Shown: in pieces, positions 1 through 52,143 of the stretch
How positions within the stretch are numbered: position 1 is the stretch's first letter
Layout of the letters: each line of letters starts with the position of its first letter
Assembly: GCA_020725005.1 (NCBI GenBank)
Contig: DYFW01000004.1
Span: forward strand, 1 to 52,143
From: Thiobacillus denitrificans
GTDB lineage: Bacteria; Pseudomonadota; Gammaproteobacteria; Burkholderiales; Thiobacillaceae
DNA length: 52,143 bases
Direction: 5' to 3'
Translations under genes and position numbers: made by a program
Notes under the pieces: model-generated
Told to the model about the DNA's origin: nothing
Database searches by the model: none
Seen by the model: only the letters and a program-made list of their open reading frames with translations

Positions 1-84
1 CACCCGCCCCCTTCCAACCCCGGGCGCTTTTGCACACAAGTCAGCACACTACCGCTGACCGCTTGTCGCCCTGGTAAAAGCTCC

Positions 85-276
85 ATGAAATCAGGATTTT
101 TTGCCTTCGGACCGCAGTTGGGGGTGAGCGCGCTACGCACCCGATGGCACGCCTGCTCGGGCGGCTTGCCTTTGTCGCGCCTCCTTGCAGGCGCCGGCCT
201 GCGGCGTCGTTGCTTCGCGGCAGTCACCCGATCAGGCGCACCCTCGGGCGCGTCCAACTACGGTTTCCAGGATAAT
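85..276 (-). repeat. Dispersed repeat, copy A (degenerate)
   Basis: Read on the minus strand, this begins ATTATCC, GGAAACC, GTAGTTGGACGCGCCCGA and closely matches the repeat at 18643-18954. Shared blocks are the AACCG(C/T)AGTTGGACGCGCCCGA end, a CTGCCGCGAAGC block, a GTGCCA-CGGGTG(C/T)GTAGCG block and a GAAGGCAAA(A/G)AATCC block. Copy A lacks the internal segment and the far inverted-repeat end found in copy B, so it looks truncated. Both copies keep a reading frame starting M-[KN]-[ST]-G-F-F-A-F and ending A-P-S-G-A-S-N-[YC]-G-F. That frame may only be a by-product of repeat conservation. Confidence 0.75.
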
Positions 277-348
277 TCTGATCAGGTTTCTTGGAATGGC
301 TTCCAAGTGATTGTGTGGAATGACGATTTATGGGTTGCCCACAGATTC

Positions 349-532
349 TGTGGATAATTTTGTGGGTTACTGGGCGGGAAAAGCCCCCAAAGCCCGTCAC
401 AGCGTCGTCACGCGCTGCCGACCAAAAAGCATGCAATGTGTAAATACATTATTTATCAACGATTTATAAACACAGCCCTGGTGTCAAGTGATCGGCACCA
501 AAAAAGTTTCCCTGCGCCGAAATTGTGCATAA
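349..532. promoter_or_regulatory. Two consensus DnaA boxes in AT-rich DNA
   Basis: TGTGGATAA at 349-357 and TGTGCATAA at 524-532 both match the DnaA box consensus (TTATNCACA on the minus strand). The first overlaps a 15-base near-perfect palindrome at 339-353 (CCACAGA-T-TCTGTGG). Between them, about 430-475 is clearly AT-rich. No dnaA, dnaN or other origin gene is in the window, so a DnaA-regulated promoter or a titration site is as likely as an origin. Confidence 0.4.
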
Positions 533-556
533 GTCAATGCTTCTATGCTTGGACCG

Positions 557-594
557 ACGCCGCCCGCGCCCTGGAAAGGCGCATCAGGCGGCGT
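557..594 (-). terminator. Stem-loop downstream of the Tim44-domain gene
   Basis: ACGCCGCC at 557-564 pairs with GGCGGCGT at 587-594, with an inner GCGCC/GGCGC stem. It starts 13 bases past the stop codon of the minus-strand gene at 607. There is no U-run after it on the minus strand, so it may be an RNA-stabilising hairpin or a factor-dependent end and not a classical intrinsic terminator. Confidence 0.4.
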
Positions 595-606
595 GAAATC
601 GTGGCA

Positions 607-1428
607 TCAGGCCTGCTGGATGCCGGCGATGGTCCAGCCGCCGGGACCGGAAGCCGGTTTGACGAGGTGCCAGACCTCGTCGAAGGGCTGGGCGCTTGCG
701 TCGCCGGCCTCGCGCACGAGACCCGTGAAGCGCACGCTGACGACATGGCGGTCGGCTTCGTCGAGCGCCTCCAGCACCTCGGCGTCGACCTGCACCACGT
801 CGGTGGACTGCGCGCCGGCACGTTCGGCGACCTGCATCGACAGCTCGGCGAACACTTCCGGCGAAGTGAAGGCGCGCAGGTCGTCGAGATTGCCGGCGTC
901 GAACGCCGCCTGCAGGCGGATGAAGTTGACCTTGGCCTCGCGCGCGAAGGCGGCGGCGTCGAAGCCGGGCGGGAAGCTGCGCGCCGCGTGGCCGGCGGTG
1001 GGCGCAGCGGGCAGAGGATCGAAGGCGGCGGTGGCGGCGCGCGGCATGCCGGCGTATTGCATGGCCGGCTGCGGCGCGTTGCGGCGCATGAAGAAGCGGA
1101 ACAGCAGGAAGGCGGCCAGCGCCAGCAGCGCGAGCATCAGGAAACTCGCCATTTCCTCGCCGAGGCCGAGATGCGAGGCAAGGGCGGCCAGGCCCAGGCC
1201 GGCCGCGAGGCCAGCGATCGGCCCCATCCAGCTGCGCTTTTGCGGCGCGGCCTGCGCCGGCGCGGCGGACTGCTGGCGCTGCGGCGCGGGGGCGGCGTCC
1301 TGCTTGGCCGGCGCGCTGCGCTGCATGCCGAAGGACTTGCCGCCGCCCATGCGCTTGGCGTCGGCCTCCGGCGCGAGCAAACCGAAAGACAGCATGGCGG
1401 CGAACAGGCTGATCAGGAAATGTTTCAT
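607..1428 (-). CDS. Tim44-like domain membrane protein
   Basis: This encodes 273 residues. The start is the ATG at 1428, preceded by AGAGGAG on the minus strand. The same frame runs further upstream into hemE, but that part is antisense noise. The N terminus is a typical signal peptide (MKHFLISLFAAML, cleavage near ADA), followed by a Gly/Ala/Gln-rich stretch, one or two hydrophobic segments at about residues 68-112 and a C-terminal region ending QPFDEVWHLVKP and GGWTIAGIQ. That C-terminal pattern is characteristic of bacterial Tim44-like domain (PF04280) proteins of unknown function. It lies 62 bases after hemE on the same strand and is probably cotranscribed with it. A role in envelope protein handling would be inference only. 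Confidence 0.8.
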   Translation of the reverse strand: MKHFLISLFAAMLSFGLLAPEADAKRMGGGKSFGMQRSAPAKQDAAPAPQRQQSAAPAQAAPQKRSWMGPIAGLAAGLGLAALASHLGLGEEMASFLMLALLALAAFLLFRFFMRRNAPQPAMQYAGMPRAATAAFDPLPAAPTAGHAARSFPPGFDAAAFAREAKVNFIRLQAAFDAGNLDDLRAFTSPEVFAELSMQVAERAGAQSTDVVQVDAEVLEALDEADRHVVSVRFTGLVREAGDASAQPFDEVWHLVKPASGPGGWTIAGIQQA

Positions 1429-1490
1429 GGGGACTCCTCTGGGATTGTCGGGGCAGTGCGTTGGTGGGGACGGGAAGGAAAAAGTTCGTC

Positions 1491-2558
1491 TCAGCCGAGA
1501 CGGATGGCGCGGCTCGTGGCGTGCACCGCCTCGACCAGCACGGCGACGTTGTCGGGATCGGTGAACTGCGAAATGCCATGACCGAGGTTGAACACGTGGC
1601 CGGGGTGGTTGCCGTAGGCCTCGAGGATGCGCCGCGCTTCGGCGCGGATGCGCTCGGGCGTGCCGTGCAGCGCGCAGGGGTCGAGGTTGCCCTGCAACGC
1701 GACGCGGTTGCCGACGCGCCGGCGCGCCTCGCCGATGTCGAGCGTCCAGTCGAGCCCGACCGCGTCGGCGCCGATGCCGGCCATCGCCTCCAGCCAGTTG
1801 CCGCCGCCCTTGGTGAAAATGATGCTCGGCACGCGCCGGCCTTCGCGTTCCCGGATCAGGCCGGCGACGATGCGCTGCATGTAGTCGAGCGAAAATTCCT
1901 GATAGGCGTGCGGGCTGAGGCTGCCGCCCCAGGAGTCGAAAATCATCACCGCCTGGGCGCCCGCCTCGATCTGCGCGTTGAGATAGTCGGTGACCGCCTG
2001 CGTGTTCACCTCGAGGACGCGGTGCAGCAGGTCCGGCCGGCGATACAGCATGGTCTTGATGTGGCGATAGTCGTCCGAGCTGCCGCCCTCGACCATGTAG
2101 CACGCGAGCGTGTAGGGGCTGCCGGAAAAGCCGATCAGCGGCACCGAATCGTCGAGCGCGCGGCGGATCGAGCGCACCGCGTCCATCACGTAGCCCAGCT
2201 TGTCGTTGGGGTCCGGGGCGGAAAGATCGCGGATTTCCCATTCGTGGCGCAGCGGGCGCTCGAAGCGCGGCCCCTCGCCGGCGGCGAAATACAGGCCCAG
2301 CCCCATCGCGTCCGGCACGGTGAGAATGTCGGAGAACAGGATCGCGGCGTCGAGCGGATAACGCGCCAACGGCTGCAGCGTCACCTCGGTCGCGAGGTCG
2401 GGCGTCTTGCACAGGGTGAGGAAATCGCCGGCGCGCGCCCGGGTGGCGTTGTACTCCGGCAGATAGCGGCCGGCCTGGCGCATCAGCCACAACGGCGTGT
2501 AGGCGGTAGGCTCGCGCAGCAGGGCGCGCAGGAAGGTATCGTTCTTGAGAGCGGACAT
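1491..2558 (-). CDS. hemE: Uroporphyrinogen decarboxylase
   Basis: HemE converts uroporphyrinogen III to coproporphyrinogen III in cytoplasmic haem synthesis. The 355-residue product matches the usual length (E. coli 354). Family signatures are clear: [27 protein letters not shown] near the N terminus, [36 protein letters not shown] and [15 protein letters not shown] near the C terminus. I chose the ATG at 2558, because the frame upstream opens with only a TTG at 2570 and the ATG gives the standard MSALKND start. The 92-base gap to the upstream minus-strand gene may hold its promoter, but I see no strong one. Confidence 0.97.
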
Positions 2559-2650
2559 GGAGGCAGCCAAAGCGAGGGCCGGGGCGCAAAGCCGCTAGTT
2601 TAGCAGGCTTGGCGCGCCGGCCCCGTGGCACGCTTGGAGCAGGCGGCGGG

Positions 2651-3196
2651 TCAGGGCTTGTGGAAACGCCACTCCCCGCGGCCGGACGGGCACGCGAGCA
2701 CATCCTTCGGTTTGCGGCCATCGACCCTCAGCGTCGCGTAGCGGCAGCCGTCGCGCGCCTCGCCGCGCGGGGTGAAGTGGTAACGGTGGCCGCCGCTTTC
2801 CCACACCACCGGCACGCCGGTGCGGCCGAGTTCGAGTGCATGCCCCATGCAGGCGCGGTCGCGCTCGTCCATGCTGTCGCCGATGGCGTGCCCGATCACC
2901 GCGCCGAGCACGCCGCCGACGACCATGCCGACCACGCGATCCTCGCGGCCGGCGACCTGGCCGCCGATCACCGCACCGCTCACGCCGCCGATGACCGCGC
3001 CGATCTCGTCGCGGTTGCAGCGGCCGGCGGAAATGCCGAAATCGTGCACGTAGACGACGCCGCTTCTGCCCTTGTGGGGCTTCTTCTTGTGCTTGTCCTT
3101 GTAATAGCCGTGCGCGGGCGCGTGGTCGGGCGGGTCGGCGAGGGCCGGGCCGGCGCCGACCAGCGCGGCCAACGTCAGGGCGAGAACGCGTTTCAT
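2651..3196 (-). CDS. Exported glycine-zipper 2TM-domain protein
   Basis: This encodes 181 residues starting at the ATG at 3196, behind GGAGACCCCC. It has a clear signal peptide (MKRVLALTLAALVGAGPALA). A basic His/Lys-rich stretch follows (KDKHKKKPHKGRSG), then a glycine zipper with repeated GAVIGG and GMVVGGVLGAVIG blocks around residues 65-105, as in Rickettsia 17-kDa antigen/SlyB-like glycine-zipper proteins. The C terminus has two cysteines (DGCRYATLRVDG and LACPSG) that could form a disulfide. There is no lipobox, so it is likely periplasmic or loosely outer-membrane associated. The precise role is unknown. Confidence 0.8.
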   Translation of the reverse strand: MKRVLALTLAALVGAGPALADPPDHAPAHGYYKDKHKKKPHKGRSGVVYVHDFGISAGRCNRDEIGAVIGGVSGAVIGGQVAGREDRVVGMVVGGVLGAVIGHAIGDSMDERDRACMGHALELGRTGVPVVWESGGHRYHFTPRGEARDGCRYATLRVDGRKPKDVLACPSGRGEWRFHKP

Positions 3197-3254
3197 GGGG
3201 GTCTCCTGGGGTGTCGTGAGGGGTGGGGGCCCGGCGGGCGATCGCAGGCCCGGC

Positions 3255-3536
3255 TCAGCTGCGGGCCGGCGCGGCGGCATCGACGCCGCGATGGGCCTTG
3301 CGGGGCCGAGCCGGCAATGCGGCATCGTCCAGGGCACGAATCGCCGGGGCGTCGCTGGAGAGCGCACCGGATTGCACGGACGCGGCCGCGTCCGTGCCTG
3401 ACCCGGCAAAGACGTCCAGATGGCGGTACGCCCGCACATGGGCACAGTCGCTGTGTCCCCAGGCGGCGTGCGCATTGCCGGCGGCGAAGGCGAGTGCCCA
3501 CACACCCAGGGCGGTCGGTATCCAGCGTGGCGTCAT
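3255..3536 (-). CDS. Small exported protein of unknown function
   Basis: This encodes 93 residues from the ATG at 3536, behind a strong AAGGAGA site. The first 23 or so residues are a signal peptide (TPRWIPTALGVWALAFAAG, cleavage near AHA). The mature part is short, Ala/Asp-rich, with one cysteine (HSDCAHVRAYRHLDVFAG), and matches no family I recognise. It lies 58 bases upstream of the glycine-zipper gene on the same strand, and both have strong SD sites, so they may be a two-gene envelope operon. The good SD and signal peptide are the main evidence that it is real. Confidence 0.6.
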   Translation of the reverse strand: MTPRWIPTALGVWALAFAAGNAHAAWGHSDCAHVRAYRHLDVFAGSGTDAAASVQSGALSSDAPAIRALDDAALPARPRKAHRGVDAAAPARS

Positions 3537-3633
3537 GTGCGTCTCCTTTCGGTGGTGGCTCAAGGCGGCCCGGGCGGTAGACAGCCTAGGCCGTCAATGT
3601 AAACGTTTTGTGGTCGGGGCGTTACAGAGTGTT

Positions 3634-3655
3634 ACCGGGGAACCCCGGTTTTTTT
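3634..3655 (+). terminator. Terminator-like hairpin with T-run in a divergent region
   Basis: ACCGGGGAACCCCGGT at 3634-3649 is palindromic and followed by a run of seven T. It looks like an intrinsic terminator on the plus strand, yet no plus-strand gene precedes it between 3537 and 3633. It may end a short unannotated RNA or be coincidental, since the palindrome allows only a small loop. Confidence 0.4.
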
Positions 3656-3752
3656 GCGGCTGGCCTCAAGATCGGGCCGGCTGGCGCCGTTAAGGCGCGT
3701 CAGAATACAATTATGTAATAAATTTCCAACCCTCAACCGAAGGATCTCCCCG

Positions 3753-4901
3753 ATGCGTCGAACCAGAATCGCGGCCACGCTGGCCGCCATGGGCCTTGTC
3801 ATGCCCGGTCTTTCCCATGCTACCAACGGCATGCTGATGGAGGCTTACGGCCCCGTTGCCGCCGGCCTGGGCGGTGCCGCCCTGGCCTACGACAACGGCG
3901 GCGCCGCGATGGCCAACAACCCCGCGACGCTCGCGCTGATGGCGCCCGGCAGCCGTATCGACCTCATGCTCGGCCACGTCGGCCCGGACGTGTCGGCGAC
4001 CGGGATGGGGACGTCCCGCGCAGATTCGTTCTATATGCCGGCCTTCGGCTACGCCCGCAAGCAGGGCGACTGGACTTACGGCGTCGGCATTTACGGCCAG
4101 GGCGGCATGGGTACCGAATACGCCAGCGGCGACATGGCGCAGGTCGGCGTCGGCCGGCTCATCTTCCCCCTCGCCTGGAACCTGAATGAACGTTTTGCCG
4201 TCGGCGGCAGCGTCGACGTCGTGTGGGCGGGCATGGACCTGGTGGCCGACATCAGCGGCAGCCCGGCTTCCAAGGAAATCGACTTCAAGGATGGCAGCGA
4301 CTTCACCGGCGCGGCCAAGGGCTACAGCCTCGCCGCCAAGCTCGGCTTCACGTACAAGCTCGACGATACCTTCACGGTCGGCGGCGTCTACCAGAGCGCC
4401 GGCAACCTGCCCAAGCTCAAGGGTGACGGCTACACGGTCGAAGGCTTCGACATGCCGGCGGTCGTCGGTCTGGGTTTCGCCTGGCAGGCGAACGACCGCT
4501 TGATGGTCGCGGCCGACGTCAAGTCGCTGCTGTGGGGCGACTCGATGAATACGGTGACGATCCGCGGTCCCGGCGGGCTGGTCGTGCCCTTCCAGCAGGA
4601 CTGGGATAACCAGACCGTCCTCTCGCTCGGCCTCGCCTACAAGTTCAGCGACGCCTTCACCGGCCGCGTCGGCTACAACCACGGCAAGAACCCGATCCCC
4701 GACGCGTACGTCAATGTCCTGTGGCCGGCGATCGCCGAGGACCACTACACGGCCGGTTTCGGCTACGCGTTGAGCCGCGGCACCGAGATCAATTTCGGGC
4801 TGAGTCATGTGCCCGAGACGACGGTCACCGGCGGCATGGGCCCCTCGACCATCAAGCATGGCCAGCTCAACTGGCAGTTGATGTATAGCCACCGCTTCTG
4901 A
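3753..4901 (+). CDS. OmpP1/FadL-type outer-membrane transport protein
   Basis: This encodes 382 residues. The start is the ATG at 3753 behind GAAGGAT; the frame upstream of it is unsupported. A signal peptide (MRRTRIAATLAAMGLVMPGLSHA) is followed by the N-terminal plug-like segment typical of FadL-family channels, with TNGMLMEAYGP, GLGGAALAYDNGGAA and the family-typical NNPATLALM motif near residue 50. The rest is alternating beta-strand sequence ending in an aromatic residue (LMYSHRF), as expected of an outer-membrane barrel. The family moves hydrophobic compounds across the outer membrane; the substrate cannot be told from sequence. A TACAAT -10-like element lies just upstream. It converges with the 4919-5257 gene. 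Confidence 0.88.
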   Translation: MRRTRIAATLAAMGLVMPGLSHATNGMLMEAYGPVAAGLGGAALAYDNGGAAMANNPATLALMAPGSRIDLMLGHVGPDVSATGMGTSRADSFYMPAFGYARKQGDWTYGVGIYGQGGMGTEYASGDMAQVGVGRLIFPLAWNLNERFAVGGSVDVVWAGMDLVADISGSPASKEIDFKDGSDFTGAAKGYSLAAKLGFTYKLDDTFTVGGVYQSAGNLPKLKGDGYTVEGFDMPAVVGLGFAWQANDRLMVAADVKSLLWGDSMNTVTIRGPGGLVVPFQQDWDNQTVLSLGLAYKFSDAFTGRVGYNHGKNPIPDAYVNVLWPAIAEDHYTAGFGYALSRGTEINFGLSHVPETTVTGGMGPSTIKHGQLNWQLMYSHRF

Positions 4902-4918
4902 TCGCGCGCCGCGCCGGC

Positions 4919-5257
4919 TCACGGCTTCGGCGCGGATTCCTCGCCCGGCGTGCCGGCAGGCCGCGGCGCCTCGGCCGGCGCTTCGGGTACGGCGGGCCCG
5001 GCGTCCGGGGGCGGCTCGCTCCCCCCGGGCGGTGTCGCCGTGGCGCCGGTCTCCTCGGGCGGGGTCGGCGGGGTCTCCGGGCGGTCGCAGCCGTTCAGGA
5101 TCAGCAGGCTGGCGAGCAAGGCGAGAATGCCGCTCGAGGCCTGCCAGGCGTGGTGGCGTCGTTTGCCGGCGGTCAGCCGTAGCGGGATCGCGGTGAGCGC
5201 GCCGCTCCATTCGACATGGGTCATGTATTCGTCCGGGCGGGTGGGGTGCTTGGTCAT
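4919..5257 (-). CDS. Hypothetical single-span protein with Pro-rich tail
   Basis: This encodes 112 residues with one hydrophobic segment (GILALLASLLILNG, about residues 42-56), then a cysteine and an acidic Pro/Glu/Ala-rich tail (RPETPPTPPEETGA). The LNGC sequence resembles a lipobox but lies 55 residues in, too far for a normal lipoprotein signal. It is 58 bases downstream of the EF-hand/BON gene on the same strand, so both may be transcribed from the sigma-54 promoter at 5849-5864. GAGG lies ahead of the ATG at 5257. I recognise no family. Confidence 0.5.
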   Translation of the reverse strand: MTKHPTRPDEYMTHVEWSGALTAIPLRLTAGKRRHHAWQASSGILALLASLLILNGCDRPETPPTPPEETGATATPPGGSEPPPDAGPAVPEAPAEAPRPAGTPGEESAPKP

Positions 5258-5315
5258 TGCTTGGCGCCTCGATATCGGGTCAGCCGGTCACGACGGCCGT
5301 GGCCGGCAAGGGGTC

Positions 5316-5795
5316 TCAACGCTTGATCTGCAGGTCGTTTTTTACGTCCTTCACGCCTTCGACGCTGCGTGCGATGCGTTCGGCCTGCGTGATCTGGCCC
5401 GGGCTGCTGACCCAGCCCGAGAGCTGGACCGTGCCTTGATGGGTCGCCACCTTCACGTCGAGGCCCTTCACGCCTTCGTCCTTGACCAGCAAGGCTTTCA
5501 CCTTGGCGGTGATCCAGGCGTCGTCGACGTACTTGCCGGTCTTGAGGCGGTCGTTGTTGGCGACCGCCTTGGCGTATTCGTCGCTGCTGAGCTGTTTGTC
5601 GCCGTCGGCGTCGCCTTCGAGGAAGGCCTGCTCGACGCCGCCCACGGCCAGGAATTCCTGCAGGCTCACGGCGCCGTCGCCGTTGCGGTCGGCGGTCTTG
5701 AAGTTGGGCATGACCGGATTGGCCGCGGCAACGCCCGCGGCGCCGAGGACGCCGCTCAGAACGAGGGCCGGAAAGGCATGATTGAGGTTCTTCAT
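5316..5795 (-). CDS. Periplasmic EF-hand plus BON domain protein
   Basis: This encodes 159 residues from the ATG at 5795, behind AAGGAG. A signal peptide (cleavage near residue 25, VAAA) is followed by two canonical 12-residue EF-hand loops, D36-E47 (DRNGDGAVSLQE) and D62-E73 (DADGDKQLSSDE), with all calcium-ligand positions filled. A BON domain spans about 88-158 (AWITAKVKALLV, VATHQGTVQLSGWV, GVKDVKNDL). BON domains bind phospholipid in OsmY/DolP-type periplasmic proteins. A calcium-sensing envelope protein is inferred. It sits directly downstream of the GlrR-type activator gene and has a near-consensus sigma-54 promoter with an upstream palindrome. Confidence 0.85.
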   Translation of the reverse strand: MKNLNHAFPALVLSGVLGAAGVAAANPVMPNFKTADRNGDGAVSLQEFLAVGGVEQAFLEGDADGDKQLSSDEYAKAVANNDRLKTGKYVDDAWITAKVKALLVKDEGVKGLDVKVATHQGTVQLSGWVSSPGQITQAERIARSVEGVKDVKNDLQIKR

Positions 5796-5848
5796 CGCTA
5801 ATCTCCTTGAATGGGTCGGAAGAATGCCTAAGCACTCATGCCGATTAG

Positions 5849-5864
5849 AGCGATGACCGTGCCA
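5849..5864 (-). promoter_or_regulatory. Sigma-54 promoter of the EF-hand/BON gene
   Basis: On the minus strand the sequence is TGGCACG-GTCA-TCGCT, against the consensus TGGCACG-N4-TTGC[AT], with one mismatch. The invariant GG and GC have the correct 10-base spacing. It ends 54 bases before the ATG at 5795, leaving room for a short leader with the AAGGAG site. Confidence 0.75.
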
Positions 5865-5946
5865 GCCTGATTTAATGTATTTATTACAATGAATTAGGTG
5901 TTCAGGATCGGAAGGCGCCCGTGCAGCGCGACGTTAAAAGCCGGAA

Positions 5947-5968
5947 TCCGTCGCCTGAAAGCGACGGA
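5947..5968. promoter_or_regulatory. Putative GlrR-type upstream activating site (BON gene)
   Basis: This is a perfect 8-base inverted repeat, TCCGTCGC-CTGAAA-GCGACGGA. Written as half-sites it is CGTC-N10-GACG, near the enterobacterial GlrR site TGTC-N10-GACA. Its centre is about 93 bases upstream of the -24 element. AT-rich DNA lies between. It could also be a weak terminator for the activator gene ending at 6038, but no T-run follows. Confidence 0.5.
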
Positions 5969-6037
5969 ATGCATGTAGATTGCCTAATTATTTGATTTTG
6001 AAGTCATCGCCAGTCGGCAATCGGAGACAACGGCGTT

Positions 6038-7393
6038 TCAACCGGCGTCGTCACGGTCCTTGAACAGCGCGGGGCTGAGGCCGTGGCGCTGCAGCAGGCG
6101 GTAGACCTCGGTGCGGTTGCGGCCGGCCAGCCGCGCGACCTCGCTGACATGGCCGCGGGTGAGCTTGAGCAGGTTGACGAGGTAATCGCGTTCGAAGGCG
6201 GCGCGCGCCTCGGCGAGCGGCTGGATTTCAGCCGGCTTGTCGCGCAGCGCGCGCGCCACCAGGCTGGCCGGGATCGTGGGGGTGGTGCACAGCGCGACGC
6301 ATTGCTCGAGCGCGTTGGCGAGCTGCCGGATGTTGCCGGGCCAGTCGGCGGCGGCCAGCATGTCGAGCGCGTCGGGCGCGAAGCCGCGGATGCGGCGGTG
6401 GTATTTCTCGGTGAGCGCGGCGAGGAAGTGCTGCGCGAGTAGCGGAATGTCTTCGCGTCGCTCGCGCAGCGGCGGCAGTCGCAGGTTGACGACGTTGAGG
6501 CGGTAATAGAGGTCCTCGCGGAAGCCGCCGCTGGCAACCGCCTCTTCCAGGTCGCAGTGGGTCGCCGACAGGATGCGCACGTCGACCGCGCGCATCTCGG
6601 TCGCGCCGACCGGACGCACTTCGCCTTCCTGCAGCACGCGTAGCAGCTTCACCTGCAAGGGCAGCGGCATGTCGCCGATCTCGTCGAGGAAGACCGTGCC
6701 GCCGTCGGCGCTCAAGAACAGGCCGGGATGGTCGCGCGTGGCGCCGGTGAAGGCACCTTTCACATGGCCGAAGAGTTCCGATTCGAGCAATTCGGCGGGA
6801 ATCGCGCCGCAGTTGATCGCGACGAAGGGCTTGCCGCGGCGCGGACTCGCATGGTGGATCGCGCGCGCGAGCAATTCCTTGCCGGTGCCCGATTCGCCCT
6901 GGATGAGGAGCGACGCCCCGCTTTGCGCGGCGAGCTTCGCCTCGGCGAGCAGCGTTTCCATCGCCGGGCTCGCAGTGACGATTTCGCTGCGCCAGCTGCT
7001 GTCGCCGTCGTCGGACGCGCCGCTGCCGGCGAGCCGGGTGGCGCGTTTCAGGAGATCGACCAGCGTCGCGGCGTCGTAGGGCTTGGTGAGGTAGCCGAAC
7101 AGGCCCTGCTGCGTTGCCGCGACGGCGTCGGGGATGGTGCCGTGCGCGGTCAGCACGATCACCGGCAGCGCCGGGTCGCGCGCGCGGATCGCATTGAACA
7201 GCGCCATGCCGTCCATGCCGTCCATCTGCATGTCGGTCAGCACGGCGTCCGGGCGCGCCACGGCCAGTCGCGCCAGCGCGGCCTCGCCGCTGCCGACCGC
7301 GTCGACGCGGAAGCCGTTGGCTTCCAGCCGCAGCGTGATCAGTTCGCGCAGCGCGGCGTCGTCGTCGACGACCAGGATGGCGGGCTGCTTCAT
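6038..7393 (-). CDS. glrR: Sigma-54 response regulator, GlrR/QseF type
   Basis: This encodes 451 residues. The receiver domain spans about 1-120, with acidic pocket DDD near residue 10, phospho-acceptor D54 (VLTDMQMDGMDG) and conserved Lys in LTKPYD. The AAA+ domain spans about 140-370, with Walker A GESGTGKE, an intact GAFTGA sigma-54 contact loop and Walker B FLDEIGDMPL. The C-terminal helix-turn-helix is in GHVSEVARLAGRNRTEVYRLL. The start is ATG 7393, overlapping the lipoprotein stop by 4 bases; the frame continues upstream without support. The family phosphorelays with GlrK/QseE to activate sigma-54 promoters. Two such promoters with GlrR-like sites are in this window. Assignment to GlrR and not another NtrC-type activator rests mainly on the kinase-lipoprotein-regulator gene order. 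Confidence 0.9.
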   Translation of the reverse strand: MKQPAILVVDDDAALRELITLRLEANGFRVDAVGSGEAALARLAVARPDAVLTDMQMDGMDGMALFNAIRARDPALPVIVLTAHGTIPDAVAATQQGLFGYLTKPYDAATLVDLLKRATRLAGSGASDDGDSSWRSEIVTASPAMETLLAEAKLAAQSGASLLIQGESGTGKELLARAIHHASPRRGKPFVAINCGAIPAELLESELFGHVKGAFTGATRDHPGLFLSADGGTVFLDEIGDMPLPLQVKLLRVLQEGEVRPVGATEMRAVDVRILSATHCDLEEAVASGGFREDLYYRLNVVNLRLPPLRERREDIPLLAQHFLAALTEKYHRRIRGFAPDALDMLAAADWPGNIRQLANALEQCVALCTTPTIPASLVARALRDKPAEIQPLAEARAAFERDYLVNLLKLTRGHVSEVARLAGRNRTEVYRLLQRHGLSPALFKDRDDAG

Positions 7394-7851
7394 GGTTTGG
7401 CCGGGGGGCGTTGTTGCAGGGATTTTTCCAGCGTCTTGATCTGCTCGAGCCGGTCCTGCAGTTCCTGCGCGCGCGCTGTCTGCAGCTTGAGGTCGATGCG
7501 CGCGCGCAGGCTGCGCTTCATGAGTTCGACCGCCGCCTGCGCGCGGGGATCGGACGCATCGATGGCATTCAGGGCGCGCACGCCGCGTTCGAGGGCCTCG
7601 ACGCTGTCCTCGCGTTCGAGCAGTGCCGCCAGCAGGAAGCGGCGTGTGTCGTCGAGCCGGTTGCCTTCCAGGGCGGCGAGTTCGCGGCGCCGCTGTTCGG
7701 CGGAGAGGCCGGCAACCCGCGCGAGTTCGCCCAGCATGGCATGGGCGCCGGTTTCCGGTTGCAGCGCGCGCAGCGCCGGCGAGTCGGGAAGCTGGGCGCA
7801 TGCCGCCAGCGACAGCAGCAACGTTGCAAGCAGTAACGGTTTGGCGGTCAT
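7390..7851 (-). CDS. qseG: QseG-like lipoprotein between kinase and regulator
   Basis: This encodes 153 residues. It has a type II signal peptide with lipobox LAAC (Cys18) and a predicted helical mature domain with a C-terminal coiled-coil-like region (ARAQELQDRLEQIKTLEKSLQQ). Position and length match QseG/YfhG, the outer-membrane lipoprotein that modulates QseE/GlrK in enterobacteria. It overlaps both neighbours by 4 bases (ATGA type), showing strict translational coupling of the three genes. Sequence similarity to enterobacterial QseG is not obvious by eye, so the name rests on synteny and architecture. Confidence 0.75.
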   Translation of the reverse strand: MTAKPLLLATLLLSLAACAQLPDSPALRALQPETGAHAMLGELARVAGLSAEQRRRELAALEGNRLDDTRRFLLAALLEREDSVEALERGVRALNAIDASDPRAQAAVELMKRSLRARIDLKLQTARAQELQDRLEQIKTLEKSLQQRPPAKP

Positions 7852-9299
7852 GTCGGAGACGGTGGGTGGGTGGGCCAGCTTAAACGAATACAGGTCGACC
7901 AGGGAGGACAGTCGGCGACGTCGGCGGTTCCCCCGGCCGCGCGCAGCGTCTCGCGCACGATCGACAGGCCGAGCCCGCTGCCCTTGACCGCGCTCGCCGG
8001 CTGGCGCGCCCCCTGGTAGAAGGGCTCGAACACGTGCGGGCGCTCCGCGGCCGGGATGCCGGGGCCCTCGTCGCATACCGTCACCCGGACCGCGCCGTCG
8101 ATGGCTTCGCTTTTCACCAGGATGCGGCCGCCCTCGGGACTGAATTTGACCGCATTCGACAACAGATTGTCGAGCACGGTTTCCAGCTGGCCGCGTTCGG
8201 CCATCACGCTGTCCGCGGCAAACTGCGTCTCGACGCGGAGCTGGCGCGTGGCGAGCGTCAGCCGCTGCCGCGCCAGCACCGCGTCGAGCACGGCGGCGAG
8301 CGGCTGCGCCGTGGCGGGCGGCTGGGCGCCGTCCTGCATCATGCCGCCGTAGCGGATCAGGTCCTCGATCCGCCGCTGCAGCTCGCGGCTGCCGGTGTCC
8401 ATGATGCTGACGATGCTGCGCTGGCGCGCGTTGAGGCTGCCGGCGAGTTCGTCGTCGAGCAGCGCGACCCCTTCGCGCAGCGATGCCAGCGGCGTTTTGA
8501 GTTCGTGCGAGACATGGCGCAGAAAACGCAGCTTCTGCGCTTCCAGCGCCTGGAGGCGCTGCCGCAGCCAGTCGAGTTCACGCCCCAGTTCGACCAGGTC
8601 GTGCGGGCCGCTGATGGTGGGCAGCGGCCGCAGGTCTGCCTGGCCGAGCTGCTGGATCGCGGCCTTCATCTGCCGGATCGGAAGGTTGATCAGCCAGGAA
8701 AACACGCCGGCGAGCAGCAACGTCAGCGGAATCAGCGCGAACATGAGCCAGATCAGGCGCTGGCGGGTGTTTTGCAGCCGCGCTTCCAGCGCCTGCTGGT
8801 CGCGCTGCACGACGGCGTCGGTTTCGACGAGCAGGCTGCGCGCGGCCGCATGCAGCGCATCGAACGCGGGCGCCTGGGCGTGGAAGCGGGCGCTGTCGAG
8901 AAAGGCGCCGGGCTGGAGGGCGCGGTAAAGGGCGCGCGCGCGGGTGCGCATGGCGGCCAGCGTGGTATGCGCCGGCGTGCCGGCAAGCGGCGCGTCGAGG
9001 CGCGTGAGCAGCGCCTGCAATTCCTCGTGGCGGCGGCGCAGGGTGGGACCGAACTCGGCGTCCTGCAGCAGATGGTATTGCCCCGCGGCGCGCTGGAGCT
9101 GGCCGACCGCCTCGGCGACCTGGCGCACGTCGCGGGTGACGGCGAGGCTGGTTGCCGCGAACGCGCGCTGCGTGTCGGCCACGCCCTGCAGCACGCGCAC
9201 GGCGTTGATGAGGCCGCTGGCGAGCGGCAGGATGAGCACGCCCATCGCGATGACGACGAGCAGGGTGAACGAGCGGGGGTAATAACGGCCGGCGGTCAT
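7848..9299 (-). CDS. glrK: Sensor histidine kinase, GlrK/QseE type
   Basis: This encodes 483 residues from ATG 9299. TM1 is at about 10-33 (FTLLVVIAMGVLILPLASGL), followed by a helical periplasmic domain of about 150 residues and TM2 at about 180-204. A HAMP-like linker leads to HisKA, with phospho-His H265 (RHVSHELKTPLASL). The HATPase domain has N box (DNLLSNAVKFSPEGG), G1 (CDEGPGIP) and G2 (GSGLGLSIVRETL). It is coupled by 4-base overlap to the lipoprotein and regulator genes. It lies 67 bases after gltD, so it probably reads through from the glutamate synthase operon. No strong SD precedes the ATG, consistent with coupling or weak initiation. Confidence 0.9.
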   Translation of the reverse strand: MTAGRYYPRSFTLLVVIAMGVLILPLASGLINAVRVLQGVADTQRAFAATSLAVTRDVRQVAEAVGQLQRAAGQYHLLQDAEFGPTLRRRHEELQALLTRLDAPLAGTPAHTTLAAMRTRARALYRALQPGAFLDSARFHAQAPAFDALHAAARSLLVETDAVVQRDQQALEARLQNTRQRLIWLMFALIPLTLLLAGVFSWLINLPIRQMKAAIQQLGQADLRPLPTISGPHDLVELGRELDWLRQRLQALEAQKLRFLRHVSHELKTPLASLREGVALLDDELAGSLNARQRSIVSIMDTGSRELQRRIEDLIRYGGMMQDGAQPPATAQPLAAVLDAVLARQRLTLATRQLRVETQFAADSVMAERGQLETVLDNLLSNAVKFSPEGGRILVKSEAIDGAVRVTVCDEGPGIPAAERPHVFEPFYQGARQPASAVKGSGLGLSIVRETLRAAGGTADVADCPPWSTCIRLSWPTHPPSPT

Positions 9300-9342
9300 G
9301 CGCGTGCGTGGCGGCGGTAAAGGCGAAGCATACCGCGGCCCG

Positions 9343-9359
9343 GGCGGCGCTGCGCCGCC
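9343..9359 (-). other. GC-rich hairpin between gltD and glrK
   Basis: GGCGGCGC-T-GCGCCGCC is a 17-base palindrome in the 67-base gap between gltD and the kinase gene, with no T-run. It could lower read-through from gltBD into the kinase operon or protect the gltBD mRNA 3' end. Confidence 0.35.
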
Positions 9360-9366
9360 GGCGGGT

Positions 9367-15262
<5,896 letters not shown>

Positions 15263-15332
15263 GTTTCCGTGAGCCCAGATAGCAGCGGCCTGCCCGTTGG
15301 GCAAGCCGCAAAATTCAAGCGAAAAGTGCGGC

Positions 15333-15361
15333 ATTTTAATCCCGTCCGCCTGCCGGGGCAA
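15333..15361 (-). promoter_or_regulatory. Candidate sigma-70 promoter of gltB
   Basis: On the minus strand, TTGCCC (15356-15361), 17 bases and TAAAAT (15333-15338) give a good -35/-10 pair. The predicted start is about 65 bases before the gltB ATG at 15262. Upstream alternative gltB starts would overlap or precede this promoter. Confidence 0.45.
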
Positions 15362-15482
15362 CGTGCCGCGTGCCAAGGCCTTGACGCGGCAAGGGTTTAG
15401 CGTCGCACGCGGTCTTACATGCGAGTGCCGTCGCCGCGGAAAATTCCTTGCCTATGCTGAGAACAGGGAAGCGGAGGGCGAG

Positions 15483-16331
15483 ATGAAGCTGCTGACATGG
15501 AACATCCAGTGGGGGCGCGGCATGGACGGTCGCGTCGACCTCGCGCGCAGCGTCGACACGATACGTGCGCTGGGCGATTTCGACGTCATCTGCCTGCAGG
15601 AGGTCGCGGTCAACTTCCCCGGCCTGCCCGGCAGCCACGGCGAGGACGGCCTCGCCGAGCTGAGCGCCCGGCTGCCGGGCTATACGCCGATTTATGGGGC
15701 TGCCACCGACCTGCCCGACGGCCGCGGCGGCCGCAAGCTGTTCGGCAACGCGATATTCACGCGGCTGCCGCTGGGGCAGGTGTGGCGGCACCTGCTGCCG
15801 TGGCCTGCCGAGATCGACACGCCGAGCATGCAGCGGGTGCTGGTCGAGGCCGTGGTCGAATCCGACGTCGGCCCGCTGCGCGTCATGACCACGCACCTTG
15901 AATACTATTCGCAGGCGCAGCGCATCGCCCAGATCGACGCGATCCGCCGCCTGCACCGCGAAGCCTGCGCGATGGCACGGCGGGCGCCGCTGCCCGGCGA
16001 GGTCGGCGGATCGTTCGAGGTGTTTCCGCGCCCCGCCGAAGCCATCCTCTGTGGCGACATGAACTTCCCCGCCACGGCGCCCGAGCGCGCGCGGCTGCTG
16101 GCGCCCTTTCCCGGGCGCGAGCCCGCGTTCCGCGACGCCTGGGACGTGCTGCACCCGGGCGAGGCCCACGCCCCCACCTGCGGCATCCGTCCGGTCGATT
16201 TCGTCGACCGGCCGGCGTGTTTCGATTTCGTGTTCCTGACCGCGGGCCTCGCCCGTCGCCTGCAGGCGCACGGCATCGACGCCGACACCCAGGCGTCGGA
16301 CCACCAGCCGGTGTGGGTGGCGCTGGCCTGA
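15483..16331 (+). CDS. Endonuclease/exonuclease/phosphatase family protein
   Basis: This encodes 282 residues from the ATG at 15483, behind GGAGGG. The DNase I/AP-endonuclease-like fold is shown by an N-terminal MKLLTWNIQWGRG, metal-binding ICLQEV (Glu near residue 40), the central MTTHLEYYS, CGDMNFP (Asp/Asn pair) and the terminal QASDHQPVWV (catalytic His). These are the standard motifs of metal-dependent phosphodiesterases in this superfamily. The substrate could be nucleic acid or phospholipid and cannot be chosen from sequence. No signal peptide is seen, so it should be cytoplasmic. Confidence 0.88.
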   Translation: MKLLTWNIQWGRGMDGRVDLARSVDTIRALGDFDVICLQEVAVNFPGLPGSHGEDGLAELSARLPGYTPIYGAATDLPDGRGGRKLFGNAIFTRLPLGQVWRHLLPWPAEIDTPSMQRVLVEAVVESDVGPLRVMTTHLEYYSQAQRIAQIDAIRRLHREACAMARRAPLPGEVGGSFEVFPRPAEAILCGDMNFPATAPERARLLAPFPGREPAFRDAWDVLHPGEAHAPTCGIRPVDFVDRPACFDFVFLTAGLARRLQAHGIDADTQASDHQPVWVALA

Positions 16332-16453
16332 CGCCGGATTGCGCGGAAGACGATCGGCCAGCGCTTCCTGCGGCGGCCGGCGGAGGGGTTTCGATTTACC
16401 ATGCCGGGCGGGAGCCAAGACCCCTACCTTCCCATCACCCAAGGAGGCGTTGT

Positions 16454-16906
16454 ATGAAAACCAAGAACCCGCTGTTCCTGTATGCCGGCTTGCTGCTGGC
16501 CGCCGTCATCAGCGGCTGCGCGTCGGTGCCGATGGCGTCGCTGGACGAGGATGCCAGGGCCAAGACCTTCGCCGTGCGCGAGGGCAAGTCCAACATTTAT
16601 GTGTACCGCAACGAATCCTTCGGCGGCGCGATCCCGCTGACCGTGGCGCTCGACGGCAAGGTCGCCGGGCAGACGGGGCCGCAGACGTACTTCCTGTTCG
16701 AGGTCGAGCCCGGCCCTCACGAAGTCAGCTCCATCGCGGAAAACACCTCCACGCTCAGGCTGGATACGGCGGCGGGAAAATCGTATTACGTCTGGCAGGA
16801 GGTCAAGATGGGCATGTGGATGGCGCGCAGCCAGCTGCAGCAGGTCGACGAGGCGACCGGCAAAAAAGGCGTGGCGGAATGCAAACGCGCGCAGGCGAGT
16901 TTCTAG
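16454..16906 (+). CDS. DUF2846-type lipoprotein
   Basis: This encodes 150 residues from the ATG at 16454, behind a perfect AAGGAGG. It has a type II signal peptide with lipobox ISGC (Cys near 21). The mature domain has NIYVYRNESFGG, LTVALDGKVAG, YFLFEVEPGPHEV and YYVWQEVKMG, the pattern of DUF2846 lipoproteins of unknown function found widely in proteobacteria. It is followed by a strong terminator at 16947-16980 and appears monocistronic. Confidence 0.85.
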   Translation: MKTKNPLFLYAGLLLAAVISGCASVPMASLDEDARAKTFAVREGKSNIYVYRNESFGGAIPLTVALDGKVAGQTGPQTYFLFEVEPGPHEVSSIAENTSTLRLDTAAGKSYYVWQEVKMGMWMARSQLQQVDEATGKKGVAECKRAQASF

Positions 16907-16946
16907 CGAGGGTTTCGAGACCGGCGATTCTTGCCGGCTGAAGGGA

Positions 16947-16980
16947 TGCCTGTCGTCATCGTGCGACAGGCATTATTTGT
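16947..16980 (+). terminator. Intrinsic terminator after the DUF2846 gene
   Basis: TGCCTGTCG (16947-16955) pairs perfectly with CGACAGGCA (16964-16972) around an 8-base loop and is followed by TTATTTGTTT. A smaller CCGGC/GCCGG hairpin lies just upstream at about 16921-16938. Confidence 0.8.
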
Positions 16981-17012
16981 TTCAAGCCATTGTTTCGATG
17001 AGAATTTTTTTC

Positions 17013-17046
17013 TGTCGATCATTTTTGATGTCGTCGATAGGCGACG
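17013..17046. promoter_or_regulatory. Putative tandem GlrR-type activating sites (bactofilin)
   Basis: TGTC-N10-GACG at 17029-17046 matches the enterobacterial GlrR consensus TGTC-N10-GACA at 7 of 8 positions and contains GTCG-N8-CGAC. An adjoining TGTC-N10-GATG lies at 17013-17030, a 6 of 8 match offset by 16 bases. The better site is centred about 83 bases upstream of the sigma-54 promoter at 17121, with an AT-rich stretch (TTTTAAAAAGGTTTT) between them. Confidence 0.5.
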
Positions 17047-17120
17047 ATATTGCGGGCGAATAAAGCCCCTGAAGCCGCTCCTTCATTCCATATCGCTGTT
17101 TTAAAAAGGTTTTCTCTTGC

Positions 17121-17136
17121 TGGCACGGAGCCTGCA
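17121..17136 (+). promoter_or_regulatory. Sigma-54 promoter of the bactofilin gene
   Basis: TGGCACG-GAGC-CTGCA matches TGGCACG-N4-TTGC[AT] except for one T, with GG and GC correctly spaced. It is preceded by CT, as usual for these promoters. The expected start is near 17147, about 60 bases before the bactofilin ATG. Confidence 0.75.
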
Positions 17137-17207
17137 CCGAGACAGCAGCGGCCAGTTCCGGCCGCGACCCCACCCGAGCGTTCCAACCCAGATACAGAGA
17201 GAGACCC

Positions 17208-17786
17208 ATGCTCAAGACTTTCATGCAACCCGGCGCATCCGCCACCCCGCGCGCCGACGCGAACCGTCCCGCCCGCGCGGCCGCCTATGCCCCCGGCAGG
17301 ACGGTCGACGCCCCCAAGGCCGCCGCCTCGCCGGACGTGCCGGACGAGGCAGGCAGCAAGCTCATCGTCGGGCCGAACATCAAGCTGAAAGGCTCGGAAA
17401 TCACCGACTGCGAAATCCTGGTGGTGGAAGGCCGCGTGGAGGCGTCGATGAACAGCCGGGTGATCCGTATCGCCGAGGGCGGCGTGTTTTCCGGCAAGGC
17501 GGAAATCGACGTGGCGGAAATCCACGGCCGTTTCGAGGGCGATCTCACCGCGCGCAAGCGCCTGGTGATCCACGCCACCGGCAGGGTGACCGGCACGATC
17601 CGCTACGGCGCGATGAGCGTCGAGGAAGGCGGCACGCTGGCGGGCGACGTGGCGACGCTGGCGCCGGTCCCCAGCCTCGTCAAGGTCGAAAACACGCAGG
17701 CCCCCGAACCTGACGGCGAAGCGGTCGTCACGGCGGACGCCGCGCCGACCGCCGTGTTCGGCCGCCAGCAATCCGCCCGTCGCTGA
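17208..17786 (+). CDS. Bactofilin (polymer-forming cytoskeletal protein)
   Basis: This encodes 192 residues from the ATG at 17208, behind AGAGAGAG. Residues 1-50 are a disordered Ala/Pro/Arg-rich tail. About 52-150 is a bactofilin domain of short beta-helix turns (LIVGPNIKLKGSEI, EILVVEGRVEASM, GVFSGKAEIDVAEIHGRFEGDL, RVTGTIRYGAMSVEEGG). The C-terminal tail is again disordered. Bactofilins form non-nucleotide filaments that organise envelope functions. It is flanked by terminators on both sides, so it is monocistronic. Control by a sigma-54 promoter with GlrR-like sites is inferred from the upstream sequence. Confidence 0.92.
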   Translation: MLKTFMQPGASATPRADANRPARAAAYAPGRTVDAPKAAASPDVPDEAGSKLIVGPNIKLKGSEITDCEILVVEGRVEASMNSRVIRIAEGGVFSGKAEIDVAEIHGRFEGDLTARKRLVIHATGRVTGTIRYGAMSVEEGGTLAGDVATLAPVPSLVKVENTQAPEPDGEAVVTADAAPTAVFGRQQSARR

Positions 17787-17805
17787 ACGCCGTACCGGCC
17801 CCAGG

Positions 17806-17845
17806 CACGCCGCTGTCGTCGCACGACGACGGCGGCGTGTCGTTT
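17806..17845. terminator. Terminator after the bactofilin gene
   Basis: CACGCCGC-T-GTCGTC pairs with GACGAC-G-GCGGCGTG around GCAC, followed by TCGTTTT on the plus strand. It lies between the bactofilin stop and the end of the convergent reductase gene at 17852, so it can serve both. Confidence 0.7.
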
Positions 17846-17851
17846 TAGAGT

Positions 17852-18592
17852 TTAGAGCTTGGCGCTGCGGCCGCCGTCGACGGCGAGGATCTGGCCGGTG
17901 ACGTAGTGGGTGTCCATGGCGAAGAAGCGCACCGCCAGCGCGATGTCGTGCGGGTCGCCGGCGCGCTTCAGCATGGTGTGCGAGACGATGCGCTGACGCG
18001 ACACCTCGTCGAAATTCGAATCGCCCTCGGGCCACAGGATGGGGCCGGGGGCGATGCCGTTGACGCGCACCTCCGGCGCGAGCTCGCGCGCCAGCGACTT
18101 GGTGAGCCCGACCAGGCCCGCCTTCGCGACCGAGTAGACGACGTAGCTCTTCATCGGCCGTTCGGCGTGGATGTCGGTGATGTTGATGATGCAGCCGCGC
18201 CGTTTCTTCAGTTCGTGGGCAGCCGCCTGCGACAGGAACATCGGCGCCTTGAGGTTGCTGCCCATGAGGTCGAGCCAGTCGTCCTCGGTGATGCTGCCGA
18301 CCGGCGTGGGATAGAAGCTCGACGCGTTGTTGAGCAGCACGTCGAGCCCGCCGAAGGTGGCGACGGTCTGGTTGACCAGCGCGGGCAGGCCGTGCGTGTC
18401 GTGCAGGTCGGCCTGGATCAGCGCGACCGAGCCGGGGCGGATGGCGTTCAATTCATCCTGCAGCGCGCGCGCCTCGGTGGCCGAGCTGCGGTAGTGGATC
18501 ATCAGGTTGGCGCCGGCCGCGTGCAGCAGGCGGGCGGACGCTGCACCCACGCGCTTGGCCCCGCCAGTGATCAATACGACTTTGCCATGCAT
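17852..18592 (-). CDS. folM: Short-chain dehydrogenase, pteridine reductase (FolM) type
   Basis: This encodes 246 residues. The N-terminal NAD(P)-binding motif is TGGAKRVG; the TGxxxRxG variant with Arg is typical of pteridine reductases and FolM. Catalytic Tyr and Lys are in YSVAKAGLVGL, an NNAS motif is at LLNNASSFYPT, and the C terminus has YVTGQILAVDGGRS. FolM reduces dihydromonapterin and dihydrofolate. The gene is divergent from a methyltransferase gene, with a dispersed repeat filling most of the space between. A TATAAG -10-like element lies about 20 bases ahead of the ATG, between the repeat and the gene. Confidence 0.85.
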   Translation of the reverse strand: MHGKVVLITGGAKRVGAASARLLHAAGANLMIHYRSSATEARALQDELNAIRPGSVALIQADLHDTHGLPALVNQTVATFGGLDVLLNNASSFYPTPVGSITEDDWLDLMGSNLKAPMFLSQAAAHELKKRRGCIINITDIHAERPMKSYVVYSVAKAGLVGLTKSLARELAPEVRVNGIAPGPILWPEGDSNFDEVSRQRIVSHTMLKRAGDPHDIALAVRFFAMDTHYVTGQILAVDGGRSAKL

Positions 18593-18642
18593 CGGAGTTC
18601 ACCCTTATAGTCACGAGGATCCGGGGGATCCCGTCATCCCGC

Positions 18643-18954
18643 ATTATCCTAGAAACCGCAGTTGGACGCGCCCGATGGTGCGTCTGGGCGTGTGTCTGCC
18701 GCGAAGCGACGACGCAGCCTACCGGGGTAGGCAAGGAGGAGCGAGAGCGGAGTCGTTGCCGCTATAGCGGCTTTACGAATCCGGCCTGCCCCTTGCGGGT
18801 ACAAAGGCAGGCGCGCGACCGGACGTGCCAGCGGGTGTGTAGCGATCTCACCCATCTCACCCAAAGGGTGAGGCTGATCGAAGGCAAAGAATCCAGTATT
18901 CATGCGCAATTCCATGAAGTCATAAGCGGTCAACTGCGGTTTTTAGGATTATCC
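18643..18954 (+). repeat. Dispersed repeat, copy B, with terminal inverted repeats
   Basis: The left end (18643-18667) reads ATTATCCTAGAAACCGCAGT and continues TGGAC. The right end, on the opposite strand, reads ATAATCCTAAAAACCGCAGT and continues TGAC. This gives an imperfect terminal inverted repeat of about 24 bases. The interior matches copy A at 85-276 in several blocks and has an extra GC-rich segment. There is no transposase, so it resembles a MITE or REP-type element. It ends with GGATTATCC directly against the ATG at 18955 and fills most of the 362-base divergent region. A frame inside (18649-18933, minus) shares both ends with one in copy A. Confidence 0.75.
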
Positions 18955-20109
18955 ATGAACCCGATGCTCCCCGCCCCCACCGCCGACGCCCTCGCCCACA
19001 GCCGGCGCATGGCCGACCACTTGCGCTCGCTGATCCGCGAGGCCGGGGGCTGGGTGCCGTTTTCGCGCTTCATGGACGCCGCGCTGTATGCGCCGGGACT
19101 CGGCTACTACGCCGCCGGCGCGACGAAGTTCGGCGCCGCCGGCGATTTCGTCACCGCGCCGGAGCTGACGCCGCTGTTCGGCCGCACGCTGGCGCACGCG
19201 ATCGCGCCGGTGCTCGCCGGAACAGGGGGCGAAGTGCTCGAGCTGGGCGCGGGCAGCGGCCGCCTGGCGGCCGACGTCTTGGGCGAACTCGAGCGGCACG
19301 ATGCGCTGCCGCAGCGCTACGCCATCCTCGACCTGAGCGCCGACCTGCGCGAACGGCAGCGCGAAACCCTCGAGCGCACGGTGCCGCACCTGGCCGGGCG
19401 CGTTGCGTGGCTCGACGCGCTGCCCGCGCGTTTCACTGGCGTGATCCTCGGCAACGAAGTGTTCGACGCGCTGCCGGTGGAGGTCGTGCACTGGACCGAC
19501 GCCGGACCGCAGGCGCGCGGCGTGGTGGCGGCGGACGACGGCTTCGCCTGGCAGGATCGCGCCATCGCCGACCCGGTGCTGCGCGCGCGCGCCGAGGCGC
19601 TCGACCTGGTGCCGGACTATGTCTCGGAAATCAACCTCGCCGCCGACGCGCTGGTCGCCTCGCTCGCCGCCTGTCTCGACCGCGGCCTGGTCCTGATGAT
19701 CGACTATGGCTTCGCCGCGCGCGAGTACTACCACCCGCAGCGGCACATGGGCACGCTGCGCGCGCACTACCGCCACCACGCGCTCGATGACCCGTTTTAT
19801 CTGCCGGGCTTGTGCGACCTCACCGCGCACGTCGACTTCAGCGCGGTGGCGCAAGCCGGCATGGCGGCAGGGCTGACGCTCGCCGGTTTCACCAGCCAGG
19901 CGGGCTTTTTGCTGAACAGCGGATTGACCGAGCTGCTGATGCAGACCCCGCCGGCCGACGCCGCGGCCTATCTGCCGCAGGCGAACGCGGTGCAGCGGCT
20001 GGTGTCGCCGGCCGAGATGGGGGAGTTGTTCAAGGTGATCGGCTTGTCGAAGGGCGAGGTGCCGCCGCTCGCGGGGTTCGCACGCGGGAATCGGCTGCAC
20101 ACGCTGTGA
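18955..20109 (+). CDS. SAM-dependent methyltransferase, MidA/NDUFAF7 family
   Basis: This encodes 384 residues. Family hallmarks are PFSRFMDAALYAPGLGYYAAG near the N terminus, DFVTAPELTPLFG, the SAM-binding VLELGAGSGRLAADVL, GVILGNEVFDALPVEVV, LVLMIDYGFAAREYYHPQR and GTLRAHYRHHALDDPFYLPG. Mitochondrial NDUFAF7 methylates an arginine of a complex I subunit; the bacterial role is less clear. The ATG at 18955 directly follows the repeat, whose end TTTTAGGATTATCC carries the only SD-like AGGA. A later ATG at 18964 is possible. It converges on corC. Confidence 0.9.
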   Translation: MNPMLPAPTADALAHSRRMADHLRSLIREAGGWVPFSRFMDAALYAPGLGYYAAGATKFGAAGDFVTAPELTPLFGRTLAHAIAPVLAGTGGEVLELGAGSGRLAADVLGELERHDALPQRYAILDLSADLRERQRETLERTVPHLAGRVAWLDALPARFTGVILGNEVFDALPVEVVHWTDAGPQARGVVAADDGFAWQDRAIADPVLRARAEALDLVPDYVSEINLAADALVASLAACLDRGLVLMIDYGFAAREYYHPQRHMGTLRAHYRHHALDDPFYLPGLCDLTAHVDFSAVAQAGMAAGLTLAGFTSQAGFLLNSGLTELLMQTPPADAAAYLPQANAVQRLVSPAEMGELFKVIGLSKGEVPPLAGFARGNRLHTL

Positions 20110-20133
20110 GCCGGCTCCCGCAAGGGCCCCACG

Positions 20134-20991
20134 TCACACCAGGGGCAGCTGCGCGTCGTCTTCTTCCGGCGCCAGGCGGGTCACGCGCAGGGCATGCAGG
20201 CGGCGGCTGTCGGCGCGCAGCACGCTGAACAGGAAGCCACCGAACCGGACCGACTCGCCGCGCTTGGGCAGATGGCCGAAGCGTGAAATCACCAAGCCGC
20301 CGATGGTGTCGAATTCCTCGTCGGAAAAATGCGCGCCGAGGGCTTTGTTGAAGTCGGCGATCTCGGTGCCGGCCTTCACGCGAAACACGCCTTCGTGCTC
20401 GCGGATGATGTTGTCCTCGGTCTCGTCGAAGTCGTATTCGTCCTCGATGTCGCCGACGATCTGCTCGAGCACGTCCTCGATCGTGACGAGCCCCGCGACG
20501 CCGCCGTATTCGTCGACGACGATGGCGATGTGGTTGCGGTTGGAGCGGAATTCCTTCAAGAGCACATTGAGCCGCTTCGATTCCGGAATGAACACTGCCG
20601 GGCGCAGCATGCCGCGGATATCGCTGTCGGATTCGGCGTAGTGCCGCAGCAGGTCCTTCGCCAGCAAAATCCCGATGACGTCGTCGCGGTCGCGATCGAT
20701 GACCGGGAAGCGCGAGTGCGCGGTCTCGATCACGAAGGGGATGAATTTTTCAGGGGGATCGTTGATGTCGACGACGTCCATCTGCGCGCGCGGGATCATG
20801 ATCTCGCCGACGCGCATCTCGGACACCTGCAGCACGCCCTCGATCATCGCCAGGGCGTCGGCGTCCATCAGGTTGTTTTCATAGGCGCCGTGCAGAAGCT
20901 CGATCAGCTGTTCACGGTCTTCGGGTTCGCGCATCAGCCAGTGGGAAATGCGCTCGAGCAGGCTGGGTTTATGGTGACTCTCGGGGTCCAT
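20134..20991 (-). CDS. corC: CorC/YbeX-type CBS-domain protein
   Basis: This encodes 285 residues without membrane segments. Tandem CBS domains lie at about 65-190 (VGEIMIPRAQMDVVDIND, HSRFPVIDRDRDDVIGILLAKDLL, FRSNRNHIAIVVDEYGGVAGLVTIEDVLEQIVGDIEDEYD). The CorC_HlyC domain is at the C terminus (GTEIADFNKALGAHF, DTIGGLVISRFGHLPKRGE). It is linked to magnesium/cobalt efflux and to ribosome metabolism in the miaB-ybeZYX operon, to which it belongs here. It starts 6 bases after ybeY. The lnt gene that often follows in related bacteria is absent; the next gene is convergent. Confidence 0.93.
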   Translation of the reverse strand: MDPESHHKPSLLERISHWLMREPEDREQLIELLHGAYENNLMDADALAMIEGVLQVSEMRVGEIMIPRAQMDVVDINDPPEKFIPFVIETAHSRFPVIDRDRDDVIGILLAKDLLRHYAESDSDIRGMLRPAVFIPESKRLNVLLKEFRSNRNHIAIVVDEYGGVAGLVTIEDVLEQIVGDIEDEYDFDETEDNIIREHEGVFRVKAGTEIADFNKALGAHFSDEEFDTIGGLVISRFGHLPKRGESVRFGGFLFSVLRADSRRLHALRVTRLAPEEDDAQLPLV

Positions 20992-20997
20992 GGGGGG

Positions 20998-21444
20998 TCA
21001 GGACGTATAGGGATTGGGTATGCGGAAGCGCTTCAGTATAGCGATTTCGCGTGTTTCCATGATGGCGGCGTCGGCCGGATCGAGGTGGTCGTAGCCCTGC
21101 AGGTGTAGGACGCCATGCACCGTCATGTGCGCGTAATGATGCTTCAGCGGCTTGCCCTGCGCGCGCGCCTCGCGCGCGACCACGGGGGCGCAGATGACGA
21201 TATCGCCGCCGAGCCTGCCCGGCGACACCTCGCCGTACTCGAAGGTCAGCACATTGGGCACGTAGCCCTTGTGGCGGTAATCCTGGTTGAGCGCCCGCGC
21301 CTCGTCGGCGTCGACGAGGCGCACGGTGATGTCGGCCGGGTGTTCGAGCGCGGCGGCGACCCAGCGACGGATCTGCGCGCGGCCCGGCAGGCCGGGCGCG
21401 TCGCTGGCGAACTGCACCGACAGGCGCAAGTCAGGACCCGGCAT
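20998..21444 (-). CDS. ybeY: Endoribonuclease YbeY
   Basis: This encodes 148 residues. The zinc motif H-G-V-L-H-L-Q-G-Y-D-H is intact (HMTVHGVLHLQGYDH), along with the upstream family segments LNQDYRHKGYVPNVLTFEYG and GGDIVICAPVV. YbeY takes part in 16S rRNA 3'-end maturation and ribosome quality control. The ATG overlaps the end of ybeZ by 14 bases, so translation is coupled. Confidence 0.95.
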   Translation of the reverse strand: MPGPDLRLSVQFASDAPGLPGRAQIRRWVAAALEHPADITVRLVDADEARALNQDYRHKGYVPNVLTFEYGEVSPGRLGGDIVICAPVVAREARAQGKPLKHHYAHMTVHGVLHLQGYDHLDPADAAIMETREIAILKRFRIPNPYTS

Positions 21445-22387
21445 CGGAGCGCGCGCGGCGCGCGGCGTAGGCGTCGACGATGCGGCCGACCAGCGGGTGG
21501 CGCACCACGTCCTCGGACTGGAAATGCGTGAAGGCGATGCCGCGCACGCCTTCGAGCACGTCGACGGCGTCCACCAGGCCCGACTTCACGTGCTTGGGCA
21601 GGTCGATCTGCGTCGGGTCGCCGGTGACGACCGCGCGCGCGCCGAAGCCGATGCGCGTGAGGAACATCTGCATCTGTTCGGGCGTGGTGTTCTGCGCCTC
21701 GTCGAGAATGATGAAGGCGTGGTTGAGCGTGCGCCCGCGCATGAAGGCGAGCGGCGCGACCTCGATCGCATGGCGCTCGATCAGCCGTGTGACCTTGTCA
21801 AAGCCCATCAGGTCGTAGAGCGCGTCGTACAGCGGGCGCAGGTAGGGGTCGACCTTCTGCGTGAGATCGCCCGGCAGAAAGCCCAGGCGCTCGCCGGCTT
21901 CCACCGCGGGGCGCGTCAGCACCAGGCGCTTCACCTGCTCGCGTTCGAGCGCGTCGACCGCGCACGCGACCGCAAGATACGTCTTGCCGGTGCCGGCGGG
22001 GCCGACGCCGAAGGTGATGTCGTGGCTGCGGATCTGCTCGATGTACTCGCCCTGGCGCGGCGTGCGCGCGCGGAGATCCGCGCGCCGCGTGCGCAGCGCC
22101 GGGCCTTCCTCGTCGCCCCGGCCGCGGGTGAGTTCGACCAGCCCCAGCTGGATGTCGTCCAGCGAGAGTTCATCGTGCGCGCGGTTGTAGAAGTGCTCGA
22201 CCGCGTGCGCGCCCTTTTCGGCCTGCGCGGCGTCGCCGCTCACGCTGAAGCGCGAACCGCGACGGCCGATGGTGACGTCGAACGCCGCCTCGATCTGGCG
22301 CAGGTTTTCGTCCATGGGCCCGCACAGGTTGGCGAGCCGCCGGTTGTCCTCGGGGGCGAGACGCAGTTCGACGACGTTGGTCTTCAA
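21431..22387 (-). CDS. ybeZ: PhoH-like ATPase YbeZ
   Basis: This encodes 318 residues. A small N-terminal KH-like region is followed by the PhoH P-loop domain: Walker [12 protein letters not shown], the conserved [34 protein letters not shown], Walker [16 protein letters not shown] and [12 protein letters not shown]. The frame extends upstream into miaB without support. The likely start is TTG at 22387, overlapping the miaB stop (TTGA) and giving the usual [14 protein letters not shown] opening. It works with YbeY. Confidence 0.93.
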
Positions 22388-23724
22388 GCGGATACCGTTT
22401 CGGTGGTGGCGATTTCGCCACGCAGGCTGTGCGGATAGGCCTCGGTGACGACGACGTCGACGAACTGCCCGATGAGTCGTGCGTTGCCCGCGAAATTGAC
22501 GATGCGGTTGTTGTCGGTGCGGCCGGCCAGCTCCTCGGCGTTCTTGCGCGCATGGCCCTCGACCAGCACGCGCTGCACGCTGCCGACCATGGCGCGGTTC
22601 ACCGCCTGCGCCTGCGCCTCGATCTGCGCCTGCAGCCGCATCAGCCGCTGCGTTTTCAGCTCGGCCGGGACGTCGTCCGGGTAGTCCGCTGCCGGCGTGC
22701 CGGGGCGCTTGCTGTAGATGAAGGAGAAGCTGGCGTCGAAGTCGAGCTCCTGCACCAGCCGCATCGTCGCCTCGAAGTCGGCCTCGGTCTCGCCGGGAAA
22801 GCCGACGATGAAATCCGACGACAGGCACAGACCGGGGCGCTGCTCGCGCAGCTTGCGCACGATCGACTTGAACTCGAGCACGGTGTGGCCGCGCTTCATC
22901 GCCGCGAGGATGCGGTCGGAGCCGGACTGCACCGGCAGGTGCAGGTGCGACACCAGCTTGGGCAGCGTGCCGTAGCAGTCGATCAGGCGCTGCGTCATTT
23001 CGCGCGGATGGCTCGTTGTGTAGCGGATGCGCTCGATGCCCGGGATCTCGTGCACCATTTCCAGCAGGAAGGCGAAATCGGCGGTGCCGCCGTCGTGCAG
23101 CGCGCCCTGCCAGGCGTTGACGTTCTGCCCCAGAAGGGTGACTTCCTTCACGCCGTGCGCGGCAAGATTCGCCACTTCGGCGATGACGTCGTCGAACGGG
23201 CGCGAGACCTCCTCGCCGCGCGTGTAGGGCACGACGCAGAAAGTGCAGTACTTGGAGCAGCCTTCCATGATCGACACGAACGCGGCGCCGCCTTCGACGC
23301 GCGCAGGCGGAAGAAAGTCGAACTTCTCGATTTCCGGGAAGCTGATGTCGACCTGCGCGCGGCCGGTCTCGCGTTTCCTGGCGATGAGCTCGGGCAGGCG
23401 GTGCAGCGTCTGCGGGCCGAACACCACGTCGACGAAAGGCGCGCGCGCGACGATGGCCGCGCCCTCCTGGCTGGCGACGCAGCCGCCGACGCCGATGATG
23501 AGATCGGGATTCGCCTGCTTCAGGTGCCGCACCCGGCCGAGGTCGTGGAACACCTTCTCCTGCGCCTTCTCGCGCACCGAACAGGTGTTGAACAGGATCA
23601 CGTCGGCGTCTTCCGGCGTCGCGGTCGGCGTCAGGCCTTCGGCGACGCCGAGCACGTCGGCCATCTTGTCCGAGTCGTACTCGTTCATCTGGCAGCCGAA
23701 GGTTTTGATGTAGAGTTTTTTCAT
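22384..23724 (-). CDS. miaB: tRNA-2-methylthio-N6-dimethylallyladenosine synthase
   Basis: MiaB adds the methylthio group to i6A37 of tRNAs. The protein has 446 residues. The N-terminal MTTase domain has cluster cysteines in [22 protein letters not shown] and [11 protein letters not shown]. The radical SAM motif is [20 protein letters not shown] domain is at the C terminus ([21 protein letters not shown]). It leads the miaB-ybeZ-ybeY-corC operon, and a tRNA gene lies 70 bases upstream on the same strand. Confidence 0.97.
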
Positions 23725-23794
23725 GGGGCGCCGGGACAGTGAATAGACTGGGGGCGGAGCTGCCGCGCGGAATGGCGCGCCGCAGGCGGGAATC

Positions 23795-23871
23795 TGGTGG
23801 TGATGGACAGACTTGAACTGTCGACCCCCGGATTATGAATCCGATGCTCTAACCGACTGAGCTACATCACC
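23795..23871 (-). tRNA. tRNA-Met (CAT)
   Basis: This is a complete 77-base cloverleaf including encoded CCA. The acceptor stem is GGTGATG/CATCACC with discriminator A. The D arm is GCTCAGTCGGTTAGAGC, the anticodon stem is CGGAT/ATCCG with loop TCATAAT-like and anticodon CAT at 23835-23837, and the T arm contains GTTCAAGTC. The regular G-C first pair indicates it is not initiator tRNA. Elongator Met is most likely, but tRNA-Ile2 with lysidine-modified CAT cannot be fully excluded by eye. Confidence 0.93.
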
Positions 23872-23874
23872 TTT

Positions 23875-23899
23875 TTTCCTGCGGACGGGCCGCAGGAAA
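23875..23899 (-). other. Hairpin in the pre-tRNA-Met leader
   Basis: TTTCCTGCGG pairs with CCGCAGGAAA (10 bp, 5-base loop) immediately 5' of the tRNA on the minus strand, with AAA between it and the first tRNA base. It begins at about the predicted transcription start, so nearly the whole leader is the hairpin. It is followed by A residues, not U, so it is not a terminator. Confidence 0.5.
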
Positions 23900-23906
23900 G
23901 CCGCGC

Positions 23907-23936
23907 ATTGTAGCCGAGGCCGCGCGGCGCTGTCAA
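23907..23936 (-). promoter_or_regulatory. Promoter of tRNA-Met
   Basis: A perfect TTGACA (23931-23936) and TACAAT (23907-23912) are separated by 18 bases on the minus strand, followed by a GC-rich discriminator (GCGCGGC) as in stringently controlled stable-RNA promoters. Confidence 0.75.
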
Positions 23937-23949
23937 AACCAGCCCCGGC

Positions 23950-24504
23950 TCATTGCGGCCGCAGTTTCGCCAGTTCGTCGAGCACGCTGACGAGCAGTTC
24001 GCGCCCCAGCGGGCCCATGCCGCGGGTGAGCTGGTCGGCGTCGCGCTCGCCGTTGACGAGCCGCCGCATGCGCCCGCCCAGGAGCGCCATGTCGCCGCCC
24101 GCCTTCATCATCTGCTCGGCCATGTTGGCGAGCACGGACATCGCCTGGGCGTCGCCGCGCGCGGAGGCGTCGATCAGCGCCGCGAGGCCGGGCGCGGCGG
24201 CGCTGCCGTCGGGCCGGGCGTCGAGCGGCGGCAGCGTCGCAGGGTTGTCGAGGCCGCGCAGGATGGCGTCGAGCAGGATGCTGTCTTCCTCGTCCAGGCC
24301 CAGCTTGATCGACGCGTCGCGGCGGCCGTCGACGACGTGGCGCAAGGCGCCGACCAGCCGCGCCCAGCCGGCGGCTTCGGCGGCGTCGAGCTGCCGCATC
24401 AGGTCGGGCAGCTGGCTGCGGTCGCGCAGGGCGTTGACCACGGTGTGGATGAAGGAAGCGTGGACGCGCAGGACCTGTTTGACGGCGGACGGGAGTTGGG
24501 CCAT
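23950..24504 (-). CDS. Conserved-looking hypothetical protein
   Basis: This encodes 184 residues, mostly helical, without signal peptide or membrane segments (AQLPSAVKQVLRVHASFIHTV at the start, ELLVSVLDELAKLRPQ at the end). I recognise no domain. The codon pattern is typical of the region. It is 39 bases downstream of gluQ on the same strand and may be cotranscribed with it. Its stop lies next to the tRNA-Met promoter. Confidence 0.65.
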   Translation of the reverse strand: MAQLPSAVKQVLRVHASFIHTVVNALRDRSQLPDLMRQLDAAEAAGWARLVGALRHVVDGRRDASIKLGLDEEDSILLDAILRGLDNPATLPPLDARPDGSAAAPGLAALIDASARGDAQAMSVLANMAEQMMKAGGDMALLGGRMRRLVNGERDADQLTRGMGPLGRELLVSVLDELAKLRPQ

Positions 24505-24543
24505 GGGTTTGGTGAAGGGTGAAGGCTGTAGGGGATTGTCGGG

Positions 24544-25449
24544 TCAGGCCAGCGGCTTGGCAATGGTGGGATGCCGCGGCACGTTTTCGACGTGCCAGTG
24601 AGCGCTTGCCCACGCCAGAAGCTCGCCGGGACCGGCGCCGACCAGGTCGTCCGGCGGCGGATGGCCAAGGGCGGCGAGCGCCTCGGCGAGCACGGCGCCG
24701 CGTCCTGCTTCGGGCAGCGCGGGGGCGAGCGTCTGCTTGGACAGTTTCTGCCCGGTGGCGTTGGTGACGAGCGGGACGTGGGCGTAGGCCGGGGTGGGCA
24801 GGCCGAGCAGGCGTTGCAGATGAATCTGGCGCGGGGTGTTCCACAGGAGGTCGGCGCCGCGCACGACGTGGGTGACGCCCTGGAAGGCGTCGTCGACTAC
24901 CACCGCCAATTGGTAGGCGAACAAGCCGTCGGCGCGCCTGACGATGAAGTCGCCGACCGCGTGCGCGAGCGCCTGTTCCAGCCGGCCGTGGATGCGGTCT
25001 TCGAAGTGAATGCTCACATTGGATGCGCGCACGCGCCAGGCGCGGGCAACGGCGCCCGGCGCCAGGCCGTTGCGGCAGATGCCGGGGTACAGGATCTCGC
25101 CTTCGGGGTTGCGGGGGGCGTGGGCGAGCCGGCTGCGGGTGCAGGCGCAGGGGTAGGCCGCGCCCTGCGCTTTCAGCGCGTCGAGCGCGGCGGCGTAGGC
25201 GTCGTCGCGTCGTGACTGCACCAGCACGTCGCCATCCCAGGCGAGGCCATAGGCGTCGAGCTGGCGCAGGATCGTGTCGGCGGCGGCTTGGCTGCAACGC
25301 GGACGGTCGAGGTCTTCGATGCGCACCAGCCAGCGCCCGCCCGCCGCGCGCGCGTCGGCCCAGCTCGCCACCGCGGCGACGAGCGAGCCGACGTGGAGCG
25401 GTCCGGTGGGCGACGGCGCAAAGCGGCCGACGTAGGGAGCGGGGGTCAC
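24544..25449 (-). CDS. gluQ: Glutamyl-Q tRNA(Asp) synthetase
   Basis: This is a truncated GluRS paralogue that glutamylates queuosine in tRNA-Asp. It has 301 residues, the usual length for a protein without the anticodon-binding domain. The N-terminal GRFAPSPTGPLHVGSL holds the HIGH-like motif (HVGS), and the KLSKQ motif is at QKLSKQTLAP. Cysteines in YPCACTRSRL and YPGICRNG are zinc-ligand candidates. The start is GTG at 25449 (VTPAPYVGRF); the frame extends upstream into the glycosyltransferase without support. Confidence 0.93.
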   Translation of the reverse strand: MTPAPYVGRFAPSPTGPLHVGSLVAAVASWADARAAGGRWLVRIEDLDRPRCSQAAADTILRQLDAYGLAWDGDVLVQSRRDDAYAAALDALKAQGAAYPCACTRSRLAHAPRNPEGEILYPGICRNGLAPGAVARAWRVRASNVSIHFEDRIHGRLEQALAHAVGDFIVRRADGLFAYQLAVVVDDAFQGVTHVVRGADLLWNTPRQIHLQRLLGLPTPAYAHVPLVTNATGQKLSKQTLAPALPEAGRGAVLAEALAALGHPPPDDLVGAGPGELLAWASAHWHVENVPRHPTIAKPLA

Positions 25450-25456
25450 CCCGCGA

Positions 25457-26635
25457 TTATGCCGGGGCGCAGGCCTGCGCTGCCAGCGGCGCGCGGTCGA
25501 GCGCGCGGTACAGTGCGAGCACCGACTCGACCATACGCGCCTCGCTCCAGCTCGCCGCATACGCCTTGCCCGCCTCGCCCAGCGCGCGCGCGGCGGCACG
25601 GTCGGCGAGCAACGGCACGACGGTGGCGGCAAAGCCCACGACGTCGTCCGGCGCGATGCGGCAGCCCTCGCCTTCCTTCAATACGTCCCGCGTACCCATT
25701 GCCGCCAGGCCCACGACCGGCACGCCGAGCGCCATCGCCTCCAACAGCACCAGGCCCTGGGTTTCGGTCTTCGAGGCGAACACGAACACGTCCGCCGCGC
25801 AATAGCACGCCGGCAGTTCGGTCCTGCGCTCGAGATAGCCGACGAAGCGCACGTTGTCCGCGAGGCCGCGTTTCGCCACCTGGCGCTCGAGCGAGGCGCG
25901 CGCCGGCCCTTCGCCGGCGATCACCAGCAGCACGTCGGGCAGCGCGCGTCGCACCGCGTCGGTCACGGCGAGCAGGAAATCGAGATTCTTCTCGAACGCC
26001 ACCCGCCCGACGTAGGTCATCACCGGCCGCGCGGCCGGGATGGCGTGGCGCGCGCGGAACGCAGGGCCGTCGCAGTGCGCGAAGTCGGCGAGGTTGAGGC
26101 CGGTCGGGATGACATGGATCGGGCGCGTCACGCCGTAGGCTTGCAGCGTGGCCTGCATCGCCGACGACGGCGCGATGACTGCGGTCACGCCATCGCATTC
26201 CTTGCGCGAGATCCTGCGCGCCGCCGCCGCGAGCCACGCCTTCGGCAGGAACGGCAGGTAATGGTGGAAGTATTCCTCGAACAGCGTGTGGTAGGTCTCG
26301 ACGCACGGCAGGCCATGGCGGCGCGCCCAGCGCACGCCGGCGCGGTGCGCGAGGAAGGGCGTGTGGATGTGGACGAGGTCGAAATCCGCGGGGTCGAGAC
26401 GATCGAGCGAGGCGGCGAGCGCGCGCGGATGCATCAGGCGGTCTTCCGGGTCGCGCGGGACCTGCCAGCCCGGCACCCGCACGATACCATCCTCGGGGGG
26501 GGCGCCCGGATAATCCGGCGCGACCAGCACGCTCGCGTGCCCTGCCTCCCCCAGCCCCTGGCGCAGCGTCTGGATCGACGTCGACACGCCGTTGACGCGC
26601 GGGAAGTACACGTCGGACACCATCAGGATACGCAC
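25457..26635 (-). CDS. GT4-family glycosyltransferase
   Basis: This encodes 392 residues from GTG 26635, behind AGGGGG, giving the standard VRILMVSDVYFPRVNGVSTSIQ start (first residue read as Met). The N-terminal Rossmann half includes VHIHTPFLAHRAG and ETYHTLFEEYFHHYLP. The C-terminal half includes VMTYVGRVAFEKNLDFLL and the E-x7-E motif in SKTETQGLVLLEAMALGVPVV. Relatives transfer glucose or mannose to lipids or polysaccharides from nucleotide sugars; the acceptor is unknown. It lies 44 bases after cobS on the same strand, so it could be read through from the B12 operon, although its function seems unrelated. Confidence 0.9.
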   Translation of the reverse strand: MRILMVSDVYFPRVNGVSTSIQTLRQGLGEAGHASVLVAPDYPGAPPEDGIVRVPGWQVPRDPEDRLMHPRALAASLDRLDPADFDLVHIHTPFLAHRAGVRWARRHGLPCVETYHTLFEEYFHHYLPFLPKAWLAAAARRISRKECDGVTAVIAPSSAMQATLQAYGVTRPIHVIPTGLNLADFAHCDGPAFRARHAIPAARPVMTYVGRVAFEKNLDFLLAVTDAVRRALPDVLLVIAGEGPARASLERQVAKRGLADNVRFVGYLERRTELPACYCAADVFVFASKTETQGLVLLEAMALGVPVVGLAAMGTRDVLKEGEGCRIAPDDVVGFAATVVPLLADRAAARALGEAGKAYAASWSEARMVESVLALYRALDRAPLAAQACAPA

Positions 26636-26679
26636 GGCAGACCCCCTGGCAGGAAAGCCCCCGTTGTATGGCAGAACGG

Positions 26680-27411
26680 TTACGGCGTGATGACCGTCAA
26701 CGCGATTCCCGCCAGCAGCAAAGCCGCGGATTCGCACCCCTCGATGCCCGCCCCCAGGAGGTCGCCGGTGTATCCGCTCAGCCTGCGCCGCAGCCAGACG
26801 CCCCACAGCAGCGCCGGGATCAGGGCGGCGAAAGCAGGCGGCACCGCCGCGCTGGCCGTTGCCAGCGCCAAGCCGCCCACCGCCCAGCCCACCCGATTGC
26901 CGCGCCAGGCAAAGCGTTCACCGAGACCCGGTTTCAGCGGCGGCAGCCACAGCGTCCAGCCGGCGGCGGCCCAGCGCGCCCAGGCCGGAATCAGCACCAG
27001 CACGAGCCACGGCAGATCGAGCGCCAGCAGCCAGTGCAGCAGCACCAGCTTGGTGACAAGTTGCAGCACCAGCGCGATGACGCCGAAGCTGCCCACGTGC
27101 GGATCGGCGAGCACGGCGAAAAAACGCGCGGGGTCGCGGTGCGCGGCGCCAAGCGCGTCTGCGGTGTCGGCCAGGCCGTCGAGATGCAGGCCGCTGGTGA
27201 TCCAGGCCCACATGACGACGCCGGCCAGCGCGCCCAGCCAAGGATCGAGCGTCGCCCCCAGGACGGCGGCCAGCGCCACCGCCGCGCCCACCACCAGCCC
27301 CGCCGCCGGAAACCATACCAGCGCGCGCACGAGTTCGGCGGGCTGGAAATCGCGCAGCGCGGGCAGCGGCAGCCGCGTCAAGAAACCCAGCGCGAGAATC
27401 AGTCCGCGCAT
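26680..27411 (-). CDS. cobS: Adenosylcobinamide-GDP ribazoletransferase (cobalamin synthase)
   Basis: This encodes 243 residues, highly hydrophobic with several membrane spans. Family motifs are [14 protein letters not shown] at the N terminus, the acidic TSGLHLDGLADTADAL and the VGSFGVIALVLQ segment. It joins alpha-ribazole (phosphate) to adenosylcobinamide-GDP, the last assembly step. The start at 27411 overlaps the preceding phosphatase gene by 13 bases. It is the last clear cobalamin gene of the operon. Confidence 0.93.
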   Translation of the reverse strand: MRGLILALGFLTRLPLPALRDFQPAELVRALVWFPAAGLVVGAAVALAAVLGATLDPWLGALAGVVMWAWITSGLHLDGLADTADALGAAHRDPARFFAVLADPHVGSFGVIALVLQLVTKLVLLHWLLALDLPWLVLVLIPAWARWAAAGWTLWLPPLKPGLGERFAWRGNRVGWAVGGLALATASAAVPPAFAALIPALLWGVWLRRRLSGYTGDLLGAGIEGCESAALLLAGIALTVITP

Positions 27412-28007
27412 CGCAAGGCCACCAGCAGCGGCGGCGAACCGGCCTGCCACGACACGACGACATGGGAGCCGGGCGTCAGCGCCACGCGCGCCCGGTAAGC
27501 GTCGGCCAGCCCCAGTACCTGCGCCAGCACCGCGCGCATCGCGCCGGCGTGGGTGACGACGAGCGTGGGCGTGCGGGCGGTGTCGCCGAGCCGGGCCAGC
27601 GCCGCGCCCACGCGCGCATCCAGCGCGTCCAGCGTTTCGCCGCCGGGCGGCGCGTGGCGGCGCGGATCGCGCACGAACGCGGCGTGCGCGGCGGCATCGC
27701 GCAGGGCGGCTTCATCCGGCCGCAGGCCTTCCCACGCGCCGAAATCGAGTTCGTGCCAGCCGGGATCGATCGTGCAATCGATCCCGCGGGCCATGGCTGC
27801 CTCGCGCGCGAAATCGAGGCAGCGCCGCGCCGGGCTGCTGACGATCGCGCCCCATTCCGGCAGCGCGGCGAGCGCGGCGTGCATCTGCTCGCGGCCGCGC
27901 GGGGTGAGCGGCGCATCGTCGCGCCCGCGGTACACGTGCGCCGGTCCCGCCACCTCGCCGTGACGCAGAAAGCCGAGCAGCACGGGTTCATCGGCGCGAT
28001 CAGCCAT
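27399..28007 (-). CDS. cobC: Histidine phosphatase, probable alpha-ribazole phosphatase
   Basis: This encodes 202 residues. It is a phosphoglycerate-mutase-like phosphatase with the catalytic RHGE motif ([10 protein letters not shown]), [13 protein letters not shown], the ELDFGAWEG segment and the second catalytic His in [10 protein letters not shown]. In this position between cobT and cobS the expected reaction is removal of phosphate from alpha-ribazole-5'-phosphate or from B12-5'-phosphate. The ATG at 28007 overlaps the cobT stop by 8 bases. A longer upstream start (28028) lies inside cobT. Confidence 0.88.
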
Positions 28008-29046
28008 TGGCCACGCCCGCTTCGGCAAACGTCGCCATGCCCGCGTGCAGCGCGCACGCGAGCTGGATCAGCGGCAGCACCGCCGCCGCGCCGCTGGCTT
28101 CGCCGAGGCGCATGTCGAGTGTTAACAGCGGCCGCGCGTCGAGCGCGCGCAACAGGGCGGCGTGGCCGGACTCGGCGGAGGCGTGGGCAAACAGCATCCA
28201 GTCGCGCGCGCCGGGGTTGAGGCGCACCGCCAGCAGCGCCGCCGCGCTGCAAATGAAGCCGTCGACCAGCACCGGCACGCCCGCTTGCGCCGCCGCCAGA
28301 TACGCGCCGGCCAGCGCGCCGATTTCGAAGCCGCCGACCGCGCACAGCGCATGCAGCGGATCGGGCGCAACTCCGGCTGCGAGGCCGTGCAGCGCCAGCG
28401 CGCGGTCGATGACCGCTGCCTTGCGCGCCACGCCGGCGCGGTCGACGCCGGTGCCCGCGCCGGCCAGCGCCGCGCCCGGCAGCCCGAGCAGCGCACACGC
28501 CAGCGCCGCCGCCGTGGTGGTGTTGGCAATGCCCATGTCGCCGCCGATGAAGAGATCGGCGCCGCCGGCCTGGGCACGCGCGCACGCCGCCGCGCCGGCG
28601 TCGAGTGCGGCGTGCGCCTGCGCGGCGCTCATCGCCGCCTGCCGGCTGAAGTTGGCGCTGCCGCGCGCCACCTGCGCGGGGATCACGCCAGCCACCGGCG
28701 AAGCCGCGAGCGTGCCGACGTCGACCACTTCCAGCGTCGCGCCGGTTTCGCGCGCGAGCACGCTGATGGCCGCGCCGCCGCCGACGAAATTGGCGAGCAT
28801 CTGCTGCGTGACCGCCTGCGGAAACGCCGACACGCCCTCGGCGGCGATCCCGTGATCGGCGGCGAAGAGGCTGATCCACGGCCGGCGCACGCGCGGCAGG
28901 GCGTTGCCTTGCATTGCGGCGAGCGTGACGGCCAGCGTTTCGAGCTGCCCCAGGCTGCCGGGCGGCTTGGTGAGCTGCGCCTGGCGCGCCAGCGCGGCGG
29001 CGCGCGCGGTTTCGTCCAGCGGTTTGACGGCGGCGTGGGGATTCAT
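28000..29046 (-). CDS. cobT: Nicotinate-nucleotide-dimethylbenzimidazole phosphoribosyltransferase
   Basis: This encodes 348 residues, the family length. Motifs include [13 protein letters not shown] near the N terminus, the [21 protein letters not shown] segment in two pieces around residue 65, [29 protein letters not shown] and the catalytic-Glu-containing [11 protein letters not shown] near the C terminus. It activates the lower ligand (DMB) to alpha-ribazole phosphate. The operon keeps cobT but carries only a remnant where bluB, which makes DMB, is expected. It overlaps cobU by 4 bases. Confidence 0.95.
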
Positions 29047-29561
29047 CGCGGGTCTCCTTTCAGCGTGAGCGGCAGCCCGGCGGCAACGAAGATCACCTCG
29101 TCGGCGATGCGGGCGACGTCCTGATTGAGCCAGCCCGCTTCATCGACGAAGCGGCGGGTGAGCGCGCCCAGCGGAATGATGCCGAGTCCGGTTTCGTTGC
29201 TGACCAGAATGATGTCGTCGGCGCGGCGCGCCTCGAGCGCGGCGAGCAACGCGGCGCGCGCGCTTGAAAAATCATGGGGTTCAGGCCGGCACAGCCAGTT
29301 GGTGAGCCAGAGCGTGAGGCAGTCCACCACGACGACGCCCGTGGGTGCCGAGGAAATCGCCCCCGCCAGATCCAGCGGCGCTTCGACGGTGAGCCAGTGC
29401 GCGGGGCGCTCGGCCTGATGGCGCGCGATGCGGTCCGCCATTTCGGCGTCGTGCGCGTGCGCGGTGGCGATGAAGCAAACCGGCTTGCCGGTCGCGTCGG
29501 CGCGTTGCAGGGCGAGGCGGCTTTTGCCGCTGCGTGCGCCGCCGAGGATCAGCGTCAGCAT
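29043..29561 (-). CDS. cobU: Adenosylcobinamide kinase/guanylyltransferase
   Basis: This encodes 172 residues. The P-loop is at the very N terminus ([14 protein letters not shown]), followed by [32 protein letters not shown] and [18 protein letters not shown] with the [11 protein letters not shown] family segment. It phosphorylates adenosylcobinamide and attaches GMP. The start at 29561 overlaps the cobQ stop by 7 bases; the frame upstream is unsupported. Confidence 0.95.
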
Positions 29562-31018
29562 GGCGCAAGCCCCAGCAAGTTGCGCAATATTTGGGTATCG
29601 AGGTGCGCTTCCACGGCGTCGGCCAGGCGGTCGATGGCGGCGTCGCGCAGCGCGGCGATGTCGGGGCTGGCCGCGCCGCCCGCAAGGCCTGCCCACGCCA
29701 GCAGCGCATCGGCCGCGGCGGGGGTGTCGAACAGCCCGTGCAGATAGGTGCCGCGCACCTGGTCGTCGGGTGACATCGCGCCGTCGGGGCGGCCGTCGAG
29801 CCAGCACAGGGGTTGATTCAGCGCCGCGCCGCTGCTCACGCCGGCGTGGATTTCGTAGCCCGCCACCGGCGTCGTGCCGTCGGCCAGCGTGCCCGCGACC
29901 GTGCGCAACTGCTTGTCGTGGGCGAGCGTGGTTTCGAAGTCGAGCCAGCCCAGGCCGGCGCTGCTGCCCGGCTCGCCTTCGATGCCCGCCGGGTCGTGCA
30001 GCGCGCGCCCCAGCATCTGGAAGCCGCCGCAGATGCCGAGCACTTTGCCGCCGTAACGCAGATGCCGCGCCAAGGCGGCGTCCCAGCCGTAGGCGGTCAG
30101 CGCGGCGCGATCGGTCCGCACGGTTTTCGACCCCGGCAGAATCACCAGATCGGCGGGCGGCAGCGGCTGGTCGAGCGTGACGAAGCGCAGATCCACGCGC
30201 GGATGCGCGCGCAGCGGGTCGAAGTCGGTGTGATTGGAAATGTGCGGCAACACCGGCACCACCACGCGCAGCGCGTCGGGCATGGCGGGCGCGGACGACG
30301 CGGCAGGCAACGCGTCCTCGGCGTCGAGGTGCAGGCCGCGCAGATAGGGCAGCACGCCGAGGACCGGCTTGCCGGTTTTCGCTTCGAGCCAGTCGAGCCC
30401 GGGTTGCAGCAGCCCGAGGTCGCCGCGAAAGCGGTTGATGACGAAGCCCTGGACGCGCGCCTGCTCGGTGTCGGACAGCAAGGCCAGGGTGCCGACCAGG
30501 TGCGCGAATACGCCGCCGCGATCAATGTCGGCGATCAGGATCACCGGGCAGTCGGCGGCCTCGGCAAACCCCATGTTGGCGATGTCGTTGGCGCGCAGGT
30601 TGATTTCCGCCGGGCTGCCCGCGCCTTCGACGATGACGGCCTGATACTGCGCGGCAAGCCTGTGGTACGAGTCGAACACCGCCGCGCGCGCGGTGGCCTT
30701 GTAGGCGTGGTAATCGAGCGCGCGCATGTTGCCGATGGCGCGGCCCTGGATGATGACCTGCGCGCCGGTGTCGGAATTGGGCTTTAACAACACCGGGTTC
30801 ATGTCGCTGTGCGGCGGCAACCCGCACGCCTGCGCCTGCACCGCCTGCGCCCGCCCGATCTCGCCGCCATCGGCGGTCACCGCGCTGTTCAGCGCCATGT
30901 TTTGCGGCTTGAACGGCGCCACCGCCACGTCCTGCCGCGCGAGCCAGCGGCACAGCGCCGTGACCAGCGCGCTTTTGCCGGCGTCGGACGTGCAGCCTTG
31001 CACCATCAGGGTATTCAT
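29555..31018 (-). CDS. cobQ: Cobyric acid synthase
   Basis: This encodes 487 residues. The N-terminal dethiobiotin-synthetase-like ATPase is shown by [19 protein letters not shown] and [14 protein letters not shown]. The C-terminal class I glutamine amidotransferase has nucleophile Cys in [10 protein letters not shown]. CobQ amidates adenosylcobyrinate a,c-diamide at four side chains. It needs product from an upper corrin pathway, or salvage, that is not encoded in this window. It overlaps the next upstream gene by 4 bases. Confidence 0.96.
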
Positions 31019-31983
31019 GCGGATTTCAACGCGGCAGCGAGCCGCGCCCAGTCGGTTTCGTGATGCGGCAGCCCGAAGCGCAGGCTGGGCGGGTCGGCGA
31101 ACAGGCGCGTCAATATGCCCTGTCGCGCCAGCCGTTCATGCCAGTCGGCGGCGTCCGGCGTGCGCACCCACTGAAACAGCGCGGTGCCCCCGCTGGGCGC
31201 CAGCCCGTGATCGCGCAACAAGGCGGCGAGGCGCGCGCCCGCCGCCAGCAGGGCCGGACGCGCGGCCTGCTGCCAAGCGGTGTCGGCCAGCGCGGCGCGC
31301 GCCACCCAGCGCGACGGCGCGCTCACTGCCCACGGTCCCAGCAGCGTGTTCAACGCAGCCAGCAACGCGGGCTCGGCCAGCACGAAACCGACGCGCGCGC
31401 CGGCCAGGCCGAAAAACTTGCCGAGGCTGCGCAAGACAATCAGGCCGGGGCGCGGGCCCACATCGGCCAGACTGTCGCCGGGCGTGGCGTCGATGAAGGC
31501 CTCGTCCACCACCAGCCAGCCGCCGCGCGCGGCGAGTTCCGCATGCCAGCCGAGCAGCGCGGCGCGGGTATACGTTTGTCCGCCGGGGTTGTTGGGGTGC
31601 ACCAGCACGAGGACGTCGAGCGCGTCCACGCCCATCGCGGTGTCCCACGCCACGACCGCGTGCCCGGCGGCGCGCCACGCATGGGCGTGCTCGGCATACG
31701 CCGGATGCGGCACGCCGACGCGGCAGGCGGCGCGCAATCGCGGCAAGGACTGGATCGCGGCCTGCGACCCGGCCACCGGCAGCACGCTGGTGCAGCCGTA
31801 ATACGCGGCGGCGGCGTCCAGCAGGCCGTCTTCCGTCTCGGGTAACCGCTGCCAGACCTCGGGGGGAACCGCGGGCGCCGGCCAGCCCGCCGGATTGATG
31901 CCGGTGGACAGATCCAGCCAGTCGGCAGCTTCGATGCGATAGCGCGCCGCGGCGGCCAGCAGTTTTCCGCCGTGCTCAAGCAA
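31015..31983 (-). CDS. Threonine-phosphate decarboxylase (CobD/CobC type)
   Basis: This encodes 322 residues, a PLP-dependent fold-type I aminotransferase relative. It opens with [15 protein letters not shown] and has [35 protein letters not shown] and the PLP lysine in [16 protein letters not shown]. It makes aminopropanol phosphate for the nucleotide loop. The likely start is TTG 31983, overlapping the cbiB end by 8 bases; a GTG or ATG start is absent at the expected point. Gene naming differs between organisms (cobD in Salmonella, cobC in Pseudomonas), so no symbol is given. Confidence 0.9.
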
Positions 31984-32896
31984 GACCGGCCCCCCGCGCG
32001 AGTAGCGACGCCACGACAAGCAGCGCCAGCCACAGCCCAGCACCGCGGCGCACCAGGCCGAGCGCGCGTGCAATATCGCTGCCTTGCGGCGCCGCGCCCT
32101 GGCCCAGGGGCGGGCGAACTTCGGTCCGTCCGTGATACACCGCCGCGCCGCCCAGCCGCACCTCCAGCGCGCCGGCGCCCGCCGCCATCACCGGGCCGGC
32201 GTTGGGGCTGTCCCACGCCGCCGCCTGCGCGCGCCAGCACGCCAGCGCACTGCGCGTGCGGCCGAGCAGTGCGTAGCTCAGTGCGGTCAGCCGCGCCGGA
32301 ATGAAATTCAGCACGTCGTCGAGCCGCGCCGCCGCCCAGCCAAACTGGAGATAACGCGGCGTCTTGTAGCCCCACATGGCGTCGAGCGTGTTGACCAGCC
32401 GGTAGCCGAGCGCGCCCGCCGCGCCGGCGACCACAAACCAGAACAGCGCGCCGAACACGGCGTCGTTGCCGTTTTCCAGCACCGATTCGACCGTCGCGCG
32501 CGCCACGCCCTCGGTATCGAGCGCGGTCGTGTCGCGGCTCACCATCATCGAGACGCCCGCGCGCGCGGCGTCGAGATCGTTGCGCGCCAGCGCGGCCGCC
32601 ACGGGTTCGGCGTGCCGGTGCAGGCTTTTCAGGCCGATCGCGGCGTACAGCACGACCACGCTGAAGGCCGCGCCCACCGCCGCTTGCTGTTGCAGCCACC
32701 CGGCGAGCGCGACCCCCGGCAGCACGAGCAGCGCCAGCGCGGCCACGCCGTGCCGCCGCTGCCCGCGTCCGGCGGCGTTCAACCGGGCTTCCAGCCACGT
32801 CGCCAGCCGCCCGAACCCCGTCAGCGGATGAAAGCGGCGCGGCTCGCCGAGCAGCGTGTCGAGCACGAGCGCGGCCGCAACGAGCAGCGCCGTCAA
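31976..32896 (-). CDS. cbiB: Adenosylcobinamide-phosphate synthase CbiB
   Basis: This encodes 306 residues, a multi-span membrane protein. Family motifs are [22 protein letters not shown] with [38 protein letters not shown] in two blocks, [14 protein letters not shown] and [22 protein letters not shown]. It attaches the aminopropanol arm to cobyric acid. The start is TTG 32896, which overlaps the stop codon of the bluB remnant (TTGA). The upstream frame is unsupported. Confidence 0.92.
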
Positions 32897-33003
32897 CGCG
32901 CGCCCCAGCGATTCTCGAACAGACGGGCGGCCAAGTCGCGCCGCTCGCGGATCGCGCGGTAGACCGCGTCGCACTCGGGCTGGCCGTACGCGTGGATGTT
33001 CAC
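32893..33003 (-). pseudogene. bluB: Remnant of bluB with internal in-frame deletion
   Basis: A 36-codon frame lies exactly between cobO and cbiB, where many betaproteobacterial operons have bluB (DMB synthase, normally about 200 residues). Residues 1-23 (ending [11 protein letters not shown]) resemble the BluB N terminus, and the last 13 (containing LFENRWG) resemble its C terminus. The middle, with the flavin site, is absent. The GTG at 33003 overlaps the cobO stop (GTGA), and the TGA overlaps the cbiB TTG start, so the junctions look like those of an intact operon gene. The BluB match is from remembered family patterns, so an unrelated small coupled ORF remains possible. Confidence 0.6.
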
Positions 33004-33608
33004 AAATCGATGCCGCGCTGCGCCTTCACCCCCGCGCGGAAGGCGTGTTTCTCGTCGGCGATGACCGAGACCGTGTCGGCCAGCTCGGTCAGCGCATGCG
33101 GCGCGGCGCGCCCGGTGACGACGACGTGCTGCATCGGCGGGCGATGCGCGATCGCGTCGAGCACCTCGTCGGTGTCGAGGTAGCCGTAGTTCAGGAGATA
33201 CGTGAGTTCGTCGAGCACGACCAGTTGATAGGCAGGATCGGCGAGCATGCGCGCGGCGATCGCCCAGCCGCGCCTGGCAGTGGCGATGTCCTGCTCGCGG
33301 TTCTGCGTATCCCAGGTGAAGCCGTCGCCGGTGACGTGCCACTCGACGCCCGGCTGGCGGCCGAAAAAGGCCTCCTCGCCGGTGTCGGTGCGGCTCTTGA
33401 TGAACTGCACCACGCCGACCTTCATGCCGTGGCCGAGCGCGCGCGCGACCATGCCGAACGCCGAGGTGCTCTTGCCCTTGCCGTTGCCGGTGATGACGAG
33501 GAGCAGCCCGCGCTCGTCCTGCGCCGCCGCGATGGCGGCGTCGATCAGCGCTTTCTTGCGCGCCATGCGCGCGGCGTGGCGCGCGCTTTTTTCGGGGTCA
33601 GTGATCAC
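33000..33608 (-). CDS. cobO: Cob(I)yrinic acid a,c-diamide adenosyltransferase
   Basis: This encodes 202 residues of the BtuR/CobO/CobA type. The P-loop is [18 protein letters not shown]. Then come VGVVQFIKS, the substrate-side [29 protein letters not shown] and the conserved C terminus [17 protein letters not shown]. It transfers the adenosyl group from ATP to cob(I)yrinate or cobinamide. The start is GTG 33608, behind GGGAG; it overlaps the upstream membrane-protein gene by 11 bases. Confidence 0.95.
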
Positions 33609-34002
33609 GACGTACTCCCATCAGCGTGCGCGGGCCATCGTCGCGCCGGAACGCCGTGGCCAGCGCGACGCCCGCGAGCCGCAGCAATCCCGTCACCGAC
33701 AGGCTGTGCCCGCCCGCAAACAGCACGGCGTAGGCGGGAACCAGCAGCCAGTAGGCCGGTGACACGCAGAAATCCGACACCCCGCCCCCGGTGATGGCGA
33801 CGTAGTCGATGACCACGCTGGCGGCGATCAGCACCGGCACGACCCACAGCGCGCGCACGTACACGCCGAGCAGGAAAAAGATCGCCCACGAGGCGTCGGG
33901 CAGCGAATGGATGCCGGCCCAGTGGTGGCTGCGGGTGAGCAGCATCAGCAGGGCCAGCACCAGGCCGATCGCGACTTGCCGACGGGGGCTGGGGTTCAGC
34001 AT
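33598..34002 (-). CDS. Small membrane protein of the B12 operon, possibly truncated
   Basis: This encodes 134 residues with about four hydrophobic segments (VAIGLVLALLMLLTR, SWAIFFLLGVYVRALWVVPV, SPAYWLLVPAYAVLFAGG, SLSVTGLLRLAGVALATAF). The first 95 residues resemble membrane proteins I recall beside btuB and cobO in betaproteobacteria, which are longer (about 180-200 residues). The last 39 residues look unlike them, so the 3' half may be deleted or rearranged. Possible roles are corrinoid or cobalt uptake, by context only. It lies 54 bases after btuB and overlaps cobO. Confidence 0.6.
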   Translation of the reverse strand: MLNPSPRRQVAIGLVLALLMLLTRSHHWAGIHSLPDASWAIFFLLGVYVRALWVVPVLIAASVVIDYVAITGGGVSDFCVSPAYWLLVPAYAVLFAGGHSLSVTGLLRLAGVALATAFRRDDGPRTLMGVRRDH

Positions 34003-34056
34003 GACGACTCCATGATTTTGGCCTCAAGCTTGACTAAAACACGAACAGTGCCGTTG

Positions 34057-35970
34057 TCAAAACACGACCTGCATCCCCACACGCCAGTTGCGGCTGAAAT
34101 TGACGGGGTAGATCGTATCGTCGCGAATCCAGATGCCATTGGATTGTTCAAACAGATTGTCCACCGCAGCGAACCATTCAACCTGCTTGTAGCGATACTG
34201 GTAGGCAAGGCTGGTCGACCGGTAGGCCTGCTGCTTCTGCGTATTGTTGTTGTCGAAATCCTCGGCCGCCCAGGTAGCGGCGCGCCAGGTGTGCGTCAGG
34301 TTGAGGTTGGATGCGGGCGTGACGCGCCAGTTCAGCCCCAGGTTGACCCCATGACGCGGCACGCCCGGCAGATCCTTGCCGTCGAAGGCGCCGCTGCCGC
34401 TATTCTCGCGGTCGATCAGTGCGCGCGTGTAGGCATAGTTGATCGAGGCCGCCAGCGTCGGCGCGATCTGCCAGGTGTCTTGCAGTTCCAGGCCGTATTT
34501 GTGGGTCTTGTCGAGGTTGGTGTTGGTGAACGTCAGTGAATTGAAATAGATCTCGTTGTCGAGGTTGGCACGGAAAAGCGCCAGTTTCAGACGGTTGGCC
34601 GCAGTGACATGGTTTAGGCCAACGTTCACCGTGCGACTCCGGGCCGGCGAGATGAATGCGTTGAAGGTGCCACCCCAATTGAAAAAACGGTCGATGTCCG
34701 GTGCCTGGAACGCCTGGTTGTAGTTGGCGAACAGCGACAGGTGCTTGTCCAGCCGATGGTTGATGCCGACATCCCAGGCGCTGAGATCGTGGTCCGCCTT
34801 GAGTGCAGTGCCCGTATTCGGCGTATAAATATACCCGACCTTTTCGGTACGCGCGCCGGCCGACACCGTGGTTGCGCCCCACACGTACTGACCCTGCATG
34901 AACCAGCCCATATTGTCTTTAGTGGTTCGATTCGTGCTGCCAATGCGAGTGCCATCGAAAGTTTGCACGCCGGTAGTGAGGCTCAGTTGGTCACCACGAT
35001 ATTCCAGTGCCAGATCGCCGCTTCGGTAGTCGTAATCCGATTTGAACGCGTAGGTAATATAGTTGGAAAGCTTGTCCTCGCGCTGGTGGCGGGCCGTCAG
35101 CGTCCAGCCCGGCGCCAGTGCATAGGCGAACCCGGCACCCCAGACGTCGGTTTCGAATTTCTGATGCGTATAGGTATTGCCGCTGTTTTGCGCGGGGTTG
35201 GCCTCGTATTCGGCCAGCGTCAGGGGACCGACATAGCGGGTATCGATTCGGCTGCGGCTGGCGTCGAGGTTTAGCGTCAGCCCGTCCAGCGGGCTGATTT
35301 CCAGTTTGCCTTGCTGGGTGGTGTTGCGGGAGGCGGCCCGATGGCCCGTCACATCGCGATCGCTGGCGCCATCGAAGCCGGCGTAATCTGCGCTGGCCGA
35401 TACGCTGAAGCGTTCTTTTTTCAGGCCGGCAGCAAGCGTGGCGTTCCGCGCCCCAAAGTTGCCTGCCGAAACCGTCACGGACGCGCCGCTATGCTGGCGC
35501 GTGACGATCTGGATGGTCCCGGCGGTGGCGCCGTCGCCAAACAGGACGGAACCGCTACCCTTCGTGATTTCAATGCGCTCGATATCCCCGAGCGGAATCG
35601 CGCCGAGCAGCTGCGGACTCATGTCGATATTGTTCAGGCGACGGCCATCCAGCGACACGACGATGTTCTGGTAGCCGTCGCCGATGCCATATCCGCGCAT
35701 GTCGATTCTGGGGCTGGCCTTGTTGCCGTAGCTCGGCAACACCAGCAGCGAGGTGTGCTGCGCCAGATAATCGTAGAGCGAGGACGCGCCGGACTGCTTG
35801 ATCATGTTCCGGGTATGTACCTCGGAGGCGAATGGCGCATCCACATCAACCTGCGGCGTGCGGGTCGCCGTGACGACGATGGTTTCGCCCGTTACGACAG
35901 GCAGGGTTTCCGCGTGCGCGAACGATGAGACAACGACGCCCAGGGCGAGCGCGAGAGGGGTTTGACGCAT
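34057..35970 (-). CDS. btuB: TonB-dependent vitamin B12 receptor
   Basis: This encodes 637 residues. A signal peptide (cleavage near residue 20, AHA) is followed by a TonB box (ETIVVTATR), the plug domain (MIKQSGASSLYDYLAQHTSLLV, RIDMRGYGIGDG, IERIEITKGSGSVLFGDGATAGTIQIVT in two parts) and a 22-strand-type barrel ending in aromatic WRVGMQVVF. Plug motifs alone fit many TonB receptors, but the cobalamin riboswitch directly upstream and the downstream cob genes make corrinoid uptake the strong inference. Base composition in the barrel is somewhat lower in GC than the neighbours. Confidence 0.9.
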   Translation of the reverse strand: MRQTPLALALGVVVSSFAHAETLPVVTGETIVVTATRTPQVDVDAPFASEVHTRNMIKQSGASSLYDYLAQHTSLLVLPSYGNKASPRIDMRGYGIGDGYQNIVVSLDGRRLNNIDMSPQLLGAIPLGDIERIEITKGSGSVLFGDGATAGTIQIVTRQHSGASVTVSAGNFGARNATLAAGLKKERFSVSASADYAGFDGASDRDVTGHRAASRNTTQQGKLEISPLDGLTLNLDASRSRIDTRYVGPLTLAEYEANPAQNSGNTYTHQKFETDVWGAGFAYALAPGWTLTARHQREDKLSNYITYAFKSDYDYRSGDLALEYRGDQLSLTTGVQTFDGTRIGSTNRTTKDNMGWFMQGQYVWGATTVSAGARTEKVGYIYTPNTGTALKADHDLSAWDVGINHRLDKHLSLFANYNQAFQAPDIDRFFNWGGTFNAFISPARSRTVNVGLNHVTAANRLKLALFRANLDNEIYFNSLTFTNTNLDKTHKYGLELQDTWQIAPTLAASINYAYTRALIDRENSGSGAFDGKDLPGVPRHGVNLGLNWRVTPASNLNLTHTWRAATWAAEDFDNNNTQKQQAYRSTSLAYQYRYKQVEWFAAVDNLFEQSNGIWIRDDTIYPVNFSRNWRVGMQVVF

Positions 35971-35988
35971 GATGAATTTCCAGTTTGG

Positions 35989-36010
35989 GCGCCTGGTTCC
36001 CCGCAGGCGC
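35989..36010 (-). promoter_or_regulatory. Hairpin between riboswitch and btuB start
   Basis: GCGCCTG pairs with CAGGCGC around an 8-base loop, about 10-20 bases ahead of the btuB GGA/ATG region on the minus strand. Its place suggests it is part of the riboswitch expression platform, acting near the ribosome binding site. There is no U-run for transcription termination. Confidence 0.4.
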
Positions 36011-36039
36011 GTTGCACGATCCGCCGGGCGACTTTGCCG

Positions 36040-36222
36040 CGCCGGGGCTCAGGCCGGTATCCGGGCTCGCGCTTGAAGCCCGTCGCCTTCCCGGGAAAAT
36101 CCCAGTGGCAAGTGTGACGGACCGTTTAGCGCTGACCGTTGCGGGGGCAGCACAGGCTTTGCGAAGGGTCGCGCACCTGTTTCCCGTTTATCCTCGGCGG
36201 CGGAACGCCGCGTCGGCACCTG
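36040..36222 (-). promoter_or_regulatory. Cobalamin (AdoCbl) riboswitch
   Basis: On the minus strand the leader contains, in order, CAGGTGCC, GGGAAACAGGTGCG, CTGTGCTGCCCCCGCAACGG, CCACTGG, GGGAAGGC and GAGCCCGGATACCGGCC. These are the conserved blocks of class I cobalamin riboswitches, including the B12 box (GCCACTG) and the L5-L13-type segments. It precedes btuB and is expected to lower expression of the receptor and following cob genes when adenosylcobalamin is abundant. A TATAAT -10 (36232-36237, minus) lies just upstream. Confidence 0.93.
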
Positions 36223-36254
36223 AAGTCGCGCATTATAGCCACGCGGGGGGCCGA

Positions 36255-36283
36255 TTGACCGCCCGCACATCGCCCCCTATAGT
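36255..36283 (+). promoter_or_regulatory. Promoter of the zapB-like/zapA operon
   Basis: TTGACC (36255-36260), a 17-base spacer and TATAGT (36278-36283) form a strong sigma-70 promoter. The predicted +1 falls at about 36290, the A of the ATG, so the mRNA should be leaderless or nearly so. The oppositely oriented TATAAT of the B12 operon is about 20 bases to the left. Confidence 0.65.
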
Positions 36284-36289
36284 CGCGCC

Positions 36290-36487
36290 ATGCACGCCGA
36301 ACTCGATGCCCTCGAAGCCAAGATCCGCCAGGTGGCGGAGCTGTGCCACACGCTTCGCCGGGAGAACATCGCGCTGCGCCAGCAGCTGCTCGCGAGCCAG
36401 CAGGACGTGAAACAGCTCAACGCCAAGCTCGATGCCGCGAAGACGCGGCTGCAGGCGCTGCTCGACAAGTTGCCGGAGGACGCCTGA
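36290..36487 (+). CDS. Short coiled-coil protein, ZapB-like
   Basis: This encodes 65 residues, entirely helical with heptad pattern (LDALEAKIRQVAELCHTLR, LLASQQDVKQLNAKLDAAKT). It matches the small coiled-coil proteins encoded just upstream of zapA in many proteobacteria (a TIGR02449-like family), probably linked to division. Its stop overlaps the zapA ATG (TGATG). There is no Shine-Dalgarno sequence ahead of the ATG, consistent with the predicted leaderless transcript. Confidence 0.85.
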   Translation: MHAELDALEAKIRQVAELCHTLRRENIALRQQLLASQQDVKQLNAKLDAAKTRLQALLDKLPEDA

Positions 36488-36786
36488 TGGCCGGCCCGCG
36501 CTCGATCGAAATCCACATCCTCGGCCGCGCCTACAAGGTCGCGTGCTCGCGCGAGGAAGAGCCGGCGCTGCTCGCGGCGGCCGATTTGCTCGACGAGAAA
36601 ATGCGCGCGATCCGCGAGACCAGCAAGGTGATCGGCGCCGAGCGCATCGCCATCATGGCGGGCCTCAATCTCGCGCACGACCTGCTCACCCAGGGCGGCG
36701 GCGACCAGGTCGAGGTGCACGGCCGCATCAAGCAGTGCAACGCCTTGCTGGACGCGGTCCTGGAAGATCAGGACACGCTTTTCTGA
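36487..36786 (+). CDS. zapA: Cell division protein ZapA
   Basis: This encodes 99 residues. The N-terminal ZapA domain has SIEIHILGRAYKVACSREEE, followed by LLAAADLLDEKMRAIRETSKVIGAERIAIMAGLN (in parts) and a C-terminal helix. ZapA bundles FtsZ filaments at the division ring. It is translationally coupled to the upstream coiled-coil gene and followed by the 6S RNA gene, the usual order in beta- and gammaproteobacteria. Confidence 0.93.
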   Translation: MAGPRSIEIHILGRAYKVACSREEEPALLAAADLLDEKMRAIRETSKVIGAERIAIMAGLNLAHDLLTQGGGDQVEVHGRIKQCNALLDAVLEDQDTLF

Positions 36787-36826
36787 TCCCCTCCCCGATC
36801 GGGCGGGAAAGGAATACACTAAGCAC

Positions 36827-37009
36827 GCTCCCTGCGGTGTTCGAGGCCGGTTGCAATTTCTCTGAACCAATGCATACGTGCAAGGCTGCGATCTATTCCG
36901 ATGCGGGTGTGCGCGTGACACGTCTCATGTGCCCGAAGCGTCTTTGAGCGCGGCCATCTTGAACCCCCGGTTCAAGAGTCTGCGGCCGGTCACGGCACAG
37001 GCGGGGAGC
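36827..37009 (+). ncRNA. ssrS: 6S RNA
   Basis: The stretch between zapA and the 5-formyl-THF cyclo-ligase gene is the usual place of ssrS. The ends pair: GCTCCC near 36827 with GGGAGC ending at 37009, continuing through CCTGCGGTG and CACAGGCGG, giving a 183-base RNA, the family size. The 5' part CCTGCGGTGTTCG is typical, and a -10-like TACACT lies at 36815-36820. A short T-run follows the 3' end. 6S RNA binds sigma-70 RNA polymerase. Exact ends are inferred from pairing. Confidence 0.85.
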
Positions 37010-37023
37010 CCCTTTTTCACACG

Positions 37024-37614
37024 ATGGATAAATTCACCCTGCGACGCCAGCTGAAGGCTGCGCGTCGCGCGAAGACGCCGGCCGAGCGCCGCCATGCCGC
37101 GCGCGCCGCGCTGCGCCTTGCGCTGCGCCAGGGCCTGTTCCTGCGCGCCCGCCGCATCGGCTTCTATCTGCCGCAGGGCGGCGAATTCGACGTCCGGCCC
37201 TTGCTCGAGCACGCGCGCGGCATGCGACGCACGTGCTATCTGCCCATGTTGCCCAAGCGGGGGAGAGTCATGCGCTTCGGGCGCGTGACGCGCGGCATGC
37301 AGACGGCGAAGAACCGTTACGGCATCCCCGAGCCGGTCGACGCCCGGCCGCTCTCCGCGCGCCAGCTCGACCTGCTGCTGCTGCCGCTGGTGGGGTTCGA
37401 CAAAGACGGCTATCGCCTCGGGATGGGCGGGGGCTACTACGACGCGACGCTCGCCTTCATGCGGCATCGCCGGCACTGGCGCAAGCCGCGGCTGGTGGGG
37501 GTCGCCTACGAATGCCAGCGGGTCGGGGCAGTGCCGCGCGAGCCCTGGGACATGCCGCTCGACGCGGTGCTCACCGAAAGCCGGCTGCACCGCTTCGACA
37601 CGCAGCGCCGCTGA
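37024..37614 (+). CDS. 5-formyltetrahydrofolate cyclo-ligase
   Basis: This encodes 196 residues. Family motifs are KFTLRRQLKAARRA at the N terminus, RIGFYLPQGGEFDVRPLL, the basic KNRYGIPEP segment, DLLLLPLVGFDKDGYRLGMGGGYYD and VGVAYECQRV. It converts 5-formyl-THF to 5,10-methenyl-THF with ATP. It lies 14 bases past the 6S RNA end and is probably made from the same transcript, as in E. coli ssrS-ygfA. It ends 7 bases from the convergent symporter gene. Confidence 0.94.
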   Translation: MDKFTLRRQLKAARRAKTPAERRHAARAALRLALRQGLFLRARRIGFYLPQGGEFDVRPLLEHARGMRRTCYLPMLPKRGRVMRFGRVTRGMQTAKNRYGIPEPVDARPLSARQLDLLLLPLVGFDKDGYRLGMGGGYYDATLAFMRHRRHWRKPRLVGVAYECQRVGAVPREPWDMPLDAVLTESRLHRFDTQRR

Positions 37615-37621
37615 GCCGTCG

Positions 37622-39136
<1,515 letters not shown>

Positions 39137-39212
39137 ACTCGTCTCCCACGCTTTTTTGTCGTTGCCCGCAACAATAACAAATTTGGTCGCGTCCCGGCGC
39201 CGCTGCGGACGC

Positions 39213-39242
39213 AAAAAAGCCGACGCTGGCGTCGGCTTTTTT
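39213..39242. terminator. Bidirectional intrinsic terminator
   Basis: AAAAAA, stem GCCGACG-CTGG-CGTCGGC and TTTTTT form a symmetrical terminator. On the minus strand it lies 20 bases after the cytochrome c stop and separates that gene from the symporter gene. Confidence 0.9.
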
Positions 39243-39261
39243 GCCAAGATGCGCGATCAGA

Positions 39262-39576
39262 TCACTTCAGGCTGAGCACCCAGGTGATGATCTTGTCGGC
39301 GTCTTCGGGCTTGACCTGCGGGTTCGGCGGCATGGGGATAGGGCCCCAGACGCCCTTGCTGCCGGTCTTCACTTTTTCGACCAGCATGTCGTGGGCGGCC
39401 TTGTTGCCGGCGTACTTGGCGGCGACTTCCTTGAACGCGGGGCCGACGATCTTCTTGTCGACGCCGTGGCAGGACATACAGGCGTTCTTCTGCGCCAGCT
39501 GCTGGTCGGCCAGCGCGGCGCCTGACAGCATCAGCAGGGCGGCGGGCACGGCGGCCATCACGAGTTTCTTCATCAT
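39262..39576 (-). CDS. Small periplasmic class I cytochrome c
   Basis: This encodes 104 residues. A signal peptide (cleavage near ALA) is followed by the haem-binding CMSCH at about residues 33-37, a GPAFKEVAAKYAG helix and the axial Met in IPMPPNPQVKPEDADKI. This is the pattern of cytochrome c551/c552-type electron carriers that donate to terminal oxidases or nitrite reductase. The start is ATG 39576, behind GGAGACC; the next codon is also ATG. It stands alone, with its own promoter and terminator. Confidence 0.93.
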   Translation of the reverse strand: MMKKLVMAAVPAALLMLSGAALADQQLAQKNACMSCHGVDKKIVGPAFKEVAAKYAGNKAAHDMLVEKVKTGSKGVWGPIPMPPNPQVKPEDADKIITWVLSLK

Positions 39577-39634
39577 CAGGGGTCTCCAGGAAAAAACGGG
39601 TTGGGAACTGAACTTCGGTGGATTCGTGACTGCA

Positions 39635-39662
39635 ATATTAAGGCAAAACCCGGGCCCCGCAA
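39635..39662 (-). promoter_or_regulatory. Candidate promoter of the cytochrome c gene
   Basis: On the minus strand TTGCGG (39657-39662) and TAATAT (39635-39640) are separated by 16 bases, about 58 bases before the ATG. The -10 is good and the -35 moderate. Confidence 0.4.
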
Positions 39663-39715
39663 GGGCAAAAGTTGGTTATTTGCTACCAAGCGGGCCGACA
39701 CCTTCGTTGCCGTGT

Positions 39716-40513
39716 TCATTCGCGTTCCACCAGGGCGCGGTAGGCGTGCCAGCTGGCGTGGCCGAGCCAGGGGAAGATCAGCGCCATGGCGATGAAGTCG
39801 GTCGCCATGCCGATCGCGGTCAGCAGGGCGATCAGCCCCGCCCACAGCAGCAGGACCGGGAAATTGAGCCGCGTCGCCAGGAAGCTGGTGACCAGCGCGG
39901 TGGCGAAATCGACCTTGCGGTGCAGGAGCATCGGCAGCGACACCACCGACAGGCTGAACACCATCAGCGCCAGCACGCCGCCGAAAGCGAGATAGGCGAG
40001 CACGAAGTCGGTGTGTTCCCGCACGACCGAGAGGGACAGGAGGTCGGCAAGGCTGCCGATGCCCGAGTCGCCCAGGAACAGGCCGACCAGGATCGCCGAA
40101 AGGCGCTCCCACGAGATCAGCACGAATACCAGCATCAGGGCGTACAGGCCCAGCGACGATGGGTTGGCGCGCCAGGACAGAAGCGGCACGAACAGTGACG
40201 GCAGCTTGTGGTGATGTTCCAGGCGGTGGCTCACGCAATAGAACACCGTCGCCAGCACGGGCGCGACGAAGAGGAAACCGGAAATCAGCGCCATCGCCAG
40301 GTGCGGCCTGCTCGCCGCGGCGTGTACCAGGCCATAGCCCAGCGCGGCGAACACGATCCCGTAGAACAGGCTCAGCGGCCAGGCCCTGGCCATGTCGCGC
40401 GCGCCGGCGCGCAGCCAGCGGAACGGCTGGTCGAAGGTGACGCGGCGGATGCCCGGCAGGTCCATGTGCGCGGTCCTGGGGTGGAATACGTTGGGTTCTG
40501 CATGTGTGCTCAT
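39716..40513 (-). CDS. DUF2189 integral membrane protein
   Basis: This encodes 265 residues with about six membrane spans. A soluble N-terminal segment (GIRRVTFDQPFRWLRAGARDM) is followed by PLSLFYGIVFAALGYGL, ALISGFLFVAPVLATVFY, a SWERLSAILVG region, VVSLPMLLHRKVDFATAL and FPWLGHASWHAYRAL, typical of DUF2189. The function is unknown; relatives are often near cytochrome genes. The start is ATG 40513, behind GGGAG, instead of the in-frame ATG further upstream. Confidence 0.88.
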   Translation of the reverse strand: MSTHAEPNVFHPRTAHMDLPGIRRVTFDQPFRWLRAGARDMARAWPLSLFYGIVFAALGYGLVHAAASRPHLAMALISGFLFVAPVLATVFYCVSHRLEHHHKLPSLFVPLLSWRANPSSLGLYALMLVFVLISWERLSAILVGLFLGDSGIGSLADLLSLSVVREHTDFVLAYLAFGGVLALMVFSLSVVSLPMLLHRKVDFATALVTSFLATRLNFPVLLLWAGLIALLTAIGMATDFIAMALIFPWLGHASWHAYRALVERE

Positions 40514-40602
40514 GTTGACTCCCTTTACGTAACGAACGGACACCTTGTTTGATAGCAGCGGCGGGCGCGGGTTCCTAGCAGCAAATGCTGATACGCGCTT
40601 TC

Positions 40603-40664
40603 AACCCGGATAATCCATTAGGGCGCGCGCAGGCCCGCAGGGCCGCCTAAGGGATTATCCGGGT

Positions 40665-40665
<1 letters not shown>
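40603..40665. repeat. Palindromic repeat element with GGATTATCC arms
   Basis: AACCCGGATAATCC (40603-40616) and GGATTATCCGGGTT (40652-40665) are near-perfect inverted repeats, with a further CCTAA/TTAGG pair and GC-rich hairpin inside. It touches the TGA stop of the minus-strand gene at 40665-40667. The GGATTATCC core also ends the repeat at 18643-18954. It can form a strong mRNA 3' hairpin without a U-run, like REP or BIME elements. Confidence 0.7.
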
Positions 40666-42680
<2,015 letters not shown>

Positions 42681-42753
42681 GGCGGCGTCAATAGTTGATT
42701 AAATCGCTCAACAATTGTACGCTGGGCGCCACCGAATTTGCAGGAGTCCCGCG

Positions 42754-43332
42754 ATGTCCCATGAACTGTTTGCCGCCGCCCGCTCGGGCGACGCCGCCAA
42801 AGTGAAAATGCTGCTCGACGCCGGCGCCGACCCGGCGGCCACGGACGAGGCGGGCGAGACCGCGTTGATGCACGCCGCGCATCACGGCCACGTCGCCGCC
42901 GTCGAGGTGTTGCTCGGCGCCGGCGCCGACGTCAACGCGAAGTCGCCGCAGGGCTGGACCGCGCTCGCCAAGGCCGCCTACAACGGCGAGACCGAGCGCG
43001 GCTACGTCGAGGTGATCGAGGTGCTGCACCAGGCGGGCGCCAATCTCGACGAGCGCATCTTCTTCGGCATCACGCCGCTGATGCTGGCGGCCGGCGGCGG
43101 CGACGCCGCGGTGGTGGAGTGGCTGATCAACGCCGGCGCCGACGTGCTCGCCGCCAACGACGGCGGCCGCACCGCGCGCCTGATGGCGAACGACAAGTTC
43201 TACGTCGACGTGATCAATCTGCTGACCGAGGCCGAGCGCCAGCTCGGCGTGACCGAGGAAGGCACGTGTTCGTCGACCAAGAGCGTGGTGAAGCCGCAGG
43301 TGGTCAACCTGCTGAAGCCGACCACGCACTGA
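42754..43332 (+). CDS. Ankyrin-repeat protein
   Basis: This encodes 192 residues from the ATG at 42754, behind CAGGAG; the upstream in-frame ATG lacks an SD site. There are about four ankyrin repeats with the ETALMHAAHHGHVAAVEVLL, GWTALAKAAYNGE and ITPLMLAAGGGDAAVVEWLI pattern and DAGADP/GAGADVN/NAGADVL turns. The C terminus has a non-repeat tail with Cys-Ser-Ser-Thr-Lys. There is no signal peptide. It is a cytoplasmic protein-binding scaffold by family; the partner is unknown. Confidence 0.9.
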   Translation: MSHELFAAARSGDAAKVKMLLDAGADPAATDEAGETALMHAAHHGHVAAVEVLLGAGADVNAKSPQGWTALAKAAYNGETERGYVEVIEVLHQAGANLDERIFFGITPLMLAAGGGDAAVVEWLINAGADVLAANDGGRTARLMANDKFYVDVINLLTEAERQLGVTEEGTCSSTKSVVKPQVVNLLKPTTH

Positions 43333-43419
43333 CGAAACCGTGGCTGGACCAGAAAGGCGCTGAGAATCGGCGCGGAGCGGGAGAAGGGTTCGCCCGCCTT
43401 GCCGGCCCCGCCTTTCAGG

Positions 43420-44025
43420 TCAGCGTTCCAGCCATTGGATCAGCCCCTGCCACTGCTCCACGTCGCGCTCGGCGATGTGGGGCGGCAGGTCGAACAGGCT
43501 CTTGCCTTCGAAAGCGGCGTTGACGTAGTGCTGGGTGTTGCGCAGGTAGGCCAGCACCGGCAGATCCTGGCGCGCCATGAACTGCTCGAGCGTGACGCCG
43601 GCGCGGGTGCGCGGATCGACGCGCATGCCGACCACGCCGATGAAGGCGTGGCCTTTTCGCACCGCCTTCTCGGCGTGCAGCGCGGCGAGGAAATCCTGGC
43701 TCGCGCGGATGTCGAACAGTGAGGGCGCGATCGGCACCGCGACCTTGTGCGCGAGCTTCAGCGCGCGCTCGAGGTTCTTGCCGTGCAGACCCGCGGGCGT
43801 ATCGATCACCAGCCAGTCGGCCTCGCCCTTCTGACCTTCGTGCAGCAGGGTGATGTCGGGCAGCGACGCGTCGCGCACGGCGAGCCACTGGGTCGCCGAC
43901 TTCTGGCGGTCGAGGTCGAGCAGCGCGACCCGCTCGCCGGTTGAAGCGAGATAGCCCGCGAGGTTGATCGACAGCGTCGTCTTGCCGCTGCCGCCCTTGG
44001 GGTTGGCTACCAGGATCGCGCGCAT
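43420..44025 (-). CDS. ParA/MinD-like ATPase without ParB partner
   Basis: This encodes 201 residues. The deviant Walker A is [21 protein letters not shown], the switch region [13 protein letters not shown] and Walker [24 protein letters not shown] follows. It is short, like single-domain ParA-family ATPases that position cellular cargo. No parB or parS-like repeats are nearby. It begins 13 bases after the IlvD-epimerase gene on the same strand with no clear SD, so it is probably cotranscribed with it. Confidence 0.9.
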
Positions 44026-44038
44026 GTCTGGTTCCGGA

Positions 44039-46816
44039 CTACAGCGGCTCGACGCTGTACGTCACCGCCAGCGTATGCGTTGCGCCCGGCGCGACGGTGA
44101 CGACGTTGTCCATCGCGTTGCCCGATTCGACGCACACCATCTCGCGCCAGCCGGCGCCGGATTTGCCCTTGCCCAGGTCGCCCATTTTGTCGGCCTTCTC
44201 GGCCCACGGCGTCCACACCACGGTCGACTGCGAGCCCGTCTTGGCGATGCGGATGCGGCGCCCGAGGCCAGGGTCGACGATGACGCAGTCGGCCGGCGTG
44301 TCGACGTAGACCCGGTCGACCTCGCCGTCGAAGGTGATGGCGCCCTGCTGCGTCTTGCGGGCGAAAGCGTCGACCTTGTCGTAGTAGGCGCAGGCGTCGA
44401 GGCCTTCGACCTTCACCGCGCCGATGTCGCTGATGTGGAAATACGTGTGCAGCGCCTCGCCGATCGTCACCGGCGCCTCGCCGGTGTTGGTGGTGGAAAG
44501 TTGCACTTCCAACCGTTCGCCGACGATCACGGTGAGCGTGAGGCGCGTGGCGTGTGGCCACTGCGCGCGCGTCTGCTCGTTCTCCACGAGTTGCAGGGTG
44601 AGCTCGGTGCGGGCGTCGCTGCGCTTGCGGCTGCCGACGACGGTCCAGTCGACGGTGCGGGCGAAGCCATGCGCCGGGAACCCGGGTTCGCTGGGGTGCG
44701 GGCCGAACCACGGCCAGCACACCGGCACGCCGCCGCGGATCGACTTGCCCGGCGCGAACTTGGCCGCGTCCGACACCCACACCACCGGCGCCTGCTGCGA
44801 TTTCGGCCGGAAGCTGACGAGGTGGGCGCCCTGCAGGCAGATCGTCGCGCGGCCGCCGTGGTTGTCGATGTCGGCATAGGTGAGTCCGCCGGCGCCGACA
44901 CGGAACGCCAGCTGGCCGGGAATGGCAAAGCGCGCCAGCGGGTCGGCGTGCACCTGCGCCTCGGTGGGATGCTCGACCTGGCTGACGTCGCGCACCGCGC
45001 CGAACGCGGCCGAGGTCGTCATCGCGGCGTACGCGCGCAGCGCGGCCGACACGGCGCGATTGCGATTGACCGGCTTCCAGGCCTGGGCACCTTTCGCGTC
45101 CATCGCGGCGCGGCGTTGCGCCAGCACCTCGTCGCTGAGCGCGACGCGAATGCTGCGGTTCGGGATGTCGATTTCGATGATGTCGCCTTCTTCGACGAGA
45201 CCGATGTTGCCGCCTTCCGCCGCTTCGGGCGAGGCGTGGCCGATCGACAGCCCCGAGGTGCCGCCGGAGAAGCGGCCGTCGGTAATGAGCGCGCAGGCCT
45301 TGCCCAGCCCTTTCGACTTCAGGTACGAGGTCGGGTAGAGCATTTCCTGCATGCCGGGGCCGCCCTTCGGGCCTTCGTAACGGATCACCACCACGTCGCC
45401 CGGCTGGATGCGGTCGCCGAGGATGGCCTCGACCGCGGCGTCCTGCGATTCGAACACGCGCGCCGGGCCCGAGAATTTCCAGATGCTCTCGTCGACGCCG
45501 GCGGTCTTGACGATGCAGCCGTCCTCGGCGAGGTTGCCGTAGAGCACGGCGAGCCCCCCGTCCTTCGAGTAGGCGTGTTCGATATCGCGGATGCAGCCGT
45601 TCGCGCGGTCGTCGTCGAGCTTCGGAAAGCGGCGGTCCTGCGAGAACGCGACCTGGGTCGGCACGCCGCCGGGCGCGGCCCGATAGTAGTCCTTGACGTC
45701 GCGGTCCTTGGTGCGGCGGATGTCGTAGACGTCGATCTGCTCGCCCAGCGTCTTCATCAGCACGGTCGGGACGTCGCGGTGCACCAGCCCGGCACGCTCG
45801 AGCTCGCCGAGTATCGCCATCACGCCGCCGGCGCGGTGCACGTCTTCCATGTGGTAGGTCTGGATCGACGGCGCGACTTTCGAGAGGTGCGGCACGCGGC
45901 GGCTCATGCGGTCGATGTCGGCCATGGTGAAATCGACGCCGGCCTCGTGCGCCGCCGCCAGGAGATGCAGCACGGTGTTGGTCGAGCCGCCCATGGCGAT
46001 GTCGAGCGCGATCGCGTTCTCGAACGCGTCGAAGCTGGCGATCGCGCGCGGCAGCACCGAGGTGTCATTCTGCTCGTAGTAGCGCCGCGTGTTGCGAACG
46101 ATCAGGCGCGCGGCGGCGAGGAAGAGATTCCTGCGGTCGGCGTGGGTCGCCAGGAGCGAGCCGTTGCCGGGCAGTGAAAGACCCAGCGCCTCGGTGAGGC
46201 AGTTCATCGAGTTGGCGGTGAACATGCCCGAGCACGAACCGCAGGTCGGGCACGCCGAGCGTTCGAGCTGCTGCACTTTCTCGTCGCTGACCTTGTCGTC
46301 GGCGGCCGAGACCATGGCGTCGACCAGGTCGAGCTTGATCGTCTGCTTGTCCCATACCACCTTGCCGGCTTCCATCGGGCCGCCGGAGACGAACACGGTG
46401 GGGATGTTCAGCCGCAGCGCGGCGTTGAGCATGCCGGGCGTGATCTTGTCGCAGTTGGAAATGCACACCAGCGCGTCGGCGCAGTGGGCGTTGACCATGT
46501 ATTCGACCGAGTCGGCGATGAGGTCGCGGCTTGGCAGCGAATAGAGCATGCCGCCGTGGCCCATGGCGATGCCGTCGTCGACCGCGATGGTGTTGAATTC
46601 CTTCGCCACGCCGCCCATGGCTTCGATTTCGCGCGCGACCAGCTGGCCCATGTCCTTCAGGTGCACGTGGCCGGGCACGAACTGGGTGAACGAGTTGGCG
46701 ATCGCGATGATGGGCTTGTCGAAGTCGCCGTCCTTCATGCCGGTGGCGCGCCACAGGGCGCGGGCGCCGGCCATGTTGCGGCCGTGGGTGGTGGTGCGGG
46801 AACGGTAGACAGGCAT
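44039..46816 (-). CDS. ilvD: Dihydroxy-acid dehydratase fused to hexose-6-phosphate epimerase-type domain
   Basis: This is one frame of 925 residues. Residues 1 to about 615 are a full Ilv[87 protein letters not shown], and the terminal [16 protein letters not shown] with GAVRDVSQ. Residues about 622-925 are a complete YeaD-like aldose-1-epimerase fold ([67 protein letters not shown]). At the joint, GTG 44953 with GAGG ahead looks like an ancestral start of the second gene, but no stop occurs between the domains. ATG 46816 is preferred over the TTG at 46834. Confidence 0.92.
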
Positions 46817-46938
46817 GGCTCGATCCTGGGGCAATCAAAAACATGATTGTATCGCCTGTCGTCGTCCCGGCAGCAGGCGAAGCTCGTGCCTGTCGTCGAC
46901 GAGACGGACGGAACAGGGCCGCGCGGCGAGGGCTTCCT

Positions 46939-49935
46939 TCAACTCGAGCGGTATGCCGCCTGGCTCCCGGCGGGCCGGGTCGCTTCGCCGGCCCGGATGC
47001 GCCGCGCCAACCGCGCGAATTCATCGATCTGGCCAAGCACTTCATCCAACTTGCCGGCCAGGATGCTGGCCTCCATCCGGATCGCCAGCTGCGTCACCAG
47101 CGGGTAGCCGTAACCGCCCCCCACCGACTTGAGATCGTGCGCCTGGGTCTTCAGCGCGGCGAGATCCGCTGCCGCCGCCGCGGTGCGCAGCGAGGCTTCG
47201 TACTCGGGCAGGCGTTCGAGAAAATATTCGACCAGATCGGCCATGTCGGGGCTTTCCTGCAGCAGATCGGATACCAGCGGCGTGTCCGCGGCGCTCGCCG
47301 GCGTTGCCGCCCCGTCGGGGGGCGAGGGCAGCTGGAGGCGCGCCATCAGCGCGTCGAATTTCGCCACCAGATCCTGCGTCGACTGCCGGTTGCCGGCGGT
47401 CGCCGCGAACTCGAGCTGGCCGATCAATTCGGTGAGCTGGGGAGCGAGGTAATCCGGACCGGCGGTCTTCATCTGCCGCGCCAGCGTGCGCATCGCTTCG
47501 TTGTCCCCTGCCGCCTGCGCGCGCTGAAGCGCCGCGCCATAGGCGACGAAGCGTTCGTGCAGGTGGCGGGCGAGCTCGACCAGGTCCGGATCTTGCCACA
47601 GCAGGGCCGGCACGAGAGGCTCGCCGGATGCGGCCGGGGCCGCCTCGCCGGCCTGCAAATGCCGTCGCAGGGTCTCGGTGAACTGCGCGTTCTCGATCGG
47701 CTTGGTCAGAAAGCCGTTGCAGCCGGCGTCGAGACAGTACTGCCGGTCCTCCTGGGTGGAATTGGCCGTGAGGGCGACGATGGGGCCGGTATAACCACGC
47801 GCGCGCAGCGTGCGCGTCGCGGTCATCCCGTCCATCACCGGCATGTGCATGTCCATGAGGATGAGGTCGAAGGGCTCGGCCAGCGCGGCTTCGACCGCCT
47901 GCGCGCCATTCTCGACGATGCGCGGCTCGATGCCCAGGTGACGGGCCTTGAGGGCGATCACGCGCTGGTTGACCGGGTTGTCCTCGACGAGCAGCAGGCG
48001 CCCCTTGAGGTTCGGCGCCGTCGTCCGCGCGTCCTCGGGCGGGGGCGCCCGGCGGATGTCGTCTGCACCATGCATCATCGCGTCGATTGCCCCGACCGGT
48101 AGGGTGACGGTGAAGCGGCTGCCGCGGCCCGGCGCGCTGTCGACGCAGATGCTGCCGCCCAGCATTTCGGCCAACTGCTTCGACAGCGCGAGGCCGAGGC
48201 CGGTGCCGCCAAAGCGCCGGGTCGTGCTGGCGTCGGCCTGGCTGAAGGCCTGGAACAGCCGCACCAGCTGCTCGGCGCTGATGCCGATGCCGGTGTCCAC
48301 CACCTCGATCACCAAGCGCCCGCCGACGGCATCGTGGCGCACCCGCAACGAGACCTGGCCCTGTTCGGTGAACTTGATCGCATTGCTGATGAGGTTGAGC
48401 AGGATCTGCTTGGCGCGCACCGGATCGGTCGTCACTTTTGCGGGCAGCGGAAACACCGGCTCGACCGCGAACCCTATGCCCTTGGCTTCGGCCTGCGGGC
48501 GTGCCAGCGCGACGACGTCGTCGATCAGGTCGAACAGCGGCACCGGAATGCATTCGACCTCGAGCCGGCCGGCCTCGATCTTCGACAAGTCGAGTATGTC
48601 GTTGATGAGGCCGAGCAGATGCCGGCCTGCCTGCCGGATGGTGCGGATGCCCTCGATGCGCTCGGCCATCGACTGCCTGACGTCGAGCAGCGCCTCCGAG
48701 TAGCCGATGATCGCCGTCAACGGCGTGCGGATCTCGTGGCTCATGTTGGCGAGGAACAGGCTCTTGGCCTGGTTGGCTTTTTCGGCCGCGGTTTTCTCGA
48801 TCAACGCAGCGCGCGCCTGGTGTTCGGCGCGCTTCAGCTCGGTGAGGTCGGTGATGGCGCCGATCAGTCCGATGACATGGCCGTCGGCGTCGGTCAGCGT
48901 GGTCTTGGCGAACATCACCTGCCGGTCTTCGCCACGGCGCGTGCGCAGGGTGGCGTCGTGCGTCTGCAACCCGCCATTGCGCATCAGCGCCCGGTCCATC
49001 ACGTCGATATGGGCGGCAATCTCGGGCGAGTCGAGATACAGGTCGGCGACATGGCGGCCGAGCATTTCGGCGCGGCCGGCGCCGAAGAACGCCTCCCATG
49101 CCTTGTTCACGCGGGTGAACCTGCCCTGCCGGTTCTTGGTATAGAGCGGCAGCGGCAGGGTCTCGATCAGCTCCTCGGAGAAGTGCAGCTGCTCGCGCAG
49201 CTGCTGGCGGCTCTCGGACAGGTCGTTGAGCAGGCCTTGCATGCGCTCGGCCACGTTGTTGAAAGCGGATGCGGCGCTGCGCACTTCCCGCGCGCCCCCC
49301 GGGCGGACCCGTACCGTGTGGTCGCCGTGGCGGAAGCGGTCGGCGGCGTCGGCCAGCTGCCGCAACACCCGCAGGTTCGCGCGCAGCACGAAGAACAGCG
49401 CAACCATCAAGACCAGCATCGCACTGCTGCTCAGCGCCAGGTTGTGCAGGGTGGCACGCCACAGCGCATGCTGGGCGCGCGTCGGATCGAGGACCGCTTC
49501 GAGCCTGCCGTAATCGGCGCCGCCCAGCCGGATGTCCGCCGTTGCGTGCGCTTCGGGCATCGCCGCCAGGCGCTGGAACCAGCCGGGAACCTCCTCGCGC
49601 GGCACGTCCGGGCGCACGACGACGCGGTCGCGCCCGTTCCAGCGCCAGGTCAGGCGCGAGATCTCGGGATAGACCGTGGCCTGGCGCTCCAGCAGCTGTT
49701 TCACCGCGGCATAGTCGCCGATCAGCGCCTGCTCCGCCACCAGAGGCGCGGCGACGTCGAGCAGCAGCCGCGCCTTGGCCGCCTGCTCGCCGGCGAGCTG
49801 GGCGTGATACTGGCGCGCGAACAGCAGGGTGATGAGGGCCGCAGCGCACAGCAGCAGCAGGCCCTGTGCCGCCGCGAGGCGCGGCAACAGGCCCAGGCTC
49901 CGCCACACAGCGGTCCCGCGCGCGGCCAGGTTCAC
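46939..49935 (-). CDS. Hybrid sensor histidine kinase with HPt domains
   Basis: This encodes 998 residues from GTG 49935. TM1 is at about 20-39, then a periplasmic sensor region, TM2 at about 170-188, HAMP and PAS (255-370). HisKA has H400 (ANMSHEIRTPLTAIIGYSE), and HATPase has NLISNAIKF and GTGLGLALSKQL. The receiver has D695 (LILMDMHMPVMDG) and TKPIEN. A C-terminal HPt has H933 (QAHDLKSVGGGYGY). A preceding helical segment (ARQMKTAGPDYLAPQL, near 820) looks like an HPt without its histidine. It overlaps the PhnD-like gene by 4 bases. No separate response-regulator gene is nearby, so the phosphoryl acceptor is encoded elsewhere. Confidence 0.92.
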   Translation of the reverse strand: MNLAARGTAVWRSLGLLPRLAAAQGLLLLCAAALITLLFARQYHAQLAGEQAAKARLLLDVAAPLVAEQALIGDYAAVKQLLERQATVYPEISRLTWRWNGRDRVVVRPDVPREEVPGWFQRLAAMPEAHATADIRLGGADYGRLEAVLDPTRAQHALWRATLHNLALSSSAMLVLMVALFFVLRANLRVLRQLADAADRFRHGDHTVRVRPGGAREVRSAASAFNNVAERMQGLLNDLSESRQQLREQLHFSEELIETLPLPLYTKNRQGRFTRVNKAWEAFFGAGRAEMLGRHVADLYLDSPEIAAHIDVMDRALMRNGGLQTHDATLRTRRGEDRQVMFAKTTLTDADGHVIGLIGAITDLTELKRAEHQARAALIEKTAAEKANQAKSLFLANMSHEIRTPLTAIIGYSEALLDVRQSMAERIEGIRTIRQAGRHLLGLINDILDLSKIEAGRLEVECIPVPLFDLIDDVVALARPQAEAKGIGFAVEPVFPLPAKVTTDPVRAKQILLNLISNAIKFTEQGQVSLRVRHDAVGGRLVIEVVDTGIGISAEQLVRLFQAFSQADASTTRRFGGTGLGLALSKQLAEMLGGSICVDSAPGRGSRFTVTLPVGAIDAMMHGADDIRRAPPPEDARTTAPNLKGRLLLVEDNPVNQRVIALKARHLGIEPRIVENGAQAVEAALAEPFDLILMDMHMPVMDGMTATRTLRARGYTGPIVALTANSTQEDRQYCLDAGCNGFLTKPIENAQFTETLRRHLQAGEAAPAASGEPLVPALLWQDPDLVELARHLHERFVAYGAALQRAQAAGDNEAMRTLARQMKTAGPDYLAPQLTELIGQLEFAATAGNRQSTQDLVAKFDALMARLQLPSPPDGAATPASAADTPLVSDLLQESPDMADLVEYFLERLPEYEASLRTAAAAADLAALKTQAHDLKSVGGGYGYPLVTQLAIRMEASILAGKLDEVLGQIDEFARLARRIRAGEATRPAGSQAAYRSS

Positions 49936-50780
49936 GGATTCCCCTTCACCACGGTCGTGCGATAGAAGCGTCGGTAGTTGTCGTACTCGGCATCCTCCGC
50001 CCGCACGAAGCGCCACACCTCCGGGCTGCCGAGCGCCTCGGCGCTCGCCTGCAGCGCGCGGCGTCCCGCGGGATCCTCTGCCATGCCGATGAAGGCGGCG
50101 CGCACCGCCTCCACCAGCCGGGGCGGCAGCGAGGGATGCGCCACGATGGGAACGTCGAGATAGGGATCGGACGTCCAGATCACCCGGTAGCGGAAGCCCT
50201 CGCGCTGCCCGTAGCGCGACAGCAGCTTGTGGTTGACCGCGGCGGCGGCCACCTCGCCGAACTGCAGCTGCGACATCGCGCCCTCCTGGTTGCCGGCGAA
50301 CACCTCCTGCACCCGCACGCCCGATTTCAGCAGATGGTCCATCGGCAGCCAGTAGCCGACGAAGGCCTCCCTCGACGGGAAAGCCACCCGCGCATCTTTG
50401 AGGTCGGCCACGCTGCGGACCGGGCTATCGTCGCGCACGACGATAGCGCCACGAATCGGCTCCCCCTGCATGCGCAGAATCACTTTGTAGCCCAGCCGAT
50501 CACGGTCCACCGTGAACATGTGGTTGGTGTAGGCGAAGGCATGTTCGCCGCGCACCGTCATCGCCGTCGTTTCGGGCGCGGTCCTGCCCATTTTCAGGAC
50601 CAGGGGCACGCCGACCTTCTTGCCAACGTAGCCGAGGATGGGGTTCCAGGCCTGTGCCGTGAGGGTCACGCTGCGCTGGTTGATCACGCCGAAACCCAGC
50701 GGGGCCTCGGTCTCGGCGGGCGCGCCGGTCGCCGGCGTCCATCCGACCGTCATAGCCAGAACGAAAAAATACCAACGCAA
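49932..50780 (-). CDS. PhnD-like periplasmic binding protein
   Basis: This encodes 282 residues with a signal peptide (cleavage near residue 19-22). It has the phosphonate/phosphite-binding-protein layout: LGFGVINQRSVTLTAQAWNPIL, EHAFAYTNHMFTV, SVADLKDARVAFPSREAFVGYWLP, GAMSQLQFGEVAAAAVNH and PIVAHPSLPPRLVEAVRAAF. No ABC permease or ATPase gene is adjacent. Instead it overlaps a hybrid kinase gene, so it probably delivers a ligand signal to that kinase instead of feeding a transporter. The ligand could be an oxyanion and is not determinable by eye. Confidence 0.88.
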   Translation of the reverse strand: MRWYFFVLAMTVGWTPATGAPAETEAPLGFGVINQRSVTLTAQAWNPILGYVGKKVGVPLVLKMGRTAPETTAMTVRGEHAFAYTNHMFTVDRDRLGYKVILRMQGEPIRGAIVVRDDSPVRSVADLKDARVAFPSREAFVGYWLPMDHLLKSGVRVQEVFAGNQEGAMSQLQFGEVAAAAVNHKLLSRYGQREGFRYRVIWTSDPYLDVPIVAHPSLPPRLVEAVRAAFIGMAEDPAGRRALQASAEALGSPEVWRFVRAEDAEYDNYRRFYRTTVVKGNP

Positions 50781-50898
50781 GCCCGTGACTCCTCCTGTGC
50801 CCAGAATGTCTTATCGGGGGCGTGCACGCAAAACTTGAGCCAGCATCAGGGGGTGCCGCAGCCGATACAATGGCGCTTCGCCCCCCTCCGGAGACGTC

Positions 50899-51681
50899 AT
50901 GCTGATCCATCCCCAATTCGATCCGGTCGCCCTGCAACTCGGCCCTGTCGCCATCCATTGGTACGGCCTCATGTACCTGGTCGCCTTTGTCCAGGTCATC
51001 CTGCTTGGCCGCTGGTGCATCGCCCACCGGCCGTGGTCCGGCTGGAACGCGACCATGCTCGACGACGTGCTGTTCTATGGCGTGCTCGGCGTCATCCTCG
51101 GCGGCCGCCTCGGCTACGTGCTGTTCTACAAGCCCGCCGAATACCTCGCCAACCCCATCGATATCCTCAAGGTGTGGGAAGGCGGCATGAGCTTCCACGG
51201 CGGTTTCCTCGGCGTGCTCGTCGCCATGATCGTATTCGCCCACCGGCATCGCTTGCGCTGGCTCGCCGTCACCGACTTCATCGCCCCGCTGGTGCCGCTG
51301 GGGCTCGCCGCCGGACGGCTCGGCAACTTCATCAACGGCGAACTGTGGGGGCGTGCCACCGACCTGCCCTGGGGCATGGTCTTCCCGCAGGCCGGCGACG
51401 GCATCGCGCGCCACCCCTCGCAGCTCTACCAGTTCGCCGGCGAGGGCCTGCTGCTGTTCGTCATCCTGTGGCTGTATTCCGCGAAGCCGCGCCCCGTGGG
51501 CGCCGTCTCCGGCGTCTTCCTCATCGGCTACGGCGTTTTCCGCTTCCTCGCCGAATTCACGCGCGAACCGGACGCCTTCCTCGGCCTCGTCGGCCTGGGG
51601 CTGTCGATGGGGCAGTGGCTCAGCCTGCCGATGATCGTCGCCGGCGGACTCATGCTGCGCTGGGCGCACCGGCACGCGTGA
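50899..51681 (+). CDS. lgt: Prolipoprotein diacylglyceryl transferase
   Basis: This encodes 260 residues with about seven spans. Motifs are [34 protein letters not shown], the catalytic-region [10 protein letters not shown] and [14 protein letters not shown], and RHPSQLYQF. Lgt transfers diacylglycerol to the lipobox cysteine, the first lipoprotein modification step; two lipoproteins are encoded in this window. A TACAAT -10-like element lies at 50866-50871 and CCGGAG precedes the ATG. Confidence 0.96.
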
Positions 51682-52070
51682 TGCCGCAGCCAGGCGACAT
51701 ACCCGCGATCATGCGTCTGTGGCGCGCGGGCGGCTGGCTCGGTATCGCTCTCACGCTCGTTTTCTCGCTCGGCCCGCCCACCGTCGGCGAAGACGACAGC
51801 GGTCTCGACAAACTCGTCCACCTCGCCGGCTACGCGCTGCTCGCGTTCTGGTGGGCGCAGCTCGTCGTGGCCCGGCGCTGGCGGCTCGCGCTCGCCGTCA
51901 TCGCGTTCGGCGCGGCGATCGAATTGCTGCAAGGTCTCACCCCCGCGCGCCAACCCGACCCGGTCGACGCCCTGGCCAACGCCGCCGGCGTGCTGCTGGG
52001 CTGGGGCATCGCCCGCCTGCTGCCCCATCTGCCCACCCGCATCGCCGCGCTTCCCGCTTTCCGGCGGTAA
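51681..52070 (+). CDS. VanZ-like membrane protein
   Basis: This encodes 129 residues with about four spans. The VanZ family pattern is present: DKLVHLAGYALLAFWWAQ, AVIAFGAAIELLQGLTPARQPDPVDALANAAGVLLGW (in segments). The start ATG at 51681 overlaps the lgt stop (TGATG), so the two are translationally coupled. Relatives are often encoded near lgt, but the function is unclear. The next feature is a tRNA whose -10 lies right after this stop. Confidence 0.85.
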   Translation: MPQPGDIPAIMRLWRAGGWLGIALTLVFSLGPPTVGEDDSGLDKLVHLAGYALLAFWWAQLVVARRWRLALAVIAFGAAIELLQGLTPARQPDPVDALANAAGVLLGWGIARLLPHLPTRIAALPAFRR

Positions 52071-52073
52071 GGC

Positions 52074-52079
52074 TATAAT
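52074..52079 (+). promoter_or_regulatory. -10 element of tRNA-Ala
   Basis: A perfect TATAAT is followed by a GC-rich discriminator (CCGCGCC), 12 bases before the tRNA. The -35 (about TTCCCG at 52051-52056, spacing 17) is weak and lies inside the end of the VanZ-like gene. Confidence 0.6.
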
Positions 52080-52091
52080 CCGCGCCACGTT

Positions 52092-52143
<52 letters not shown>

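Follow-up and report, generated by a model that had tools for sequence, protein, structure and literature searches.

We propose that the bactofilin gene in the window, that is, the whole stretch of 52,143 nucleotides that was analysed, is transcribed from a sigma-54 promoter activated by a response regulator of the GlrR type. Judging from sequence comparison, we regard this reading as probable. Such control had been claimed in an earlier note on this DNA. The claim gained support from the conservation of the promoter and its sites in the genus and partly beyond, from a GlrR-like regulator encoded in the window, from a site-promoter module that follows glrR in all of the best 30 of 58 glrR loci, and from the absence of the motif upstream of bactofilin in all 10 genomes without GlrR and GlrK. 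Comparison among relatives established the promoter and its two sites, how far apart these are spaced, and that they go together with glrR.

The bactofilin gene (17208-17786, forward strand) encodes 192 amino acid residues. The product scored 64.7 bits (9.7e-18) against the Pfam family Bactofilin (PF04519), for which the gathering score is 27.9, and it is therefore a member of this family. It shares the Pfam Bactofilin domain with the bactofilins of Caulobacter (BacA) and Myxococcus, and its match to BacA (PDB 2n3d, Bactofilin A) was weak (5.4e-4). The protein matches included records of Thiobacillus, Sulfuriferula, and related ones. Of 80 relatives, 48 had the bactofilin protein, and these were mostly members of the genus. 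The genus loci described below were taken from the best 30 matches, our own locus included; as these 30 loci are related, counts from them are not independent events. Some relatives (G003, G007, and G043) had more than one bactofilin-like match. The second copy in G003 (L143) has the same promoter with sites, and the second copy in G043 (L140) has none.

The gene is preceded by a -24/-12 element (TGGCACGGAGCCTGCA, 17121-17136, forward strand). The earlier note had placed this sigma-54 promoter 72 bases ahead of the ATG; the position of the element was confirmed, and the distance to the ATG at 17208 as counted here is 71 bases. An element with 9 to 11 of the 12 consensus bases is located before bactofilin in all 30 genus loci (best 30), and rpoN is encoded in the same genome (the assembly containing the window is 3.26 Mb). 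A search of the whole genome with the plain -24/-12 pattern was uninformative, giving 52 matches as against 53 with the reversed control.

Two GlrR-type sites lie upstream of this element on the forward strand. The distal site (TGTCGTCATCGTGCGACA, 16951-16968), which was absent from the earlier note, is a perfect TGTC-N10-GACA and the best match of the locus; a gap of 152 bp separates it from the -24 box. The proximal site (TGTCGTCGATAGGCGACG, 17029-17046), 74 bp upstream of the -24 box, is the previously claimed TGTC-N10-GACG, and it indeed agrees with the consensus at 7 of 8 bases. At fixed distances from the promoter, and with one mismatch or fewer, the distal site was found in 30 and the proximal site in 20 of the 30 genus loci (best 30), as compared with maxima of 2 and 1, respectively, in 500 dinucleotide shuffles. 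The 11 permuted motifs gave no matches at either position in these loci. Because the two sites are conserved at fixed distances from the promoter, the pair is beyond chance. A TGTC-N10-GATG overlapping the proximal site (17013-17030, forward strand, 6/8 match) had also been claimed as a site. It exists in the sequence, and we judged it spurious, not a conserved GlrR site, because it was matched with two mismatches or fewer in 2 of the 30 genus loci, our own included.

A lone 7/8 match to this motif is weak evidence. The window contains 21 matches at one mismatch or fewer, as compared with 13.5 expected, and 2 of 100 shuffles reached 21. Perfect TGTC-N10-GACA palindromes numbered 41 in the whole genome, as compared with 26 for the control. 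The totals of sites plus promoters in 50 genus genomes were uninformative (7 in our own genome and 6 for the control, among the matches listed), and after this only site-plus-promoter units that recur beside the same gene were followed.

The distal palindrome might instead serve only as a terminator hairpin for the DUF2846 gene that lies upstream, with the proximal site a chance match. A terminator scan did find a hairpin followed by T at 16945-16974, covering the distal site, and 7/8 matches are common in the window, as described above. This reading of 16951-16968 as a terminator only is nevertheless extremely improbable, because the palindrome holds its distance to the promoter in all 30 genus loci (best 30) and because the upstream ORF in G033 and G026 is, by eye, unlike the DUF2846 protein. 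In this genome, the distal palindrome may also end the upstream transcript, in addition to its proposed role as a GlrR-type site.

In a second set of 60 loci, from named genomes, many of which are the same records as the 30 genus loci and at least five of which are also in the set of regions outside the genus described below, 53 loci have the promoter together with one or both sites, and in 41 the two sites are present. One of the seven loci without the promoter plus a site has 1 base of upstream sequence. The site-to-site spacings in this set were 68 bp (3 loci), 76 bp (3), 77 bp (2), 78 bp (27), 88 bp (5), and 89 bp (1), so that the spacing classes step by about one helical turn.

Two conserved T-rich blocks also lie upstream of bactofilin, one (TTTTGTTTT..ATTC) located between the sites and the other (CTGTTTATNAACAG) immediately ahead of the -24 box, and in some relatives they match the IHF consensus with one mismatch. 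Between the proximal site and the -24 box, the 30 loci contain no exact match to the IHF consensus, and 13 of them have a match at one mismatch or fewer (200 shuffles gave a mean of 2.7 and at most 7). The stretch from one site to the other contains 2 exact matches and 13 at one mismatch or fewer in the 30 loci, as compared with 3.3 on average and at most 9 in the shuffles. In the window itself, no IHF match at one mismatch or fewer was found in the 74-bp stretch on either strand. An IHF site upstream of bactofilin is a possibility for the relatives.

As a positive control, the same rule was applied to E. coli glmY, where it found a -24/-12 element preceded by three perfect sites, the gaps being 89, 152, and 185 bp; we take these three to be the published sites. 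The bactofilin locus resembles the glmY promoter in having TGTC-N10-GACA palindromes upstream of a -24/-12 element, and a gap of 152 bp occurs in both. It differs in the number of sites (two here, three at glmY), in the nearest gap (74 bp here, 89 bp at glmY), and in the target, which is a small RNA in E. coli and a protein-coding bactofilin gene here. The E. coli rpoE promoter, which is described in the available part of PMC6075780 as sigma-54 dependent and as a target of QseF, offers a further likeness, namely another envelope-related target of the same regulator type with a sigma-54 promoter. As conservation does not give the direction of regulation, the conserved sites could have another effect, for example repression, with bactofilin transcribed mainly from another promoter. 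We consider this very unlikely, as the -24/-12 element itself is conserved along with the sites and the distances between them resemble those found at E. coli glmY.

A candidate for the activator at this promoter is encoded in the window itself, about 10 kb from bactofilin. The gene at 6038-7393 (reverse strand, with a predicted start codon) encodes a sigma-54 response regulator that is 55% identical to E. coli GlrR, the regulator of the glmY system, over 445 aligned positions, and AGRNRTE-Y-LL-RH near the C-terminus is common to both. GlrR (NF011695) was the best NCBIfam model of the product, which is also the genome's best match to this model; the regulator is named GlrR-like because its score, 585.8 bits, is under the curated cut-off of 763. 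A glrK-like gene (7848-9299, reverse strand) encodes a sensor kinase that is 33% identical to E. coli GlrK and contains HAMP, HisKA, and HATPase_c domains. The qseG position is occupied by a small lipoprotein-like gene (7390-7851, reverse strand), assigned from its position and ORF; its product gave no meaningful alignment with E. coli QseG and no Pfam match. The order of kinase, lipoprotein, and regulator, all on the reverse strand, is the same as that of E. coli GlrK-QseG-GlrR. Three features of a GlrR/QseF-type promoter were found here, namely a -24/-12 element, upstream TGTC-N10-GACA sites, and a GlrR-type regulator in the genome.

The gene directly downstream of glrR (5316-5795, reverse strand) encodes an EF-hand and BON (OsmY-like) protein, with Pfam matches to both domains. 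The product is probably exported, as judged by eye from its N-terminus, and the gene is likely to be a second GlrR target. Its -24/-12 element (TGGCACGGTCATCGCT, 5849-5864, reverse strand) is preceded on the same strand by two GlrR-type sites, CGTCGCTTTCAGGCGACG (5949-5966, two mismatches) at 84 bp and TGTCTCCGATTGCCGACT (6012-6029, one mismatch) at 147 bp upstream. Strong matches to the GlrR-like regulator were obtained in 58 of 80 relatives, and the loci studied were taken from the best 30, all of this genus. GlrR-type sites (two mismatches or fewer) and a -24/-12 element were located directly downstream of glrR in all 30 (best 30 of 58), and this module was present twice in 21 of them. With the same rule, the 11 permuted motifs gave the module after glrR in 0 to 2 of the 30 loci and never twice. 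The gaps were 72-75 bp in the first of two modules and 84-87 bp in the other, with 147-150 bp in addition where the second site is kept.

By a crude string search, 19 of the 30 glrR loci encode a DUF1328-like protein and 18 an EF-hand, and Pfam confirmed DUF1328 in L241. In many relatives, a gene for a DUF1328-like membrane protein of about 56 amino acid residues lies between glrR and the EF-hand gene (L241:247-414 and L242-L247), and in the relatives with this gene the stop codon of glrR is directly followed by a GlrR-type site. Seven stretches picked by likeness among the matches listed contain two sites 65 bp apart and then a -24/-12 element. In L238:493-819, L239, and L240:486-815, the 65-bp site pair and the element are followed by a Gly/Ala-rich, probably exported protein, for which the L238 and L240 copies gave no Pfam match.

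Among 300 genomes of the order, we found bactofilin in 59 (threshold 1e-25) and a GlrR match in 120 (1e-140, with five candidates scored per genome). GlrR was present in 47 of the 59 genomes with bactofilin and in 73 of the 241 without (Fisher p 6e-12, relatedness ignored). When corrected for GlrK, the table contains 49 of 59 bactofilin-bearing genomes with GlrR or GlrK, and this table is biased because GlrK was sought in bactofilin-bearing genomes only. Within the genus (48 genomes), GlrR or GlrK was present in 36 of 41 genomes with bactofilin and in 2 of 7 without (p 0.0025, relatedness ignored); with GlrR alone, the numbers were 35 of 40 and 3 of 8 (p 0.006, relatedness likewise ignored). 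Several of the 48 genomes are only 75-84% complete, and G007 was counted as positive by GlrK alone.

We then compared 57 upstream regions of bactofilin from outside the genus (503, 700, or 901 bases; the eight regions of 700 bases include some coding sequence). At one mismatch or fewer, 39 of the 47 genomes with GlrR or GlrK contain the motif and none of the 10 without does, negatives that are not independent because they are confined to four families. Perfect copies were found in 18 of 47 and 0 of 10, respectively, and 20 of the 47 and none of the 10 have a pair of sites at a distance of 60-95 bp. The remaining 8 of the 47 positives have no motif upstream of bactofilin. In the 47 positives, the 11 permuted motifs gave 0 to 1 pairs, and single sites at one mismatch or fewer in 6 to 20 genomes. 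The spacing in the 20 pairs was 65-68 bp (11), 75-78 bp (8), and 92 bp (1), the two main classes again differing by about one helical turn. A GlrR match at 1e-140 was lacking in 12 of the 57 genomes, and G199 and G267 were moved to the positives by a GlrK match after their upstream regions had been seen. By GlrR alone, the motif was found in 37 of 45 genomes with and 2 of 12 without the regulator (p 0.00005). Pairs are present in 19 of the 45 and in 1 of the 12 (p 0.04), and the composite of a site plus a -24/-12 element in 18 of 45 and 0 of 12 (permuted motifs, 1 to 3 of 45). Outside the genus, 45 genomes have bactofilin as well as glrR, and as a raw count the two genes lie within 7 kb on the same contig in 8 of these (G060, G160, G170, G244, G266, G274, G319, and G334, from four families). 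In G319, bactofilin is near glrR, yet there is no site.

Two relatives, both 99% complete, deserve separate mention. G026 keeps the promoter and the perfect distal site, and its proximal position has two mismatches. It gave no match at the GlrR or GlrK level (best GlrR-model score, 395 bits), and its EF-hand match is absent, with BON only. Either the glr cluster is missing from this assembly, or another regulator uses the distal site. In G006, neither GlrR nor GlrK was found; its bactofilin fragment lacks a promoter of this kind, with just one off-position site match. The distal site of G026, kept without GlrR or GlrK, counts against the GlrR reading and speaks for the idea that the promoter depends on sigma-54 while the palindromes are bound by another activator, such as PrsR (the PEP-CTERM regulator), NtrC, or an unnamed protein. 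Candidates are at hand: our genome encodes 14 proteins with a clear Sigma54_activat domain, that is, 13 besides the GlrR-like one, and in an NCBIfam scan of 10 of 15 proteins (the 14 and an NtrX-like one), the PEP-CTERM-box regulator was matched strongly (767 bits), and NtrC was also among those scanned. We consider a different activator unlikely, as the palindromes fit the QseF consensus, given as TGTCN10GACA in the available part of PMC8745638, and as the same motif follows glrR in 30 of 30 loci (best 30 of 58) and none of the 10 genomes lacking GlrR and GlrK carries it ahead of bactofilin.

The 5' leader of bactofilin contains a possible hairpin, GCGGCC-loop-GGCCGC (17148-17165, forward strand). 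In an alignment of 35 of 48 leaders (A1; the other 13 were dropped by eye as longer or divergent), 90.2% of the cells were paired, and 16 double-change cells were observed, as compared with a shuffled mean of 7.3. With all 48 leaders, the hairpin was weaker and still visible (83.6% paired; 19 double-change cells, as compared with 9.0 on average after shuffling and 3 to 12 in slid controls). In A1, the measures least sensitive to relatedness did not exceed the shuffles, as 3 pairs were reached by 310 of 500 and the types by 208 of 500; with all 48 leaders, the pair and type measures were reached by 26 of 500 and 51 of 500, respectively. As these measures were not strongly exceeded, the hairpin is suggestive only. 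We suspect that it acts in transcript stability or translation control. A conserved leader word, GAGCGU, is complementary to the start region AUGCUC; this pairing was proposed by the fold, and the AUGCUC side hardly varies.

The earlier note knew of no described link between GlrKR/QseEF and bactofilins, and we likewise found no GlrR-bactofilin or QseF-bactofilin link in the literature searched, a weak absence since preprints were absent from it and subscription papers were few. According to the available part of PMC5590869, Caulobacter BacA/BacB polymerise near the membrane and recruit PbpC, and the sigma-54 relay ShkA-ShpA-TacA is linked to stalk synthesis; that of PMC11208175 reports that bacA is up at low cytoplasmic phosphate. 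Unlike the case presented here, these accounts name, in the parts available, neither GlrR nor sigma-54 control of bacA. The direct-target table of NtrYX contains a binding peak near the bactofilin-family gene RSP_2975 (PMC7240162, available part), which resembles our case in that a response regulator is tied to a bactofilin-family gene, the regulator being a different one; we read the values in that table row, 0.06 and 0.99, as no expression change. CcmA was affinity-purified with VemR, and regulation is not reported in the available part of PMC9218911. QseF-like regulators were counted in PMC3162934, the available part of which does not mention bactofilin.

From these comparisons we infer the binding, the phosphorylation, the signal, and the physiological role, as follows. 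GlrK would sense the state of the envelope and phosphorylate GlrR, which would bind the palindromes at 16951-16968 and 17029-17046. The DNA between the sites and the promoter would loop, and RNA polymerase with sigma-54 would open the promoter at 17121-17136. The transcript would consist of a leader with a likely hairpin, followed by the translated bactofilin sequence, and the bactofilin polymer could organise wall or envelope enzymes. GlrR probably also drives the EF-hand/BON gene beside glrR and, in relatives, DUF1328. A wider proposal, about which we are somewhat more doubtful than confident, is that in this order a cytoskeletal and periplasmic response of GlrKR replaces the enterobacterial GlmY/RpoE response, that a single GlrR regulon, in which the paired sites are helically phased, comprises bactofilin, EF-hand/BON, and DUF1328, and that bactofilin mRNA is under a second, RNA-level control by its leader.

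In sulfur bacteria and certain relatives, a bactofilin scaffold may thus be controlled by envelope signals. If this is true, GlrKR would gain a cytoskeletal target, and an envelope sensor would be linked to a polymer able to scaffold wall enzymes. The locus would also provide a ready test system, in which the regulator, the sites, and the target are all named.
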